From Kribbella turkmenica (lineage in GTDB: Bacteria; Actinomycetota; Actinomycetes; Propionibacteriales; Kribbellaceae), in assembly GCF_004348725.1 (NCBI RefSeq), contig NZ_SMKR01000016.1, positions 1-60,483 on the forward strand: 60,483 nucleotides of DNA. Direction: 5' to 3'. A program made the position numbers and the translations under genes. Positions 1 to 60,483 of this stretch are shown here, in pieces; the stretch's first letter is position 1; the number at the start of each line of letters is the position of its first letter. Under the pieces are notes generated by a model that was given only the letters and a program-made list of their open reading frames with translations, made no database searches and was not told the origin of the DNA.

Positions 1-978
1 CTCGGGGCTGCGGGCGGTGGCGGGCTGGTCACCGGTGGGTTCGATGACGATCTCGACGTCGTCGGACATGGAGACGACACCGGCGACGGACCCGATGGAC
101 GCTGCCCGGCCGGCGGCGCGACGGGCGAGTGCTTCGGCCTCGGCCGCCGTACGACCGACGCCGAAGCCGACGTACGCCGTGTCGTGACGGGACGCGAGGT
201 GGTCGAGCAGGGGCATGTGGGTGAACTGCTCGGTGGCCTGCTCGAGGACGCCGCGGGTGGTGACGACCAGGTGGCGCCCGTCGGGGAGGGCGGCCAGGCT
301 GGCGCCGAGCGTGATGAGGTCGGCGGCGAGGGCGTCGTCGGGTTCGGGGAGGTCGATGATGCCGAGCGCGACCTGGGCGTCGCCGACGTGCTGGCCGGTC
401 GTGGTCAGGACCAGGGCCTGCAGCGTGGAGCGGATCGAGTAGCGCGACGGCGCGAGCCGGACCGACGGCATCTCGTTCTCGAGCAGGTGGAAGGCCGAGC
501 CGAGGCAGCTGATCGCGACCTTGGTGTCGTGCTTGTCCCGCGCGAACCGGTGGAACGCGACGATGTCGTCCGAGGTGAGCCCGGGGCGGTACGGGAGTAC
601 GTGGATCTGGTCGGTCGGCATCTTGGCCTCGATCAGCGTCTCCAGGACCTCACTGCGGCGCAGCGTGTCGATCGAGAACTGGGTGACGTTGTGGCCGAGC
701 CGGAGGAGTTCGACGAGTGCGCGCAGCAGGGTGGCACCGTCGTACGAGACGTACATCGCCGGGCGGTCGATCACCCCGGCCTCGGTGGCGATGGTGTACG
801 GGACGACGCCGGTGAACAGGATCGCGTCGACCTTCTCGTGGGACTGCTCGACCACCTCGACCGCTTCGGTCTCATGGTGGTACGGCAGCGGGAGCAGGGT
901 CGTGCCGCTCGGCGGACCGACCGCGACGACGCGGTGGACCAGGTCCTCCGGGCCGATGACACCGACTGTCAGGGCCAT
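1..978 (-). CDS. Possible sensor/transcriptional regulator, C-terminus cut by window edge
   Basis: An open frame of 326 codons runs off the left edge with no stop. The N-terminal ~170 residues look like an alpha/beta ligand-binding domain (begins MALTVGVIGPEDLVHRVV; contains DAILFTGVVPYT), reminiscent of PrpR-N or Asp/Glu-racemase folds. Residues ~200-310 (VALGIIDLPEPDDA... YVGFGVGRTAAEAEALA) resemble the GGDEF-like domain found in some regulators. A C-terminal helix-turn-helix would lie outside the window. It follows the aldolase and enolase genes on the same strand, so it is probably in their operon and is a candidate regulator of it. ATG at 978 was chosen; it abuts the stop of a tiny upstream ORF. 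The family assignment is inference. Confidence 0.55.
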   Translation of the reverse strand, partial: MALTVGVIGPEDLVHRVVAVGPPSGTTLLPLPYHHETEAVEVVEQSHEKVDAILFTGVVPYTIATEAGVIDRPAMYVSYDGATLLRALVELLRLGHNVTQFSIDTLRRSEVLETLIEAKMPTDQIHVLPYRPGLTSDDIVAFHRFARDKHDTKVAISCLGSAFHLLENEMPSVRLAPSRYSIRSTLQALVLTTTGQHVGDAQVALGIIDLPEPDDALAADLITLGASLAALPDGRHLVVTTRGVLEQATEQFTHMPLLDHLASRHDTAYVGFGVGRTAAEAEALARRAAGRAASIGSVAGVVSMSDDVEIVIEPTGDQPATARSPE

Positions 979-1005
979 TCAGACCACCGCCGGTTCGATC
1001 TGCAC
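979..1005 (-). other. Tiny upstream ORF abutting the next start (TGAATG)
   Basis: GTG at 1005 opens eight codons (MQIEPAVV) ended by TGA directly next to the ATG of the downstream gene and in the same frame. A good ribosome-binding site, AAGGAG (1010-1015), lies 4 bases before the GTG; the downstream ATG has none of its own. It may be a leader for coupled translation, or the downstream protein may originally have started at the GTG with a Trp codon where TGA now stands. Confidence 0.4.
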
Positions 1006-1036
1006 GGCACTCCTTCGACGACTTCTGGTCGGGCCC

Positions 1037-1999
1037 TTAACTCGCAGGATAGTGGCTGAGCTCCTCGAGACAGCGGACGACGAGCTCTCGCTCCGGGGTG
1101 GGCAGGTCCGGCCCGTACGGATCGTGGGCCGCGTCCTCGGGGAGCAGGGCCTCCCACACCGCGGCCCAGAGCATGCGCTGCACGTAGCCCTCGATCGGTG
1201 CGTAGAAAGTCGCCGCGGCGAAGCGGTCCAGCCGGTCTGAAGCTGTCAGGAAGCCACTGTGGTCACCTGAGGACCAAGTGCGCAGTACTGCGGCCGAGAG
1301 CTCGACCTGTGCCGCGGCAATCCCGACCAGAGCGGTGTCAGCGCCCCACATGAACGACGGGCCGAACATACGGTCCTCACCGGTGATCAGAAGCTTGCCG
1401 GTGCCGCGGCCGGCCCAGATAGCGTCCTGACACCCGATGGCGCGGTCCAGTGTGGCCGTCTTGACCCCGAGCATGGCGTCCAGGCTGAGCAGGTCGCGGA
1501 TGAGTTCCGGCAGGTACGGGTATCCGCCAGCCTCGCCGTGCAGATAGAAGCCGACCAGCGGCAGCCCACTCTCGGTCGCCACCCGCTCGTGCAGTGCAAC
1601 AGCCTGCGCATGGCCGTCAGGCTCGTCTCCAAGGGCCGCTAGCGGGTAGACCATCACCGCGTCAGCTCCACCCGCCGCAGCCTGCAGCGCCATCGCCACA
1701 GTCGCGTCTGCGGCCTTCTGCAGCGTGTGTGCGGGCTGAGCCCTGGGTACGCCGACTCCAGCCACGATCGGCGCGTCCGTCGCCTGCCGCCAGGTCTCCA
1801 GCACCTTGGACCGGTCTGCCGGCGACAGGTACAGCCCGCGGCCGGTGTGGGCCCACACCGCGACCCCACCGATCGGCTCGGTCGCGATGCGGCCGGCGTA
1901 CGCGGACAAGGCGTCGTACGCGACCACACCGTCGTTGTCCATCGGAGTGACGACGGCAGGGAGCAGGGTGCCGCGGAGTTGCTCGACGAGTGCGTGCAT
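1037..1999 (-). CDS. Dihydrodipicolinate synthase/N-acetylneuraminate lyase family aldolase
   Basis: 320 residues, the usual length of the family. Class I aldolases of this TIM-barrel family form a Schiff base between a lysine and a keto acid. Here the candidate lysine is K180 in MLGVKTATLD, with Y152 in LVGFYLHGE as the usual proton-relay tyrosine and an AHTGRG segment (~50-55) in the substrate-loop position. True DapA would sit with lysine-biosynthesis genes; this one follows the enolase-superfamily gene with an 8-base gap, so a catabolic role (cleaving or dehydrating a 2-keto-3-deoxy acid or similar) is more likely. Start ATG at 1999. Expression is probably driven from the palindrome-bearing promoter at 3180-3197. 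The substrate is unknown. Confidence 0.8.
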   Translation of the reverse strand: MHALVEQLRGTLLPAVVTPMDNDGVVAYDALSAYAGRIATEPIGGVAVWAHTGRGLYLSPADRSKVLETWRQATDAPIVAGVGVPRAQPAHTLQKAADATVAMALQAAAGGADAVMVYPLAALGDEPDGHAQAVALHERVATESGLPLVGFYLHGEAGGYPYLPELIRDLLSLDAMLGVKTATLDRAIGCQDAIWAGRGTGKLLITGEDRMFGPSFMWGADTALVGIAAAQVELSAAVLRTWSSGDHSGFLTASDRLDRFAAATFYAPIEGYVQRMLWAAVWEALLPEDAAHDPYGPDLPTPERELVVRCLEELSHYPAS

Positions 2000-2007
2000 C
2001 GGACCTC

Positions 2008-3141
2008 TCAGACGTCGTGGCCGAGGCCTGGGCTCGTGGGTACGTCGATCCAGCCGTCGCAGTCGGCGAACACGGTCGGGGCCAGTGGGTCCTCGTGCAC
2101 CATCAACGGCCCGACCAGGTCGGCAGCCACGGTGGCACCGGGTACGGCGGCGGCCAGGTGGACGGCGGCCAGGGTGGCCACGCCCAGCTCGGGCATCGAG
2201 CCTACCTTCACCGCCAGGCCCGCGGCCTCGGCTACGTTGGCGATCTGCAGGGCTCTGTGCAGTCCACCGACCTTGAGGATCTTGATGTTCAGCACGTCGG
2301 CCGCACCGCGCCGGGCGATCTCCAGGGCATCGTGCAGCGAGTGCATGCTCTCGTCGACCATCAGCCGGACGTCGAGACGCTCACGCAGCCGGACGAGCCC
2401 GGCCAGGTCCCACCGCGGCAGCGGCTGCTCCAGCAAACTCAGCCCGGCGTCAGCCATCTTGGCCAGGTACGGCAGCGCTGTGGCCGCGTCGTACCCCTCG
2501 TTGGCGTCCAGACACAGCTCGGCGTCAGCGGGGATGACCGCACGGACTGCTCGGACCAGCTCGAGGTCTTTGGCCGGCTCGTGCCCGCCCTTCACCTTGA
2601 GGTGGCGGAAGCCCTTGTCGGCGTACTCGGCGGCCTCGGCGGCCATCTCGTCGAGGGTGCCGAGCCCGACCACCCAGGTGGTCTGCACGCGGTCGCGGAT
2701 GCTGCCGCCCAGCAGCACGTGCACCGGCCAGCCGCTCACCCGGCCGGCCAGGTCGTACAGGGCGATGTCCAGGCCGGACTTGGCCACGTGCTGGCCGCGC
2801 AGTACGGAGTCCATCACCAGGTGGGCTCCGGCCCGGTCCAGCGGGTCGTGCCCGATGAGTGCCGGAGCGAGATGCTCCTCGATTGCGGCGGTGACCCCAG
2901 CCAGCGTCTCCCCGGTGTACGCCGTCATCGGCGACGTCTCGCCGATGCCGATCGCGCCGTCGGCGGTGTGCACCTCGACCAGCAGGCTGACGAGCTCGGT
3001 GCTGATCCCGCTGCTGATCTGGAACGGACGCCGGTACGGCGCACTGACCACGCGGGTCTTGACCGCACTGATCGGCCCCGAGGTGGTCGACGCCGGGTCG
3101 GTGCGGGCCGGCAACCCGGCCGGATGGGGTACGACGCTCAA
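2008..3141 (-). CDS. Enolase-superfamily enzyme, muconate-lactonizing (MLE) subgroup
   Basis: 377 residues from the TTG chosen at 3141. The enzyme would abstract an alpha-proton next to a carboxylate using metal-bound enolate chemistry. Visible residues: KxK at K182/K184 (HLKVKGG), metal ligands D212 (DANEG), E238 (LLEQPL) and D263 (MVDES), and a second lysine in NIKILKVGG (K287/K290). Lysines on both faces fit the MLE subgroup (cycloisomerases, dipeptide or proline epimerases, dehydratases), not mandelate racemase proper. TTG 3141 is favoured because GGAGGAG (3148-3154) lies 6 bases before it. The longest frame would start at a TTG (3189) inside the operator palindrome, which is unlikely. 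First gene of an operon with the aldolase. Confidence 0.8.
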   Translation of the reverse strand: MSVVPHPAGLPARTDPASTTSGPISAVKTRVVSAPYRRPFQISSGISTELVSLLVEVHTADGAIGIGETSPMTAYTGETLAGVTAAIEEHLAPALIGHDPLDRAGAHLVMDSVLRGQHVAKSGLDIALYDLAGRVSGWPVHVLLGGSIRDRVQTTWVVGLGTLDEMAAEAAEYADKGFRHLKVKGGHEPAKDLELVRAVRAVIPADAELCLDANEGYDAATALPYLAKMADAGLSLLEQPLPRWDLAGLVRLRERLDVRLMVDESMHSLHDALEIARRGAADVLNIKILKVGGLHRALQIANVAEAAGLAVKVGSMPELGVATLAAVHLAAAVPGATVAADLVGPLMVHEDPLAPTVFADCDGWIDVPTSPGLGHDV

Positions 3142-3179
3142 ATCCGGCTCCTCCGGGTCGCAATCTGGCGCGAAAGGAC

Positions 3180-3197
3180 TTACGGTCAAGACCGTAA
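3180..3197. promoter_or_regulatory. Regulon operator A, perfect 18-bp palindrome
   Basis: TTACGGTC-AA-GACCGTAA is perfectly symmetrical with 8-bp arms. It lies in the divergent promoter between the enolase/aldolase operon (start 3141) and the luciferase-like gene (start 3237), and could control both. Near-copies occur at 7507-7524 and 9600-9617. Confidence 0.75.
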
Positions 3198-3236
3198 ATA
3201 CCGTGAGCGCACTCTGTCAACGGAAGGTGGCACCTG

Positions 3237-4202
3237 ATGCGGCTGGGGCTCTATCTCAACCTCTACGGCAGGCCCGACGAGCGGCCGCGGCTCGAGGACG
3301 CGGTCGAGCAGGCGCGGCTCGCCGAGCAGGCCGGGTTCGAGTGGATCGTGCTCGGCGAACGGCACCTGCACCGGCCCGGGTACCACGAGATCCTCACCTC
3401 GCTGACCTACCTGGCCGCCAGGACCGATCGCATCGGGCTGGCCACGTCGGGCATCGTGGCGCCGCTCTACGATCCCGTCGTACTGGCTGAGACGCTGGCG
3501 CACATCGACGTACTGTCGGGTGGGCGGCTGACCGCGGGGTTCGTGCTCGGGTATCGGCCGGAGGAGTTCGCGCTGTACGGCGTGACGCAGGCCGAGCGGG
3601 TCGCGCGGTTCGAGGAGTGCCTCACGATCCTGACCCGGCTCTGGACGTCGGACGAGGTCACGTACGACGGGAAGTTCACCAGCATCCGCGAGGCGTTCCT
3701 GTCGCTGCGTCCGGTGCAAACCCCCCGTCCGCGGCTGTGGAACGGTGGGCGGGTGTCGGCTGTGCTCGAGCGGACCGCGCGGATGTGTGACGGGTGGACG
3801 ACGTCGTTCAACGAACTCGACGCCGATCTGCCGGCGAAGATCGCGGAGTATCGGTCGTATCCGGCCGGGGAGGTTTCGCTGGGCCGCGACGTGATCCTGT
3901 GCCGGGAGGGGTTCTGCGCTCCGACGGCGCAGGACGCCCGCCGGGTGCTGGAGGAGCCGCTGCGGGCGTTGTACGACGCCTACACCGGCTGGAAACGTAC
4001 GTCGGCGGATGCGAGCCGGTACACGCAGGGCTGGGACGACATCGCGGCCCGCAGCGTGATCGGGTCCCCGGGCGAGTGCGCCGAGCGGCTCGCGCAGTAC
4101 GAGGAGATGGGTGCTGACGGCATCATCCTGCGGATGCAACCGCCGGGGTTGTCGCAGGCTGACGCGCTGCGGTCGATCGAGGCGTTCGGGAACTTGGTCT
4201 GA
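3237..4202 (+). CDS. LLM-class (luciferase-like) flavin- or F420-dependent oxidoreductase
   Basis: 321 residues with the bacterial-luciferase TIM barrel: MRLGLYLNLYG at the N-terminus, a WIVLGERHLH segment (~39-48) and LTAGFVLGYRPEEF (~98-111). Such proteins oxidise small organic substrates with reduced FMN or are F420-dependent; which applies cannot be told here. GGAAGGTGG precedes the ATG at good spacing. It is transcribed away from the enolase/aldolase operon from a shared promoter region holding the perfect palindrome, which suggests a role in the same pathway. Its end faces the ABC permease gene, with strong hairpins between them. Confidence 0.8.
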   Translation: MRLGLYLNLYGRPDERPRLEDAVEQARLAEQAGFEWIVLGERHLHRPGYHEILTSLTYLAARTDRIGLATSGIVAPLYDPVVLAETLAHIDVLSGGRLTAGFVLGYRPEEFALYGVTQAERVARFEECLTILTRLWTSDEVTYDGKFTSIREAFLSLRPVQTPRPRLWNGGRVSAVLERTARMCDGWTTSFNELDADLPAKIAEYRSYPAGEVSLGRDVILCREGFCAPTAQDARRVLEEPLRALYDAYTGWKRTSADASRYTQGWDDIAARSVIGSPGECAERLAQYEEMGADGIILRMQPPGLSQADALRSIEAFGNLV

Positions 4203-4214
4203 CCCACTCGTGCT

Positions 4215-4327
4215 GCGTGGGCGCCCGGAGCGGCGGTCGCCCGTCGTCGGGGGCTTGCCCACGCCGTGGGGGCCGTGAACAGGTTATTCCGTGTTCAAGC
4301 CCTCCGTCGTCTGTCCAAGCCCCCGAC
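4215..4327. terminator. Convergent terminator region with overlapping inverted repeats
   Basis: Three inverted repeats fill the 146-base gap between converging genes: GCGTGGGC/GCCCACGC (4215-4222 with 4257-4264), GTCGGGGGCTTG/CAAGCCCCCGAC (4246-4257 with 4316-4327), and TGAACA/TGTTCA around 4276-4297. The first two share base 4257 and would compete. There is no T-run. A bidirectional terminator is the simplest reading. Confidence 0.55.
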
Positions 4328-4348
4328 ACCGGATGCGGCCACGCTCGC

Positions 4349-5221
4349 TCAGGCCTTCAACCCACTCATGGCGATGCTGTCGGTCAGATACCGCTGCAGC
4401 AACCCGAAGACCAGCAGGCTCGGAACGACGGTGATCGTCGCGCCGGCCATGATCTGGTTGATGGGGACCGCCTGGGTCTGCAGGGTGGCGAGGCCGACCG
4501 TCAGCGTCTGCATCTCGCCGGACTGGCCGATGACGAGGGGCCAGAGGAAGTCGTTCCAGTGCCAGAGGAAGACGAAGATCCCGAGGGTGGCCAGCGCCGG
4601 GCGGATGAGCGGCAGCACGATCTGGGTGAAGATCCGCCACTCGGGGGCGCCGTCGATCTCGGCGGCTTCGAAGAGTTCGTCGGGGAGTTGGCTGATGAAC
4701 TGGCGCAGCAGGAAGACGCTCTGCGAGTTCGCCAGTGTGGGCACGATCAGTCCCCAGTAGCTGTCGACCCAGTCGAGTCTGGAGACCAGGATGTACGACG
4801 GGATCAGCGTCGCCTGGAACGGGACCATCAGCGTGGCCAGGAACGCCCAGAACATGATCTCCCGGCCCGGGAACCGCTTCTTCGCGAACGCGTAGCCCGC
4901 CATCGCCGCGAACAGCAGGACGAAGACGACCGACACCAGCGAGTACAGCAGCGAGTTGATCGTCCAGCGGGGGATGTCCGAACTGGACAGCACCCGGCTG
5001 AAGTTCTCGGAGGTGAAGCGGGTCGGGTCGAGCGCGTCCGGGAAGGTCTGGCCGCTGGGCGGTGCGAACGCGACCAGGACCATCGCTGCGAACGGCACGA
5101 TGGTGACGATCGCGGTCAGCGTCAGCAGCGTCGGCAGTGTCAGCCGGGCGGCCGGTCGGCTCTCGGTCCTCGGCGGGGGTGCCGTGTCCTGGGCGCGTGG
5201 TCGTTCGAGCAGGTTCACCAT
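4349..5221 (-). CDS. Carbohydrate ABC transporter permease (MalG/UgpE type)
   Basis: 290 residues, about six membrane helices, and the EAA loop EAAEIDGAPEWRIF followed by LPLIRPAL, which docks the ATPase. It forms the inner-membrane channel with the upstream permease. ATG at 5221 overlaps the stop of that gene (TGATG), so translation is coupled; a longer upstream frame only shadows the neighbour. Third and last gene of a binding protein-permease-permease operon. No ATPase gene is present, so it probably uses a shared MsiK-type ATPase encoded elsewhere. Confidence 0.9.
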   Translation of the reverse strand: MVNLLERPRAQDTAPPPRTESRPAARLTLPTLLTLTAIVTIVPFAAMVLVAFAPPSGQTFPDALDPTRFTSENFSRVLSSSDIPRWTINSLLYSLVSVVFVLLFAAMAGYAFAKKRFPGREIMFWAFLATLMVPFQATLIPSYILVSRLDWVDSYWGLIVPTLANSQSVFLLRQFISQLPDELFEAAEIDGAPEWRIFTQIVLPLIRPALATLGIFVFLWHWNDFLWPLVIGQSGEMQTLTVGLATLQTQAVPINQIMAGATITVVPSLLVFGLLQRYLTDSIAMSGLKA

Positions 5222-6192
5222 CAGTCGTCCCTCCCGACCAGCCGTCGCTGCACGAGCGAGACGACGAGCACGATCGCGAACAGCACCAGGCCGATCGCGC
5301 TGGCGTAGCCGAAGTCGAAGTACTTGAAGCCGCTGTCGTACAGGAAGTACACGAGTGAGTAGCTCGAGCGCACCGGTCCGCCGCCGGTCATCACGTACAT
5401 CGCGTCGAAGACCTGGAACGCGCCGATGGTCTCGATCACGAGGACGAAGAACAGTACCGGGCGCAGCTGCGGCAGGGTGATGTAGCGGAACCGCTGCCAG
5501 GTGCCGGCGCCGTCGATCATCGCGGCCTCCAGGTACGAGCGCGGGACCGCCTGCAACCCGGCGAGCAAAATCAGCATTGAGTAGCCGAAGCCCTTCCACG
5601 CCGACGTCACCGCGATCGACGGGAGCACCAGGCCGGACTCGGCGAGGAAGTCGACCGGACCGATGGACACCAGCCCGAGGACGGCGTTGATCAGGCCGTC
5701 CTGGGCGTCGTAGATCCACTTCCAGATCACCGCGGCCAGCACGATGCTGGTCACGTACGGCAGGAAGAACACACCGCGGAAGAAGCCGCGTCCCCAGACG
5801 ACCTGGTGCAGCAGTACGGCGGTGCCGAGGGACAGCAGGACCGTCAGCGGGACGAAGACCGCGGTGTAGGTGAGCGTGACCACCAGGGCCTGGTGGAACA
5901 GGCCGTCCTGCAGCAGCCGGGTGTAATTGTCGACAGCAACGAAATCCCAGCGGCCGCTCAGCCGGTAGTCGGTGAGCGACAGCAGGACCGCACCGACCAC
6001 CGGCAGGAACCGGAACGCCAGGAACAGCAGGAGCATCGGGGCGACGAACAGCAGGCCGACCCAGGGACGGCGGAGCGAGCGCCGCCGTCCTGGGGACGAA
6101 GCGCGGTGGGACTGGGAGGTGGGCGCCGGTCGGCCGGCCACGGGCCCCGCCCGGCCCGTGGCCGTGTCCGGCGTCTGCCGGGCGTCGGTCAA
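5221..6192 (-). CDS. Carbohydrate ABC transporter permease (MalF/UgpA type)
   Basis: 323 residues. A proline- and arginine-rich cytoplasmic N-terminus of ~40 residues is followed by six membrane helices and the EAA loop LEAAMIDGAGTWQRF. The stop of the binding-protein gene overlaps its TTG start (TTGA), so it is likely translated by coupling; there is no clear ribosome-binding site, and a GTG ~16 codons further in is an alternative. It pairs with the following permease. Substrate class (a sugar or glycoside) is inferred from the family only. Confidence 0.88.
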   Translation of the reverse strand: MTDARQTPDTATGRAGPVAGRPAPTSQSHRASSPGRRRSLRRPWVGLLFVAPMLLLFLAFRFLPVVGAVLLSLTDYRLSGRWDFVAVDNYTRLLQDGLFHQALVVTLTYTAVFVPLTVLLSLGTAVLLHQVVWGRGFFRGVFFLPYVTSIVLAAVIWKWIYDAQDGLINAVLGLVSIGPVDFLAESGLVLPSIAVTSAWKGFGYSMLILLAGLQAVPRSYLEAAMIDGAGTWQRFRYITLPQLRPVLFFVLVIETIGAFQVFDAMYVMTGGGPVRSSYSLVYFLYDSGFKYFDFGYASAIGLVLFAIVLVVSLVQRRLVGRDD

Positions 6193-7457
6193 CGCTGTCT
6201 CGACAGGAGGTCGTTGGCCTGCTTCGCGGCGTCGTCGAGCGCCTGCTGCGGTGCCTTCTTGCCGGTCAGCACGGCCTGGAGCTCGACACTCAGCAGCGAC
6301 ATCACCTGACGGGCGGACGCGTTCGGCTCACCCGGTACGGCGTACTTGAGGGCGTCGGCGAACTGCTGCCCGGCCGGGTCGGCGGCCGGCGTCTGCGCGT
6401 CGGTGCGCGGGGTGAAGAAACCCGAGGCCTTGCTCAGACCCTCGACCTGGGCCGGCTGGATCATGAAGGACAGGAACTTCTTCGCCTCGTCGACGTTCTC
6501 CGAGGCGGCGTTCACCGCGAGCCCGCCGGGCAGGCCGAAGCTGACCTGCTTCGCACCGGTGAGCGGCTTCCCGACGACGACGTTGGCGGCCCCCCAGGTC
6601 GCCGCCACGGTCTTGGCGTCGGCCGGCGTACTGGTGATCGCCATCGCCACCTGGCCCTTGCCGAACGGCTGGTCGGTCACCAGGTTGGCGTTGGTCAGTG
6701 CACTCCTCGGGATCGCGCCGGCGTCGTACAGGCTCTTCAGGAAGGTCAGCGCCTCCAGCCCCGGCGCCTGGTTGAAGGCGACCGACTTGCCGTCGTCGCT
6801 GAACACCTTGCCGCCGGCCTGCCACAGCAACGGGTAGAAGTTCAGGTTGAGCGTCGCCTCCGGGGAGGCGGAGTAGTCCAGCGTCGAGAAGCCGGCCGCC
6901 TTGATCTTCGGTGCCGCGGCCTTGACCTCGTCCCAGGTCTCCGGCGGCTTGCTGATGCCCGCCTTGTCCAGGATCGCCTGGTTGTACATGGTCGTGGTGA
7001 CGGTGTGGTAGATCGGCGCCGCGTAGACCTTGCCGTCCACGGTCAGGCCGGGCAGCGCGGCCGGCAGGAACTTGTCCTTCTCGGGCTCGACGACGTCGTC
7101 GACCGGCTCGAACGAACCGTTCCGGACGTACTGCGGCAACTGGTCGGGGATCTGCAGGACGACGTCCGGCCCCTTCTTGCCGGCGAACGCGGCCGCGAGC
7201 TTCTCGTCCCGCTTGTCCCACGTCTGCGCCTCGATCTTGAGGTCGATGTCGCCGTTGGCGGCCTCGAAGTCCGTCTCGACCTTCTTCCAGTACGCCGTAC
7301 TGGCGGCCTGGTCGCCGATCACCGGATACATCCACAGGGTGACGGACTTCTTGGCCCCCGAGTCGGAGCCGCCCGAGTCGTCGCCGCACGAACTGAGAGC
7401 AGCGGCCAGCACTAGGGCCGTGAGTGGTGCCGCGATGCGGCGGACGGTGGAATTCAT
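6189..7457 (-). CDS. ABC transporter substrate-binding lipoprotein, family 1 (sugar type)
   Basis: 422 residues from ATG 7457. The N-terminus (MNSTVRRIAAPLTALVL, then a lipobox LSSC) is a lipoprotein signal; a Gly/Ser/Asp-rich linker follows, and the rest is the two-lobed binding-protein fold typical of sugar ABC systems (WMYPVIGDQ at the start, WDEVKAAAPKIKAAG in the middle). The frame extends upstream to 7502, but the lipoprotein signal favours 7457. First gene of the importer operon. An operator-like palindrome at 7507-7524 lies 50 bases upstream and matches the site in front of the enolase/aldolase genes, so the imported compound is probably that pathway's substrate. Confidence 0.9.
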   Translation of the reverse strand: MNSTVRRIAAPLTALVLAAALSSCGDDSGGSDSGAKKSVTLWMYPVIGDQAASTAYWKKVETDFEAANGDIDLKIEAQTWDKRDEKLAAAFAGKKGPDVVLQIPDQLPQYVRNGSFEPVDDVVEPEKDKFLPAALPGLTVDGKVYAAPIYHTVTTTMYNQAILDKAGISKPPETWDEVKAAAPKIKAAGFSTLDYSASPEATLNLNFYPLLWQAGGKVFSDDGKSVAFNQAPGLEALTFLKSLYDAGAIPRSALTNANLVTDQPFGKGQVAMAITSTPADAKTVAATWGAANVVVGKPLTGAKQVSFGLPGGLAVNAASENVDEAKKFLSFMIQPAQVEGLSKASGFFTPRTDAQTPAADPAGQQFADALKYAVPGEPNASARQVMSLLSVELQAVLTGKKAPQQALDDAAKQANDLLSRQR

Positions 7458-7506
7458 CGCACCCCCTGGGTGTCCGGAAGTCAGGGCCGGAAGTAGAAAC
7501 ACCGAA

Positions 7507-7524
7507 TAACGGTCAGGACCGAAA
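7507..7524. promoter_or_regulatory. Regulon operator B
   Basis: TAACGGTC-AG-GACCGAAA matches operator A (3180-3197) in 14 of 16 arm positions, with the same 2-base centre. It lies just upstream of the sugar-binding-protein gene and 24 bases beyond the stop of the next gene. Confidence 0.7.
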
Positions 7525-7547
7525 GTAGCTGGGTGGAATTTCGGCTG

Positions 7548-9575
7548 TCAACGGCTGATATCAACTCGGAACAGCTCGGCGCCGTGCGTCAGCAGCAGCT
7601 GGCGATCGTTCCGGACGCCGAGCCGGCGGTGCGCCTTGTCGACGAGCAGCGCCGGCGCCTTGCCCGGTGCGATCCGGAAGACCTTGTTCAGATCGATGCT
7701 CACGTAGACCGCGTCCCTGGTCGCGACGATGTCCCCGCTGGAGGTCGTCGTCCCGAGGACGTAGGACGTGACCACTGTCCCGCGCCGGGGGTTCACCGCG
7801 AAGACCGTCTTGCCGGCCACGCCCCAGAGCAGGCCGTCCGGGCCGAAGGTCACCGACGAGACCGTGATCGCGCCGGGCACGGGCACGGTCTCCCACAGCT
7901 TGCGGGATCGCCTGACGTCCCAGGCGAAGACGGTGCCCTCGGTCCGGGTCGGCGGCGTGGTGGCGAGCCCGCCGACGATCGACGTACCGCCGTACACGAT
8001 GCCCCCGCGGGCGGTCAGGCCGAAGACGCTCTCGTCCTGGACCACGTTGCGGAACTTCTGCGAGGTACCGGTCTTCGGGTCGTGGATGACGAGCGCCCCG
8101 CCGAGCCGGTCGCCGTCGGGCACGGTGCCGACCGCGAGCTTGCCGTCCACCTCGGCGAGCGCCCGGGCGCGGGTCTGGAAGATGTCCGGCTTGAGATTCA
8201 GCACCTGCCGGGGGTTGTCCGGGGTGCCGGGCGGTCCGGGTGAGTACTCCGGGCTGCTCCACGGCCTGGTCAGGTCGTAGGTGTAGACCCGGGCGTCGGG
8301 GTAGGCGCCGATCCAGAGGTTGCCGTCCTTGCCCTCCAGCAGCGCCTCGGTCTGGGAGAACCGGTGGAAGGTGGCCGCGCCGGTGTCCGGGTTCACCACC
8401 GACACCCCGCCGTTCAGGAAGCCGCCGGCGTAGACGTTGTCCTTGCCGCCGGCCACGGACAGGATCTCGATCGGCTCGCGCCGGACCGAGGTCTGGAAGA
8501 TCTCGGACTCGCCGGTCTGCGGGTTGTAGCGGAACTCCTCACCCCGCCAGAGCGTGCCGACGATGCTCTTGCCCGGGTAGTCGGGCAGGTCGAGCTCGGC
8601 CCAGCCGATCGAGCGGGTGTTCTGGATCCGGCCGGTGAAGGTCAGGCCGGTGCCGGTGAGCGTCTTGGCCGCCGGGTCGTACCTCTTCAGCTCGCCGGCC
8701 TGGATCAGGTAGATCTCGCCGTTGTCGCCGACCGGGGAGACGTCCAGGCCGTGGGCGTTCGGGATCTCGTCCACCCAGGTCCGGGAGGCGATGTCCCAGA
8801 CGTACAGCGGGCCGGGGAAGGCGGTGCTGATCCGGGCGTAGACGCGACCGGCGCGCGTGTTCAGGTCGTAGACGGTCTTGTCGGACGGGTCGCCGAGCCC
8901 CGGCGGCGCCGGCAGCTCGGTGACCGCGCCGGACGCCACGTCCAGCTCGAGCACATGGGCGTCGGGCATGGTGCCGCCGTAGATCTTGCCGTTCCAGTAG
9001 TCGATGCTCTTGACGTACGTCTGGCCGGCCTTGAGCTGGCCGTAGTCGCGGACCGCGCCGGTCGCGTGGTCGTACCGGAACACCTTGCCGTTCGGGTAGG
9101 TGCCGCCGTACACGTTGCCTCGCTCGTCGGTGGTGATCCGCTGAATGAAGGTCTCGGTCGCGATCGGGCGGCCGAGGTCTTCGACGGTGTTCCCCGATCC
9201 CGGCTTCCACCGGTACAGGTGACCGTTGTTGTACGTGCCGGTGTAGATCGTGCCGTCGGGTGCCGCGGCCACGGCGTAGCTGCCGCCGGCGCCGGGGAGC
9301 GGCGCGGACACCAGCGGCGTCCCGGTGACGGGGTCGATGGCGTTCAGGTACGCCGGGTCGCTGGTCGAGACGTTCCAGATCGCCGTCTTGCCGTTCGGCC
9401 CGGGCGCGACGGTGCCGCCGATCAGCAGTACGTCGGACAGCGGCGTACCGAGAGAGGTGACGGTCGCGGTCGGCGGGCCGGCCGGGGCGGACGGTCCGGT
9501 GCCGGCGGGGGTGGTCAGCGTCGTAACGAGAAGGGCGGCGAGTGTCACCGCGATGAGCGAGCGGGCTGATCGCAT
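7548..9575 (-). CDS. Large secreted repeat protein, probable beta-propeller
   Basis: 675 residues from ATG 9575, chosen for GGAGGA 5-6 bases upstream; an in-frame ATG at 9599 touches the operator. A Sec signal peptide (MRSARSLIAVTLAALLV) is followed by recurring blade-like motifs such as IYTGTYNNGHLYRW, VYGGTYPNGKVFRYD, IYGGTMPDAHVLELD and LWIGAYPDARVYTYD, the spacing expected of a beta-propeller (PQQ/kelch/SMP-30 style). No catalytic motif is recognised. The third regulon palindrome lies 25 bases upstream of the start, so it is probably co-expressed with the importer and enzymes, perhaps binding or processing the substrate outside the cell. Confidence 0.75.
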   Translation of the reverse strand: MRSARSLIAVTLAALLVTTLTTPAGTGPSAPAGPPTATVTSLGTPLSDVLLIGGTVAPGPNGKTAIWNVSTSDPAYLNAIDPVTGTPLVSAPLPGAGGSYAVAAAPDGTIYTGTYNNGHLYRWKPGSGNTVEDLGRPIATETFIQRITTDERGNVYGGTYPNGKVFRYDHATGAVRDYGQLKAGQTYVKSIDYWNGKIYGGTMPDAHVLELDVASGAVTELPAPPGLGDPSDKTVYDLNTRAGRVYARISTAFPGPLYVWDIASRTWVDEIPNAHGLDVSPVGDNGEIYLIQAGELKRYDPAAKTLTGTGLTFTGRIQNTRSIGWAELDLPDYPGKSIVGTLWRGEEFRYNPQTGESEIFQTSVRREPIEILSVAGGKDNVYAGGFLNGGVSVVNPDTGAATFHRFSQTEALLEGKDGNLWIGAYPDARVYTYDLTRPWSSPEYSPGPPGTPDNPRQVLNLKPDIFQTRARALAEVDGKLAVGTVPDGDRLGGALVIHDPKTGTSQKFRNVVQDESVFGLTARGGIVYGGTSIVGGLATTPPTRTEGTVFAWDVRRSRKLWETVPVPGAITVSSVTFGPDGLLWGVAGKTVFAVNPRRGTVVTSYVLGTTTSSGDIVATRDAVYVSIDLNKVFRIAPGKAPALLVDKAHRRLGVRNDRQLLLTHGAELFRVDISR

Positions 9576-9599
9576 TGCGGTCCTCCGGTTGACGACCAT

Positions 9600-9617
9600 T
9601 TACGGTCCTGTCCGAAA
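9600..9617. promoter_or_regulatory. Regulon operator C
   Basis: TTACGGTC-CT-GTCCGAAA: the left arm is identical to operator A, the right arm differs at two of eight positions. It lies 25 bases upstream of the secreted repeat-protein start, in the same position relative to the gene as the other two sites. Confidence 0.65.
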
Positions 9618-9997
9618 ATAATCCTTCGGCCCGTGGTGAAGTCAACCGCTCGGACACAATTGCCTGTTGTGGCAGCTCGTCATCCGTTTCGGGCTCGGCC
9701 GTTAAGCGGGTGGTACCCGGGTGAGCAGCCTCTCGACAGCTCGCGGGTGGCGGCGAAGTAGCTGTTCTCGCGATGCAGGGCCCGGTGGAACGCCTCCAGT
9801 TCGGCGGCCGGGATGGCGTGCGAGAACGTGCTGATCTCGGAAGCTCCCGTCAGCCCGGCCACGAGCGCGGCGTACCGCCGTACCGCCGTCACCGCGGTCG
9901 GCTATGGGCTGTTCGGGCCGGCGTTCGCGCCCGGCGTGATCTGGTTCTTCGGGAGCGGGCTGATGACGAGGTGTCGGCAATCGGTTGCCCGGGTGAG
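9618..9997. other. Gap of 380 bases with at most one doubtful small ORF
   Basis: Between operator C and the cold-shock gene no established gene is seen. The only candidate is the minus-strand frame listed at 9680-9892. No strong hairpin or repeat was noticed. Confidence 0.5.
9680..9892 (-). CDS. Doubtful 70-codon ORF or gene remnant
   Basis: It opens at GTG 9892 after an in-frame TAG. The first ~50 codons have the GC-rich third positions of real genes here (text such as FSHAIPAAELEAFHRALHREN), while the tail after RELSRG does not. There is no ribosome-binding site and no family match that I recognise. It could be a small gene or the end of a decayed one. Confidence 0.3.
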   Translation of the reverse strand: MTAVRRYAALVAGLTGASEISTFSHAIPAAELEAFHRALHRENSYFAATRELSRGCSPGYHPLNGRARNG

Positions 9998-10198
9998 TCA
10001 GACCGGGGTGACGGCGTCGGCCTCGCGGCCCTTGGGGCCGTCGACGATCTGGAACTCGACCTGCTGACCGTCCTCCAGCGTCTTGTAGCCGTCGGAGACG
10101 ATCTTGCTCCAGTGGACGAAGACGTCGTCCTGTCCGTCGACGGCAAGGAAACCGTAGCCCTTGTCGGCGTTGAACCACTTCACGGTGCCGCGCACCAT
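9998..10198 (-). CDS. Cold-shock domain protein
   Basis: 66 residues, the standard size. It carries the nucleic-acid-binding motifs RNP1 (KGYGFLAV) and RNP2 (DVFVHW) of the five-stranded OB fold after the typical start [14 protein letters not shown]. Such proteins act as single-stranded RNA/DNA chaperones in the cytoplasm. ATG 10198 is preceded by AGGAG at 5 bases. It stands alone between the secreted repeat-protein region and the MFS exporter gene. Confidence 0.95.
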
Positions 10199-10284
10199 CG
10201 AAACTCCTGTGACCACGGGGCCCGCTTCACCCGGACCCCTCGGGTACTGATCCGCGGCCGGGGCCGCTTTCGGCGGTCCAGAGC

Positions 10285-11661
10285 CTAGCGGAGATCGTTT
10301 GCGGGACGCCGTACTGCCCGGGGCACTGTGAACGCCGCCACAGCGCCGGCGAACGCGACGGCGATGCCGATGAGGATGCCGAACCGGTAGCCGGTCATCG
10401 GGTCGGCCGCAGCGGTCACGGGCGCGCAGAGCGCCAGGCCGAGCGTGGTGCCGAGTTGCGCCGACGACGTGAGTACGCCGGCTGCGACGCCGCGCTCGCC
10501 GTCGGCGACTTCCGCCGTACCGGCCGTGGTCGAGGACACGGACGCGAGGCCGAGACTCACGCCCATGACCGCGAACGCGACCAGGAGCACGGCGAGCGGT
10601 ACGTCGTCCCCCGGGAGGAGCAGCAGGAGGGCCACGCCGAGGGCGATGCCGATGAATCCGGTGACCAGCATCCGGCGCGTGCCGTGGCGCGCGGCGGCAC
10701 GCGGTCCCGCTAGTGACCCGCCGATGACGGCCAGGTTGAACGCCGGGAAGATCAGCCCGGCCTGGGCGGGTGGCAGTCGCTCCTGGACGTACAGGGCTGC
10801 GGTGAGCATCGGCGGGGACGTCGACGCGGTCACCGCGGCCGCGGTCAGATTGCCGCCGAGTACGCCGGGGGTCCGCGCGAGCGTGCCTGGAAGGAGTGGC
10901 TGCGGTGAGCCCTGTTCGATGCGTGCGAACAGAACCATCAGCGGTGCTGCACCGGCCAGGGCCATCCAGCCGCGTGGGGCGGTCGGGTCGTGGGCGACTT
11001 CCGACAGGCCGAGCGCAGTGAGCGCGAGGCCGGTCGTGATCAGGCAGGCGCCGGGTGCATCGAGAGAGCGGACGGGGGTGGTCCGGCCGCGACCGGTGAG
11101 GACTCGCAGACTGACGAGGAGCGCGACCAGTCCGATCGGGACGTTGACGGCGAACACCCAGCGCCAGCCGCCGAGCTGCGTGAGTACGCCGCCCAGCACC
11201 CAGCCGCTCGCACCTCCGCCGGCTCCGGCCGCGGTCCACCAGCCGAGTGCCCGTCGCGCTGCGTCCGGGGGCAACGAGTCGGACAGTGCGGCCAGAGCGG
11301 CCGGTGCGAGCAGGGCCGCGCCGAAGCCTTGAAGCAGCCGGGAGGCGATCAGGACCGCGGGTGACCAGGCCAGCGCGCACGCCAGTGACGCGGCGGTGAA
11401 GGTGGCGAGCCCGGCGCGGAACATCCGCCGGGAACCCACCAGGTCGGACGCCCGGCCGCCGAGGACCAGCAGACCGGCCAGCGCGACGGTGTAGGCGGTG
11501 AAGACCCACAGCAGACCCACCGGGCCGAACCCGAGGTCGGCGTCGATCGCCGGCAGCGCCATCGTGACGATCGTGGCGTCGAGCACCACCACGAACTGGG
11601 CTACGCACACGATTGTCCAGCCACCGGCCCGTGCCGGGGTGTTTCCAGTCAAACCGCTCAT
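10285..11661 (-). CDS. MFS drug exporter, DHA2 type
   Basis: 458 residues with about 14 membrane segments. Motif A-like [12 protein letters not shown] lies in the loop after helix 2 and motif C-like [18 protein letters not shown] near helix 5, both typical of proton-driven multidrug exporters (EmrB/QacA-like). ATG 11661 begins [15 protein letters not shown]; no clear ribosome-binding site precedes it, and longer upstream frames run antisense through the divergent gene. The 54-base divergent region with the CGNR-type regulator holds CAGTT/AACTG inverted repeats, so the regulator may control the exporter. Confidence 0.88.
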
Positions 11662-11701
11662 GCTAGAAACAGGTGCCCAGTCAGTTCGTTCGCAAAACTG
11701 G

Positions 11702-11707
11702 TAAACT
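11702..11707 (+). promoter_or_regulatory. -10 box for leaderless CGNR gene, with repeats
   Basis: TAAACT ends 8 bases before the ATG at 11716, placing transcription start at or next to the start codon. AAACTGG occurs twice in tandem here (around 11695-11709), and CAGTT/AACTG (11683-11687 with 11696-11700) forms an inverted repeat, a possible operator for the divergent pair. Confidence 0.5.
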
Positions 11708-11715
11708 GGGTTTTG

Positions 11716-12321
11716 ATGGAAACACCCCAGCTGCCGGACGGGATCCGCGAACTCCCGGTGATCGCGGGTGATCTCGCCCTGGACTTCGCGAACACGGTCG
11801 ACGACCCGCTCGGACCGCAGCGGCACGACCACATCGCCGACTATCACGCACTGTTGTGGTGGTCGCTGCGGGTATCGCTGATCACCGAGCACGAGGCCGA
11901 CCGGCTCCTGCACACCACCGCGCCACGCCCGGCGGCGGCCGTCGTCCGGCGGGCCCATTCGTTGCGCGAAGCAATCAACTGCACGGCCGGTTCGGTCGCG
12001 GGCGGTGGCCGGCTGGAGGGCTGGGAGGGCCTGCGCCCGTTTGTGACGACCGCGATCGGTCGCGCCGGGTTGATCGAGTTGCAGCCGTCGTGGCGCTTCG
12101 AGTTGCCGGACTCGCCGCTGTGGCCGGTGGCGCACGCCGCCTACGCACTGCTGACCGGACCGCGGGCGGCGCGGATCAAGCGGTGCGCCGGCTGCCCGTG
12201 GCTGTTCCTCGACCAGTCGAAGAACGGCAGCCGGCGCTGGTGCTCGATGGAGATCTGCGGTACGTCGGAGAAGGCCCGGCTCTACGTCTCCCGCCGAGCG
12301 GCCCGCCGGGCCCGGAGTTGA
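11716..12321 (+). CDS. CGNR zinc-finger regulator with ABATE domain
   Basis: 201 residues from ATG 11716. The N-terminal ABATE-type domain starts near LALDFANTVDD, and the C-terminal finger reads RCAGCPWLFLDQSKN...WCSMEICGTSEKARLY. The four cysteines and spacing match the CGNR finger, although the signature CGNR is CGTS here. Such proteins are presumed one-component transcription regulators. It is divergent from the DHA2 exporter and tail-overlaps the second exporter gene (12282-13430) by 40 bases. The leaderless -10 box decides the start. Confidence 0.8.
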   Translation: METPQLPDGIRELPVIAGDLALDFANTVDDPLGPQRHDHIADYHALLWWSLRVSLITEHEADRLLHTTAPRPAAAVVRRAHSLREAINCTAGSVAGGGRLEGWEGLRPFVTTAIGRAGLIELQPSWRFELPDSPLWPVAHAAYALLTGPRAARIKRCAGCPWLFLDQSKNGSRRWCSMEICGTSEKARLYVSRRAARRARS

Positions 12322-13430
12322 AGCGTTCCGGCGACGCCTACCGCCGTACCGACCAGCAACGTGCTGACCCACAGCGGTGCGCGGTAGCCGGTCGCGGTGA
12401 TCGCGACCCCACCCAGCGCCGGACCGAGCGCCGCGCCGACGTTGAACGACGCGGTGGCGAGGCCGCCCGTCAGGACAGGTGACTCCGACCCGGCGTAGAG
12501 GGCGGACGAGATCAGCGTCGAGCCGACGGCGAACGACAACAGCCCCTGGGTGAACACGAGGACGCCGGCCGCGGCCGGGCTGGAGGCGGTCAGCGCGAAG
12601 ACGCACCAGCCCACCAGCAAGGTGCTCCCGGCAACGAAAATCAGGCGGTTGTCACGGCGGTCGGCGTACCGGCCGGCCAGCGTGACGCCGGCGAACGAGC
12701 CGAGGCCGAAGAGGGCGAGCATCACCGGTACCCATCCGTCGCCCAGCGCGGAAACCTCAGTCACCACCGGCGCCAGGTAGGTGAACGAGCAGAACGTTGC
12801 CCCGTTCACCAACGCACCGAGCAGCAGCAGGGTGGCCAGACGCCGGCCGACCCGGAATCCGCCGGCTGTCGCCGGACCCGTGGTGCGGGCGGCGGGGACC
12901 GTGCGCAGGATCGCGAGCAAGGCCGGCAGCGAGATGATCGCGACCGCCCAGAACGCGGACCGCCAGCCGAGGTGCTGGCCGAGGACAGCGCCCGCTGGTA
13001 CGCCGGCGATGCAGGCCAGCGTCGTACCTCCGAGGAGGACGGAGGTCGCGCGCCCTTTGGCGTCCGGCCGGACCAGCGTGGTCGCGGTGGCGAGGGCGAT
13101 CGCGAGGAAGCCGGCGTTCGCGAGCGCGGCGATCACCCGGGTGAGCAGCAGGACGGTGAAGCTGGTCGTGAGTGCGCCGATCACGTGCACCAGCAGGAAC
13201 ACGGTCAGCGTGACCAGGAGCGAACGGCGGCGTGGCCAGCGCGCACCGAGGAGCGCGATCGCGGGTGCGCCGACGATCATGCCGGCCGCGAAGGCCGAGG
13301 TGAGCCAGCCGGCGGCCGGGATCGAGACGCCCAGGTCGTGGGCGATGTCCGGGCCCAGGCCGGACAGCATGAATTCAGAGGTCGCCTGGGCGAACACGGC
13401 CAGGCCGAGCAGGTACAGCACGAAAGGCAT
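12282..13430 (-). CDS. cmx: Chloramphenicol exporter-like MFS protein (Cmx/CmlR family)
   Basis: 382 residues from ATG 13430 (GGAG 7 bases upstream). The N-terminus MPFVLYLLGLAVFAQATSEF and the stretch TRVIAALANAGFLAIALATA are close to recognised actinobacterial chloramphenicol-efflux proteins. Twelve membrane helices are expected. Such pumps export chloramphenicol in exchange for protons; whether this one does so is inference. The long 5' region (13431-13640) holds a short leader ORF and hairpins, the layout of antibiotic-responsive attenuation. Its 3' end overlaps the convergent CGNR gene. Confidence 0.82.
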   Translation of the reverse strand: MPFVLYLLGLAVFAQATSEFMLSGLGPDIAHDLGVSIPAAGWLTSAFAAGMIVGAPAIALLGARWPRRRSLLVTLTVFLLVHVIGALTTSFTVLLLTRVIAALANAGFLAIALATATTLVRPDAKGRATSVLLGGTTLACIAGVPAGAVLGQHLGWRSAFWAVAIISLPALLAILRTVPAARTTGPATAGGFRVGRRLATLLLLGALVNGATFCSFTYLAPVVTEVSALGDGWVPVMLALFGLGSFAGVTLAGRYADRRDNRLIFVAGSTLLVGWCVFALTASSPAAAGVLVFTQGLLSFAVGSTLISSALYAGSESPVLTGGLATASFNVGAALGPALGGVAITATGYRAPLWVSTLLVGTAVGVAGTLQLRARRAARRET

Positions 13431-13460
13431 GGAAGGACTCCGCAACCACGTCGATGAGGT

Positions 13461-13480
13461 GCGGCGGCCCGGGCCGCCGC
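13461..13480 (-). promoter_or_regulatory. 20-bp perfect palindrome before cmx ribosome-binding site
   Basis: GCGGCGGCCCGGGCCGCCGC is fully self-complementary and ends about 20 bases before the GGAG of the exporter gene. A second stem, GGTCCGC/GCGGACC, spans 13501-13533. Together they could hold the leader RNA in a closed form. Confidence 0.5.
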
Positions 13481-13598
13481 GGGACAGGCCGCGGCCGGCC
13501 GGTCCGCGCAGGGCGAGTGCCTGTGTGCGGACCGGGCAGGGGACAGCGGCCGGCATCGCCGGCGGTTCGGAGCGGGTCGGGCCACCGAACGCCGGTGG

Positions 13599-13628
13599 CT
13601 ACGGTCTGCTGGCCTCGGGGCTGGACAT
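13599..13628 (-). other. Putative leader peptide ORF upstream of cmx
   Basis: ATG 13628 opens nine codons (MSSPEASRP) followed by TAG. A TAGGCT -10 box (13636-13641, minus strand) ends 7 bases before it, so the leader would sit at the very 5' end of the transcript. The distance to the exporter start is about 170 bases and contains the hairpins noted above. Confidence 0.4.
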
Positions 13629-13690
13629 GGGAGTGAGCCTAGGGAACGACGAGCCGGCGGGTCCACCGAGTTACGGACGGACCAGCCGGG

Positions 13691-13873
13691 TCAGCTGCGG
13701 TGGGAGGCGGCCAGCCCGATGACGCCGGCGGCGACCAGGAGGAGGGCTGAGGTGACGCCGAGGTCGTCGGTCTGGAGGACGCCGTTGTCGGTGAGCATCC
13801 AGAGGGTGGCGGCGCCGGACAGGACGGTGCCGGCGATGATGCCGGGAACGTCCGGTTTCGGCTTCCCCATCAT
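13691..13873 (-). CDS. Small membrane protein, two helices
   Basis: 60 residues (MMGKPKPDVPGIIAG...). Two hydrophobic segments (~10-26 and ~40-56) flank a short polar loop. ATG 13873 overlaps the stop of the upstream PspC-family gene by 4 bases (ATGA), so it is translationally coupled and presumably works with that protein. I recognise no domain name. Confidence 0.7.
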   Translation of the reverse strand: MMGKPKPDVPGIIAGTVLSGAATLWMLTDNGVLQTDDLGVTSALLLVAAGVIGLAASHRS

Positions 13874-15234
13874 CCGCGCTCCACCTTGATGCTGCCCAGT
13901 TTCAGGTCCAGGTCCAGGGTGACCGTCTGCGGTCCCGTGGTGCCGTCGGGACCCAGGTCCTTGATCGTCAGTTCGGCATTATGGCCGCCCTTGTGCTCGT
14001 TCAGCCAGGCCAGGTCGCCCATCTCGGCGGACAACTGCCCCTCGACGTCGACGTCCTGCGGGACCTTGACGACCACCTCGCCGACTCCGCCGTGCACCTC
14101 GATCCGGGCGCCCGGCGCGAACGTCGCCTTGGTCAGGTCGAGGTGCACCGACCCGGCGTCGAACGTGTAGTTGTTGCTGTCGGCGGTGACCGTCTGACCG
14201 GCGGGCGCGACGTAGTTGGTGTCCGCGAAGTTGCGCGGCACCTCCGGGAACAGGGTGCTCGCCACCGCACCGGCCGCGAGCAGGATGCCGAGCGGCAGCA
14301 GCGCCAGCGTGCGGCCGAGGAACCCGCCGAGCAGCATGCCCGCGCCCAGTGCCGCCAGGCCGATGACCAGCATGGTCGAGGTGGCCGCACCGGCCGCCCA
14401 GGCGATCGCGATCGCGGCACCGGTGAGGACGACGATGATCGACTTCACCCCGCGCATGCCCTTGGCCGGCGGTTCCGACGGCCTGGCGGTGGCCGGAGGC
14501 GGTCCTGCGGTCGGCTCGTCGACGTACAGGCCGAGGGGGTCGTCCTCGGTCCACACAGGTTGGACCGGTTCGACGGTGCGGTCCTGGGGTCGCTGTGTGG
14601 CCGAGGACGACGGGCCCGCCGGGGGAGCTGACGGGCCGGTCTGCGGAGGCAGGTGTGCCGAGCCGGCCGGCTGACCCGACGGAGCGGTCGAGGTCGGGTC
14701 GGGCCGGCCGGACTGTGCGGGCTGACCGGGGCCGGCCCACTGCTGCGGACCGGACCAGCCGCGGTCGGCCGGTGCCCGGTTCTGGTACTGGTTCTGGTTC
14801 CGGCCGAGCTTCTTGCGCTGGGAGGCGACCACCCAGATCACCGCGAGCACGATCAGCGGCCCGGGCACGAACCGGCCGAAGTCGAACGACGACATCATCG
14901 CGATCGCGACGAACACGCAGGCGCCGATCACGATCGGCCACAGCCAGGGGTGGTCCGGGCGGACCTTGTCGCCGAGCAGACCCTGCGCCGCGGACCGCTC
15001 GCTGCCCTCGTCGGGCATCAGCACCCAGGCGGCGATGTAGAAGACGACCCCTGGACCGCTGAGGATGAGGACTGCCATCACCACGCGGACCAGCACCGGA
15101 TCGATGTTCAGGGCGCGGCCGATTCCGCCGCAGACGCCGGCCACCATCCGGTCCGACCGGCTGCGCTGCCAGCTCTGCACGTTCTGCAGGCCGCCGCGGT
15201 CGAAGCCACCGGGTCCACTCGAGTTCTGCTCCAT
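13870..15234 (-). CDS. PspC-domain membrane protein with C-terminal adhesin-like (LiaF/DUF4097-type) domain
   Basis: 454 residues. The N-terminal PspC domain (~25-75: RSDRMVAGVCGGIGRALNIDP, then a helix ending YIAAWVLMP) is followed by further membrane segments, a proline-rich cytoplasmic linker, a second membrane group (~255-330), and an external beta-rich C-terminus (~345-454). The layout is that of actinobacterial envelope-stress sensors. It is divergent from a PspC-kinase and response-regulator pair, and the group probably senses membrane stress together. The 188-base divergent region holds three palindromes. Confidence 0.85.
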   Translation of the reverse strand: MEQNSSGPGGFDRGGLQNVQSWQRSRSDRMVAGVCGGIGRALNIDPVLVRVVMAVLILSGPGVVFYIAAWVLMPDEGSERSAAQGLLGDKVRPDHPWLWPIVIGACVFVAIAMMSSFDFGRFVPGPLIVLAVIWVVASQRKKLGRNQNQYQNRAPADRGWSGPQQWAGPGQPAQSGRPDPTSTAPSGQPAGSAHLPPQTGPSAPPAGPSSSATQRPQDRTVEPVQPVWTEDDPLGLYVDEPTAGPPPATARPSEPPAKGMRGVKSIIVVLTGAAIAIAWAAGAATSTMLVIGLAALGAGMLLGGFLGRTLALLPLGILLAAGAVASTLFPEVPRNFADTNYVAPAGQTVTADSNNYTFDAGSVHLDLTKATFAPGARIEVHGGVGEVVVKVPQDVDVEGQLSAEMGDLAWLNEHKGGHNAELTIKDLGPDGTTGPQTVTLDLDLKLGSIKVERG

Positions 15235-15272
15235 GCCATCGATAGTCTCCCCGCGCCCGCCCGGACAACATC

Positions 15273-15314
15273 GGGGATCCCCCTCTCGCGACCCCGGGGT
15301 CGGCTCCCGGGAGC
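15273..15314. promoter_or_regulatory. Three consecutive palindromes in the PspC divergent promoter
   Basis: GGGGATCCCC (15273-15282), CGACCCCGGGGTCG (15289-15302) and GCTCCCGGGAGC (15303-15314) are each perfectly symmetrical and lie between the two PspC genes. They are possible binding sites for the response regulator encoded nearby. Confidence 0.45.
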
Positions 15315-15422
15315 GGGCCGCTCGGGGTTCTCCCCGGGTCGACCCTGACCCGGCCGGACGGGTGCTGAGGAGACGCCTAGGGACAAGCCTGCTGGTGTCG
15401 GCCCGGTCCGCGTGTGACGATC

Positions 15423-16955
15423 ATGGGGATGAACCAGTCAGCCGCCGCCGCGCCCACGGGCGGGTCCTCCACGCCGGAGACCCCTCCCGAGGCCCAGCAC
15501 GGCCAGAGCGACGGCCCGTGGCGGTACAAGGGCTGGGGCCCGCAGGGCCCGAGACAGTACCAGGGCCCCTACGCGTCCTACAACGGCACCCAGCCCGGCC
15601 AGCCGCCGTACTGCCCGCCGTACGGCGCTCCGGCCGGCCAGTCCCCGTACGGCGCTCAGTCCGGCCAGCAGCCGGGATCCGAGCCGCCACCGGTTCGCCG
15701 GGCGTACCGCCGGACCGAAGGACGCGTCGTGGCCGGTGTCGCGGGCGGGGTCGCGGACCACCTCGGCGTGTCCGACACCGTCGTCCGGCTCATCCTGATC
15801 GCGGCCACGGTGTTCGGCGGCTTCGGCGTACTGATCTACGCCGCGCTCTGGTTCCTGATGCCGCTGGCCACGACGGCGATGCCGGCTGCGCCCGGGCTGG
15901 CAGCGCATACCCGGGGTGGCCTGCGCACCGACCAGCCCCCGCCGCAGCCGGTCACCGAGGCCAAGGAGCGGAAGAAGGAGAAGAGCCGCGGGCAGGTGAC
16001 GGCGCTGGTGGTCGTCGGCGTCGGCGTACTGCTCCTGCTGCAGGTCGCCGGGCTCGGGATCGCGGGGAAGATGTTCTGGCCGCTGGTGTTCGCCGGCACC
16101 GGTCTGGCGCTGATCTGGCGGCAGGCCGACGAGAGCCAGAAGAACGAGTGGGCGCAGTCGGTCCGGGTCCCGATCCTCGGTCTCGTGCTCGGCAAGGGCG
16201 GCTGGAAGTCGCTGGTGCGGATCGCCGTCGGGCTGATCCTGATCGGTACCGCGGTGACCGTCTTCCTCGTCCAGAACGGCCGGCTCTCGATAGTTGGCGA
16301 CGTCCTGGTCGCGCTGCTGCTCGCGGTGGTCGGCCTCGGCGTGATCGCCGGCCCGTGGGTGCACCGGCTGACCCGCGACCTGAACACCGAGCGCGCCGAG
16401 CGCATCCGCTCGCAGGAGCGCGCCGACATGGCCGCGCACCTGCACGACTCGGTGCTGCAGACGCTGGCACTGATCCAGAAGCAGGCGAACGACCCGCGCG
16501 CGGTCGCCCGGCTGGCCCGCTCGCAGGAGCGCGAACTGCGGTCCTGGCTGTACGACGAGGACGACAAGACCGACCAGACTCTGGCCGGCGCGGTGAAGCG
16601 GGCCGCGGCCGAGGTCGAGGACTCGCACGGCCTACCGGTCGAGGTGGTGACGGTGGGGGACTGTGAGCTGAGCGAACCGCTGTCGTCGATGGTCCGGGCC
16701 GCGCGCGAGTCGATGGTGAACGCGGCCAAGCACTCCGGTGCGGACAAGATCGACGTGTTCGTGGAGGTGGACGGCGACCGGGCGGAGATGTTCGTCCGGG
16801 ACCGGGGCAAGGGATTCGACGTCGACGGCGTGCCGGACGATCGACTCGGTCTGCGGCACAGTGTGATGGGAAGAATGGAACGGCACGGCGGCCGCGCAAC
16901 GGTGCGGTCCGACCCGGAGACAGGCACTGAAGTGCGACTGGAGATGGACAGATGA
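15423..16955 (+). CDS. PspC-domain sensor histidine kinase (DesK/NarX-like)
   Basis: About 510 residues. A Gly/Pro/Gln/Tyr-rich N-terminus leads into PspC (~95-150: RRTEGRVVAGVAGGVADHLGV), four or so membrane helices, the phosphoacceptor box DMAAHLHDSVLQTLALI (H in HLHD), and a HATPase with ESMVNAAKHSG and the G-box DRGKGF. It autophosphorylates on His and hands phosphate to the next gene's product. Start is uncertain: GTG 15414, ATG 15423 and ATG 15429 are all in frame without a clear ribosome-binding site. Its stop overlaps the regulator start by 4 bases. Confidence 0.9.
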   Translation: MGMNQSAAAAPTGGSSTPETPPEAQHGQSDGPWRYKGWGPQGPRQYQGPYASYNGTQPGQPPYCPPYGAPAGQSPYGAQSGQQPGSEPPPVRRAYRRTEGRVVAGVAGGVADHLGVSDTVVRLILIAATVFGGFGVLIYAALWFLMPLATTAMPAAPGLAAHTRGGLRTDQPPPQPVTEAKERKKEKSRGQVTALVVVGVGVLLLLQVAGLGIAGKMFWPLVFAGTGLALIWRQADESQKNEWAQSVRVPILGLVLGKGGWKSLVRIAVGLILIGTAVTVFLVQNGRLSIVGDVLVALLLAVVGLGVIAGPWVHRLTRDLNTERAERIRSQERADMAAHLHDSVLQTLALIQKQANDPRAVARLARSQERELRSWLYDEDDKTDQTLAGAVKRAAAEVEDSHGLPVEVVTVGDCELSEPLSSMVRAARESMVNAAKHSGADKIDVFVEVDGDRAEMFVRDRGKGFDVDGVPDDRLGLRHSVMGRMERHGGRATVRSDPETGTEVRLEMDR

Positions 16956-17593
16956 GCCAGAGGCGCGTTGTCGTCGTCGACGACCACGACATGTTCCGGG
17001 CCGGGGTGCGCAGTGAGATCGGCACCGCGGTCGACATCGTCGGGGAGGGTTCCGACGTCGACACCGCGGTGAAGGCGATCGTCGGGACCGAGCCGGATGT
17101 GGTGCTGCTCGACGTACACCTACCGGGTGGCGGTGGCACCGAGGTGATGAAGCAGGTCCACCAGCGGCACCCGGACGTGAAGTTCCTGGCGTTGTCGGTG
17201 TCGGACGCGGCCGAGGACGTGATCGGCGTGATCCGGGCCGGCGCCCGCGGGTACGTGACCAAGAACATCAGCGGCGCCGAGCTGGTCGACGCGATCGGCC
17301 GGGTCGCGGACGGGGACGCGGTGTTCTCGCCGCGGCTGGCCGGGTTCGTGCTGGACGCGTTCTCCGGGGCGATCGACATCGCCTCGGTGGACGAGGACCT
17401 GGACCGGTTGTCGCAGCGCGAGCGGGAAGTACTGCGGCTGATCGCCCGCGGCTACGCGTACAAGGAGGTCGCGCGCGAGCTGTTCATCTCGGTGAAGACC
17501 GTCGAGACCCACGTGTCCTCGGTGCTGCGCAAGCTCCAGCTCTCCAACCGCCACGAACTCACCCGCTGGGCCACCGACCGCCGCCTCGTCTGA
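16952..17593 (+). CDS. NarL/LuxR-family response regulator
   Basis: 213 residues. Receiver domain with acidic pair VVDDHD, phosphoacceptor D in VVLLDVHLPGG (~53) and the conserved lysine in VTKNISG; the C-terminal LuxR helix-turn-helix spans LSQREREVLRLIARGYAYKEVARELFISVKTVETH. ATG 16952 lies in an ATGA overlap with the kinase gene, so the two form one operon. The divergent PspC operon and its own promoter, with three palindromes, are the natural targets. Confidence 0.93.
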   Translation: MSQRRVVVVDDHDMFRAGVRSEIGTAVDIVGEGSDVDTAVKAIVGTEPDVVLLDVHLPGGGGTEVMKQVHQRHPDVKFLALSVSDAAEDVIGVIRAGARGYVTKNISGAELVDAIGRVADGDAVFSPRLAGFVLDAFSGAIDIASVDEDLDRLSQREREVLRLIARGYAYKEVARELFISVKTVETHVSSVLRKLQLSNRHELTRWATDRRLV

Positions 17594-17617
17594 GGTTATT
17601 GCCTCCGGCAAGCAGTG

Positions 17618-17643
17618 CGGGGTGTGGCGGGTGCCACACCCCG
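17618..17643 (+). terminator. Hairpin after the response regulator gene
   Basis: CGGGGTGTGG/CCACACCCCG forms a 10-bp stem with a 6-base loop, 25 bases past the regulator stop. No T-run follows, as is common in GC-rich actinobacteria. Confidence 0.65.
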
Positions 17644-17652
17644 GGTGGTCAC

Positions 17653-17658
17653 TAGGGT
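17653..17658 (+). promoter_or_regulatory. -10 box for a leaderless membrane-protein gene
   Basis: TAGGGT ends 6 bases before the ATG at 17665. No ribosome-binding site is present, so a leaderless transcript is likely. Confidence 0.5.
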
Positions 17659-17664
17659 GACGTC

Positions 17665-18018
17665 ATGGACTTTCTGCATGACGTGCTGACCCTGCTGCAC
17701 CTCGTCGGGTTCGCCGCCCTCTTCGGCGGGTTCTTCACCCAGTTGAAGTCCCCGGCGCCGGTGGTCAACGCGGCGATGCTGCACGGCGCGCTGACCCAAC
17801 TGGTCACGGGCGTCCTGCTCGTCGGGATCGCGTCCGGCGTGAAGGACGACGACTTCACCGTCGACAACACCAAGATCGCGGTGAAACTGGTCGTGGTCCT
17901 GGTCGTCACCGGACTCGTCCTGGTCTACCGCAAGCGGCCGTCGATCAGCCGCGGCGTCCTGTTCGGCATCGGCGGTCTCACGTTGCTGAACGCCGTCGTC
18001 GCGGTCTTCTGGCACTGA
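17665..18018 (+). CDS. Small integral membrane protein
   Basis: 117 residues with four predicted membrane helices (~8-26, 36-56, 70-88, 97-115), beginning MDFLHDVLTLLHLVGFAALFGG. The histidine in the first helix and overall shape recall CopD/DUF2269-like proteins, but I cannot assign a function. It has its own leaderless promoter and faces the S18 gene tail to tail one base apart. Confidence 0.75.
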   Translation: MDFLHDVLTLLHLVGFAALFGGFFTQLKSPAPVVNAAMLHGALTQLVTGVLLVGIASGVKDDDFTVDNTKIAVKLVVVLVVTGLVLVYRKRPSISRGVLFGIGGLTLLNAVVAVFWH

Positions 18019-18019
18019 C

Positions 18020-18262
18020 CTACCGACTGGACGACGTGTAGGGGAGCAGCGCCATCTCCCGGGCGTTCTTGATCGCCCGGGCGACCTGCTTCTGCTGCTG
18101 CACGCTCAGCCCGGTGACCCGGCGGGAACGGATCTTGCCGCGGTCGGAGATGAACTTCCGCAGCAGCGCGGTGTCCTTGTAGTCGATGTAGGTGATGCCG
18201 TCGCGGTCGAGCGGATTCTGCTTCGGCTTGCGCTTGCCGGTCGGCGGTGGTCGTCGGGGCAT
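18020..18262 (-). CDS. rpsR: 30S ribosomal protein S18, zinc-independent paralogue
   Basis: 80 residues. The S18 core is clear: [20 protein letters not shown] and [30 protein letters not shown]. The N-terminal CxxC zinc motif of the usual actinobacterial S18 is absent (the region reads [13 protein letters not shown]), marking it as a C-minus paralogue that replaces the zinc-binding form when zinc is scarce. It stands alone, not in an rpsF-ssb-rpsR-rplI operon, which fits that role. A Zur-like box lies directly upstream. ATG 18262 starts [14 protein letters not shown]. Confidence 0.92.
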
Positions 18263-18276
18263 GGCCGGGGCCTTCC

Positions 18277-18299
18277 TTGTTGAACGTCGTTTTCAATAA
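18277..18299. promoter_or_regulatory. Putative Zur box upstream of S18
   Basis: The core TGAACGTCGTTTTCA (18281-18295; read on the minus strand TGAAAACGACGTTCA) matches the actinobacterial Zur pattern. The symmetry extends outward (TTGTTGAA / TTCAATAA). It lies 15 bases upstream of the S18 start codon. Confidence 0.7.
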
Positions 18300-18461
18300 C
18301 GATAGCTGCTGTCCCCCTGGCATACCACCTCGGGGAGTCCGGCTGAAGCGTCCCGCGCCGAGCCCGGCAGGAGGCGGTGGTGGCGCGGTGTGCACGGGGC
18401 ACGGATGCGCCACCCCGGCGGGGGCGGTGCGGGCTTGGCGGCTGTTATACCGTCGAGTGCT

Positions 18462-19784
18462 ATGGAGCGGAATCTCACTGCCGAACAGCTCGCGCTCTTC
18501 GAGAAGGAGTTCGTGTCGAACCCGCAGTACCGGGTGATGCAGAACGCCGTCACGCAGACGCCGGTCAACGCCATCGCCCTGGACCGCCAGGTCGTCACCT
18601 CGATCGACCACTCGGTGTCGAACCTGCTGGACGACTGGAAGGTCACGAACCAGAAGAAGAGCGGCCGCTGCTGGCTGTTCGCCGGGCTCAATCTGCTGCG
18701 CGTCGGCGCGGCGGACAAGCTCGGGGTGAAGGACTTCGAGTTCTCCCAGAACTACCTGCTGTTCTGGGACAAGTTCGAGCGCTCGAACTTCTTCCTGGAG
18801 GCGATCATCGAGACCGCCGGCCGGGACGCCGACGACCGGACGGTGGCGCACCTGCTGTCCGACCCGATCGGTGACGGCGGCCAGTGGAACATGTTCGTCG
18901 CGCTGGTCCGCAAGCACGGCCTGGTGCCGAAGTCGGCGATGCCGGAGACCGAGAGCTCGTCGGCGACCGCGCAGATGAACGACATCCTCCGCAAGCTGCT
19001 CCGCCAGGGTGCCCGCGACCTGCGCGCGCTGGACGGCGTCGAGGCGCAGCGCGACCGCAAGCAGGAGATCCTGACCGCCATCCACCGGGTGCTGAGCATC
19101 CACCTCGGCACGCCGCCGCAGAAGTTCCTGTGGCAGTGGAAGGACAGCGACAAGGAGTTCCACCGCGACGGCTGGACCACGCCGGCCGAGTTCGCCGCGG
19201 CGTACGTGCAGCTGCCGGTCGACGAGTACGTCTGCCTCGTGCACGACCCGCGCGAGTCCAGCCCGGTCGGCAAGACGTTCACCGTCGACTACCTGGGCAA
19301 CGTCATCGACGCGCCGCCGGTGGTCTACCTGAACGTCGACATCGACCTGATGAAGCAGCTCAGCCAGGACGCGATCGTCGGTGGTGAGCCGGTCTGGTTC
19401 GGCTGCGACGTCGGCAAGCAGATGAACGCCGACCTCGGTTACTGGGACGCCGAGCTGTACGACTACGGCTCGGTCTACGACACCGAGTTCACCCTGGACA
19501 AGGCCGAGCGGCTGGTGCACCACGAGACGCTGATGACGCACGCGATGCTGTTCACCGGCGTCGACGTGGTGGACGGCAAGCCGCGGCGCTGGCGGGTCGA
19601 GAACAGCTGGGGTGACGAGAAGGCGGACAACGGCTTCTGGACCATGAACGACTCGTGGTTCGGCGAGCACGTGTTCGAGATCGCGGTCCGCCGCTCAGCC
19701 CTCCCGGCCGAGCTGCAGGCGCGCCTCGACGACGCGCCGATCGTGCTCCCCGCCTGGGACCCGATGGGCGCCCTGGCCGGCTAG
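18462..19784 (+). CDS. pepC: C1-family aminopeptidase C (bleomycin hydrolase-like)
   Basis: 440 residues, the family's normal size. The papain-like triad is visible: Cys in QKKSGRCWLFAGLN, His in THAMLFTGVDV and Asn in VENSWGDE. PepC proteins are cytoplasmic hexameric cysteine peptidases that trim N-terminal residues from peptides. ATG 18462 was chosen over an upstream extension because it begins the family's N-terminus (MERNLTAEQLALFEKEF) and a TTATAC -10-like box ends 11 bases before it. Transcribed alone; its stop lies inside a hairpin shared with the next, convergent gene. Confidence 0.93.
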   Translation: MERNLTAEQLALFEKEFVSNPQYRVMQNAVTQTPVNAIALDRQVVTSIDHSVSNLLDDWKVTNQKKSGRCWLFAGLNLLRVGAADKLGVKDFEFSQNYLLFWDKFERSNFFLEAIIETAGRDADDRTVAHLLSDPIGDGGQWNMFVALVRKHGLVPKSAMPETESSSATAQMNDILRKLLRQGARDLRALDGVEAQRDRKQEILTAIHRVLSIHLGTPPQKFLWQWKDSDKEFHRDGWTTPAEFAAAYVQLPVDEYVCLVHDPRESSPVGKTFTVDYLGNVIDAPPVVYLNVDIDLMKQLSQDAIVGGEPVWFGCDVGKQMNADLGYWDAELYDYGSVYDTEFTLDKAERLVHHETLMTHAMLFTGVDVVDGKPRRWRVENSWGDEKADNGFWTMNDSWFGEHVFEIAVRRSALPAELQARLDDAPIVLPAWDPMGALAG

Positions 19785-19820
19785 GGCACGTCTCGCAGTG
19801 AATGGGGAGACGCACCCTAG
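19781..19820. terminator. Bidirectional terminator shared by two convergent genes
   Basis: CTAGGGCACGTCTC pairs with GAGACGCACCCTAG (12 of 14 positions) around a 12-base loop. The TAG stops of both convergent genes are part of the stem. Confidence 0.7.
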
Positions 19821-20548
19821 CGGATCAGGTTCAGCGCCTCGGACGGCCGCTCGAGGGTCGGCAGGTGGCCGGCCCACGGGAGGTCGATGCGCTCGACGTT
19901 CGGCAGCCGTTCGGCCAGGTACGTTGCACAGTCGCGGAACCAGTCGAAGTCATGCGCGCCCGTGATCAACCGCACGGGCGCGCTGATCTTCTCCGGCTCG
20001 ACGGCGTACTCCTCGTTGTCGACGTCACCCGCGGGCAGCTGAAGCTCGTAGGCACGCTTCTGCATGGTGTTCAGGAGTTCCTTGGCGTCATCGTCCGCTT
20101 CGGGACCGAGCCAGCTCCGTACCATCAGGTCAGTGGCGCCGTCGACGTCGCCGGCCTCCAGTAACCGCTCCTCCTCGGCCCAAACGGACCGGATATCCGC
20201 GGTCGGTTCCACGCCGTCGGTCGGTGCGCAGATCAGCACCAACCGGGAGAACCGCTCCGGCTGCCGGCTCGCGATCTGCTGTACGACGTACCCGCCGTAC
20301 GACGACCCGACGGCCTCCACCGTGCCGACGCCCAACCCGTCCAGCACCGCGAGGACGTCGCCCGCGTCGGAGTACTCCGCCGCCGGCTCCAGCGGCGTCT
20401 CGCCGTACCCGCGCAGGTCCATCGTGATCACCCGGTGGTCCTTGCTGAGCTCGGCCACCTCCCGGGTCCACATCCGTGCGTCCGCCACCCCGGCGTGCAC
20501 CAGCAGCATCGCCGGCCCCTCGCCAACCACCTGATGAGCAATAGTCAT
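19817..20548 (-). CDS. Alpha/beta hydrolase
   Basis: 243 residues, cytoplasmic. Nucleophile elbow GSSYGGYV (Ser ~100), oxyanion region LVHAGVADARMW near the start, acid in LITGAHD and His in WAGHLPTLE near the C-terminus complete the triad. The layout is that of small esterases or haloperoxidase-like hydrolases; the substrate cannot be told. ATG 20548 follows a GAGGGTGCGGGG segment that can serve as ribosome-binding site. Same strand as the PIG-L gene 40 bases upstream, so possibly co-transcribed. Confidence 0.85.
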   Translation of the reverse strand: MTIAHQVVGEGPAMLLVHAGVADARMWTREVAELSKDHRVITMDLRGYGETPLEPAAEYSDAGDVLAVLDGLGVGTVEAVGSSYGGYVVQQIASRQPERFSRLVLICAPTDGVEPTADIRSVWAEEERLLEAGDVDGATDLMVRSWLGPEADDDAKELLNTMQKRAYELQLPAGDVDNEEYAVEPEKISAPVRLITGAHDFDWFRDCATYLAERLPNVERIDLPWAGHLPTLERPSEALNLIR

Positions 20549-20588
20549 CCCCGCACCCTCGCGGTCCGGGTCGTCGACCGCAAATCCT

Positions 20589-21317
20589 TTAGCCGAGGCG
20601 GATGACGGTGAACGGCTCCGCGTAGTGGTCCGGCGGCAGTCCGCCCTCGCGGGCGTTCTGCCGGGCGAACGCCCGCATCCGCTCGGCGAGCGCGTCCGGG
20701 TCGCGGTGCTGGCTGACGTGTGACATCAGCGCGGCGATCTTCTGGTCGATGGTGTCGGTGACGTCGACCCAGTGGTTGCGTTCGGGGTGCTCCATCATCC
20801 ACAGCTCGCCGACGTCGCAGGCGTCCTCGGTGAGGTCGTCGTACGCGTACGGGTTGCCGGCCGCGGGGTAGAACGCGCGGACCGCCGCCTCCGCGGTGGC
20901 GAGGTGGTCCGGGTGGGAGACCTGGAGGCGGGACCACCAGCGTTCGGGGGACTGGGTCAGCAGGCGCTGCGGCCGGACCCGGCGGATCAGCCGGGTGATG
21001 TCCCGGACGAGGTCCGGACCCGGCTCCACCTGACCGTCGACGTACCCGAGGAAGTGCAGGTCGTGGACGCCGGCGTGGTCCGCGGCCGCGGTCTGCTCCG
21101 CCCGCCGTACGGCGGGGATCTCCGCGCGGTCGCGGTCGGGCTCGAAGCCGCCCGCCTGACCGTCGGTGACGATGCAGTAGTGCACCTCGATGCCGGCTTT
21201 GGTCCAGGTCGCGACCGTGCCGGCCCCGCCGAAGTCGATGTCGTCCGGGTGCGCGACCACCACCAGGACGCGCTCGATCTCGCTGTCCGGTCGCGGAGTC
21301 CCCGCAGGCACGCTCAC
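20589..21317 (-). CDS. PIG-L family LmbE-like deacetylase
   Basis: 242 residues. The zinc-binding motif AHPDD (~22-26, in VVVAHPDDIDFGG) and the later VSHPDH are diagnostic of PIG-L/LmbE N-acetyl-hexosamine deacetylases (relatives of MshB and Mca). The substrate is unknown; the neighbourhood gives no sign of mycothiol genes. GTG 21317 was chosen (a second GTG is at 21311); the longer frame upstream runs antisense through the divergent serine hydrolase gene. Promoter region shared with that gene (61 bases). Confidence 0.85.
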   Translation of the reverse strand: MSVPAGTPRPDSEIERVLVVVAHPDDIDFGGAGTVATWTKAGIEVHYCIVTDGQAGGFEPDRDRAEIPAVRRAEQTAAADHAGVHDLHFLGYVDGQVEPGPDLVRDITRLIRRVRPQRLLTQSPERWWSRLQVSHPDHLATAEAAVRAFYPAAGNPYAYDDLTEDACDVGELWMMEHPERNHWVDVTDTIDQKIAALMSHVSQHRDPDALAERMRAFARQNAREGGLPPDHYAEPFTVIRLG

Positions 21318-21378
21318 GCCACCGACCCTAACCCGGCTCTTGGGTACTGGGGGCAAGCTGGGACTGACGGGAGGATCG

Positions 21379-22458
21379 ATGGACCTGGGCGGGGAGTGTG
21401 AACCGCGGGACGTCCGGATGGACGCCGGCCGGCTGGGAGCGGCCGTGGAGCTGGTCCGGTCCCGCAAGGCGGCCGCGCAGCTGTGCGTGGTCCGGGACGG
21501 CCGGGTGGTGGTCGACCAGGCGATCGGCTGCGCACCGGACGCGCTGTTCTGGCTCTTCTCCGCGAGTAAGCCGTACGTCGCGATCGTGATCCACCAGCTG
21601 GTCGAGTCCGGGCGTCTGCACCTCGACGACGCGGTGGCGGCGTACTGGCCGGAGTTCGGCGAACAGGGCAAGCGGGCGATCACCGTCCGCCAGGTCCTGC
21701 AGCACCGGTCCGGGTTGACCACGATCGGCTCGTACGTCGCCGAGGCCCGGGCGATCGCCGACTGGGACCGGTCGTTGCGGCGGATCGAGCGGGCCCGCCC
21801 CCGCTGGCCGATCGACACCGTTGCCTACAGCCCGCTCGCGTTCGGCTTCGTCCTCGGCGAGGTCGCCCATCGATGCGGTGGGCAACCGATCGAGCAGCTG
21901 GTACGGCGCGGGATCCTCGAACCACTGGGGTTGTCGAACACCTTCCTTGGACTGCCCGCCGGCGAGTGGGACCGCAGCGTGCCGATCCGCGTGTCCGGGA
22001 CGGCCGGCCCGTTCGTGCAGTCGGTGGTGAACCGGCGCGGTACGCGCGAGGCCGTCGTACCGGCGGCCGGGATCTCCACCACCGCACGCGAGCTGGCCGC
22101 GTTGTACCACGGCCTGCTGGCCGGCGGGTCGGGCGTCCTGCGGCCGGAGTCGCTCGCCGCCGCGGTCGCGCCGACCAGCGAGGGCGAGCTGGACCGTACC
22201 GTCGGCGCGCCGATCCGGTGGTCGCAGGGGTTCCAGCTCGGCGGCCCGCGGTTCGTGCCGGGCGTGATCACGCCGCTCGGGACCGCGAGCAGCCCGCGGA
22301 CGTTCGGGCACAACGGCAGCAACTCCTGCGTCGGCTGGGCCGACCCCGACCGGCGGATCGCCTACGCCTACCTGACCAACCGGATCGGCCGCCGGGACGC
22401 CGACGTCGCCCACCACGCCGCCGTCGCCGACAAGGTGCTCGAGGCCGCGTTCGACTGA
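21379..22458 (+). CDS. Serine hydrolase, class C beta-lactamase/DD-peptidase fold
   Basis: 359 residues with no signal peptide, so probably cytoplasmic. Catalytic SxxK is SASK (in WLFSASKPYVA, ~57-60), the YxN position is YSPLAFG and the third motif HNG is in FGHNGSNSCVG. These are esterase/beta-lactamase-like hydrolases (EstB/LACTB type). GGGAGG lies 5 bases before the ATG at 21379. Transcribed divergently from the PIG-L gene; its end faces the ClpP gene with a 4-base gap. Confidence 0.85.
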   Translation: MDLGGECEPRDVRMDAGRLGAAVELVRSRKAAAQLCVVRDGRVVVDQAIGCAPDALFWLFSASKPYVAIVIHQLVESGRLHLDDAVAAYWPEFGEQGKRAITVRQVLQHRSGLTTIGSYVAEARAIADWDRSLRRIERARPRWPIDTVAYSPLAFGFVLGEVAHRCGGQPIEQLVRRGILEPLGLSNTFLGLPAGEWDRSVPIRVSGTAGPFVQSVVNRRGTREAVVPAAGISTTARELAALYHGLLAGGSGVLRPESLAAAVAPTSEGELDRTVGAPIRWSQGFQLGGPRFVPGVITPLGTASSPRTFGHNGSNSCVGWADPDRRIAYAYLTNRIGRRDADVAHHAAVADKVLEAAFD

Positions 22459-22462
22459 CGGC

Positions 22463-23071
22463 TCACGCGAACGCCGGCACCGGCAGGCGGCTCTCGACCA
22501 CCTGGTCGACGATGCCGTAGTCGCGCGCACCCTCCGCGGTCAGCACGTGGTCGCGATCGGTGTCGTGCCGCAGCCTCTCGATCGTCTGCCCGGTGTGCCG
22601 GGCGAGGATCGACTCGACCTGGCCACGGACCCGGACCACCTCGTCGGCCTGCAGGATCAGGTCCGGGATGGTGCCCTGGCCGCGGGCGGCCGGCTGATGC
22701 AGGACGACCCGGGCGTGCGGCAGGACGGCGCGACGGCCGTCCGCCCCGGCGGCCAGCAGGACGGCTCCGGCCGAGATCGCCTGGCCGACGCAGAACGTCG
22801 CGACCGGCGACCGGATGAACTGGATGGTGTCGTAGATCGCGAGCATCGCGGTCATGTCGCCGCCCTCGCAGTTGATGTAGAGGTTGATCTCCTGCTCGGG
22901 CTTGTCCGCCTCCAGGTGCAGCAGTTGCGCGATCAACGCGTTCGCGACGCCGGCGTCGATCGCCGTACCGAGGTAGATGATGCGCTCGCTGAGCAGGTGC
23001 GAGTAGACGTCCATGATCCGCTCGCCCCGCGGGTGCTGGGCGATGACGTTCGGGATGGTGTAGGAGCTCAT
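22463..23071 (-). CDS. clpP: ATP-dependent Clp protease proteolytic subunit (accessory copy)
   Basis: 202 residues from ATG 23071. The triad is intact: Ser in [13 protein letters not shown], His in RVVLHQP, Asp in YGIVDQVV. Such subunits form the 14-mer chamber fed by ClpX or ClpC. It lies 1 base after the stop of a second ClpP gene, so they form a two-gene operon. There is no clpX or trigger-factor gene beside it, so this is likely the accessory pair (like clpP3-clpP4 of Streptomyces), not the essential clpP1-clpP2. It ends 4 bases from the convergent serine hydrolase gene. Confidence 0.92.
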
Positions 23072-23072
23072 G

Positions 23073-23666
23073 TCAGGCGGCCTTTCGCTGGGGCATGACC
23101 TGGTCGAACGACTCGACGATGTGGTCGATGAAGCCGTACTCACGGGCCTGTTCGGCGGTGTACCAGTGGTCGTGCAGCGAGTCCTCGTGCACGGTGTCGA
23201 ACGGCTGCCCGGTGTCCTCGGCGATCAGCGCGAGCACGGTGTCGCGGATGTGCCGCAGGTCGTTCGCCTGGATCTCGATCTCGACCGCGGACCCGCCGAT
23301 CCCGGCCGATCCCTGGTGCATCAGCACCCTGGCGTGCCGCAGGGCGTACCGCTTGCCCGGCGTACCGGCGGACAGCAGGAACTGCCCGGCGCTGCAGGCC
23401 AGCCCGATCGCCAGCGTGGACACGTCGCACGGCACCAGCCGCATCACGTCCCGGATCGCCAGCATCGACGGCACCGAGCCTCCGAGCGAGTGGATCCACA
23501 ACGAGATGTCCCGGTCCGGGTCTTCGGCCGCGAGGGTGAGGATCTGCGTCGCCAGCAGGGTCCCGTTGTCGTCGTCGAGCGTCCCGTCCAGTACGACGAT
23601 GCGCTGCGCGAGCAGCCGCTGCCGCGCAGACTCGTTGAACAGCGGTTGTTTGGTGTCTTCAGCCAT
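23073..23666 (-). CDS. clpP: ATP-dependent Clp protease proteolytic subunit (accessory copy), first of pair
   Basis: 197 residues from ATG 23666. Triad residues: Ser in [15 protein letters not shown], His in [10 protein letters not shown] (the usual Pro after HQ is Gly), Asp in YGFIDHIVE. The sequence is more divergent than its partner (GLACS replaces GQAAS), as in the P3-type subunits of Streptomyces. The two proteins probably assemble into mixed rings. First gene of the operon; a CTGTCGGC/GCCGACAG inverted repeat lies 46 bases upstream and may bind a stress regulator. Confidence 0.9.
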
Positions 23667-23711
23667 GTCCTCAACCCTGACCGGGCCGGCCGCCGCACCC
23701 CAGCTTTTCTG

Positions 23712-23733
23712 CTGTCGGCGACTCTGCCGACAG
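23712..23733. promoter_or_regulatory. Inverted repeat upstream of the clpP pair
   Basis: CTGTCGGC-gactct-GCCGACAG is a perfect 8-bp inverted repeat with a 6-base spacer between the clpP operon and the divergent membrane-protein gene. It does not look like the ClgR box (GTTCGC-N5-GCGAAC). Confidence 0.55.
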
Positions 23734-23817
23734 GAGACGAGATCACGCCGCTCTTCTGAACGGCAGCATCCGGCCACCAACCGCTCGCTGAGCCGTCGCC
23801 CTGACATCCTTGACCGG

Positions 23818-24312
23818 ATGCGCTGTCTGTTCTGGGGACTCGGGTGGTTGGCGGCCTGTGGATTGGTGTTCGCCGGTTTGATGATCGGGTTCGTGGGGTT
23901 CGCCGATCTGAACGTCGAACGCAACGTCTACCGGCTGGACGTCGCGCGGTCCGGTGACGATTGCGGTGGCGGGTTCGTGCATCTCGACGCAGGGACGGGT
24001 GCAGAGCTGTACTGCGGCTCGGTCGGCGTGCGGCCGATCCAGAAACCGAAGACCAACGCGATGTTCGGTTTCACCGCGGAGCAGAAGGCCGAGGTCTACC
24101 GTCTGGCGCGTGAGCTGGGCGAGGACGGACTGTCCGCGGCGGACGAGGACCGGATCCAGGCACTCGTCGAGAAGTACAAGGCCACGGTGCCGCCCGCCGA
24201 CCGGTACCGGACGGCGAACCGCAGGTGGGGAGTTCCCGATGCCTGGATCGGCGTCGGGATGATCGGCGCCGGAGGCCTCGGGATCCTGGTGCTCCGTCAG
24301 GTGGCTGATTGA
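23818..24312 (+). CDS. Hypothetical membrane protein
   Basis: 164 residues. An N-terminal hydrophobic helix (~4-28, WGLGWLAACGLVFAGLMIG), an external domain with two cysteines (SGDDCGGG and ELYCGSV), a charged helical stretch (~85-120) and a second membrane helix near the C-terminus. No family recognised. ATG 23818 starts MRCLFWGLGW; no ribosome-binding site is evident. Its last 16 bases overlap the end of the convergent methyltransferase gene. Confidence 0.6.
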   Translation: MRCLFWGLGWLAACGLVFAGLMIGFVGFADLNVERNVYRLDVARSGDDCGGGFVHLDAGTGAELYCGSVGVRPIQKPKTNAMFGFTAEQKAEVYRLARELGEDGLSAADEDRIQALVEKYKATVPPADRYRTANRRWGVPDAWIGVGMIGAGGLGILVLRQVAD

Positions 24313-24932
24313 GGTCTGGCGGCACGGCCGAGGATGTGGGGGGACGCGGGGTTGGGGCCGAAGGTGAAGCGGTCCAGGTCGGTGATGGTGAAACCTGCGG
24401 CGGTGATCGCCGCCGCCGTGTCGCGGTGGACGTGGCAGCCGCCGCTGAACCAGGACCAGACGGTGGCGTCCGCGAAGCGCTGGAAGCGGTCGAGGCCGGT
24501 GCCCGGCGCGGCCGCGACGTGCTCGTAGAACCTGAGCTCGCCGCCCGGACGCAGTACCCGGAAGATCTCTGCCAGGGCGACGGCCTGGTCAGGCACGGAG
24601 CACAGGACCAGCGACGTCACCACACCGTCGACCTCTGCGTCGGTCAGCGGGAGGCTGTCCGCGGTCGCGTTGACGACCTCCACCGGGACGTGGGCGGCGT
24701 ACGCCGCGGATCCGGCTTTGACGCGCAGATAGGGCTCCGGCTCGACCGCGACCACGCTGGTCACCCCGGCCGGGTAGTACGCGAAGTTGCCGCCGTCGCC
24801 GGCGCCGACCTCCAGTACCCGGCCGCGCAGCCCGTCCAGCAGCCGCTTCCGGTGCTCGGCCATTCCCTGCGCGTCGAGTTGTGGGCGCGCCCGCGCGTAC
24901 ACCCGCGCGAACACCGGATGTGACTGACCCAT
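24297..24932 (-). CDS. Class I SAM-dependent methyltransferase
   Basis: 211 residues from ATG 24932. SAM-binding motif I VLEVGAGDGGN (~39-49), acidic motif in VAVEPEPY, and the post-motif LVLCSVPDQAVALAEIFRVLRPGGELRFYEHV typical of small-molecule methyltransferases (UbiE/METTL7-like). Substrate unknown. AAGGTGG upstream may be a ribosome-binding site, but TAAGGT (24940-24945, minus strand) 7 bases from the ATG could equally be a -10 box of a leaderless transcript. Confidence 0.87.
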   Translation of the reverse strand: MGQSHPVFARVYARARPQLDAQGMAEHRKRLLDGLRGRVLEVGAGDGGNFAYYPAGVTSVVAVEPEPYLRVKAGSAAYAAHVPVEVVNATADSLPLTDAEVDGVVTSLVLCSVPDQAVALAEIFRVLRPGGELRFYEHVAAAPGTGLDRFQRFADATVWSWFSGGCHVHRDTAAAITAAGFTITDLDRFTFGPNPASPHILGRAARPQSAT

Positions 24933-25009
24933 GGGAGCCACCTTAGGTCGTGCGTGCACGACGGGCGGGTTTCGGGAACTGTCCGGGGGACCGCCTAAGG
25001 TGAGTGGTG

Positions 25010-27343
25010 ATGACTACGCTGTTCTCGCCTGATGAGCTCCCGGTGCCGCTGGAGGAGCCCAAGAAGCATCGGACCGATCCGGACTCGCTGCTCGAAGGGC
25101 TGAACCCGCAGCAGCGGGCGGCCGTCGTGCACACGGGCAAGCCGCTGCTGGTGGTGGCCGGTGCGGGCTCGGGCAAGACCCGGGTGCTGACCCGGCGGAT
25201 CGCCTACCTGCTGGCGGCCCGTGACGCGCACCCCGGGTCGATCCTGGCGATCACGTTCACCAACAAGGCCGCCGCGGAGATGCGCGAGCGGGTGGTGGAC
25301 CTGGTCGGGCCGCGGGCGAAGCTGATGTGGGTCTCGACGTTCCACTCCTCCTGCGTGCGGATCCTGCGCCGCGACATCAAGCGGTTCGGGATCAGCTCGA
25401 CGTTCTCGATCTACGACGACACCGACTCGCGCCGGCTGATGACGCTGGTCTGCCGCGAGCTCGACCTGGACGTGAAGCGGTACAACCCGCGCGCCGTGCT
25501 GAACTGGATCAGCACCCAGAAGAACGAGTTGATCGACCACGAGACGGCAGCGTCGAAGACCTCGAACCACCTCGAGGAGACGTACGCCGAGTGCTACCGG
25601 ATCTACCAGGAGCGGCTGGCCCAGGCGAACGCGCTGGACTTCGACGACCTGCTGATGACCACGGTCAACCTGCTGCAGGCCTTCCCCGAGGTCCGGGAGT
25701 ACTACCGCCGCCGCTTCCGCCACGTGCTCGTCGACGAGTACCAGGACACCAACCACGCGCAGTACACGCTGATCCGCGAGCTCTGCGGCGAGGACCCGGC
25801 GGCCATCGACGGCTCACCTGGCAACGGCCCGACCGCGCCGCCGGCCGAGCTGATGGTGGTCGGTGACTCCGACCAGTCGATCTACGCCTTCCGCGGCGCG
25901 ACGATCCGCAACATCCTCGCCTTCGAGGAGGACTTCGCCGGGGCCGAGACGATCCTGCTGGAGCAGAACTACCGCTCCACCCAGACGATCCTGTCCGCGG
26001 CGAACGCGGTCATCGCCCGTAACGAGGGCCGGAAGGCCAAGAACCTCTGGTCCGACCAGGGCCAGGGCGAGCAGATCGCGGTGTACGTCGCCGACAACGA
26101 GCACGACGAGGCGCAGTTCGTCGCCGACGAGATCGACCGGCTCACCGACGCCGACGGGGTGAAGCCGTCCGACGTGGCGGTGTTCTACCGGACCAACGCG
26201 CAGTCGCGCGTGTTCGAGGAGGTCTTCATCCGGACGGGCCATCCGTACAAGGTGGTCGGCGGCGTCCGGTTCTACGAGCGCAAGGAGGTCCGCGACGCGC
26301 TCGCGTACCTGCGGGTGCTGGTGAACCCGGAGGACACCGTCTCCCTGCGCCGGATCATGAACGAGCCGAAGCGCGGGATCGGCGACCGCGCCGAGGCCGC
26401 GATCGAGGCGCTGGCCGCGCGCGACCGGATCTCGTTCGCGCAGGCGATGCGGCGGGCGCAGGACGCCCCGGCGATGGCGTCGCGGTCGGTGAACGCCGTG
26501 CAGGCCTTCGTGGACATCCTGGACGAGTTGACCGCGATGGTGGACTCGGGCGCCCCGCCGGACGACATCCTGGACGTCGCCCTGCACCGCTCCGGGTACT
26601 ACGAGACCCTGCAGAAGTCCCCGGATCCGCAGGACGAGACCCGGCTGGAGAACCTCGACGAGTTCATCTCGGTGGCCCGGGAGTTCGTCGAGGAGCGCAC
26701 GGCCGCCGGCGAACCGGCCGATCTGCAGGCCTTCCTCGAGCGGGTCGCGCTGGTCGCCGACGCCGACCAGATCCCGGACGCGGCCGACGACGGCGGCGTG
26801 GTCACGCTGATGACGCTGCACACGGCGAAGGGCCTGGAGTTCCCGGTGGTGTTCCTGACCGGGATGGAGGACGGTGTCTTCCCGCACTCCCGGTCGCTCA
26901 CCGACCTGAAGGAGCTGGAGGAGGAGCGGCGGCTCGCGTACGTCGGGATCACCCGGGCCCGGCAGCGGCTGGCGATCTCCCGGGCCGCGGTCCGGTCGGC
27001 GTACGGCGCTCCGCAGCACAACCCGCCGTCGCGGTTCCTGGAGGAGATCCCGGCCGAGCTGCTCGACTGGCGCCGCGACGAGTCCGCGATCACCCGCTGG
27101 TCCGGCACCGGTACGACGCGGGGCAGCGGCATCTCCAGCCGCTACGAGCCGCCGCGCCGGACGGCGTCCGACAAGCCGGTGATCAGCCTGAACCCGGGCG
27201 ACCGGGTGGTGCACGACAGCTTCGGGATGGGCACGGTGGTGGTCGTCCGCGGCGAGGGCCAGCAGGCCCAGGCGGACATCGACTTCGGGTCCGAGGGCGT
27301 CAAGCGGCTCCTGCTGCGCTACGCACCGGTCGACAAGATCTGA
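25010..27343 (+). CDS. pcrA: ATP-dependent DNA helicase PcrA/UvrD
   Basis: 777 residues, standard for actinobacterial PcrA/UvrD1. Q-motif LNPQQRAAVV (~31-40), Walker A GAGSGKT (~51-57), motif Ia TFTNKAAAEMRERV, Walker B VLVDEYQDTN, motif III VVGDSDQSIYAFRGA, motif IV EQNYRST, motif V LMTLHTAKGLEFPVVFL and motif VI RRLAYVGITRARQRL are all present. The C-terminus has the Tudor-like RNA-polymerase-interacting region (GDRVVHDSFGMGTVV). It unwinds DNA 3' to 5' in nucleotide excision repair. ATG 25010 follows two in-frame GTGs. Its position before the M23 peptidase and sucCD matches mycobacteria. Confidence 0.97.
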   Translation: MTTLFSPDELPVPLEEPKKHRTDPDSLLEGLNPQQRAAVVHTGKPLLVVAGAGSGKTRVLTRRIAYLLAARDAHPGSILAITFTNKAAAEMRERVVDLVGPRAKLMWVSTFHSSCVRILRRDIKRFGISSTFSIYDDTDSRRLMTLVCRELDLDVKRYNPRAVLNWISTQKNELIDHETAASKTSNHLEETYAECYRIYQERLAQANALDFDDLLMTTVNLLQAFPEVREYYRRRFRHVLVDEYQDTNHAQYTLIRELCGEDPAAIDGSPGNGPTAPPAELMVVGDSDQSIYAFRGATIRNILAFEEDFAGAETILLEQNYRSTQTILSAANAVIARNEGRKAKNLWSDQGQGEQIAVYVADNEHDEAQFVADEIDRLTDADGVKPSDVAVFYRTNAQSRVFEEVFIRTGHPYKVVGGVRFYERKEVRDALAYLRVLVNPEDTVSLRRIMNEPKRGIGDRAEAAIEALAARDRISFAQAMRRAQDAPAMASRSVNAVQAFVDILDELTAMVDSGAPPDDILDVALHRSGYYETLQKSPDPQDETRLENLDEFISVAREFVEERTAAGEPADLQAFLERVALVADADQIPDAADDGGVVTLMTLHTAKGLEFPVVFLTGMEDGVFPHSRSLTDLKELEEERRLAYVGITRARQRLAISRAAVRSAYGAPQHNPPSRFLEEIPAELLDWRRDESAITRWSGTGTTRGSGISSRYEPPRRTASDKPVISLNPGDRVVHDSFGMGTVVVVRGEGQQAQADIDFGSEGVKRLLLRYAPVDKI

Positions 27344-27431
27344 GTCAGGCTTTCCGGCGCCGACGTTGCATCTGGGGCGGAGATTGAGACAATCAAGGAT
27401 CTTCGGCCCTCCCTCCGGAAGCGTTTGCCCC

Positions 27432-27995
27432 ATGTCCAAGTCGGTAGCAGGCAGCATCCGCCGGATCATCCTGGCGGGAGCGAACCCTGGGCTGCGGCTG
27501 TTCGACGACAACGGCAAGGTGACGGCGTACGCGTCGATCTGGATGGTCGACTGGTCGATCCGCGGTGCCGGGACGGCGGTCGTCCTGTGGTTCGACGGGA
27601 TCGTCCGGGTGGTGTCGGAGGACGTCGACCTGGCCTCCTGGCTGGAGCGCTACTTCGTCCGCTCGTTCCTCGAGGTCCAGGGACTGCCCTGGCACGAGCC
27701 GGCGGTCGAGCGCGACCTGGTGCAGGTGTCGATGAACCTGGCCGACGGCCTCAGCGCGAAGGCGGCCGACATCCAGATCGAGATGGGCGGCGTCCTCGAC
27801 CGGCGGCTGTTCGCCACCGACAACTTCCAGCTTGCCGAGGGCAACCACAGCCTCAGCCTGGTCATCGTTCCGGTCCGCTCCGCCACCGTTTCGATCGGCG
27901 GCGCCTCGGTCCCCGGGTTCGTCCAGGTCGACGGCTCTCCGGACAAGCCCGGCTCCTCCGCCTTTCTCACCACCGCCGAGGTCTGGCGCCGCTGA
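27432..27995 (+). CDS. Conserved hypothetical protein
   Basis: 187 residues (MSKSVAGSIRRIILAGANPGLRLF...). Soluble, mixed alpha/beta, no signal peptide. The middle WLERYFVRSFLEVQGLPWHEP and the C-terminal beta-rich part (LSLVIVPVRSATVSIGG) suggest a compact domain that I do not recognise. The gene lies 88 bases downstream of pcrA on the same strand and overlaps the end of the convergent LanC-like gene by 29 bases. Confidence 0.65.
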   Translation: MSKSVAGSIRRIILAGANPGLRLFDDNGKVTAYASIWMVDWSIRGAGTAVVLWFDGIVRVVSEDVDLASWLERYFVRSFLEVQGLPWHEPAVERDLVQVSMNLADGLSAKAADIQIEMGGVLDRRLFATDNFQLAEGNHSLSLVIVPVRSATVSIGGASVPGFVQVDGSPDKPGSSAFLTTAEVWRR

Positions 27996-29268
27996 GCGCC
28001 CACCAGTTGTCCATCCGTTCGACGGAGCCGGTGTCGCCGTCGAGAACACGCTGGAGGCGGAAGAGGTACGCGGCGATGCCCGCCGCGCCCTGCATCCAGC
28101 CGATGCCGGGTGGCAGCAGGGGGTCGTCGTCGCGGTGCTCGACGAAGCGCCAGTACGCCGTGCCGTCGTCGTGGAACGCTCGCTGGACAAGGGCGTTCCC
28201 GAGCCGGACGGCGAAGTCGAGGTCGTCGTCGTGGCCGTCGCGCAGGCACGCGTCCAGGAAGACGTCGCCGGCTCCCGCCGTACCGCAGCAGCGGCCGTCG
28301 TTGTCCCAGAAGCCCGGGTAGCGGCGGTCCGGGACACCGGAGTGGCGGACGCTGTCCAGGCAGCGACGGTGCCAGACGGCCGGCGTCTCCCCGGCGACCT
28401 GGTCGACTCCGGCGTACTCGAGCGCGCGGAACAGGAGCGACGTACCGGCGCCGCCGTGGCACCAGTTGTGCGTGTATTCGTCGCCCTGCCGCTTGTCCCA
28501 CGGGATCACCCGGGGCACGCGGAATCCCTCGTCGTCGTTGATGCCGAGGGTGACCAGGCGCTCGGCGCCGCGGCGGGCCGCATCCACCAGGTCCGGCCGT
28601 CCGAGCTCCACGCCGGCCGGCGCGAGCACGGCCGCGATCCCGGCCAGGCCGTGCGAGAAGTTCGGCATCTGGCCCGGTTCCCCGGTGCAGAACCGCCGGG
28701 AGACGAACAGCCAGTTGCCCGACGCCTCCTGCTCCGCCATCAGGTGGTTCGCCGCTCGCTCGATCAGTGAACGCGCGTCCAGGCCCTGCCGAGCCGCCCA
28801 GAGGGCGCCCATGAGGACGGCGCCGGTGCCGAGGGTCGCGTCGTTCGCCACCGCGCCGGGCCGGTACTTGGGCGCCTGGAGGAAGCTCTCCGGCCAGCCG
28901 TCGGCGGTGGCGAGCTCGGTGACCCGCTCCACGGCCTGCGCCGCGCCGGGTTCACCGAGAGCGGTCAGCACGCCGATCGAGCCGACCAGGCCGTCGAAGT
29001 ACGTGACCGAGCGCTCCGCCGGGACGGCGGCCCGGATCCGGTCGGCGATCGCACCGGCCAGCTTCTGCTCGTCGGCGGTCCAGGGACGGGCGAGCCGGAT
29101 CTCCGCGAGGGCGTGCGCGAGTCCGCCGATCCCGCTGTGCATGCCGTCGCGGTACTCCTCCGGCTTCTCACCGCCGGCGGCCTCCGGGATCCACGGGCCG
29201 GCGTCGTCCCACCGCACCTGCCGGAGAACCCAGGTCCAGGCCGCCTCGGCGAGACCGGCGTACCTCAT
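27967..29268 (-). CDS. LanC-like (lanthionine synthetase C family) protein
   Basis: 433 residues, the usual LanC length. The alpha/alpha barrel zinc ligands are visible: Cys-His in NWCHGGAG and Cys in GRCCGTAGAGDVFLD; the NFSHGLAGI motif is also present. LanC enzymes cyclise dehydrated Ser/Thr with Cys to make lanthionine. There is no LanB/LanM dehydratase and no obvious Cys/Ser/Thr-rich precursor gene nearby, so this is an orphan LanC-like protein of unknown substrate. ATG 29268 overlaps the stop of the preceding gene (ATGA), so the two are a translational unit. Confidence 0.85.
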   Translation of the reverse strand: MRYAGLAEAAWTWVLRQVRWDDAGPWIPEAAGGEKPEEYRDGMHSGIGGLAHALAEIRLARPWTADEQKLAGAIADRIRAAVPAERSVTYFDGLVGSIGVLTALGEPGAAQAVERVTELATADGWPESFLQAPKYRPGAVANDATLGTGAVLMGALWAARQGLDARSLIERAANHLMAEQEASGNWLFVSRRFCTGEPGQMPNFSHGLAGIAAVLAPAGVELGRPDLVDAARRGAERLVTLGINDDEGFRVPRVIPWDKRQGDEYTHNWCHGGAGTSLLFRALEYAGVDQVAGETPAVWHRRCLDSVRHSGVPDRRYPGFWDNDGRCCGTAGAGDVFLDACLRDGHDDDLDFAVRLGNALVQRAFHDDGTAYWRFVEHRDDDPLLPPGIGWMQGAAGIAAYLFRLQRVLDGDTGSVERMDNWWALSGARPRRW

Positions 29269-29783
29269 GGCCGGGCGTTCCGGAGCCGGATGCCGCTCCA
29301 CTCGAGCGTGCTGGTGATGACCTCGGACCAGAAGTCGTGCAGCCGGGACAGGACGCGCAACTGGATCCCGGCCTCGTCGTGCAGACCGAACAGGTCGCCG
29401 ACGCGCTCGGGCGGACCCAGCGGCCGGACCTCGGTCGTCGCGACCATCGCGGCGTCGAGCTCGGCGAACGGCGCGGCCGGCAGCCGGTAGGCGTACAGCT
29501 CGACCGACCGCATCGCGTCCAGCCAGCCGTACTCGACCGCGTGCACGCGCGTGCCGGAGCCGGCACCGATGATGCGGGCGGTGTCGTCGAGGGTGGTGGA
29601 GGGGCCGACCCACGCCATCGCGCGGGGGCACTGCCTCGGGAACCAGTAGTCGGGGGCCCGGTCGTAGCCGACGGCCCAGACGTACGGCGTGGCCGCACGC
29701 GCCGTGCTGGCGAGGTGCGGCCGGAAGACCTCGATGGTCGGATCTTCGGAGAAGTGCAGGACCTCCCCGGCGGCTGGGCGCAT
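29265..29783 (-). CDS. DUF6886-like conserved protein
   Basis: 172 residues. The opening MRPAAGEVLHFSEDPTIEVFRPH, the stretch PYVWAVGYDRAPDYWFPR and the ending STLEWSGIRLRNARP match a conserved actinobacterial family that I recall as DUF6886. No catalytic function is established. Overlaps the LanC-like gene by 4 bases, so the products probably act together. The first ATG (29783) was taken; 34 bases separate it from the M23 peptidase stop, and all three genes are on the same strand. Confidence 0.7.
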   Translation of the reverse strand: MRPAAGEVLHFSEDPTIEVFRPHLASTARAATPYVWAVGYDRAPDYWFPRQCPRAMAWVGPSTTLDDTARIIGAGSGTRVHAVEYGWLDAMRSVELYAYRLPAAPFAELDAAMVATTEVRPLGPPERVGDLFGLHDEAGIQLRVLSRLHDFWSEVITSTLEWSGIRLRNARP

Positions 29784-29817
29784 GCCGGCAGCTTAGGTCA
29801 GCGGTCGCGCCGGTGGA

Positions 29818-30708
29818 TTACGGGTTGAGCCCGCAGTGGTCGCGCAGCCAGGGCATCGGGTCGATCGCGTCGCCGCCGTCGCGGAGAACCTCGAAGTGCA
29901 GGTGCGGGCCGGTGGTGTTCCCGGTCATCCCGACCGCGCCGACCTGGTCCCCGGCGTACACGGTCTCGCCGACGGACACGCTGAACTTCGACATGTGGTT
30001 GTACGTCGTGACCGTGCCGTCCTCGTGCCGGACCTGGACCTGGCGGCCGTACGGGCCGGCCCAGTCGGCGTGGATGACCACACCCTTCATGACGGTGCGG
30101 ATGATCGTGCCGACCGGGGCGGCGAAGTCGGTGCCGGTGTGGTTGCGGGCCCAGCGACTGCCGCCCTGGCCGAAGGTCGCGGTGATGTGGTAGCCGGAGA
30201 GCATCATCTCGCAGCGGGTGGCCGACTCGCGGATCTTCTTCTCCGCCGCCTCGGCCGCGGCCTTGGCCTTGGCGAGGGAGGAGGCGCGCTTGGCGGTGAG
30301 TGCCTGGGTGGCGGTGAGCTTTGCGGCCCGGGCCTTGGCCAGCTGGGCGGCCGCGGCCTGCTTCTTGGTCGTCTCGTTGCCGGCGAGCTGGACCCGGGAG
30401 GAGTCACGGGTGGCGAGCTGGCGGGCCTGGATGCGTGCGGTGGTGATGCCGGACAGTTGCCCGTCGTCCATGCTGAGGGCGGCGAGGTTGACCGCGGAGT
30501 TCGCCTGCGTCGGCGAGGCGAGGGTGCTGTGGCTGAATCCCACAGCTCCTGCCGCCGCAGCGAGCGCTGCGGTCAGACCGACGATCTGGGTACTTCCCGG
30601 GGTGTTACGCCTGGCAACACGATGCTTGGCACTGTGACGTCCTGCGCCGGGCTTGCGCGCAGCGTTGCCTGGCGTGACGCGGTTGCCCGCGGCACGGTGC
30701 TGGGACAC
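29818..30708 (-). CDS. Secreted M23-family metallopeptidase
   Basis: 296 residues from GTG 30708 (AAAGG 8 bases upstream). A basic N-terminus (to ~40) precedes a signal/anchor helix (QIVGLTAALAAAAGAVGF), an Ala/Lys-rich helical, probably coiled-coil, stretch (~110-165) and a C-terminal LytM domain with zinc ligands HxxxD in RNHTGTDFAAP and HxH in GPHLHFEV. It cleaves peptidoglycan cross-links or regulates cell-wall hydrolysis. Mycobacteria carry an M23 peptidase at the equivalent place between uvrD1 and sucC. A good sigma-70-like promoter is 76 bases upstream. Confidence 0.93.
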   Translation of the reverse strand: MSQHRAAGNRVTPGNAARKPGAGRHSAKHRVARRNTPGSTQIVGLTAALAAAAGAVGFSHSTLASPTQANSAVNLAALSMDDGQLSGITTARIQARQLATRDSSRVQLAGNETTKKQAAAAQLAKARAAKLTATQALTAKRASSLAKAKAAAEAAEKKIRESATRCEMMLSGYHITATFGQGGSRWARNHTGTDFAAPVGTIIRTVMKGVVIHADWAGPYGRQVQVRHEDGTVTTYNHMSKFSVSVGETVYAGDQVGAVGMTGNTTGPHLHFEVLRDGGDAIDPMPWLRDHCGLNP

Positions 30709-30783
30709 AACGTGGCCTTTCGGTCACAGGGGAGGGGCTTGTCCGCCCGTCCGGGGGTTTTATTCCCTGGCCGGGCCTGATGG

Positions 30784-30812
30784 ACGATAACGGATCAGTC
30801 ACGAGGTGACAA
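30784..30812 (-). promoter_or_regulatory. Promoter of the M23 peptidase gene
   Basis: On the minus strand TTGTCA (30807-30812) and TATCGT (30784-30789) are separated by 17 bases, giving a 5' leader of about 70 bases. I looked for a ydaO-type (cyclic di-AMP) riboswitch in the leader, as precedes some actinobacterial cell-wall hydrolases, and did not recognise one. Confidence 0.6.
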
Positions 30813-30944
30813 ACCCTGCCACCCACTTTTCGGCGTCTCCTTCACGAAACTTTTGCATGAGCGCCTGCACGTGCAGTTGCCCCGGCGTGCCCAGGATGCT
30901 GCCTTGTCAGGCAATTCCGAGCATGTCACGACAAGTGGAGGCGG

Positions 30945-31799
30945 TCAGGCGACCGTCTCCTGCTCGTCGTCCAGGTGCGTCAGCACACCGGTGATCTGGT
31001 GCGCCACGTCGCCGTGGAACGGCAGGGACAGGTGGCCCACGCCGTTCACCCGGACATTACTGGCGACCAGGTCGGGATGCCGAATCCGGGCCCGCCGCTG
31101 CGGCACGATCAGCTGGTCGACATCGCTGTAGAAGGCGACGAACCTGGTCCGGCAGTCCGGGGCGGGCTCGGCCAGCTCGGCCATCAGTTCGCTGTCCGGG
31201 CGCACCTGCCGCACCAGCGGCCACGGCAGCAGCCGCGCGGCGACGGTGCCCTGGTGCGGCGTGCCGAGGGTGACGCAGGTGTGCACGCGCTCGTGCCCGC
31301 CGAGCCGCTGGATGTAGTACCGCGCGATCAGTCCGCCCAGGCTGTGCCCGACCACGTGCAGTTGGTCCGATCCGGACTGCTCGCAGATCCGCTCGACATC
31401 CTCGCCCATCCGCTCGGCGGTACGGCGTACGTCGAGCGTCAGCGGTGAGTACGAGAAGTGGTGGATGCTGCGGAAGCCGCGACGCTGCAACTGCCGGCGC
31501 ATGAGCGCGAAGATGGTGTGGTTGTCGATGATCCCGTGGGCCAGCACGATCGGCGTACCGGCGGCCCGGACGTTGCTGACCAGCAGGCTGCGCTGGGCCG
31601 GGGTCAGCCCCTCGAGGTTGAGCCGCTCGGTGCGGGAGCCCGAGCCGCCGACCAGGCCGAGCGGATACATGGCGAGATGGGTGGTCAGCCAGCCCAGTTC
31701 GACCGCGGCACCCTGCAACACGCGGGGTGAGAGCGCGGACCTCGCGCCGTACGCAAGTCCGTCAAGTGCTCCGCGTACCTCGTTCTGCCAGGTACCCAT
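30945..31799 (-). CDS. Lipase-like alpha/beta hydrolase (triacylglycerol lipase/LipA-EstA type)
   Basis: 284 residues from ATG 31799, which has GAGGAG 7 bases upstream. Catalytic elbow GHSLGG (in LHVVGHSLGGLIARYY), HG oxyanion motif in IVLAHGIIDNHTIF, and a C-terminal His in NGVGHLSLPFH. There is a weakly hydrophobic stretch near 35-48 but no clear Sec signal. Family members hydrolyse acylglycerols or acyl esters; substrate not known. It lies between the M23 peptidase and the B12-binding gene, transcribed toward the former. Confidence 0.87.
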   Translation of the reverse strand: MGTWQNEVRGALDGLAYGARSALSPRVLQGAAVELGWLTTHLAMYPLGLVGGSGSRTERLNLEGLTPAQRSLLVSNVRAAGTPIVLAHGIIDNHTIFALMRRQLQRRGFRSIHHFSYSPLTLDVRRTAERMGEDVERICEQSGSDQLHVVGHSLGGLIARYYIQRLGGHERVHTCVTLGTPHQGTVAARLLPWPLVRQVRPDSELMAELAEPAPDCRTRFVAFYSDVDQLIVPQRRARIRHPDLVASNVRVNGVGHLSLPFHGDVAHQITGVLTHLDDEQETVA

Positions 31800-31921
31800 C
31801 GGCGACTCCTCACCGCAACCAGACCCCCCATCAGTCCGATCTCTTTCAAGGTAACCGGTTCCCATTCGGCGTGGCGGGGAACACACACCGCCGTGTCTTA
31901 TCCCGTGAGGCACGGACCGGT

Positions 31922-31927
31922 TAGCCT
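31922..31927 (+). promoter_or_regulatory. -10 box for the leaderless B12-binding gene
   Basis: TAGCCT ends 6 bases before the ATG at 31934, with no ribosome-binding site between, so a leaderless transcript is likely. Confidence 0.5.
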
Positions 31928-31933
31928 GCGGGC

Positions 31934-32353
31934 ATGCCTCCTACGAGCACCCTGCGCGTCGTCGTCGCCAAGCCTGGCCTGGACGGCCACGACCGCGGCG
32001 CGAAGGTGGTCGCGCGAGCGCTGCGGGACGCCGGCATGGAGGTCATCTACACCGGCCTGCACCAGACGCCGGAGCAGATCGTCGAGACGGCGATCGCCGA
32101 GGACGCCGACGCGATCGGCCTGTCGGTGCTCTCCGGGGCGCACATGACCCTGTTCAAGCGGGTCCGCGAGCTGCTCACCGAGCGCGACGCCGACGACATC
32201 GTGGTGTTCGGCGGCGGCATCATCCCGGACGCCGACCTGCAGCCGCTGGCCGAGCTCGGCGTCCACAAGATCTTCACCCCAGGGGCCACCACCACCGAGA
32301 TCGTCGACTGGGTCCGCACCCACGTCGGCGACGCCTCCGCCTCGACGTCCTGA
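31934..32353 (+). CDS. Stand-alone cobalamin-binding subunit of an acyl-CoA mutase
   Basis: 139 residues, the B12 domain only. The cobalamin motif DxHxxG is in [14 protein letters not shown] (~15-28), with the conserved LSVLSGAHM and VFGGGIIP loops. Small subunits of isobutyryl-CoA mutase (IcmB) and the C-terminal domain of methylmalonyl-CoA mutase look like this. The large, substrate-binding subunit is not in the window, so the partner and reaction are unknown. It has its own leaderless promoter, and a GGCCGT/ACGGCC hairpin (32367-32381) follows the gene. Confidence 0.9.
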
Positions 32354-32705
32354 GGCCCGCGGATCCGGCCGTTCGACGGCCTTCGCACCCCTCCGTTCCG
32401 CTCCGGAGCGTGATGACGACTGCGTGGAGTCGTTCTGAACGGATACCGTGCGTTCAGCTAGGCTACTAACCGGTAATACCGAATCGTTAAGAAAGACCTG
32501 GTTGTGCGGACTGTCGAATCGCGGTCGCATACAGCCATGCGGTTTGTCCGTTTCAGAAGGCTGTCGACGGCAAGGTGTGTGGCTCAGGACACATCACCCC
32601 CGTCGTCGGTTACTGTCCGGACAGGCGGGATCGCAGCGCGGTGGGGGACTGTGAACCGCTGACGCAGGACCAAGCGATGTCCCATCGGGAGAGGGCAGGT
32701 AAACG
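32354..32705. other. 352-base regulatory region before the alpha-glucoside ABC operon
   Basis: No ORF of coding character. It holds a small hairpin GGCCGT-TCG-ACGGCC (32367-32381), probable terminator of the B12-binding gene, and a relatively AT-rich patch (about 32455-32500, including CGGT-AAT-ACCG), the likely promoter of the binding-protein gene. I could not identify a LacI-type operator. Confidence 0.5.
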
Positions 32706-34025
32706 ATGAGGTTTGAACGATCACACACACGCAGGGCGATGGCCGTGGCCGTCGTCGGCAGCCTTGCGCTGCTTGCGTCCGCGTGTGGCGGTGACGACGG
32801 AAGCGGTGGCGACAGCGGCTCGGGCGGGGGAACAGCTCTCGAAGGTCGCGGCCCGATCAACTTCGCCACCGGCAAGGACACCTCCGGGAACCTGACGAAC
32901 CAGGTGAACGCGTGGAACTCCCAGCACCCGGACGAGAAGGTCACGGTCACCGAGCTGCCCGAGTCCGCGGACCAGCAGCGCGCGCAGATGATCTCGAACG
33001 CGCAGATCAAGTCCGACGCGTTCAGCGTGCTGAACCTGGACGTGGTTTGGACCGCCGAGTTCGCCGCGAACCGCTGGATCACCGAACTGCCGGAGGACCA
33101 GTTCCCCGATCTGAACAAGCTGCTGCCGTCGACGATCGACACGGCCAAGTACCGCGACAAGCTGTACGCCGTGCCGGTGACGTCCGACGGTGGTCTGCTC
33201 TACTACCGCAAGGACCTGCTGGACAAGGCCGGCGTGCAGCCGCCGAAGACCTGGGCCGAGATGCAGGAGGCCTGCACGAAGGTCAAGGCGCTGCCGGAGG
33301 CCAAGACGGCCGGCTGCTACGCGGGTCAGTTCGAGAAGTACGAGGGCCTGACGGTGAACTTCTCCGAGGCCGTCAACGGTGCGGGCGGTGTGGTCGTCGG
33401 TGACGACGGCAAGCCGAACGTGGACACCCCGGAGGCGCTCGAGGGGCTGAACTTCCTGGTCGAGGGCTTCAAGTCCGGGATGATCCCCAGGGCTGCCATC
33501 ACGTACCAGGAAGAGCCGGGCCGCCGGGCGTTCCAGGAAGGCAACCTGATCTTCCACCGGAACTGGCCGTACGTGTACGCGCTGGCGGGCAAGACCGACG
33601 GCTCGTCGAAGATCGCCGGCAAGTTCGGCGTCGCGGCGCTGCCGGGCAAGGACGGTCCGGGCGTGTCCACCCTCGGTGGACACAACTACGCGATCTCCGA
33701 GTTCGCCAAGAACAAGGCGACCGCAGCGGACTTCATCAAGTTCATGTCCAGCGAGGAGCGGCAGAAGGCGAACATCGAGAAGACCTCGCAGGCGCCGACC
33801 TGGGCCTCGCTGTACGACGACCCCGCGCTGAACAAGCAGTTCCCGTACCTGGCACCGCTGAAGGCCTCGATCGAGACCGCGAAGTCGCGGCCGAAGGTGG
33901 TCAAGTACGGCGACGTCACCACGGCGATCCAGGAGGCGGCGTACGGCGCTCTGACCGGTACGACGCCACCGAAGGACGCGTTGGCCGGACTGCAGACCAA
34001 GTTGAGCTCGCTCATCACGCAATGA
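32706..34025 (+). CDS. ABC substrate-binding lipoprotein, probable alpha-glucoside/trehalose type
   Basis: 439 residues. Lipoprotein signal (MRFERSHTRRAMAVAVVGSL, lipobox SAC) followed by a Gly/Ser/Asp linker and a family-1 binding-protein fold resembling trehalose/maltose binders (ThuE/AglE-like): NLDVVWTAEFAANRW, LYAVPVTSDGGLLYYRKDLL, NWPYVYALAG. It captures an oligosaccharide outside the membrane and delivers it to the two following permeases. A downstream GH13 glucosidase supports an alpha-glucoside. First gene of the operon; a large hairpin separates it from the permease genes. Confidence 0.9.
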   Translation: MRFERSHTRRAMAVAVVGSLALLASACGGDDGSGGDSGSGGGTALEGRGPINFATGKDTSGNLTNQVNAWNSQHPDEKVTVTELPESADQQRAQMISNAQIKSDAFSVLNLDVVWTAEFAANRWITELPEDQFPDLNKLLPSTIDTAKYRDKLYAVPVTSDGGLLYYRKDLLDKAGVQPPKTWAEMQEACTKVKALPEAKTAGCYAGQFEKYEGLTVNFSEAVNGAGGVVVGDDGKPNVDTPEALEGLNFLVEGFKSGMIPRAAITYQEEPGRRAFQEGNLIFHRNWPYVYALAGKTDGSSKIAGKFGVAALPGKDGPGVSTLGGHNYAISEFAKNKATAADFIKFMSSEERQKANIEKTSQAPTWASLYDDPALNKQFPYLAPLKASIETAKSRPKVVKYGDVTTAIQEAAYGALTGTTPPKDALAGLQTKLSSLITQ

Positions 34026-34035
34026 CCGAAGCGGC

Positions 34036-34073
34036 GGGGCCGGCGCGTAGCTTCACTGCTGCGTGCCGGCCCC
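34036..34073 (+). promoter_or_regulatory. Intercistronic hairpin after the binding-protein gene
   Basis: GGGGCCGGC/GCCGGCCCC (9 bp, 20-base loop) lies 10 bases after the stop. Hairpins here in sugar ABC operons commonly stabilise the binding-protein mRNA or attenuate the permease genes. Confidence 0.55.
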
Positions 34074-34119
34074 GGCCTGTCGCTGCCCGCGGACAGCGGG
34101 CGGAAAGAAGGAGGCAGAG

Positions 34120-35193
34120 GTGAGTACATCCGCCCCGGTCGCGCAGCGGCCGACGCCGGAACCCACCAAGAAGCCGAAGCGGGCCACGTCGTTCAACGAG
34201 GGCACCGGCCGCCTGGCCGCGGGGCTGTTGTCGCCGACCATGCTCGTCCTGGTCCTGGTTGTCGGGTTGCCGATCCTGTCGGCATTACGCGAGTCGCTGT
34301 ACCAGAGTGGACAACGGATCGACGAATCGGGCTTCATCATCCAGGGGTCCGAGTTCGTGGGCCTGGAGAACTACTCGGCGATCTTCTCAGGTGAGACCGG
34401 CGAACGATTCTGGAACGCTTTCTACAACACCACGTTCTTCACCGTCACCTGCGTGCTCCTGGAGACCACCTTGGGTGTCGCCATGGCCCTGGTGATGCAC
34501 AAGGCGTTCAAGGGCCGCAGCATCGTCCGGGCCAGCATCCTGGTTCCGTGGGCGATCCCGACTGTGGTCTCCGCGCTGCTGTGGAAGTGGATCTTCCAGG
34601 CCGACGGTATCGCTAACGACTTGCTCGGCACCCAGATCCTGTGGTCCACCGAGGGCTGGCAGTCGGTGCTGTCGGTCATCATCGCCGACACCTGGAAGAC
34701 CGCACCGTTCATCGGGCTGCTGGTGCTAGCGGGCCTGCAGACGATCCCGGACGAGGTCTACGAGGCCGCGAAGGTCGACGGAGCCAAGGTGTGGTCGACG
34801 TTCATCCACATCACGATGCCGTTGGTGAAGCCCGCGCTGCTGGTGGCAGTGCTGTTCCGCATTCTCGACACACTGCGGATCTTCGACCTGCCGTTCGTGC
34901 TGGTCGGCCCGAACAAGGAGTCGGTCGAGACACTGTCGATCCTGGCGTACCTCGAAGCCAACCAGACACGGTACGGGCCGGCGGCGGCGTACGCGACCCT
35001 GCTGTTCATCTACGTCGCTGTGGTCGCGTACGTGTTCGTCAAGCTGCTGGGGGCCGACGTGTTCGGTGACGCCATACAGCGCAAGCCGAAGAAGAAGAAC
35101 GGCAACGGCGGCCGAGGCGGGCGCAAGCAGGACGCGTCCAAGACCCCGGTATCGCCCGGCGTGACGGCCGGTGGCGGCGGAGGAGGTGCGTGA
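34120..35193 (+). CDS. Carbohydrate ABC transporter permease (MalF type)
   Basis: 357 residues from GTG 34120, chosen because AAGGAGG lies 5 bases upstream. Six membrane helices and the EAA loop YEAAKVDGAKVWSTFIHITMPLVKP. The cytoplasmic C-terminus is unusually long and basic, then Gly-rich (RKPKKKNGNGGRGGRKQDASK, ending GGGGGGA). It pairs with the next permease, whose start overlaps its stop (TGATG). Confidence 0.9.
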   Translation: MSTSAPVAQRPTPEPTKKPKRATSFNEGTGRLAAGLLSPTMLVLVLVVGLPILSALRESLYQSGQRIDESGFIIQGSEFVGLENYSAIFSGETGERFWNAFYNTTFFTVTCVLLETTLGVAMALVMHKAFKGRSIVRASILVPWAIPTVVSALLWKWIFQADGIANDLLGTQILWSTEGWQSVLSVIIADTWKTAPFIGLLVLAGLQTIPDEVYEAAKVDGAKVWSTFIHITMPLVKPALLVAVLFRILDTLRIFDLPFVLVGPNKESVETLSILAYLEANQTRYGPAAAYATLLFIYVAVVAYVFVKLLGADVFGDAIQRKPKKKNGNGGRGGRKQDASKTPVSPGVTAGGGGGGA

Positions 35194-36077
35194 TGGCTGT
35201 AGCTGAGAAGGCTCCGAAGACCCGGAAGGTGATCGACGTCAAGGCGGCCGAGGCCCCGTGGTACCGCAGGTGGCTGCCGCTGATCGGTGTCGCGCTGATC
35301 GTGCTCTACTGCCTGCTGCCGTTCTTCTGGATGGTGGTGTCGTCGCTGCGCCGGCCGACCGACCAGTTCGAGAACTCGATCATTCCGTCGCCTGTTTCGT
35401 TCACCAACTTCACCGACGTGTTCAAGCCCGGTACCGGGTTCGGCCGTGCTCTGCTGAACAGCCTGATCGTGGCCGGCACGGTGACGATCCTGACGCTGCT
35501 CATCGGGATGGTGGCGGCCTACACCCTGGCCCGGCTGGAGTTCCGGGGCAAGAACTTCGTGCTGGCGATCATCATCGTCACCTCGATGTTCCCGGGGATC
35601 TCACTGGTGATTCCGCTGAAGAAGCTGTTCAGCGATATCGAGTGGATCAACACCTACCAGGCGATGATCGTGCCCAGCCTGTCGTTCGCGCTGCCACTGG
35701 CGGTGTGGCTCCTGACCGCGTTCTTCCGGCAGATGCCGCGAGAGCTCGAGCAGGCCGCGATGGTGGACGGCTGTACGCCGGCGCAGGCGTTCCGCAAGGT
35801 GATCCTCCCGCTGGCCGCACCGGGTGTGTTCACCACCGCGATCATCACCTTCATCGCGGCGTGGAACGAGTTCCTGATCGCGCTGAGCATGGTGAACCGC
35901 AAAGAGATCCAGACCGCGAACGTGGTCATCTCGCAGTTCACCGGTACGTCGGGACGTGACCAACCGTTCGGCAGCCAGATGGCCGCCGGTGTGGTCGTCA
36001 CGATCCCACTGGTGATCGCGGTGCTGCTGTTCCAGCGCCGCATCGTCGCCGGGCTGACGGCAGGTGGCGTGAAGTAG
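35193..36077 (+). CDS. Carbohydrate ABC transporter permease (MalG type)
   Basis: 294 residues from ATG 35193; GGAGGAGG lies 6 bases upstream at the end of the previous gene, and the ATG shares a base with its stop. Six membrane helices; the EAA loop reads EQAAMVDGCTPAQAFRKVILPLAAPG. Last gene of the operon. No ATPase gene accompanies it, so a shared MsiK-like ATPase is presumed, as in other actinobacteria. A strong hairpin follows. Confidence 0.92.
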   Translation: MAVAEKAPKTRKVIDVKAAEAPWYRRWLPLIGVALIVLYCLLPFFWMVVSSLRRPTDQFENSIIPSPVSFTNFTDVFKPGTGFGRALLNSLIVAGTVTILTLLIGMVAAYTLARLEFRGKNFVLAIIIVTSMFPGISLVIPLKKLFSDIEWINTYQAMIVPSLSFALPLAVWLLTAFFRQMPRELEQAAMVDGCTPAQAFRKVILPLAAPGVFTTAIITFIAAWNEFLIALSMVNRKEIQTANVVISQFTGTSGRDQPFGSQMAAGVVVTIPLVIAVLLFQRRIVAGLTAGGVK

Positions 36078-36089
36078 CGAGCGCGTCAC

Positions 36090-36123
36090 GAAGGCCGGAG
36101 TCGCTCAGGCGGCTCCGGCCTTC
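36090..36123. terminator. Bidirectional terminator between permease and glucosidase genes
   Basis: GAAGGCCGGAG/CTCCGGCCTTC, an 11-bp perfect stem with a 12-base loop, in the 61-base gap of two convergent genes. Confidence 0.8.
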
Positions 36124-36138
36124 TCGTGTCCGCAGGGG

Positions 36139-37791
36139 TCAGATCTCCAGCCAGGCTGTGGCGTCGCTCGGCAGTTGACCAGCGACCAGAGGCTCGCTGG
36201 TCAGCAGGACGGACCTGTGCGGCGGCAGGGAGATCGGCGCTTCGCCGAGGTTGGCCAGGCAGCGGAAGCCGGGCTCGCGAGAGAACGAGAGCACGCCCGC
36301 GGGAGCGTCTTCGTCCCAGCTGAGCCGGCCTTCGCCCAGCGCCTCGGTGTCGCGGCGGATCCGCAGGGCCGCCTTGTAGAGGTTGAGGTGGCTGTCGGGG
36401 TCGGACGCCTGGGCGTCGGCGGTCAGGGCGGCCCAGTCGGCGGGTTGCGGAAGCCATGGCTGGCCGGCGCCGGTACCGAACCCGAACGGCGGCTCGCCGC
36501 CGGACCACGGGAGCGGCACCCGGCAGCCGTCCCGGCCGCGGCGGGTGTGGCCGGACCGCTCCCAGACCGGATCGTCGAGAACCTCCTCCGGCAGGTCCTC
36601 GACCTCGGGCAGGCCGAGCTCGTCGCCTTGGTAGATGTACGCCCCACCCGGCAGTGCCAGCTCGAGCAACGCCGCGGCCCGCGCCCGGCGCCGGCCGAGC
36701 TCCAGGTCGGTCGGCACCACGCCCGCGTCCTTCAGTGCCTCGCGCTGGTCCCGCCCGTACCGCGTCCGGTGCCGGATGGTGTCGTGGTTGCTCAGCACCC
36801 AGGTCGCCGGTGCCCCGACGGCCCAGAGGTTCTCGGTGGTGTGGTCGATGACCTCGCGCAACTCCTTGGCGTCCCAGGCACAGCGCAGTACGTCGAAGTT
36901 GAAGGCCGAGTGGAGTTCGTTCGGCCGCACGTACTGCGCCAGCCGCTCGGCCGGGGACAGCCAAGCCTCGGCCACGAACACCCGGGCTCCCTGCGGGGTG
37001 TCGGCGTACTCGTCGGCGATCGCCCGCCAGCGCTGGTGAATCGTGTGCACCCCCGGCTGGTCGTAGAACGGGTTGCCGACGTACTTCTCCCGGGTCGGCT
37101 GCCCGTCCTGCAGCGGGACGTCCGGCAGTGACGAGTCCTTGGCCATCGAGTCGGCCACGTCGATCCGGAAGCCGTCGATCCCGCGGTCGAACCAGAACCG
37201 CAGGATCGCGTCGAACTCCTCGATCACCTTCGGGTGGTCCCAGTTCCAGTCCGGCTGGGAGATGTCGAACAGGTGCAGGTACCACTGCCCGTCCTCGACC
37301 TGCTGCCAGGCGCCGCCGCCGAACGCGGCCGGCCAGTTCGTCGGCGGCAGCCCGCCCGGCTTGCCGTCGCGGAACCAGAACAGGTCCCGCTCCGGAGAGC
37401 CCTTGCCCGCCGCCAGGGCCGCCTTGAACCACGGGTGCTCCCAGGAGCAGTGGTTCGGCACCAGGTCGATCAGGATCCGGATCCCGAGCGCGTGCGCCTC
37501 GGCGATCAGCGCGTCGGCGTCTTCCAAGGTCCCGAAGTCGGGGTGGACGGCCCGGTAGTCGGACACGTCGTACCCGCCGTCGAGGAGCGGGGACGGGTAC
37601 CAGGGACTGATCCAGATCGCGTCGATGCCGAGATCGGCCAGGTACGGCAGCCGGGCCCGGATGCCGTTCACGTCGCCGGTGCCGTCACCGTTGGCGTCGG
37701 CGAACGAACGGGGGTACACCTGGTAGACGACGGCGCTACGCCACCAGTCGTCAGCTGGTCTGGTCCCTGAACTGAACGCTGCGGAGGTCAT
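36139..37791 (-). CDS. GH13 alpha-glucosidase (oligo-1,6-/maltase type)
   Basis: 550 residues, cytoplasmic, full length. Conserved region I DLVPNHCS, region II nucleophile DGFRIDVADS, region III acid/base VAEAW and region IV VLSNHD are all present, as are WWRSAVVYQVYPRSFAD and the calcium-like loop DANGDGTGD typical of subfamily 17/23/30 enzymes. It would hydrolyse alpha-glucosides brought in by the ABC operon it faces. ATG 37791 was chosen with an AAAGG segment upstream. Convergent with the permease genes, sharing a terminator. Confidence 0.93.
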   Translation of the reverse strand: MTSAAFSSGTRPADDWWRSAVVYQVYPRSFADANGDGTGDVNGIRARLPYLADLGIDAIWISPWYPSPLLDGGYDVSDYRAVHPDFGTLEDADALIAEAHALGIRILIDLVPNHCSWEHPWFKAALAAGKGSPERDLFWFRDGKPGGLPPTNWPAAFGGGAWQQVEDGQWYLHLFDISQPDWNWDHPKVIEEFDAILRFWFDRGIDGFRIDVADSMAKDSSLPDVPLQDGQPTREKYVGNPFYDQPGVHTIHQRWRAIADEYADTPQGARVFVAEAWLSPAERLAQYVRPNELHSAFNFDVLRCAWDAKELREVIDHTTENLWAVGAPATWVLSNHDTIRHRTRYGRDQREALKDAGVVPTDLELGRRRARAAALLELALPGGAYIYQGDELGLPEVEDLPEEVLDDPVWERSGHTRRGRDGCRVPLPWSGGEPPFGFGTGAGQPWLPQPADWAALTADAQASDPDSHLNLYKAALRIRRDTEALGEGRLSWDEDAPAGVLSFSREPGFRCLANLGEAPISLPPHRSVLLTSEPLVAGQLPSDATAWLEI

Positions 37792-37978
37792 GCGCCCAGC
37801 CTTTCACGGAAGGGCAAGGCGGCTGTGACGGTCGTCTCAGCGTGTACCCCGGCTGTTGCGGAGCACACGGGGGTGGCTAGTCTCAGGCCGACGGAACGCG
37901 CCGGCGACCGTGCCCTCTTCCGGGAACAGCCCGCCTGCCGCGGCCTACTCGAACAGGTGCGAGAGAGGGACCACAGTC

Positions 37979-39151
37979 GTGGACTTGATGGAATACCAGG
38001 CGAAGACGGTCTTCGCCAAGCATGGAGTGCGGACGACCGTGGGTGAGGTCGTCACCACTCCGGAGGAAGCCCGCGCGGCGGCCGAGAAGATCGGCGGCCG
38101 GGTGGTCGTGAAGGCCCAGGTGAAGACCGGCGGTCGCGGCAAGGCCGGCGGCGTCAAGCTGGCCTCCTCGCCGGACGAGGCGGAGGAGAAGGCCCGCGAG
38201 ATCCTCGGCCTGGACATCAAGGGTCACGTCGTCAAGATCCTGAACATCGTCCCGGCCGCGGCGATCGCGGAGGAGTACTACTTCTCCTTCCTGATCGACC
38301 GCGCCAACCGGAACTACCTGTGCATCGCGTCGGCCGCCGGCGGCATGGAGATCGAGGAGGTCGCGCACACCAACCCCGAGGCGGTGGCGAAGATCTCGAT
38401 CGACCCGGCCGCCGGGGTGGACGAGGCCACGGCGCGTGAGATCGCGCGAGCGGCGAAGTACCCGGAGGACATCCTGGACGCGGTCGCGCCGGAGATCGTC
38501 AAGCTGTACGACGTGTTCATCGGCGAGGACGCGTCGCTGGTCGAGGTGAACCCGCTGGTCAAGCTCGAGGACGGCAACGTCGAGGCGCTGGACGGCAAGG
38601 TCTCGCTGGACGAGAACGCGGACTTCCGGCACCCGGACCACGCCGAGTTCCAGGACGCCTCCGCGGACGACCCGCTGGAGGCGGCGGCGAAGGCCAAGGG
38701 CCTGAACTACGTGAAGCTGGACGGCAGCGTCGGCATCATCGGCAACGGCGCCGGCCTGGTCATGTCGACGCTCGACGTGGTCGCGTACGCCGGTCAGGAG
38801 TTCGGCGGCGTGAAGCCGGCGAACTTCCTCGACATCGGCGGCGGCGCGTCCGCCGAGGTGATGGCCAACGGCCTGGAGATCATCATCTCCGACGCCCAGG
38901 TGGAGAGCGTGTTCGTCAATGTCTTCGGCGGCATCACCGCCTGCGACGAGGTCGCGAACGGCATCGTGCAGGCGTTCGAGCTGCTGGCGAGCCGCGACGA
39001 GCACGTCACCAAGCCGCTGGTCGTCCGGCTGGACGGCAACAACGCCGAGGAGGGCCGACGGATCCTCGACGAGGCCGGCCTGGCCGGTCTGGAGCGGGTC
39101 GACACGATGGACGGCGCCGCCAAGCGGGCCGCCGAGCTGGCTGCGAAGTAA
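37979..39151 (+). CDS. sucC: Succinyl-CoA synthetase, beta subunit
   Basis: 390 residues. The ATP-grasp domain starts with [16 protein letters not shown]; the phosphate/metal-binding stretch is [19 protein letters not shown] and the C-terminal CoA-ligase part has [19 protein letters not shown]. With SucD it makes succinate, ATP/GTP and CoA from succinyl-CoA in the TCA cycle. GTG 37979 was chosen because it gives the family's MDL-EYQAK start; AGAGGGA lies about 8 bases upstream. 14 bases before sucD, one operon. Confidence 0.97.
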
Positions 39152-39165
39152 GGGATCGCTGAACA

Positions 39166-40068
39166 ATGTCTATCTTCCTGACCAAGGACAGCAAGGTCAT
39201 CGTCCAGGGCATGACCGGCTCGGAAGGCACCAAGCACACCACCCGGATGCTTGCCTCCGGCACCAACATCGTCGGTGGCGTGAACCCGCGCAAGGCCGGC
39301 CAGAGCGTTCGATTCCCAGCCTTCGACGGCCAAGACACTGAGGTGCCGGTGTTCGGCACGGTCGCGGACGCCGTGAAGGAGACCGGGGCGAACGTCTCGG
39401 TGATCTTCGTGCCGCCGAAGTTCACCAAGGACGCCGTCCTCGAGGCGATCGACGCCGCGGTGCCGCTGGTGGTGGTGATCACCGAGGGCGTGCCGGTGCA
39501 CGACACCGCCGCGTTCTTCGCGCACGCGGCCGCCGCCGGCACCCGGATCATCGGGCCGAACTGCCCCGGCATCATCACGCCGGGTGAGTCGAACGCCGGC
39601 ATCATCCCGGCCGACATCGCCGGTCCCGGCCGGATCGGGCTGGTCAGCAAGTCCGGGACGCTGACGTACCAGATGATGTACGAACTGCGGGACTTCGGGT
39701 TCTCCACCGCGATCGGGATCGGCGGTGACCCGATCATCGGGACCACCCACATCGACGCGCTGCAGGCGTTCCAGGACGACCCGGACACCGACGCGATCGT
39801 GATGATCGGCGAGATCGGCGGCGACGCCGAGGAGCGGGCGGCGGCGTTCGTCAAGGAGAACGTCACCAAGCCGGTCGTCGGCTACGTGGCCGGCTTCACC
39901 GCCCCCGAGGGCAAGACCATGGGCCACGCGGGCGCGATCGTCTCCGGCTCCTCCGGCACCGCCGCCGCGAAGCAGGAGGCCCTCGAGGCCGTCGGCGTCA
40001 GGGTGGGCAAGACGCCCACCGAAACCGCCAACCTGATGCGCGAAATCATGCAGAACCTGACGAAGTAG
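39166..40068 (+). CDS. sucD: Succinyl-CoA synthetase, alpha subunit
   Basis: 300 residues, full length. N-terminal CoA-binding region with [15 protein letters not shown] and [11 protein letters not shown]; the phosphohistidine is in [11 protein letters not shown] (His ~245) and the conserved [13 protein letters not shown] is present. It carries the phosphate from succinyl phosphate to nucleotide. Follows sucC and is closed by a strong terminator, so sucCD is a two-gene unit. Confidence 0.97.
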
Positions 40069-40078
40069 AACCCGCAGG

Positions 40079-40118
40079 AAGCACTCGCCCCCATCGCCTG
40101 GGGGCGGGTGCTTTCTGC
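40079..40118 (+). terminator. Rho-independent-like terminator of sucCD
   Basis: AAGCACTCGCCCCCA pairs with TGGGGGCGGGTGCTT around a 5-base loop and is followed by TCTGCTTCT. It also lies 3 bases before the stop of the convergent gene, so it can serve both. Confidence 0.85.
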
Positions 40119-40120
40119 TT

Positions 40121-41449
40121 CTACTTGTAGAGGGTGGAGCGTTCTGCGGCGCGGACGAGGGTTTCGTTGAAGGCGGTGTCGGAGATGTCCAGGCCCTTCA
40201 GCACCGGGAACAGGACGTAGACCGCCTGGTTCCCGATCGACGCGATCCCGATCCGGTAGGTGAAGATCTTCCCGCCGCCGGTGTCGTACGACGCCCGCCA
40301 GCTCTCGCCCCGGACCGAGCCGACCGACACCGTGCCGGTCGACTTCACCTGCGCGTTCGAGACGTTCTTCTCGCACCCGTCGACGTTCTTCCGGATCTGC
40401 TCCGCGAACGCCTTCGCGGCGGCCGGGGTGGCGAACTTCACCACCGTGTCGTCCAGCCCGAACTCGGTCGGCACCTTGGCCTCCGGCGTCACGTACGTCA
40501 GCGTCGTCAGCTTCGTCGGCTTGGCCTTCTTCAGGTCGATCCGCTCGCAGCCGGTGCCGGCACCGATCTTGGTGCCGCCGCTGCTCACCCACGGCTTGTC
40601 GATCCCGGCCAGCACCGGCAGGTCGACCGGCGCCATGAACCCGGGCGCCTCGGTGGTCGGCAGCAGCCCCGGCTTGGCCACCGGCGCCCCGGTCCCACAG
40701 CCGCCACTCTGCGCGCAGATCTTCTTCAGCCCGGCCGTCGCCGCGGCCAGCACCGGCGTGGGCTTGGGCGCCGCGGCGGCGACGGTGTCGTGCTCGAGCA
40801 CCATGGTGGCCTTGCCGGCGACCGCCACCGCGACCGTCCGGTACTTCGTCTTGGCACCGGCCGGCTGCCCGAAGACCGCGATCACGCCACGCTCGCCGAC
40901 GCCGGTGGTGACGTAACTGGCGGCCAGCCGGGTCTGCGGGGTCGAGCAGCCGCTGAGCCAGCCGATGATCGAGGTGTAGGCCTTGCCGGCGGCCGCCTTG
41001 TCGTTGGAGACCTCGACGTACTGGACGGCGGTCTCCTTGGTGGCCGAGTTCTGGAAGGTGCGGACCCAGGTGCGCTGTCCGGCCGGGTCGGCGAACCGCT
41101 GCGACTGGCAGACGAACGAGCGCTCCGGGGCGCTGCTGCCGTCGGCGGTCTTGGTGACCGCCCAGGCGCCGGTGGCGCCCAGCGGCCTGGCCGTGGCCGC
41201 GTCGAGCAGGACGTTGGCGTCGGCCAGCAGGTTCGAGTCCGACGACTTGTCGTCGGTGGCACCGAAGTCCGGACCGGACGCGTCGTCACCGCCGAAGGCG
41301 TTCAGCGCGGCGACACCGCCGCCGCCGACCAGCACCACGACCGCGACCCCGGCGGCGATCGTCTGGTTCCGTTTGCGCGCCTTCTGCCGGCGCGCCTCCC
41401 GGGCAGCAGCGCGACTACCGCCGCGGGGTGCGCGGTGGGAACCGGCCAA
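40121..41449 (-). CDS. Membrane-anchored hypothetical protein
   Basis: 442 residues. A basic cytoplasmic N-terminus (MAGSHRAPRGGSRAAAREAR) and one membrane helix (~30-50, TIAAGVAVVVLVGGGGVAAL) precede an external domain that looks like two tandem halves: cysteine-containing motifs SFVCQSQRF and WLSGCSTPQT in one, TGCERIDL and VDGCEKNV in the other. TTG 41449 is a convincing start because AGGAGG lies 7 bases upstream. No family named. Convergent with sucCD. Confidence 0.75.
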   Translation of the reverse strand: MAGSHRAPRGGSRAAAREARRQKARKRNQTIAAGVAVVVLVGGGGVAALNAFGGDDASGPDFGATDDKSSDSNLLADANVLLDAATARPLGATGAWAVTKTADGSSAPERSFVCQSQRFADPAGQRTWVRTFQNSATKETAVQYVEVSNDKAAAGKAYTSIIGWLSGCSTPQTRLAASYVTTGVGERGVIAVFGQPAGAKTKYRTVAVAVAGKATMVLEHDTVAAAAPKPTPVLAAATAGLKKICAQSGGCGTGAPVAKPGLLPTTEAPGFMAPVDLPVLAGIDKPWVSSGGTKIGAGTGCERIDLKKAKPTKLTTLTYVTPEAKVPTEFGLDDTVVKFATPAAAKAFAEQIRKNVDGCEKNVSNAQVKSTGTVSVGSVRGESWRASYDTGGGKIFTYRIGIASIGNQAVYVLFPVLKGLDISDTAFNETLVRAAERSTLYK

Positions 41450-41633
41450 AGCTCGACCTCCTGACTGATTCCACCCGACAGTACCCGGTGGTCCCTGGTC
41501 GTCCCACTCCGCCGGATCGCGGACACCAAGCGGTGTCCAGACCCGGACTGAGCGTGAACAAGCGGGCTGAAGTCTTCCATATCCGGCGTGTCAGGACGAG
41601 TGGCGTTCCACGGCGGTGGACGATGGGAGTCAG

Positions 41634-42902
41634 ATGACCGACATGTTGAGCCGTCCGGGCGCCCGTGACGGCGGACCACACGGTGGCAAGAATCATGCGC
41701 CCGGGCCCGCCCCGTCCGACGCCGCTCCGACCAAGCCGGTAATCCTGTCGGCCGTGATCTCCGCGGGCGCGTGCCTGCTCACCGGACTGCTCACCTGTGC
41801 CGCGGTCGCGGTGATCGGCTGGCTGGCCGCGACCTTCGGCGGTGCGTCCGGGGCCATCCGGGCCGGCGCGTCGGCCTGGCTGGTCGCTCACAAGGCCGGA
41901 GTGACGCTGGACAGTGGGGCGATCACGATCGCGCCGCTCGGCCTGACCCTGTTCCTCGGGTGGTGCCTGTACCGCGGCGGCAGGTTCGCGGCCCGGACCA
42001 GCGGGGCCGACCGGACGAAGGACCTGATCGTGCTGTCGGGCACGTTCGCCCTCGTCTACGGCCTGGGTGCGCTGATCATCGCCCTGCTGACGGCCGACGG
42101 CGTGTTGCGGGTGTCGCCGCTGTCCGCGTTCTTCGGTGCCGCTTCACTGGCGTTCGTCGCGGGCGCCCTCGGCGTGCTGGTCGAGTCCGGTGCGGCCGAG
42201 GACATCGCCGACGCGACGCCCAGCGGGCTGCGTGACGCCGTGCCGGCCGCGGGTGCCGCCGTACTCACGGTGATCGCGGTCGCTTCGCTGTTGTACGGCG
42301 TACTCCTGGCGGTCCGGTTCTCGCGGGTGACCGCGATGCTGGAACTGCTGGACGCCGGTGTGGTCGGCTCGGTGGTGCTGTTCGCGATCTGCCTGATGCT
42401 GATCCCGAACATGGTCCTGTACGCCGTCTCGTTCCTCGCCGGCCCCGGATTCCAGCTGGGAGTGGGTACGTCGGTCGCGCCGACCGGGGTGGACGTCGGC
42501 AGCCTGCCCGCGCTTCCACTGCTGGCCGCCGTACCGGCCGATGGGGCGACGCCGACGTACCTGCTGGTGCTGACGGCGGCCGTCCCGTTGGCGGCCGGCG
42601 TGGTCGCCGGGCTGGTGATCGCCCGGCGCGGGCTTGCCGACCCGGACTCCGACGCGTTGGGGTGGGACGCGTTCGCGCTGCGGGGCGCAATGGCGGCTCT
42701 GCTCGCCGGCGTCGTCCTCTACGTGCTGATGGCGCTCTCGGGTGGTTCCGCCGGGCCCGGGCGGATGTCGGCCGTCGGGGTCCCGGCCGCGCTGCCGGCG
42801 GCCGGCGTACTCGCTGCCGGGATGGCCATCGGTGCCTCGATCACGGCCGCGCTGATCGCCTCCCGGCGACCGGCTGACGATGAGGCCGGCGCCGGGCGAT
42901 AA
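41634..42902 (+). CDS. DUF6350/PerM-like polytopic membrane protein
   Basis: 422 residues from ATG 41634 (GGGAG 5 bases upstream). About nine to ten membrane helices follow a ~35-residue Pro/Gly-rich N-terminus. Position directly before purN-purH, and helix pattern, match mycobacterial PerM (Rv0955), a protein linked to cell division and persistence. Molecular function is unknown. The purN GTG lies 11 bases beyond the stop, so they are probably one transcript, although a TAAGCT -10-like box overlaps the stop. Confidence 0.8.
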   Translation: MTDMLSRPGARDGGPHGGKNHAPGPAPSDAAPTKPVILSAVISAGACLLTGLLTCAAVAVIGWLAATFGGASGAIRAGASAWLVAHKAGVTLDSGAITIAPLGLTLFLGWCLYRGGRFAARTSGADRTKDLIVLSGTFALVYGLGALIIALLTADGVLRVSPLSAFFGAASLAFVAGALGVLVESGAAEDIADATPSGLRDAVPAAGAAVLTVIAVASLLYGVLLAVRFSRVTAMLELLDAGVVGSVVLFAICLMLIPNMVLYAVSFLAGPGFQLGVGTSVAPTGVDVGSLPALPLLAAVPADGATPTYLLVLTAAVPLAAGVVAGLVIARRGLADPDSDALGWDAFALRGAMAALLAGVVLYVLMALSGGSAGPGRMSAVGVPAALPAAGVLAAGMAIGASITAALIASRRPADDEAGAGR

Positions 42903-42912
42903 GCTTCGGCGC

Positions 42913-43545
42913 GTGACAGACCCGGTTGCGCCCACCCCCGAACCTGCGCGCCTCGTGGTGCTCATCTCGGGGTCGGGGTCGAACCTGCAGGCCCTGCTGG
43001 ACGCCTGCGCCGATCCGGCGTACGGCGCCCGGGTGGTCGCCGTCGGCGCCGACCGGGAGGGCATCGCCGGGCTGGACCGGGCCGCCGAGGCCGGCGTGCC
43101 GAGCTTCGTGCACAAGGTCAAGGACTACGCCGAGCGGACCGAGTGGGACCGCGCGCTGACCGCGTCGGTGTCCGCGTACGAACCCGACCTGGTCGTCTCC
43201 GCTGGTTTCCTGAAACTCGTCGGCGACGACTTCCTCGCCGCCTTCGGCGACCGGTACCTCAACACCCACAACGCGTTGCTGCCCGCCTTCCCCGGCATCC
43301 ACGGACCGCGGGACGCGCTCGAGTACGGCGTCAAGGTCGCCGGCGCGACCCTGTTCTTCGTCGACGGCGGCGTCGACACCGGGCCGATCATCGCCCAGGT
43401 CGTCGTACCGGTCGAGGACGACGACACCGAAGAAACCCTGACCGAGCGGATCAAGGAGGCCGAACGCCGCCAGCTGGTGGAGTGGGTCGGCCGGCTGGTC
43501 CGCGAAGGCTGGACCATCACCGGACGAAAGGTTCGACTGAAGTGA
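42913..43545 (+). CDS. purN: Phosphoribosylglycinamide formyltransferase
   Basis: 210 residues. Folate- and GAR-binding signatures: [25 protein letters not shown] and [11 protein letters not shown]; the catalytic Asn/His/Asp set (N and H in [12 protein letters not shown] in GVDTG) is intact. It adds the first formyl group in purine synthesis using 10-formyl-tetrahydrofolate. GTG 42913 gives the correct N-terminus. Its stop overlaps the purH start (GTGA), so the two are coupled. Confidence 0.96.
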
Positions 43546-45101
43546 GCACCGACCGCAGGCCGATCCGCCGGGCGCTGATCAGCGTCTACGACAAGACCGG
43601 TCTGGAGGAGCTCGCCCAGGCGCTGCACGACGCCGGTGTCCAGTTGGTGTCGACCGGGTCCACCGCGGCGCGGATCGCGGCGGCCGGGGTGCCGGTGACC
43701 AAGGTCGAGGAACTGACCGGGTTCCCCGAGTGCCTGGACGGCCGGGTCAAGACCCTGCACCCGATGGTCCACGCCGGGCTGCTGGCCGACGTACGCAAGA
43801 ACGAGCACGTCGAGCAGCTCAACGAGATGCGGGTGGAGCCGTTCGACCTGCTGGTCAGCAACCTCTACCCGTTCACCGAGACTGTCGCCTCCGGCGCGTC
43901 CGTGGACGAGTGCATCGAACAGATCGACATCGGCGGGCCGTCGATGGTCCGCGGTGCCGCCAAGAACCACGCCAACGTGGCCGTCGTGGTGTCGCCGTCC
44001 CGCTACCCGGAGATCGTGGCCGCGCTCGGCGACGGTGGGTTCTCGTTGGAGCAGCGGCAGCGACTGGCCGTGGACGCGTTCGTGCACACGGCGTCGTACG
44101 ACGTCGCCGTCGCGTCCTGGATGGGCAACGTGCTGACCGACACCTCCGAGGGCTCCGGCTTCCCGGCCTGGGTCGGCGCGACCTGGGACAAGTCCGCCGT
44201 CCTGCGGTACGGCGAGAACCCGCACCAGCCCGCCGCGCTGTACAGCAACGGCCGCGGTGGCCTGGCGTCCGCCGAGCAGTTGCACGGCAAGGAGATGTCG
44301 TACAACAACTACGTCGACGCCGACGCTGCCCGGCGTACGGCGTACGACTTCACCGAGCCCGCGGTCGCGATCATCAAGCACGCCAATCCGTGCGGCATCG
44401 CGGTCGGCAAGGACATCGCCGAGGCCCACCGGCGTGCGCACGAGTGCGACCCGGTGTCGGCGTACGGCGGGGTGATCGCGACCAACGCGCCCGTGTCGGT
44501 GGACATGGCGAAGCAGGTCGCGGAGATCTTCACCGAGGTGCTCGTCGCGCCCGCCTTCGACGACGGTGCCGTCGAGATCCTCCAGGGAAGGAAGAACATC
44601 CGGCTGCTGGTCGCACCCGCTCCCGCGGGCGGCGAGGCAGTCGAGCTACGCGCCGTCAGCGGCGGTCTGCTGATACAGCACACAGACCGCTTCCAGGCGC
44701 CCGGCGACGACCCGTCCGCCTGGCAGCTCGCCGCCGGCGTACCCGCGTCCCCCGAGCTGCTCGCCGACCTCGCCTTCGCCTGGAAGGCCTGCCGCGCGGT
44801 CAAGTCCAACGCCATCCTGCTCGCCTCCGCCGGCGCCTCCGTCGGCGTCGGCATGGGCCAGGTCAACCGCGTCGACTCCTGCCGCCTCGCCGTCTCCCGC
44901 GCCGGCGAACGCGCCACCGGCTCGGTCGCGGCGTCCGACGCCTTCTTCCCGTTCCCGGACGGGCTCGAGGTGCTCATCGAAGGTGGCGTCAAGGCGGTCG
45001 TCCAGCCCGGTGGGTCCATCCGCGACGATGCCGCGATCGAGGTCGCGGAGAAGGCCGGCATCACGATGTACTTCACCGGCACCCGCCACTTCTTCCACTG
45101 A
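43542..45101 (+). CDS. purH: Bifunctional AICAR formyltransferase/IMP cyclohydrolase
   Basis: 519 residues, full length. The N-terminal MGS-like cyclohydrolase domain begins [18 protein letters not shown] and contains [12 protein letters not shown] and [13 protein letters not shown]; the C-terminal transformylase has the Lys-His pair in IIKHANPCG and ends [13 protein letters not shown]. It catalyses the last two steps to IMP. GTG 43542 overlaps the purN stop by 4 bases. The nearby folD supplies the formyl-folate cofactor. Confidence 0.97.
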
Positions 45102-45132
45102 CCGCCTACTCGGGGACGGATGCCGCGGTGTC

Positions 45133-45954
45133 TCAGTGCAGGAACGTGAGTACGCGCCGGGCGAACTCCTCCGGAATCAGGTCGATCGCGATGTGCTGCT
45201 GGCCGTCCATGACGGTGATCCGCGCGTCCGGCAGGGCGGCGGCCACGGTCTCGTAGTCGGCCTGCATCGCGGGCGGGCTGTCGCCGCCGACCATGAGCAG
45301 CACCGGGGCCGTGATCTTCTTCGCCTCCTCGGGATCGAAGATGCGCTCGGCATGCCCCCGGTCCTCACGGGTGATCGTGTGCGCTGCGGCGATGCGCGCC
45401 TGCCACGCAGGCAGGGAGCGGTACCGATCGAACTCGTGGTCAGGCATTCGCACGATCTCGCGGAAGAACGTCTCCAGCACGCGCTCGCGCTCGCCCGCGG
45501 ACAGCAACGCGTCCATCCGCGCCTGCAGCTCCGGTGGGATGGCCAGCGCCTCCGGGTTCGGGGCGGGCCAGCCCTCGTACAGCACCAGCTTGCGGATGTT
45601 CGAGGTCAGCGTCGCCGCGCCGAACGCGCAGAACCCGCCGAACGAGTGGCCGAGCAGGTCGACCGCCGAACCGGAGGTCTCGGCCACATCATCCACCACG
45701 ACGGCGACGTCCTCGAACTCGCGCACACCGTCGTACACGGCCGCGTCGCCGCTGCCACCTCGGCCGCGGCGATCCATGGCGTGCACGGTGACGTGCGGCT
45801 CCAGGTACTTCACCACCGGCGCCCAGCGAGTGTGGTCGGCCGTCGTGCCGTGCACCAACACGAGCGGTGGCCCGTCGCCACTCGTCCAGTAGGCGATCTC
45901 GGTGCCGTCGCGGGACACCACTCGCGTGATGGTGGATTCCTCCGTGCGTGTCAT
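45133..45954 (-). CDS. Alpha/beta hydrolase
   Basis: 273 residues from ATG 45954 (AAGGAG 8 bases upstream). Elbow GHSFGGFC (in VDLLGHSFGGFCAFG), HG motif LVLVHGTTADHTRW, acid in LLMVGGDSPP and the final His in MDGQQHIAIDL. The pattern is that of small cytoplasmic esterases or hydrolases. Substrate unknown. Convergent with purH with a 31-base gap. Confidence 0.87.
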   Translation of the reverse strand: MTRTEESTITRVVSRDGTEIAYWTSGDGPPLVLVHGTTADHTRWAPVVKYLEPHVTVHAMDRRGRGGSGDAAVYDGVREFEDVAVVVDDVAETSGSAVDLLGHSFGGFCAFGAATLTSNIRKLVLYEGWPAPNPEALAIPPELQARMDALLSAGERERVLETFFREIVRMPDHEFDRYRSLPAWQARIAAAHTITREDRGHAERIFDPEEAKKITAPVLLMVGGDSPPAMQADYETVAAALPDARITVMDGQQHIAIDLIPEEFARRVLTFLH

Positions 45955-46084
45955 GGCAACCACTCCTTCGTCCAAGTAGTCCCACGCTCCCGCGGCGGCG
46001 CCGGAACCTGCATCGGCAGAGTTACCCATCTCTTGTCAGCGAGCAGGCGGTGCTCCACACGACCCGATGGTCAATCCGAGAGCG

Positions 46085-46552
46085 TCAGAACCGGCGGCGG
46101 TAGGAGATCTGGGAGCCGTTGCTGCGGGTGTTGCCGTCGGGGGTCCAGCCGGTTGCGGTGTAGAAGCGCTGGCCTTGTGGGTAGTTCGCCAGGGTCCAGA
46201 GGATGGCCTGCGGGTAGGCCGCAGCGAGTTCGTCGACGGCGCGGTGCATGAGCGCCGTGCCGATGCCGCTCCGCCAGTACGCCGGGTCGACGGCGATCGT
46301 GTCGAGTTCGCCGAGAAGTGGGTCGATCGGATCGCGGCTCGGGCAGATGCCGGTGAAGCCGGCGATGATGCCGTCCTGCTCGGCGACCCACCAGCCGACG
46401 GCCGCGAGTTCGCCTGCCCAGCGATCGATCCGCGCATCGTCGAGGATCGCAGGCGGCATCAACTCACCGAAGCCCGCGTTCCACGAGTCGACGTAGATCT
46501 GTGCGATCCGCGGTGCATCGATGGGGTTCGCCGGGCGGATGGAGACGTTCAC
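46085..46552 (-). CDS. GNAT-family N-acetyltransferase
   Basis: 155 residues from GTG 46552; an in-frame ATG at 46636 would add 28 residues not typical of the family. Acetyl-CoA-binding motif A: LDTIAVDPAYWRSGIGTALM (V-x5-R/Q-x-x-G); C-terminal beta-bulge motif WTLANYPQGQRFYTATGW. Begins VNVSIRPANPIDAPRIAQIY as most GNATs do. Acceptor unknown (amine or protein N-terminus). Confidence 0.88.
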   Translation of the reverse strand: MNVSIRPANPIDAPRIAQIYVDSWNAGFGELMPPAILDDARIDRWAGELAAVGWWVAEQDGIIAGFTGICPSRDPIDPLLGELDTIAVDPAYWRSGIGTALMHRAVDELAAAYPQAILWTLANYPQGQRFYTATGWTPDGNTRSNGSQISYRRRF

Positions 46553-46696
46553 TCCGAGCCGCCGAAAAGAAGTGAACCACGCTGATCTGCCATGGCCGCA
46601 CAGTAGTGCGGCTCCGGGGACACTCGGAAGCTTCATTGGTCCTGGCCGTCGACGGTGGCTACACCGCCACCTGACCCGGGGCGCACCGTCGGCGCG

Positions 46697-46972
46697 TCAG
46701 TTGGGGACGACGAGACCCAAGGCCCCGATGGCCAGGCCGACGCCCAAGAGCAGGGCGGTGTCGAACATCCGGCCGCGGACGTGAAGGAGGCCGGCGGCGG
46801 TGTCGGTGAGGGTGGCGCGGAGCAGGCCTGCCAGGAGTACGGCGCCCGAGAAGACCAGGACGCCGTTGCGCCAGTTGTAGAAGGTGAGGACGACCAGACC
46901 GGTCGCCGCGACCAAAAGCGACAGGATCAGCGGCCACTCACTCCGGCGCTGTGCCTCGCCCGCCATCAGCAC
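46697..46972 (-). CDS. DUF3017 small membrane protein
   Basis: 91 residues with three hydrophobic segments (~14-30, 37-52, 70-90) and the pattern EWPLILSLLVAATGLVVL typical of DUF3017, which commonly lies directly after folD in actinobacteria. GTG 46972 is preceded by AGAGGAG at 6 bases; an ATG two codons later is possible. Function unknown. 31 bases downstream of folD, so co-transcribed. Confidence 0.8.
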   Translation of the reverse strand: MLMAGEAQRRSEWPLILSLLVAATGLVVLTFYNWRNGVLVFSGAVLLAGLLRATLTDTAAGLLHVRGRMFDTALLLGVGLAIGALGLVVPN

Positions 46973-47003
46973 GTCACGCTCCTCTCGTCCTGGGCTGCCG
47001 GAG

Positions 47004-47861
47004 TCACCGCTCCAGGCTCGCTTCGGCGGCTTCCACGACGTTGGTGAGGAGCATCGCCCGGGTCATCGGGCCGATGCCTCCGGGCATGGGGGCGATCCAG
47101 GCGGCCTGCTCGCGGGCCGCGGGGTCGATGTCGCCGACGATCTTGCCCTCCGCGTTGCGGCTCGTGCCGACGTCCAGGAGGACGGCGCCCGGCTTGACCA
47201 TGTCGGCGTTGATGAGCCCGGCGGAGCCGGCCGCGGCGATGACGATGTCGCCGGTGCGGACCACGGACGCCAGGTCCTTCGTGCCGGTGTGGCACTGGGT
47301 CACGGTGGCGTTCTCGGACTTGCGGGTGAACAGCAGGCCCATCGGGCGGCCGGCGGTCACACCGCGGCCGACGACGACCACGTGGGCCCCGGCGATCGGT
47401 ACGTCGTACCGGCGGAGGATCTCCACGCAGCCCTTGGGGGTGCACGGGAGCGGGCCGTCCTGGCCGAGGACGAGCTTGCCGAGGCTGACCGGGTGCAGGC
47501 CGTCGGCGTCCTTGACCGGGTTGATCAGGCCGAGGATCGCGTTCGTGTCGACGTGCTTGGGCAGCGGGAGCTGGACGATGAAGCCGGTGCAGTCGGGGTT
47601 CTCGTTGAGCTCGACGACCTTCGCGGCGATCTCGTCCTGGGTCGCCTCGGCCGGCAGCTCGACCTGGATCGAGGCGATCCCGACCGCTGCGCAGTCGCGG
47701 TGCTTGCCGGCCACGTACGCCCGGCTGCCGGGGTCGTCGCCGACCAGAATGGTGCCGAGCCCGGGCGTCACGCCCTGCTCGGCCAGCTTCGCGACCCGGA
47801 CCTTGAGCTCGTCCTTGATCGCCGCCGCCGTTGCCTTGCCGTCCAGAATCTGCGCCGTCAC
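47004..47861 (-). CDS. folD: Methylenetetrahydrofolate dehydrogenase/cyclohydrolase
   Basis: 285 residues, full length. Substrate signature ([16 protein letters not shown] with the catalytic Lys in GKH) and NADP-binding [16 protein letters not shown]; the cyclohydrolase part has the PxPGGxGPMT motif as [14 protein letters not shown]. It interconverts 5,10-methylene- and 10-formyl-tetrahydrofolate, the donor for PurN and PurH encoded 2 kb away. The chosen start begins [19 protein letters not shown]. Confidence 0.96.
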
Positions 47862-48005
47862 GACGTATGAGTCTAGGTGCGGACCGCCAGGCCATCACAA
47901 TCCGCACTCCGCCGGGCCACCACGCGGTGCCCGGCTGCCGTGTGCCTGGTTGTGACGGCCTGGGGGTCCGCCCCGGAATGCACGGGCTCTTGCCGGGGTT
48001 GAGGT

Positions 48006-48029
48006 GGATAGTTTATTCTTGAACTATCC
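48006..48029. promoter_or_regulatory. Inverted-repeat operator upstream of the pirin gene
   Basis: GGATAGTT-tattcttg-AACTATCC, 8-bp perfect arms with an 8-base AT-rich spacer, ends 18 bases before the ATG. The TAGTT...AACTA form is typical of MarR/HxlR-type sites. Confidence 0.7.
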
Positions 48030-48047
48030 AGTAGCAAGGAGACCACC

Positions 48048-49034
48048 ATGCCCGCCGTGACCGTCAGCGACATCACTGTGCTGCCCCGCGTCCACCAGCC
48101 GGATCCGGCCGTCGCCAGCGAGCGCGCGGTCCGGTCGGTGACGTCCGCCCCGAGTGGTTACGAGGGTGAGGGTTTCCCGGTACGGCGTGCCTTCGCCGGC
48201 GTCGACCTGCGCGACCTGGACCCGTTCATCCACATGGACCAGATGGGCGAGGTCGAGTACGCCCCGGGCGAGCCGAAGGGCACCCCGTGGCACCCGCACC
48301 GCGGCTTCGAGACCGTGACGTACATGCTCGACGGGATCATGGAGCACCAGGATTCCAACGGCGGTGGCGGCGTGATCTCCAACGGCGACACCCAGTGGAT
48401 GACCGCCGGCAGCGGCCTGCTCCACATCGAGACCCCGCCGGAGCACCTGGTGCTGAGCGGCGGCCTGTTCCACGGCATCCAGCTCTGGGTGAACCTGCCG
48501 AAGGCGCAGAAGTGGGCCCCGCCGCGGTACCAGGACATCCGTGGTGGCGACTCCGCCCTGCTGTCCACCGCTGACGGCGGCGCGCTGATCCGGCTGATCG
48601 CGGGCACGGTCGACGGGCACGACGGCCCGGGCTCCACCCACACGCCGATCACGCTGGTGCACGCGACGGTCAGCCCGGGTGCCGAGATGGTGCTGCCGTG
48701 GCAGCCGGACTACAACGCCCTGGTCTACGTCCTGGCCGGTCAGGGCACGGTCGGCGCGGAGCGCCGGCCGATCCGCAAGGGCCAGCTGGCGGTCTTCGGC
48801 CCGGGCGACACGATCCGGACGGCGGCCGGTACGTCGCAGCCGCAGGCCGAGCCGAACCTGGACGTCCTCGTGCTCGGCGGCCGCCCGATCCGGGAACCGG
48901 TCGCGATGGCCGGGCCGTTCGTGATGAACACCCGCGCCGAGGTGATCCAGGCGTTCGAGGACTTCCAGGCCGGCAAACTCGGCTCGATCCCGGCGGTGCA
49001 CGGTGCGCCGACGGAGCTCCGCAGTACCGACTGA
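48048..49034 (+). CDS. Pirin-family cupin protein
   Basis: 328 residues with two cupin halves. The metal ligands of the N-terminal cupin are visible: WHPHRGFETVTYML (two His), EHQD and the later Glu/His in LLHIETPPEH. Pirins bind iron and some act as quercetin dioxygenases or redox sensors. AAGGAG lies 8 bases before the ATG at 48048. The strong inverted repeat upstream suggests single-gene repression by a MarR-type regulator, which is not encoded in the window near it. Confidence 0.92.
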   Translation: MPAVTVSDITVLPRVHQPDPAVASERAVRSVTSAPSGYEGEGFPVRRAFAGVDLRDLDPFIHMDQMGEVEYAPGEPKGTPWHPHRGFETVTYMLDGIMEHQDSNGGGGVISNGDTQWMTAGSGLLHIETPPEHLVLSGGLFHGIQLWVNLPKAQKWAPPRYQDIRGGDSALLSTADGGALIRLIAGTVDGHDGPGSTHTPITLVHATVSPGAEMVLPWQPDYNALVYVLAGQGTVGAERRPIRKGQLAVFGPGDTIRTAAGTSQPQAEPNLDVLVLGGRPIREPVAMAGPFVMNTRAEVIQAFEDFQAGKLGSIPAVHGAPTELRSTD

Positions 49035-49106
49035 TCGGTGCCCTGGACAACCCGAAACCCCGGTTCTACCTTCAAACAAGGGGGAAACGGGGTTTCAGGG
49101 GGGATC

Positions 49107-50051
49107 ATGTCGCGTTTCCGGAAACTTGCGCTGATTGTGTCCGCGGTGGCACTAACCGTCGCCGCGGGCGCACCGTACCCGGCATCGATTCCGCTGCCGG
49201 ACGACTTCCAGCCGGAGGGGATCGCCACCGGGCCGAAAGCTACGTTCTACGCCGGGTCGATCACCTCCGGGGACATCTACCGGGGGAGCCTGCGCACCGG
49301 CAAGGGCGCGATCTTCGTGGATGCGCCGGCCGGGCGGTCGGCGGTCGGGATGAAGGTCGAGCGGCCCGCCAAGCGGCTCTGGGTGGCGGGTGGCGCCACC
49401 GGCCACGGCTACGTCTACAGCACCCGCAGTGGCGACACGGTCAAGGACCTGACGCTGACGACCGCGGCCACCCCGCTGATCAACGACGTGGTGGTGACCA
49501 AGGGCGGCGCCTACTTCACCGACAGCTTCAACCCGGTGCTCTACCAGGTGCCGATCGCACCGAACGGCCGGATCGGGACGCCGCGGACGATCCAGCTCAC
49601 CGGCCCCGCGGCGCAGATCGTCCCCGGACTACCCAATCTGAACGGTATCGACGCCACCCGTGACGGCCGGAAACTGATCGTCGGGCACACCGCGCTCGGA
49701 AAGTTGTTCCTGGTCGATCCGCGGACCGGCTCGAGCCGGGCGATCGAACTGACCGGCGGCGCTCTGACGCCGGACACCGCCGACGGCATCCTGCTGGACG
49801 GCCGGACCCTGTGGGTGGTGGAGAACTTCTCCGAGCGGCTCGTCAAGATCAGGCTCAGCCCGGACCTGACCCGCGGCCGGATCACCGAGACGTTCACCAG
49901 TGACCTGTTCCGCATCCCGGCCACGGTCGCCGAGAGCGGGGACCGGCTCGCGCTGGTCAACGCCCGCTTCGACCTCGGCTTCCCGCCGCCGTTCGGGCCG
50001 GGTGCGCCACCCGGCACCGAGTTCGACGTGGTCCAGATCAGGAAACCCTGA
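49107..50051 (+). CDS. Secreted SMP-30/gluconolactonase-like beta-propeller protein
   Basis: 314 residues from ATG 49107 (AGGGGGGA upstream). A Sec signal peptide (MSRFRKLALIVSAVALTVAAGA) is followed by a propeller domain with conserved PEGIATGPKATFYAGS, LINDVVVTKGGAYFTDS and GIDATRDGRKLIVGHT, which carry the Glu/Asn/Asp metal positions of SMP-30-like enzymes. Could be a lactonase or only a binding protein. Same strand as pirin but with its own start region. Confidence 0.82.
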   Translation: MSRFRKLALIVSAVALTVAAGAPYPASIPLPDDFQPEGIATGPKATFYAGSITSGDIYRGSLRTGKGAIFVDAPAGRSAVGMKVERPAKRLWVAGGATGHGYVYSTRSGDTVKDLTLTTAATPLINDVVVTKGGAYFTDSFNPVLYQVPIAPNGRIGTPRTIQLTGPAAQIVPGLPNLNGIDATRDGRKLIVGHTALGKLFLVDPRTGSSRAIELTGGALTPDTADGILLDGRTLWVVENFSERLVKIRLSPDLTRGRITETFTSDLFRIPATVAESGDRLALVNARFDLGFPPPFGPGAPPGTEFDVVQIRKP

Positions 50052-50123
50052 GACCCTACGCATCTACCGCCGCGCTTTCCGAAGCCCTCGCCGCCGTGAG
50101 CGCACGCGTCGGCGCTGTGCCGA

Positions 50124-50438
50124 TCAGCCCTCAGGGTAGAAGAGGAACAGGGTGCAGCCCTGAGTGGACTGCGGTACGTGTGACGACCCGGCCGGGCAGT
50201 GGATGAACGATCCGGCCGGGTAGTCGCGGGTGCCGTCGTTGAAGACGCCGTCGACGACGTACACCTCCTCGGGGCCGGGCTCGTGCACGTCGATGCCCTG
50301 CCAGGTCGAGCCGGGGTCTATCTCGAGCACGTGCGCCGACGCACCGTGGGCCCCGCGCCACAGCGAGCGCAGCCGGATGCCGGGGAACAGTTCGCGGACC
50401 GAAACGTCAGCCACAGAAGTCGAATCGAAGGTTTCCAC
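50124..50438 (-). CDS. ChrR-like cupin protein
   Basis: 104 residues from GTG 50438; an in-frame ATG at 50510 overlaps the start codon of the divergent gene and is less likely. Single cupin barrel: VLEIDPGSTWQGIDVHEPGPEEVYVVDG, then FIHCPAGSSHVPQ, giving His/Glu/His metal ligands, as in the C-terminal anti-sigma domain of ChrR. Probably a small metal-binding enzyme or sensor. Divergent from the GlxA-type regulator, the likely controller. Confidence 0.8.
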   Translation of the reverse strand: METFDSTSVADVSVRELFPGIRLRSLWRGAHGASAHVLEIDPGSTWQGIDVHEPGPEEVYVVDGVFNDGTRDYPAGSFIHCPAGSSHVPQSTQGCTLFLFYPEG

Positions 50439-50496
50439 AGCCCCATCCTGGGTTGTCCACAGGCTTTCCCACAGTGTCTGGATAGTCGTGGTCAGG

Positions 50497-50502
50497 TACT
50501 TT
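50497..50502 (+). promoter_or_regulatory. -10 box for the leaderless glxA-type gene
   Basis: TACTTT ends 6 bases before the ATG at 50509; there is no ribosome-binding site. Confidence 0.5.
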
Positions 50503-50508
50503 TGTGCC

Positions 50509-51495
50509 ATGCAGCCGCATCGGGTGGTCGCGCTCGTGACCGGGACGCAGGCGAGCTTCGAGCTCGGTTGCGCGGCGGCCGTGTTCCGCGCCGACCGGTA
50601 CCGGTTCGGCGTGTGCACCGAGCGGCCGGGCCCGGTCCCGACCACTGAGGGGTTCTCGATGGTGGTGCGGGCCGGGCTGCGTGCACTCGACCGCGCGGAC
50701 ACGATCGTCGTCCCGGGGTGGCTGCCGGTCGAGCGGGAGCCGTCGGACGTCGTTCTGCGGGCGTTGCGGCGGACGCATCGGCGGGGTGCCCGGCTGGTGA
50801 GCATCTGCTCGGGCGCGATCGCGCTGGCCGCGACCGGGTTGCTGGACGGCCGCCGGGCGACCACTCACTGGCGGTACGCCGACGAGCTTCAGCGCCGGTT
50901 CCCCGCCGTGCTCGTGGATCCGGACGTGCTCTACATCGATCACGGCGACATCGCCACGAGTGCGGGCTCGGGCACTGGGATCGACCTGTGCCTGCAGTTG
51001 GTCCGCGCCGACCACGGTGCCGCGTACGCCGCTCAGATCGCCCGCCGGATGGTGATGCCGCCACACCGCGAGGGCGGCCAGGTTCAGTACCGGGTGGAGC
51101 CGACCCAGCAGACCGAGTCGCTGGGCACGCTGCTGGACTGGGTGACCGAGCACCTGGCCGAGCCGCTCACGCTCGACGACCTGGCCGCGCGGATCAACGT
51201 GTCACCGCGGACCCTCGCCCGCCGGTTCGCCGATCAGCTCGGTGTCGCTCCCGGCCAGTGGCTGCTCGCCCAGCGGATCGCCCGTACGCGCGTCCTGCTG
51301 GAAGACACCGACCTCCCGGTCGAGACGATCGCGCTCCGCGTGGGCCTGTCCTCGGCAACCAACCTCCGCCGCCGCTTCCACGCCGCCCTCAGAACCACAC
51401 CCAGCGCCTACCGCCGGGCGTTCCGCGCCAAGGTCGTGGCTGGTGATCCCCCGCCTGCTGCGGCACTCGGCGCGGGATCACCAGGCACACCCTAG
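50509..51495 (+). CDS. GlxA-family AraC transcriptional regulator with DJ-1/PfpI domain
   Basis: 328 residues. N-terminal DJ-1/PfpI-like domain (~1-170) with the nucleophile-elbow motif VSICSGAIALAATGLL, then a C-terminal AraC double helix-turn-helix (~210-310: LDDLAARINVSPRTLARRF and VETIALRVGLSSATNLRRRF). Members sense small molecules and activate neighbouring genes; the divergent cupin gene is the obvious target. The last 4 bases overlap the stop of the convergent kinase-like gene. A leaderless promoter decides the start. Confidence 0.93.
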   Translation: MQPHRVVALVTGTQASFELGCAAAVFRADRYRFGVCTERPGPVPTTEGFSMVVRAGLRALDRADTIVVPGWLPVEREPSDVVLRALRRTHRRGARLVSICSGAIALAATGLLDGRRATTHWRYADELQRRFPAVLVDPDVLYIDHGDIATSAGSGTGIDLCLQLVRADHGAAYAAQIARRMVMPPHREGGQVQYRVEPTQQTESLGTLLDWVTEHLAEPLTLDDLAARINVSPRTLARRFADQLGVAPGQWLLAQRIARTRVLLEDTDLPVETIALRVGLSSATNLRRRFHAALRTTPSAYRRAFRAKVVAGDPPPAAALGAGSPGTP

Positions 51496-52127
51496 AAGTC
51501 GTCCGAGTCGTCCAGGTCGATGTAGTAGGTGATGCGGGAGTCGTCCGGGTCGGCGCCGTAGGCCTCGACGAAACGGCGGGCCGCGGGTTCGCCGCCGTAC
51601 TGCGGGTTGAGCGTGCCGGAGAGGCTCTTGTACATGAGCGCGAGGTCGACGCAACGGTCGCCGGTGCCGAGGCGGCTGACGTCGAGGACGCCGGTGAAGC
51701 GAAGTGTCTCCGGGTCGACGAAGACGTTGGGGCAGCAGTAGTCGCCGTGCGTCACGGCCGCACCGTCACCGGGAAACGGCGATCCGAACGGACAGTCGGT
51801 CAGCTCGTCGAGCGCGCGCAGACCGTCCGCCATCGCAGCGAGTACGGCGGGCCGGTCGGCGGCCGGCCAGGGCTGGGAGGTGTCCCGTCCGGGCAGCTCG
51901 GTGGTCAGCAGCCAGTTGTTGCCTCGATCAACGATCTGCGGGCACGGGAACCCGGTCGAGCCCAGCCAGGCCAACCGGTCCGCCTCGTCGTCGACGCCCG
52001 GGCCCACCTTGTAGAACAGGCGCTCCGAGCGACGATCGAGCCGGACCACGGTCGCCGCGGACATTCCGAGGTGGATCGGCTCGGCGCTGTGCGCGCCGAA
52101 CCGGTCCACGAGAGCATTCAGATCCAC
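51492..52127 (-). CDS. Shortened APH(3')-like phosphotransferase
   Basis: 211 residues; typical APH(3') enzymes have ~264. Catalytic set: K40 (ERLFYKVG), H127-D129-N134 (VTHGDYCCPN), D149 (GVLDVSRLG); the C-terminus ITYYIDLDDSDDF is like that of aminoglycoside-3'-kinases. The K-to-D distance is 89 residues against about 146 in APH(3')-IIIa, so roughly 55 residues of the alpha-helical part are missing between the segment DCPFGSPF and AVTHGD. It may phosphorylate a different substrate. GTG 52127 follows the chitinase stop immediately. Confidence 0.8.
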   Translation of the reverse strand: MDLNALVDRFGAHSAEPIHLGMSAATVVRLDRRSERLFYKVGPGVDDEADRLAWLGSTGFPCPQIVDRGNNWLLTTELPGRDTSQPWPAADRPAVLAAMADGLRALDELTDCPFGSPFPGDGAAVTHGDYCCPNVFVDPETLRFTGVLDVSRLGTGDRCVDLALMYKSLSGTLNPQYGGEPAARRFVEAYGADPDDSRITYYIDLDDSDDF

Positions 52128-53399
52128 TCAGCGAAGGTTACGGTGCAACGCCGAGATCAGCTCGCCCTTTTCGGTGTCGCCGTCGAGCGACCAGATCATC
52201 GCCCCGCCGAGCCGGCGGTCCGAGATGTACCGCGCCTTGCGCTTCATCTCGACCGGGTCGTCCCAGGTCCAGAACGTCGTACCGTCGAACAGCCAGGCGA
52301 ATCCGGCCTCGTGGTCTCGGTGCACGGTGAAGCCCGCGAGTTTCGCCTTGAGCCGGCGGTAGTCCTCGGTGCCGGGTCCGTAGGTCCCCGGCGCCGGGCC
52401 GGTGGCGGGCTGGAACAAGCCGTTGTTCTGGTCGGTCACGCCGGTCCAGCCCTGGGAGTAGAACGGGACGCCCATCACCAGCTTGCTCCGCGGCGCACCG
52501 CGGGACAGGTAGGCGTCGATCGTCACCTGCGAGCTGAACTCGACCGGCGACGGATCGCCCGCCGGGCCGTCGAGCGCGGACTGCTGGTTGGTGACCAGCT
52601 CCCAGGTGCCGTGGTAGTCGTAGCCCTGCGTCGTCGCGAAGGTCAAGTCCCTGAAGACTTCCGGGACCTCGAACCCGTTGTCGATCTGGACCGGGTTGGC
52701 GGGCAGGAACGCGGTCAGGTCGTAGCGGTGCTTGAACGGCGAGGACAGCCTGTCCAGCTGGCGGCGGTACTCGCGGACCAGCGCGGTGAAGTTCTGCTTG
52801 TCCTCCGGCCGGACCACGTTCCCCGGGTTGCCTTCGCTGCCGGGCCACTCCCAGTCCAGGTCGATCCCGTCGAAGATGCCCTTCGCCGCGCCGGCCGGCA
52901 GTCCGGGGATGTTCCCCTTCAGCCACAGGTCCAGGCAGGACCGCACGTGGGCGGCCCGTGACGCCGGCGTGAGCGCCGCGTCGGAGAAGTACTTCGAACC
53001 GGTCCAGCCGCCGAGCGAGATGCTGATCCGCAGTCCGGGGAACTTCTTCTTGAGCTGCCTGAGCTGGTTCAGGTTGCCGTTCAGCACCTGCCCGGGCTGG
53101 TCGGCCGTGCCGTCGACGCTCTGCTCGGCGGTGAACGGCCGCTGGTAGTCGGCCCACGGATCGCTGCTGACGCAGCTCCCGTGCTCGTCGACGAACCCGA
53201 ACGCGTAGTTGATGTGGGTCAGCCGCGCGGCCGACCCGTTCTTCACCAGATCGCTGACCAGGAAGTTCCGGTCGTACCCACTCCAGTTGGTGTAGTACCC
53301 CACCACTCGCTTGCTGCTGTGCGCTTCGGCCGGTACGGCGGTGAGCCCCGCCATCACGGTCGCGGCGGCCACCAGCAACCCCACACTCCGACGCTTCAT
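52128..53399 (-). CDS. Secreted GH18 chitinase
   Basis: 423 residues. A Sec signal (MKRRSVGLLVAAATVMAGLTAVPAEA type, ~26 residues) is followed by the GH18 TIM barrel: VVGYYTNWSGYDRNF, SISLGGWTGSKYFSD and the catalytic DxxDxDxE as FDGIDLDWEWPG. A Trp near the end (AMIWSLDGD) lines the active site. No chitin-binding domain is visible. It hydrolyses beta-1,4-linked GlcNAc polymers outside the cell. Its stop abuts the GTG of the kinase-like gene (TGAGTG), so they may be coupled. Confidence 0.94.
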   Translation of the reverse strand: MKRRSVGLLVAAATVMAGLTAVPAEAHSSKRVVGYYTNWSGYDRNFLVSDLVKNGSAARLTHINYAFGFVDEHGSCVSSDPWADYQRPFTAEQSVDGTADQPGQVLNGNLNQLRQLKKKFPGLRISISLGGWTGSKYFSDAALTPASRAAHVRSCLDLWLKGNIPGLPAGAAKGIFDGIDLDWEWPGSEGNPGNVVRPEDKQNFTALVREYRRQLDRLSSPFKHRYDLTAFLPANPVQIDNGFEVPEVFRDLTFATTQGYDYHGTWELVTNQQSALDGPAGDPSPVEFSSQVTIDAYLSRGAPRSKLVMGVPFYSQGWTGVTDQNNGLFQPATGPAPGTYGPGTEDYRRLKAKLAGFTVHRDHEAGFAWLFDGTTFWTWDDPVEMKRKARYISDRRLGGAMIWSLDGDTEKGELISALHRNLR

Positions 53400-53542
53400 C
53401 CGTCTCCCCTCCGGGCGGTCCAGGGACTGCGGCCATGTCCGCCGGACACGACCTGGCTCGCAGTAATCCTGATCCCTCCGCCCTACTTCGGCAATGACTC
53501 TGCCGAAAGATCGTCAGGAAACTTTCCTACCGTCGGCGGCGG

Positions 53543-53548
53543 TAGGGT
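53543..53548 (+). promoter_or_regulatory. -10 box for a leaderless gene
   Basis: TAGGGT ends 6 bases before the ATG at 53555, with no ribosome-binding site. Confidence 0.45.
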
Positions 53549-53554
53549 CCCGGC

Positions 53555-54265
53555 ATGACGAGTGTGCGTGCGGACCTGGCGCCGTCGGGCGTGCTGCGGG
53601 CGTCCATCAACCTGGGCAACCCGGTGCTGGCGCAAGGCACGCCGGCGGCGCCGGCCGGCGTCACGGTGAACATCGCGCGGGAGATCGCCCGGCGGCTCGA
53701 GGTGCCGCTGGAACTCGTCTGCTTCGACGCCGCGCGCTCGTCGTTCGAGGCGCTGACGACCGGGCGGGCGGACATCTGCTTCCTCGCCATCGAGCCCGCT
53801 CGCGCCGACGCGGTCGCCTTCACCGCGCCGTACGTGATCATCGAGGGGGTGTACGCCGTCCGCCGGGAATCGGACCTGCGCGAGGTGGCAGACGTCGACC
53901 GGGCCGGTGTCCGGGTCGGGGTGAAGCGTGGATCGGCGTACGACCTGTATCTCACCCGGACGCTGCGGCACGCGACGATCGTGCGTGGTGACGAGGGGAC
54001 GGACGTCTTTCTCGCCGAGGGTCTGGAGGCAGCCGCCGGGATCCGGCAGCCGATCACCCAGTTCGTCGCCGGGCGTCCCGACGTCCGGCTGATCGACGAG
54101 CGCTTCATGGAGATCCGGCAGGCTGTCGGCACCACCAGGACCCGGCACCCCGACACCGTCGCCTACCTGCGGGCCCTGGTCGAGGACCTCAAGGCATCCG
54201 GCTTCGTTGCGGAGTCCCTCCTCCGCTCGCACCAGCCCGACGCCGCGGTTGCTCCGCTCGGCTAG
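53555..54265 (+). CDS. Signal-less family-3 substrate-binding-like protein
   Basis: 236 residues with the SBP_bac_3 fold of amino-acid binding proteins: VLRASINLGNPVLAQG, VTVNIAREIARRLEVPLELV, DICFLAIEPARADAVAFTAPY and VGVKRGSAYDLYLTRTL. Unlike these proteins, it has no signal peptide or lipobox: the mature domain begins within ~10 residues of the ATG. It may act in the cytoplasm as an enzyme or sensor, as for cyclohexadienyl-dehydratase-like members, or the true start may lie upstream. A leaderless promoter supports the ATG. Confidence 0.75.
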   Translation: MTSVRADLAPSGVLRASINLGNPVLAQGTPAAPAGVTVNIAREIARRLEVPLELVCFDAARSSFEALTTGRADICFLAIEPARADAVAFTAPYVIIEGVYAVRRESDLREVADVDRAGVRVGVKRGSAYDLYLTRTLRHATIVRGDEGTDVFLAEGLEAAAGIRQPITQFVAGRPDVRLIDERFMEIRQAVGTTRTRHPDTVAYLRALVEDLKASGFVAESLLRSHQPDAAVAPLG

Positions 54266-54306
54266 CCCGGCGGTAGCCGGACGGGCACCCGAAGGCTGCG
54301 ACGCCG

Positions 54307-54391
54307 GTGTCGCTGAAGGTGACCCTGGTTGATGCCCAAGGCAACATCGCCGACCAGACCGTGACCGGCGCCGATCCGCTCCGCCGAAACG
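54307..54391 (+). pseudogene. Possible remnant of a surface-protein gene
   Basis: A GTG frame reads MSLKVTLVDAQGNIADQTVTG, which looks like a beta-sandwich repeat end, then runs without such character into the mdh terminator. There is no ribosome-binding site. Too short to name. Confidence 0.25.
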
Positions 54392-54425
54392 ACGGAACCC
54401 CCGGGGGACTCCCCGGGGGTTCCGT
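54392..54425 (-). terminator. Strong terminator hairpin after mdh
   Basis: ACGGAACCCCCGGGG pairs perfectly with CCCCGGGGGTTCCGT (15 bp, 4-base loop), 13 bases beyond the mdh stop on the minus strand. It can also stop transcripts from the other side. Confidence 0.88.
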
Positions 54426-54437
54426 TCGTGCTGCCGG

Positions 54438-55442
54438 TCAGCCAAGCAGGTTGAGCGCCCTGACGGCGTCGCGCTCCTCGCCGAGCTCCGCGGTGCTGGC
54501 GTCGATGCGGGCGCGGGAGAACTCGTTGATCTCCAGCCCCTGCACGATCTCCCAGTTGCCGTCCTTGGTGGTCACCGGGAACGACGAGATCAGACCCTCC
54601 GGGACGCCGTACGAGCCGTCGGAGACGACCGCCATCGACAGCCAGTCACCGTCCGCCGAGCCGCGCAGCCAGTCACGGGTGTGGTCGATCGTGGCCGCCG
54701 CCGCGGACGCCGCCGACGACGCGCCGCGGGCCTCGATGATCGCCGCGCCGCGCTTCTGCACGGTCGGGATGAACTCGTTCTCCAGCCACGCGGTGCCCTC
54801 AGCGTCGCTGGCCACGAGTTCGGCGGCGTTCTTGCCGGCCACCTCGGCGTGGAAGATGTCCGGGTACTGGGTCGCGGAGTGGTTGCCCCAGATCGTCATC
54901 TTCTTCAGGTCGGTGACGTGCACGCCGGCCCTCTTCGCGAGCTGGGCCAGCGCGCGGTTGTGGTCCAGCCGGGTCAGCGCGGAGAACCGCTCGGCCGGGA
55001 TGTCCGGCGCGTTGCTCTTCGCGATCAGCGCGTTGGTGTTGGCCGGGTTGCCGGTGACGGTGATCCGGATGTCGTCCGCGGCGTGCTCGTTCAGTGCCTT
55101 GCCCTGGACGGTGAAGATCGCGCCGTTCGCCTCCAGCAGGTCGCCGCGCTCCATCCCCTTGGTCCGCGGCCGGGCGCCGACCAGCAGGGCCACGCTGGCG
55201 CCGTCGAAGATGACGTTCGGGTCGTCGCCGATCTCGACCCCGGCCAGCGTCGGGAAGGCGGAGTCGTCGAGCTCCATCACGACCCCCTCGAGCGCCTTCA
55301 GCGCCGGGGTGATCTCCAGCAGCCGCAGCTCGACCGGTGTGTCCGGCCCGAGCAGCGCACCGCTCGCGATCCGGAACAGCAGGCTGTAGCCGATCTGACC
55401 AGCGGCCCCGGTAACGGCCACCTTCACCGGTGTAGTGCTCAC
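54438..55442 (-). CDS. mdh: Malate dehydrogenase
   Basis: 334 residues, the actinobacterial/cytosolic-type NAD malate dehydrogenase. The nucleotide-binding motif is [21 protein letters not shown], the NAD-contacting region [13 protein letters not shown], and the catalytic Asp/His pair LDHNRA and [15 protein letters not shown] 55442 follows GGAG at 6 bases. It oxidises malate to oxaloacetate in the TCA cycle; sucCD is 14 kb away. The 200-base region to the divergent gene holds its promoter. Confidence 0.97.
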
Positions 55443-55642
55443 GACACACGCTCCGTTCTGTGCAATCTTGTGGTTCTGGACGCTAGCAAGTTGCGCCGGC
55501 GGGACCAACGCTGGGGGAGGGCCTACTTCCTCACAGCGAACGAAGTGGTCCCGGATCCGGACGGATCGTTCACCTGCGAGCCACCCGGTGGACGTCCCGG
55601 TGCCCAACAGTGACTGCAGTTCTCGACCTGTAAGGAGATCTC

Positions 55643-56815
55643 ATGAAGCGAACGGTGCTGCCCCGCCGGTTCGTCCCCGTCGCGGCCTCCGCCCTCGCGG
55701 TCACCGCCGCCGTTCTGGTGCCGCAGGCGGTGCCCACGTCGGCGCCGGACCCGACCGCCCAATCCAGCGCCCAGTCCAGTGCCCAGTCCAGTGCGCAGTC
55801 CGCCGCGAAGCACCGCGACGACTTCGTCATCGTGGGCCACCGCGGCGCGTCCGGCTACCGGCCGGAGCACACCCTGGCGTCGTACGAGCTGGCGGCCCGG
55901 ATGGGTGCCGACTACATCGAGCCCGACCTGGTGACCACGAAGGACCGGGTGCTGGTGGCCCGCCACGAGCCGGAGATCGGCGGTACGACGGACGTCGCGG
56001 CGCACCCGGAGTTCGCCGGCCGGAAGAAGACCAAGCTGCTCGACGGCGTCGCGGTGACCGGCTGGTTCGCCGAGGACTTCACGCTGGCCGAGCTGCGGAC
56101 GCTGCGGGCGAAGGAGCGCATCCCGGCGATCCGGCAGCACAACACCGTGTTCGACGGGCACTACAAGGTGCCGACGCTGCAGGAGGTCATCGACCTGAGC
56201 CGCCGGCTGTCCCGCGAGCTCGGCCGGCCGATCGGCATCTACCCGGAGACCAAGCACCCGACGTACTTCCAGCAGCAGGGTCTCGCGCTCGAGCCGGTGC
56301 TGGTGCGGACGCTGAACCGCAACGGCCTGAACCGTCCGGACGCGAAGGTGTTCGTGCAGTCGTTCGAGGTGTCGAACCTGAAGGCGCTGCACGAGCGGTT
56401 GCGGGTTCCGCTCGTCCAGCTCACCAGCTCGTCCGGAGCGCCGTACGACTTCGTCGTCGCCGGTGACCCGCGGACGTACGCCGACATCGTCAGCCCGGCC
56501 GGTCTGCGCGAGGTGGCGAGGTACGCCAAGGGGCTGGGGCCGGCGAAGGACCAGGTGATCCCGCTCGACGCCGCCGGCGACCTCGGCACGCCGACCGCGC
56601 TGGTCTCGAACGCGCACCGCGCCGGGCTCGTCGTCCACCCGTACACGTTCCGGGTGGAGAACAGCTTCCTGCCGGCCGAGTTCGACAGCTCGGCGGCCGC
56701 GGCCGACTCGGGCAACCTGTTCGGCGAGATCGCGGCGTTCCGGCGGGCCGGGATCGACGGCCTGTTCACCGACAACACCGACATCGCCGTGGCCGAGGAG
56801 GCCGAGTCGAAGTAG
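55643..56815 (+). CDS. Secreted glycerophosphodiester phosphodiesterase
   Basis: 390 residues; AAGGAG lies 6 bases before the ATG. Sec signal (MKRTVLPRRFVPVAASALAV...) followed by a tandem AQSS linker (~40-52). The GDPD TIM barrel starts VIVGHRGASGYRPEHTLASY with the catalytic His and Glu; YIEPDLVTTKD and ARHEPEIGGTTDVA carry the metal-binding residues and second His. It splits glycerophosphodiesters to glycerol 3-phosphate and an alcohol outside the cell. Divergent from mdh; 19 bases precede the next gene, perhaps one operon. Confidence 0.94.
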   Translation: MKRTVLPRRFVPVAASALAVTAAVLVPQAVPTSAPDPTAQSSAQSSAQSSAQSAAKHRDDFVIVGHRGASGYRPEHTLASYELAARMGADYIEPDLVTTKDRVLVARHEPEIGGTTDVAAHPEFAGRKKTKLLDGVAVTGWFAEDFTLAELRTLRAKERIPAIRQHNTVFDGHYKVPTLQEVIDLSRRLSRELGRPIGIYPETKHPTYFQQQGLALEPVLVRTLNRNGLNRPDAKVFVQSFEVSNLKALHERLRVPLVQLTSSSGAPYDFVVAGDPRTYADIVSPAGLREVARYAKGLGPAKDQVIPLDAAGDLGTPTALVSNAHRAGLVVHPYTFRVENSFLPAEFDSSAAAADSGNLFGEIAAFRRAGIDGLFTDNTDIAVAEEAESK

Positions 56816-56834
56816 GGCCTGAAAAGATGGGCGG

Positions 56835-57641
56835 GTGGAACGCAAGGTCGGCTCCGGGACCGCGACCGTCGAGGCGGAGGCCGACGGGACCTTCGTGCTC
56901 CGCGTCGACGGGTCGCTGCAGTCGCAGGTCGACCTTGCCGACCCCACCCACCTGTCGTTCGAGTACATGCGACGGATCGGCGACGTCGTCGACGCCGTCG
57001 CCCCCCGGCGTCAGCCGGTCGCCGTCGTGCACGTGGGCGGCGCCGGGCTGACTCTGCCGCGGTACGTCGCGGTCACCCGGCCGCGGTCTCGCCAGGTCGT
57101 CCTGGAGCCGGACGAGGACCTGACCGAGTTCGTCCGCGAGGCGCTGCCGCTGCCGAAACGGTCGGGGATCAAGGTCCGCGGCGTCAGCGGCCGGGCCGGG
57201 ATCACCGCGCTGTACGACGACTCGACGGACCTCCTCATCCTGGACGCGTTCGAGCGCGAGGCGGTCCCGTCGAACCTGGTCACCACCGAGTTCTTCGCCG
57301 AGTGCGCGCGGGTCCTTCGGCCGACCGGCGTGCTGGTCGCCAACCTCATCGACGGCTCGGCCGGCCTGCCGTTCGTCCGGCGTACGGCGGCAACGGTCCG
57401 GGCGGTGCTCGGTGACGGCGTGGTGCTCGCCGAGCGGAAGGTCCTGCGCGGCAAGGGGTTCGGGAACGTCATCCTGGTCGCATCCCGGCAGCCGGTCCCG
57501 GACCTGACCGCAGCCGGGCGGCGTGCTCAGCCGCCGTACGACGTGCAGCCGCTGGGTGACCTGGCCGGCAAGGCCGTTCCGCTGACCGACGCGGAGGGCT
57601 TCGTCACGCCGCCCGCCCCACCCGGCACCTTCCGGCGCTGA
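56835..57641 (+). CDS. Spermidine synthase-like SAM-binding protein
   Basis: 268 residues from GTG 56835. The Rossmann core resembles spermidine synthases: VAVVHVGGAGLTLPRYVAVT (motif I), VVLEPDEDLTEFV, DDSTDLLILDAFE and EFFAECARVLRPTGVLVANL. The catalytic Asp/Tyr pattern of true SpeE is not clear, so polyamine synthesis is not claimed. Its last 38 bases overlap the 3' end of the convergent XRE gene. Confidence 0.8.
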   Translation: MERKVGSGTATVEAEADGTFVLRVDGSLQSQVDLADPTHLSFEYMRRIGDVVDAVAPRRQPVAVVHVGGAGLTLPRYVAVTRPRSRQVVLEPDEDLTEFVREALPLPKRSGIKVRGVSGRAGITALYDDSTDLLILDAFEREAVPSNLVTTEFFAECARVLRPTGVLVANLIDGSAGLPFVRRTAATVRAVLGDGVVLAERKVLRGKGFGNVILVASRQPVPDLTAAGRRAQPPYDVQPLGDLAGKAVPLTDAEGFVTPPAPPGTFRR

Positions 57642-58116
57642 TCCGGTCGAAAGCCCGGCTGAACGCGGCGCGCTCCTGCGGAGTTGCCCCCAGCGCTCGG
57701 ATCAGACGGTCCAGCCTGTCCCGGCTCGCGCGGCGACTGCCGCTGAGCCACGCCTGGATGGTGGCCCTCGGGACGCCGCTGAGCTGCTGCAACGTGCGGA
57801 GGGACCGCGGCCGCGCGAGCGCCGACAATGCGGCACCGAGTTCCTCGAGGGTGTCGGCGGTCCGCAGCAGTTCGGCCACGTCCTCGCGGTTCACGCTCTC
57901 CCACCGGCGGCGCCACGCCGGCATCAGGTCGGCCGGGACGCCGCAGCCGGTGAGGAAGGCTGCCGTCACGTCCCAGCTCGGGAGGTGCTTGCCGCCGGTC
58001 GCGCGGACGAGGTGGGCGTGTGAGTAGTGTGCGTGGTCGGCCAGTTCGCGGTACGTCAGCCCGGCCCGGCGTCGTACCCGCTGCAGTGCCGCGGCGAACG
58101 CTTCCACATCCTCCAT
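57604..58116 (-). CDS. XRE-family DNA-binding regulator with two helix-turn-helix parts
   Basis: 170 residues from ATG 58116 (GAGGAGG, 7 bases upstream). The N-terminal HTH spans about 5-55 (FAAALQRVRRRAGLTYRELADHA, then SHAHLVRATGG) and a second XRE-like HTH follows ~105-150 (LRTLQQLSGVPRATIQAWLSGSR). No effector domain; small regulators of this form are common in actinomycetes. It starts 14 bases from a set of three 10-bp tandem repeats that are probably its binding site, and it is divergent from the MOSC gene. Confidence 0.82.
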   Translation of the reverse strand: MEDVEAFAAALQRVRRRAGLTYRELADHAHYSHAHLVRATGGKHLPSWDVTAAFLTGCGVPADLMPAWRRRWESVNREDVAELLRTADTLEELGAALSALARPRSLRTLQQLSGVPRATIQAWLSGSRRASRDRLDRLIRALGATPQERAAFSRAFDRISAGRCRVGRAA

Positions 58117-58130
58117 CGCCAGCCTCCTCG

Positions 58131-58160
58131 TGATCAAACATAATCCAACATGATCAAACA
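58131..58160. repeat. Three tandem 10-bp repeats in the XRE-MOSC divergent promoter
   Basis: TGATCAAACA, TAATCCAACA, TGATCAAACA lie head to tail; the outer two are identical and the middle one matches at 8 of 10 positions. The 10-bp period equals one DNA turn, so a protein would contact one face. The AT-rich patch stands out in very GC-rich DNA. Confidence 0.65.
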
Positions 58161-58181
58161 AGGCAAGTGTCAGGGTCGCGT

Positions 58182-58187
58182 TAGACT
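58182..58187 (+). promoter_or_regulatory. -10 box for the leaderless MOSC gene
   Basis: TAGACT ends 6 bases before the ATG at 58194. The -35 region overlaps the end of the third tandem repeat, so the repeats' binding protein could affect this promoter. Confidence 0.5.
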
Positions 58188-58193
58188 CGGGCA

Positions 58194-59051
58194 ATGTCTG
58201 CCGCGAGGGTTGCCGCTGTGACCTACTACCCGGTCAAGGGTCTGGCCGGAGTGTCCGTGGACCGGGCCGAGGTGGGGGCGAACGGGCTGCGTCACGACCG
58301 GAACTTCATGCTGGTCGAGCCGGACGGGTCGTTCCTGAGTCAGCGCAGCCTGCCGGCGATGGCCGCGCTGCACGCCGAGGTGCTCGACGACGTCCTCCGG
58401 CTGTCCGCCGAGGGGGCGCCGGACCTAAAGATCCCGATCCGGTACGACGGCAAGCGGCGCGACGTCAGCCTGTTCGGCAAGTGGTTCGGCCAGGGCGTGG
58501 TGCAGGACGCGGCCGCGGACGAGTGGTTCACCGAGCGGCTCGGCAAGCCCGCGGCGCTCGTCCGGGTGACGCCGGAGCACGAGCGGCCGGGCTGGGGTGT
58601 ACACGGCGGGCAGACCGGCTTCGCCGACGCGCACGCGTTGCTGATCACCTCCTTGTCCTCGCTGGACGGACTGAACGAGCGGATCGTCGAGCGCGGCGGC
58701 GACGCGATCCCGATGAACCGCTTCCGCCCGAACATCGTCGTCGCCGGCTGGCCCGAGCCGCACACCGAGGACAAGGTGCTGCGGATGTCGGCCGGTGTGG
58801 TCGAGATCGGGTACGCCGCCCGCTCGATCCGGTGCGCGGTCCCGACCGTCGACCAGGCGACCGGTGAGAAGCGCGGACCCGAGCCGACCCGGACGCTGGC
58901 GACGTACCGCCGGCAGCCGGACTACGGCGGTGGTGTCAGCTTCGGCATGAAGGCCGCGGTCCTGGCCGGCGGCACCCTTCACGTAGGCGATGAGATCTTG
59001 GTACACGACTGGATCCCGGACGGCCCGGACCCGGCGCCGAGTACTCGGTAG
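58194..59051 (+). CDS. MOSC-domain protein (molybdenum-cofactor sulfurase C-terminal type)
   Basis: 285 residues. The N-terminal MOSC beta-barrel carries TYYPVKGLAGVSVDRAEV (~10-27); the C-terminal MOSC domain has MNRFRPNIVVAGWP and the conserved Cys in SIRCAVPTVDQATG. MOSC proteins bind the molybdenum cofactor in amidoxime reductases or act in sulfur transfer. No redox partner domain (2Fe-2S) is fused, so a reductase partner would be needed. A hairpin follows directly and overlaps the next ribosome-binding site. Confidence 0.9.
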   Translation: MSAARVAAVTYYPVKGLAGVSVDRAEVGANGLRHDRNFMLVEPDGSFLSQRSLPAMAALHAEVLDDVLRLSAEGAPDLKIPIRYDGKRRDVSLFGKWFGQGVVQDAAADEWFTERLGKPAALVRVTPEHERPGWGVHGGQTGFADAHALLITSLSSLDGLNERIVERGGDAIPMNRFRPNIVVAGWPEPHTEDKVLRMSAGVVEIGYAARSIRCAVPTVDQATGEKRGPEPTRTLATYRRQPDYGGGVSFGMKAAVLAGGTLHVGDEILVHDWIPDGPDPAPSTR

Positions 59052-59054
59052 CCT

Positions 59055-59082
59055 GCAGACTCCACCAGTTCGGGGAGTCTGC
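59055..59082 (+). promoter_or_regulatory. Hairpin covering the M1 peptidase ribosome-binding site
   Basis: GCAGACTCC (59055-59063) pairs perfectly with GGAGTCTGC (59074-59082). GGGGAG (59072-59077), the likely ribosome-binding site of the ATG at 59085, is largely within the stem. Confidence 0.5.
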
Positions 59083-59084
59083 GC

Positions 59085-60341
59085 ATGCACCGGATCCTGT
59101 TGTTGCTGTTGGCACCGATCTCGTTGTTCGCGGCCCCTGCCGGTGGTGGCGAGGCGCGCGCTCCGGGCGTGCCGGCGTACGACGTGGAACTGACCGGGAG
59201 TGCGGACGGTACGGCGTGGTCCGGGCGGGAGACGGTCGGCTTCACGAACACGTCCGCGGAGCCGCTGGCGGAGATCTACCTACGCCTGTGGGGGAACGTG
59301 CACGACTGCAAGGCGGTCGTGGTCCGGATCGGCGTGGTCGCCGACGACTGCACGGTGGTGAAGGTGCCGCTCGCGTCGCCGGTGGCGGCCGGTGAACGAG
59401 GATCGGTCTCCTTCGAGGTCACGATGACGGCGCCGAACCGCCCGGAGCGCTTCGGGCGGTCGGGACCGTACAGCTTCTTCGGGAACGCGTTGCCGGTGCT
59501 GGCGGTGCGCGACGACGGCGGGTGGCACCTCGAACCGGATGTCGGGATCGGCGAGAGCTTCTACACGGTGGCCGCGGACTTCCGGGTCCGGCTGACGCAC
59601 ACGGGCAACGTCGTCGTACCGTCGACCGGCCTCACCGTCGACGGTGTCACGATCGCCAAGCAGGTCAGGGATTTCGCCTGGGCGGCCGGTCCGTTCACGA
59701 CCTCGGAGGCGACGTCGCCCGGTGGGACCAGGGTCCGCACCTGGGCGACGTCGACGGTCGCGCCGGTCGCGGTCGCCGACGCGCGGACCAGGGCGATGGC
59801 CGCGGTCGACGACTTCGGGCGGCGGTTCGGGTCCTATCCGTACGGCGAGCTCGATCTGGTGCTCCACGATCGGTGGACGCGGTTCAGCGGGATGGAGTAC
59901 CCGGGGTTCGTGCTGCTGATCTCATCAGGTGCTCCGGTGGTGCACGAGGTGGCGCACCAGTGGTGGTACGGAATCGTCGGCAACAACGAGTACGCCGATC
60001 CCTGGCTGGACGAGGCGTTCGCGACGTACGCCACCGACCTGCACGACGGCAACCGCCGTACCGGTTGCTGGCCGGGATCGTTGCCCGCGGCAATCAGTAG
60101 TCCGATGTCCTACTGGCAGTCGCACCAGGCGTCGTACGGCACGTATGTCTACACCTACGGCGCCTGCCTGCTCCACGACCTGCAACGCCACCTCGGCACC
60201 GAGGCGATGGCGGAACTCCTGGCGACCTACGCGAAGACCCACTGGTACGGCGTCGTCACCCCGACCGACTTCAAGACCGCCGCCCAGTCCGTCAGCCCCA
60301 CCGACCTCACCCAGTTCTGGACCTCACACGGCATCGGCTGA
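59085..60341 (+). CDS. Secreted M1-family zinc aminopeptidase
   Basis: 418 residues. Short Sec signal (MHRILLLLLAPISLFAAPA) followed by the N-terminal beta domain (WSGRETVGFTNTS) and a catalytic domain with exopeptidase-like FSGMEYPGF, zinc motif HEVAHQWWYG (~286-295) and third ligand Glu in WLDEAFATY. It is much shorter than typical 850-residue M1 enzymes: it lacks the C-terminal helical domain, as do related secreted actinobacterial M1 proteins. Cleaves N-terminal residues from peptides outside the cell. Same strand as the MOSC gene, 33 bases apart. Confidence 0.92.
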   Translation: MHRILLLLLAPISLFAAPAGGGEARAPGVPAYDVELTGSADGTAWSGRETVGFTNTSAEPLAEIYLRLWGNVHDCKAVVVRIGVVADDCTVVKVPLASPVAAGERGSVSFEVTMTAPNRPERFGRSGPYSFFGNALPVLAVRDDGGWHLEPDVGIGESFYTVAADFRVRLTHTGNVVVPSTGLTVDGVTIAKQVRDFAWAAGPFTTSEATSPGGTRVRTWATSTVAPVAVADARTRAMAAVDDFGRRFGSYPYGELDLVLHDRWTRFSGMEYPGFVLLISSGAPVVHEVAHQWWYGIVGNNEYADPWLDEAFATYATDLHDGNRRTGCWPGSLPAAISSPMSYWQSHQASYGTYVYTYGACLLHDLQRHLGTEAMAELLATYAKTHWYGVVTPTDFKTAAQSVSPTDLTQFWTSHGIG

Positions 60342-60362
60342 CGAGAGCAACCCGCCGTCCGG

Positions 60363-60483
60363 TCAATTGATGGTGGTCGGGATGCCGTGCGGGAGGAGGT
60401 GGAGGCGGGAGGTGAGGCCGGCGGAGGCGAAGGTGGCGGCGAGGTGGTCGGGGCCTTCGGAGAAGTGGGACCAGCCCTCGGTG
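60363..60483 (-). CDS. C-terminal fragment of an unidentified protein
   Basis: A frame entering from the right edge reads TEGWSHFSEGPDHLAATFAS, then a stretch ending LLPHGIPTTIN and a TGA at 60363-60365. Third positions are almost all G or C, as in genes here. Too short to identify. Confidence 0.6.
   Translation of the reverse strand, partial: TEGWSHFSEGPDHLAATFASAGLTSRLHLLPHGIPTTIN

Follow-up and report, generated by a model that had tools for sequence, protein, structure and literature searches.

A predicted conserved operator and its likely regulator, a protein with a PrpR-like sensor fold, at uptake and breakdown genes of Kribbella turkmenica

Regulators of the GntR/HutC family such as DasR and NagR, built from an N-terminal winged helix and a C-terminal UTRA domain, govern sugar-uptake regulons through palindromic dre sites. 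PrpR, which is an activator, and the NtrC-type regulators join a sensor to an AAA+/sigma-54 module, and non-phosphorylative sugar-acid pathways consist of a dehydrogenase, a lactonase, an enolase-type dehydratase and a DapA-family aldolase. We analysed a 60,483-base stretch of the Kribbella turkmenica genome (the window), in which enzyme, importer and propeller genes (Table 1) are accompanied by a palindrome that is, as predicted from sequence comparison, a conserved operator, and probably that of a one-component repressor, here called REG, controlling genes of uptake and breakdown.

In computational scans, the pattern TTACGGTC-NN-GACCGTAA matched the window three times with at most three mismatches, compared with a mean of 0.16 in shuffled sequence, and 0 of 100 shuffles got to three; the palindromic sites that the original prediction had placed at 3180, 7507 and 9600 were thus borne out. 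Across the 7.45-Mb genome, matches with at most two mismatches were found at five places (none for the pattern read backward) and with at most three at 20 places (six for the backward pattern), so that the motif was rare genome-wide, as that prediction implied, and a chance origin was rejected on both the shuffled and the reversed-pattern counts. Three of the five closest matches were the window sites O1-O3, and the fourth (C328:9556) lay 36 bp upstream of a paralogue of the window propeller PROP1. A biotin-synthase-like gene begins 17-18 bp after the fifth (C243:27887), and this match was set aside as probably due to chance.

Table 1. Positions of genes, candidate operators and promoter boxes in the window.
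Feature	Position	Strand	Remark
REG, first 326 residues (predicted PrpR-like sensor + cyclase/GGDEF-like domain)	1..978	-	gene cut by contig end
Degenerate site TTCTGGTCGGGCCCTTAA, 4 mismatches	1023..1040	.	in front of REG
DapA-like (DHDPS family) enzyme	1037..1999	-	Pfam DHDPS above cut-off
Enolase-superfamily enzyme, MLE-like	2008..3189	-	MR_MLE match
Candidate operator O1, perfect palindrome TTACGGTCAAGACCGTAA	3180..3197	.	between divergent MLE and LLM genes
-35 box TTGACA, MLE-DapA-regulator operon	3215..3220	-	17 nt before O1
LLM-class (F420/FMN-type) oxidoreductase	3237..4202	+	Bac_luciferase match
ABC importer permease B	4349..5221	-	BPD_transp_1
ABC importer permease A	5221..6192	-	BPD_transp_1
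Solute-binding protein (SBP), carbohydrate type	6189..7457	-	SBP_bac_1/8
Candidate operator O2, 2 mismatches	7507..7524	.	promoter of importer (SBP) operon
-35 box TTGACA, SBP operon	7546..7551	-	21 nt before O2
PROP1, protein of propeller repeats	7548..9599	-	signal-like N-terminus
Candidate operator O3, 2 mismatches	9600..9617	.	promoter of propeller gene PROP1
-35 box TTGACT, propeller gene	9640..9645	-	22 nt before O3

The kinds of gene read from the window at the outset proved right in every case (MR_MLE, DHDPS family, Bac_luciferase of the LLM class, SBP_bac_8/1, two BPD_transp_1 and propeller repeats). The DapA-like enzyme kept the Schiff-base lysine position (aligned GVK) in a family-typical barrel; at the catalytic Tyr position of the DapA triad the alignment has Phe, and a Tyr follows at the next position. 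In the MLE-like enzyme, which reached the cut-off of none of the 19 listed NCBIfam families, the KxK motif, the D/E/D metal ligands and the second Lys aligned to 4m0x, 3jva, 2p88 and 1nu5, and we take these residues to have their customary roles; the TTG listed as its start (3189) falls inside O1, which leaves the start codon uncertain. The carbohydrate ABC importer set was complete for the SBP_bac_1/8 protein and two BPD_transp_1 permeases, with no importer ATPase among the eight genes scanned. Inspected by eye, the lipobox of the solute-binding protein suggests a lipoprotein, and PROP1 is probably secreted. O3 ends one base before the in-frame ATG at 9599, and a GGAGG at 9586-9582 makes the PROP1 ATG at 9575 the likelier start.

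O1-O3 were placed 17-22 nt past a TTGACA or TTGACT -35 box and over the -10/start region, and the -10-like hexamer found by promoter scan at the propeller gene ends at 9618, adjoining O3. Over 127 site-gene pairs, many of them from related genomes, a TTGACA-like box (at most one mismatch) preceded the operator in 71, compared with 5.6% of shuffled upstreams; a -35-like box was absent in the other 56, including O1 taken with the LLM gene and the site at the C328 propeller. Since the operators cover the -10/start region behind such boxes, bound REG would block RNA polymerase.

Conservation was computed by gene-anchored counts in the window and 20 further Kribbella loci (21 in total). A perfect site stood between the MLE and LLM genes in 21/21 loci (flanks 0.64 and 0.74 identical), and sites with at most three mismatches preceded the SBP gene in 20/20 and the propeller gene in 19/19 loci having these genes, so that the motif was kept upstream of orthologues, as the single-regulon proposal required. 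At O2 the arms were 0.98 identical and the flanks 0.84 (promoter side) and 0.61; at O3, 0.97 and 0.62 and 0.56, respectively. Ahead of REG itself, a site with at most three mismatches was present in 14 of the 21 loci and absent from seven, the window included.

It is very improbable that these sites merely persist from common ancestry or from the duplication of a block and play no part in regulation. The Kribbella clusters do have a similar gene order, and their proteins share about 68-94% identity with those of the window, as such an origin would have it; against this, arms exceeded flanks at O1-O3, a difference that arises partly by construction, as the sites were picked by match, and sites turned up again at unrelated GH123-like, SBP and lone propeller genes, as well as in genera outside Kribbella whose clusters have diverged.

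The original prediction had matched the operator to no known regulator and had left undescribed the partial gene at 1-978 on the minus strand; this gene, REG, likely encodes the regulator. Its winged-helix end lies at the end of contig C176 (6781-6987, minus strand), and its relatives are 407-residue proteins in which a PrpR-like sensor at the N-terminus is followed by a cyclase/GGDEF-like domain and, at about residues 328-407, by a C-terminal winged helix. The fold was predicted computationally, using a 43-sequence alignment (pLDDT 85.8) in preference to an 8-sequence model (59.8), which was not used; residues 1-198 of the model align with PDB 2pju and 2q5c over 181-182 residues (Z 17.7-18.0, rmsd 2.4-2.7). 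LacI/PBP-like folds also appeared in the fold lists, at Z about 9, and were read as common topology. By sequence, no sensor family was present among the 25 Pfam families displayed, out of 32, for 43 members, no AAA+ family among these or among the 18 listed for P0001 (E<=1), and no UTRA domain was listed for REG. A PDB sequence search with REG alone gave nothing useful, and a profile search gave 38 weak matches (best E 2e-4), most of them to winged-helix regulators and to ribosomal protein eS25, with one cyclase-like match (E 0.05).

Site and REG occurred together across genomes. Within Kribbella, the perfect site was found in 30/30 genomes with a REG orthologue (at least 83%) and 0/8 without (p=2.6e-8, own genome left out). 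In a draw of 394 Actinomycetes genomes, with our own excluded from the counts and REG relatives called at E<=1e-40, a site with at most one mismatch was present in 15/17 genomes with a REG relative vs 7/376 without (p=4.7e-20), counts that treat related genomes as independent although 12 of the 18 REG genomes belong to one genus; counted by genus, the figures were 5/5 vs 6/132 (p=1.2e-6). All eight genomes of the draw with a perfect site had REG, and the two REG genomes missing the one-mismatch cut carried two-mismatch sites about 2.1 kb from REG. Around 19 non-Kribbella REG loci (370 kb), 22 sites with at most two mismatches were counted vs none for the reversed pattern; four loci, of which one lies on a short contig, were without such a site. 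The helix RTARR-L-RLE was common to REG and relatives of at least 43%, L159 excepted (GSARR), and L159 was the sole one of the 19 loci without any site at up to four mismatches. The second family member of our genome (REG2, C284) had no site with at most three mismatches in the 14 kb examined, and on viral contigs no relative was confirmed. The site recurred in Actinomadura, Streptomyces, Micromonospora, Sinosporangium and others.

The palindrome might instead be bound by another factor encoded elsewhere, for instance a GntR/HutC protein of the DasR/NagR kind, REG being a co-inherited neighbour. In its favour, seven genomes of the draw had a site with at most one mismatch without REG at the E<=1e-40 cut, the GGTC-NN-GACC core is common to the palindrome and dre sites, and the string GGTCTAGACC is present in DasR/NagR papers (among them PMC4333415). 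We nevertheless consider it quite unlikely: the 18-bp site tracks REG over 394 genomes, its TTAC/GTAA arms and variable centre are unlike those of dre, and the neighbouring ORFs that were scanned showed no further regulator shared across genera, although a Micromonospora locus (L154) encodes a citrate-synthase-like protein carrying an HTH_17 domain. Dre-like matches in the window lay elsewhere and were near chance (3 vs 1.2 expected), and identity with dre was rejected. That REG binds the sites and activates transcription is suggested by the resemblance of its sensor to that of PrpR, and is likewise unlikely: at the three minus-strand window promoters and others the sites overlap the -10 region or come after it, a position from which activators rarely work in bacteria, and the family lists show no AAA+ module for REG.

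For REG as repressor, we infer the following. Its gene would sit behind the MLE and DapA genes in the same operon, continued on C176; a REG dimer would recognise the half-sites TTACGGTC and GACCGTAA through its two winged helices, keeping RNA polymerase from the operons of the enzymes and of the importer, from the LLM gene and from the genes of the secreted propellers, until a pathway intermediate on the PrpR-like sensor released it. Together the target genes would serve to take up and break down what is probably an oxidised or amino-modified sugar or glycan fragment. Elsewhere the regulon adds DegT aminotransferase and GH123-like proteins, target genes differ between clades, and the wider set includes oxidoreductases, amidohydrolase-2, enolase-superfamily and DHDPS-family enzymes, with which a single catabolic pathway for a carbohydrate or carboxylated compound is plausibly consistent. 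Sites were also seen before miaA (G007, G008; identical site sequence in G028, G031), before FemAB and epoxide-hydrolase genes (L098, L106) and within genes (L097, L108, L221, L226, L230, L231).

Operator, regulator and target genes were thus obtained together for a family whose sensor has no Pfam family listed. The motif can serve as a probe, its sites flagging likely members of the same pathway, GH123-like proteins and lone secreted propellers included, and REG could serve as a biosensor for the pathway substrate. Tentatively, REG may found an undescribed Actinomycetes repressor family, with a predicted PrpR-like sensor, a degenerate GGDEF/cyclase-like middle and a C-terminal winged helix, acting through one conserved operator on an undescribed amino- or oxidised-sugar glycan route whose secreted double propellers would work outside the cell as enzymes or bind glycans there. 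Among the literature matches listed (titles and abstract starts), nothing concerned the palindrome, REG or the propeller family, the NN form of the motif was absent from the papers listed in one of the searches, and as far as this search reached the regulon is undescribed, as originally proposed.

Compared with the known systems, REG shares with PrpR/NtrC-type proteins the sensor fold predicted for residues 1-198, and has a cyclase/GGDEF-like region and a C-terminal winged helix in place of their AAA+/sigma-54 module. It resembles DasR and NagR in its winged helix, in a sugar-uptake regulon and in the core of its palindrome; in contrast to GntR/HutC proteins, its DNA-binding domain is C-terminal and its sensor N-terminal, and its palindrome differs from dre sites in the arms and in having a variable centre. 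The enzyme classes of the regulon resemble those of non-phosphorylative sugar-acid pathways, from which it departs by an MLE-type KxK that is not typical of sugar-acid dehydratases and by the additional DegT aminotransferase and propellers.

The three palindromic sites of the original prediction, which lie at the genes for MLE (an enolase-superfamily enzyme) and the LLM-class oxidoreductase (O1), for the solute-binding protein (SBP) of an ABC importer (O2) and for a propeller protein (O3), were all recovered with TTACGGTCNNGACCGTAA, and they were the only matches in the window at ≤3 mismatches (3 vs 0.16 expected). The genome of K. turkmenica (7.45 Mb, 351 contigs) held five places with ≤2 mismatches and 20 with ≤3, vs 0 and 6 for the control, the motif pattern read backwards. 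Three of the five are those of the window; the fourth closely precedes the gene for a 788-aa paralogue of the propeller protein encoded in the window, and the fifth, upstream of a biotin-synthase-like gene, looks like a chance match.

Across the window and 20 Kribbella loci, perfect O1 was kept in 21/21, and a site with ≤3 mismatches preceded the SBP gene and the propeller gene in every locus having them (20/20 and 19/19, respectively). Arm identity was 1.00 for O1, 0.98 for O2 and 0.97 for O3, with flanks at 0.56–0.84, a contrast that is partly built in, the sites having been chosen by match. Since such a site also precedes the gene of REG, the candidate regulator, in 14/21 loci, REG autoregulation is suggested in many loci, but not in the window. 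A TTGACA-like box was found in 71 of 127 site-gene pairs, many of them from related genomes, vs 5.6% of shuffled upstreams, always 16, 17, 21, 22 or 23 nt from the site; it is missing, among others, on the LLM side of O1 and at the propeller of contig C328. A promoter scan put a -10-like hexamer for the propeller gene directly next to O3. Repression is the mode of control favoured for REG sites, since a protein bound to the operator would cover the -10 and start region.

Positions of sites, promoter boxes and genes (the window unless a contig, C, or fetched locus, L, is named)
Feature	Position	Strand	Remark
O1	3180-3197
O2	7507-7524
O3	9600-9617
Degenerate site before REG	1023-1040		4 mismatches, only copy there in the window
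TTGACA or TTGACT box	17, 21, 22 nt before O1, O2, O3	minus
REG gene (partial)	1-978	minus	window opens within it
REG winged-helix end	C176:6781-6987		94% identity over 69 residues to end of G036 REG
Fourth genomic site	C328:9556
Fifth genomic site	C243:27887
523/524-aa protein	L093:3393-4967; L233:4134-5705		behind 1-mismatch sites
DegT and amidohydrolase-2-like genes	L088:2796-4740		divergent from REG, site in between
REG2 region	L204:1-14000		contig C284

Site and regulator occurred together. A REG orthologue (≥83%) was present in 30/38 Kribbella-genus genomes; the closest relative was at 49% in G003 and at only 27–28% in G010 and G032, and five genomes had none at E≤0.001. The perfect site was found in 30/30 genomes with an orthologue and 0/8 without. 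At ≤2 mismatches, 185 sites (control, 10) were counted in the 30 genomes, K. turkmenica left out, that have REG or the 49% relative, and the remaining seven held 0, 0, 2, 0, 0, 3 and 1. Of 394 Actinomycetes genomes drawn, 23 had the site (≤1 mismatch), 18 the REG family (E≤1e-40) and 16 both; excluding K. turkmenica, the site was in 15/17 genomes with REG vs 7/376 without (p=4.7e-20). Because 12 of the 18 REG genomes belong to one genus, the genus-level figure (5/5 vs 6/132, p=1.2e-6) is the safer one. The two REG genomes missing the ≤1 cut have 2-mismatch sites near REG, so that all 18 carry a ≤2-mismatch site within ~22 kb of it.

Fifty-three REG-relative loci were named: 34 Kribbella, including L129, which is probably mislabelled as Streptomyces sp. 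SID13031, and 19 from Actinomadura, Streptomyces, Micromonospora, Rugosimonospora, Virgisporangium, Jiangella, Occultella and Sinosporangium. Fifteen of these 19 loci had sites with ≤2 mismatches, 22 in all (control, 0); L151, L157 and L161 had sites of 3 mismatches or weaker only, and L159 had none up to 4. The helix RTARR, common to REG relatives at ≥43%, is GSARR in L159, so the altered helix coincides with the sole locus lacking a site, in one case only. Distant members (~27–28%) in G002, G010, G021 and G032 had 2-mismatch sites within ~9–13 kb, the adjoining gene in the first three belonging to one SBP family (SBP_bac_5 by Pfam in G010). K. turkmenica also has a second family member, REG2, next to genes for a DegT aminotransferase and two propellers; no site within the 3-mismatch limit occurs in that region.

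The partial REG gene had no Pfam or NCBIfam match; Kribbella relatives are 404–410 aa long, and judged from them the missing part is the winged helix that forms the C-terminal end. In a structure model built from 43 sequences (pLDDT 85.8), residues 1–198 matched two sensors, that of PrpR and one of NtrC type (Z 17.7–18.0), and the middle (~200–315) had weaker matches, to palm folds of the nucleotide-cyclase/Cmr2 type (1y10, Z 8.7; 9x25, Z 9.8). This GGDEF/cyclase-like domain is probably non-catalytic, since the signature place, read by eye, seems to be PDGRH.

MLE, the DHDPS-family enzyme DapA and LLM were present in all 20 mapped Kribbella loci, the importer in 19, the propeller in 18, and DegT and amidohydrolase-2-like enzymes in six. 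Neither MLE nor LLM occurred in the 17 loci from other genera whose regulator is of the REG2 type (L159 and L213 excluded; some contigs short); present there were DegT (15), amidohydrolase-2-like (13), importer (13), DapA (12), second DapA type (13) and SDR (12) genes. MLE keeps its KxK and metal ligands and DapA its lysine; the propeller alignment matched the double propellers found in two-component sensor kinases (3ott, E 4e-13), with CBM_4_9 in 2/22 members. We read this as a putative regulon by which an oxidised or amino-modified sugar or glycan would be taken up and broken down.

Further sites in other Kribbella adjoined, in 13/20 regions mapped by eye, a propeller, SBP, GH123-like or 524-aa protein. 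In the others, a 444-aa gene (no Pfam match for the L227 copy) and an ADH-like gene lay by the site (L223, L227), the site fell within a predicted gene (L221, L226, L230, L231), or no gene start was found there (L222). Another set of regions was no more uniform, with sites at propellers, SBPs, a GH123-like gene, miaA, FemAB and epoxide hydrolase, and within genes. GH123-like proteins followed operator-like sites in several Kribbella genomes (L096, L217, L232 and, by similarity only, L220), and the 523/524-aa protein had no Pfam match. Sites of 1–2 mismatches preceded miaA (IPP transferase) in two genomes (L103, L109), by chance or genuinely; one of these sequences recurs in two more.

In a literature search whose coverage left out most subscription journals, no publication on the motif or regulator was found among the papers listed. 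A repressor with its operator and catabolic regulon is of an already known kind; the combination of domains in REG and the motif appear new.
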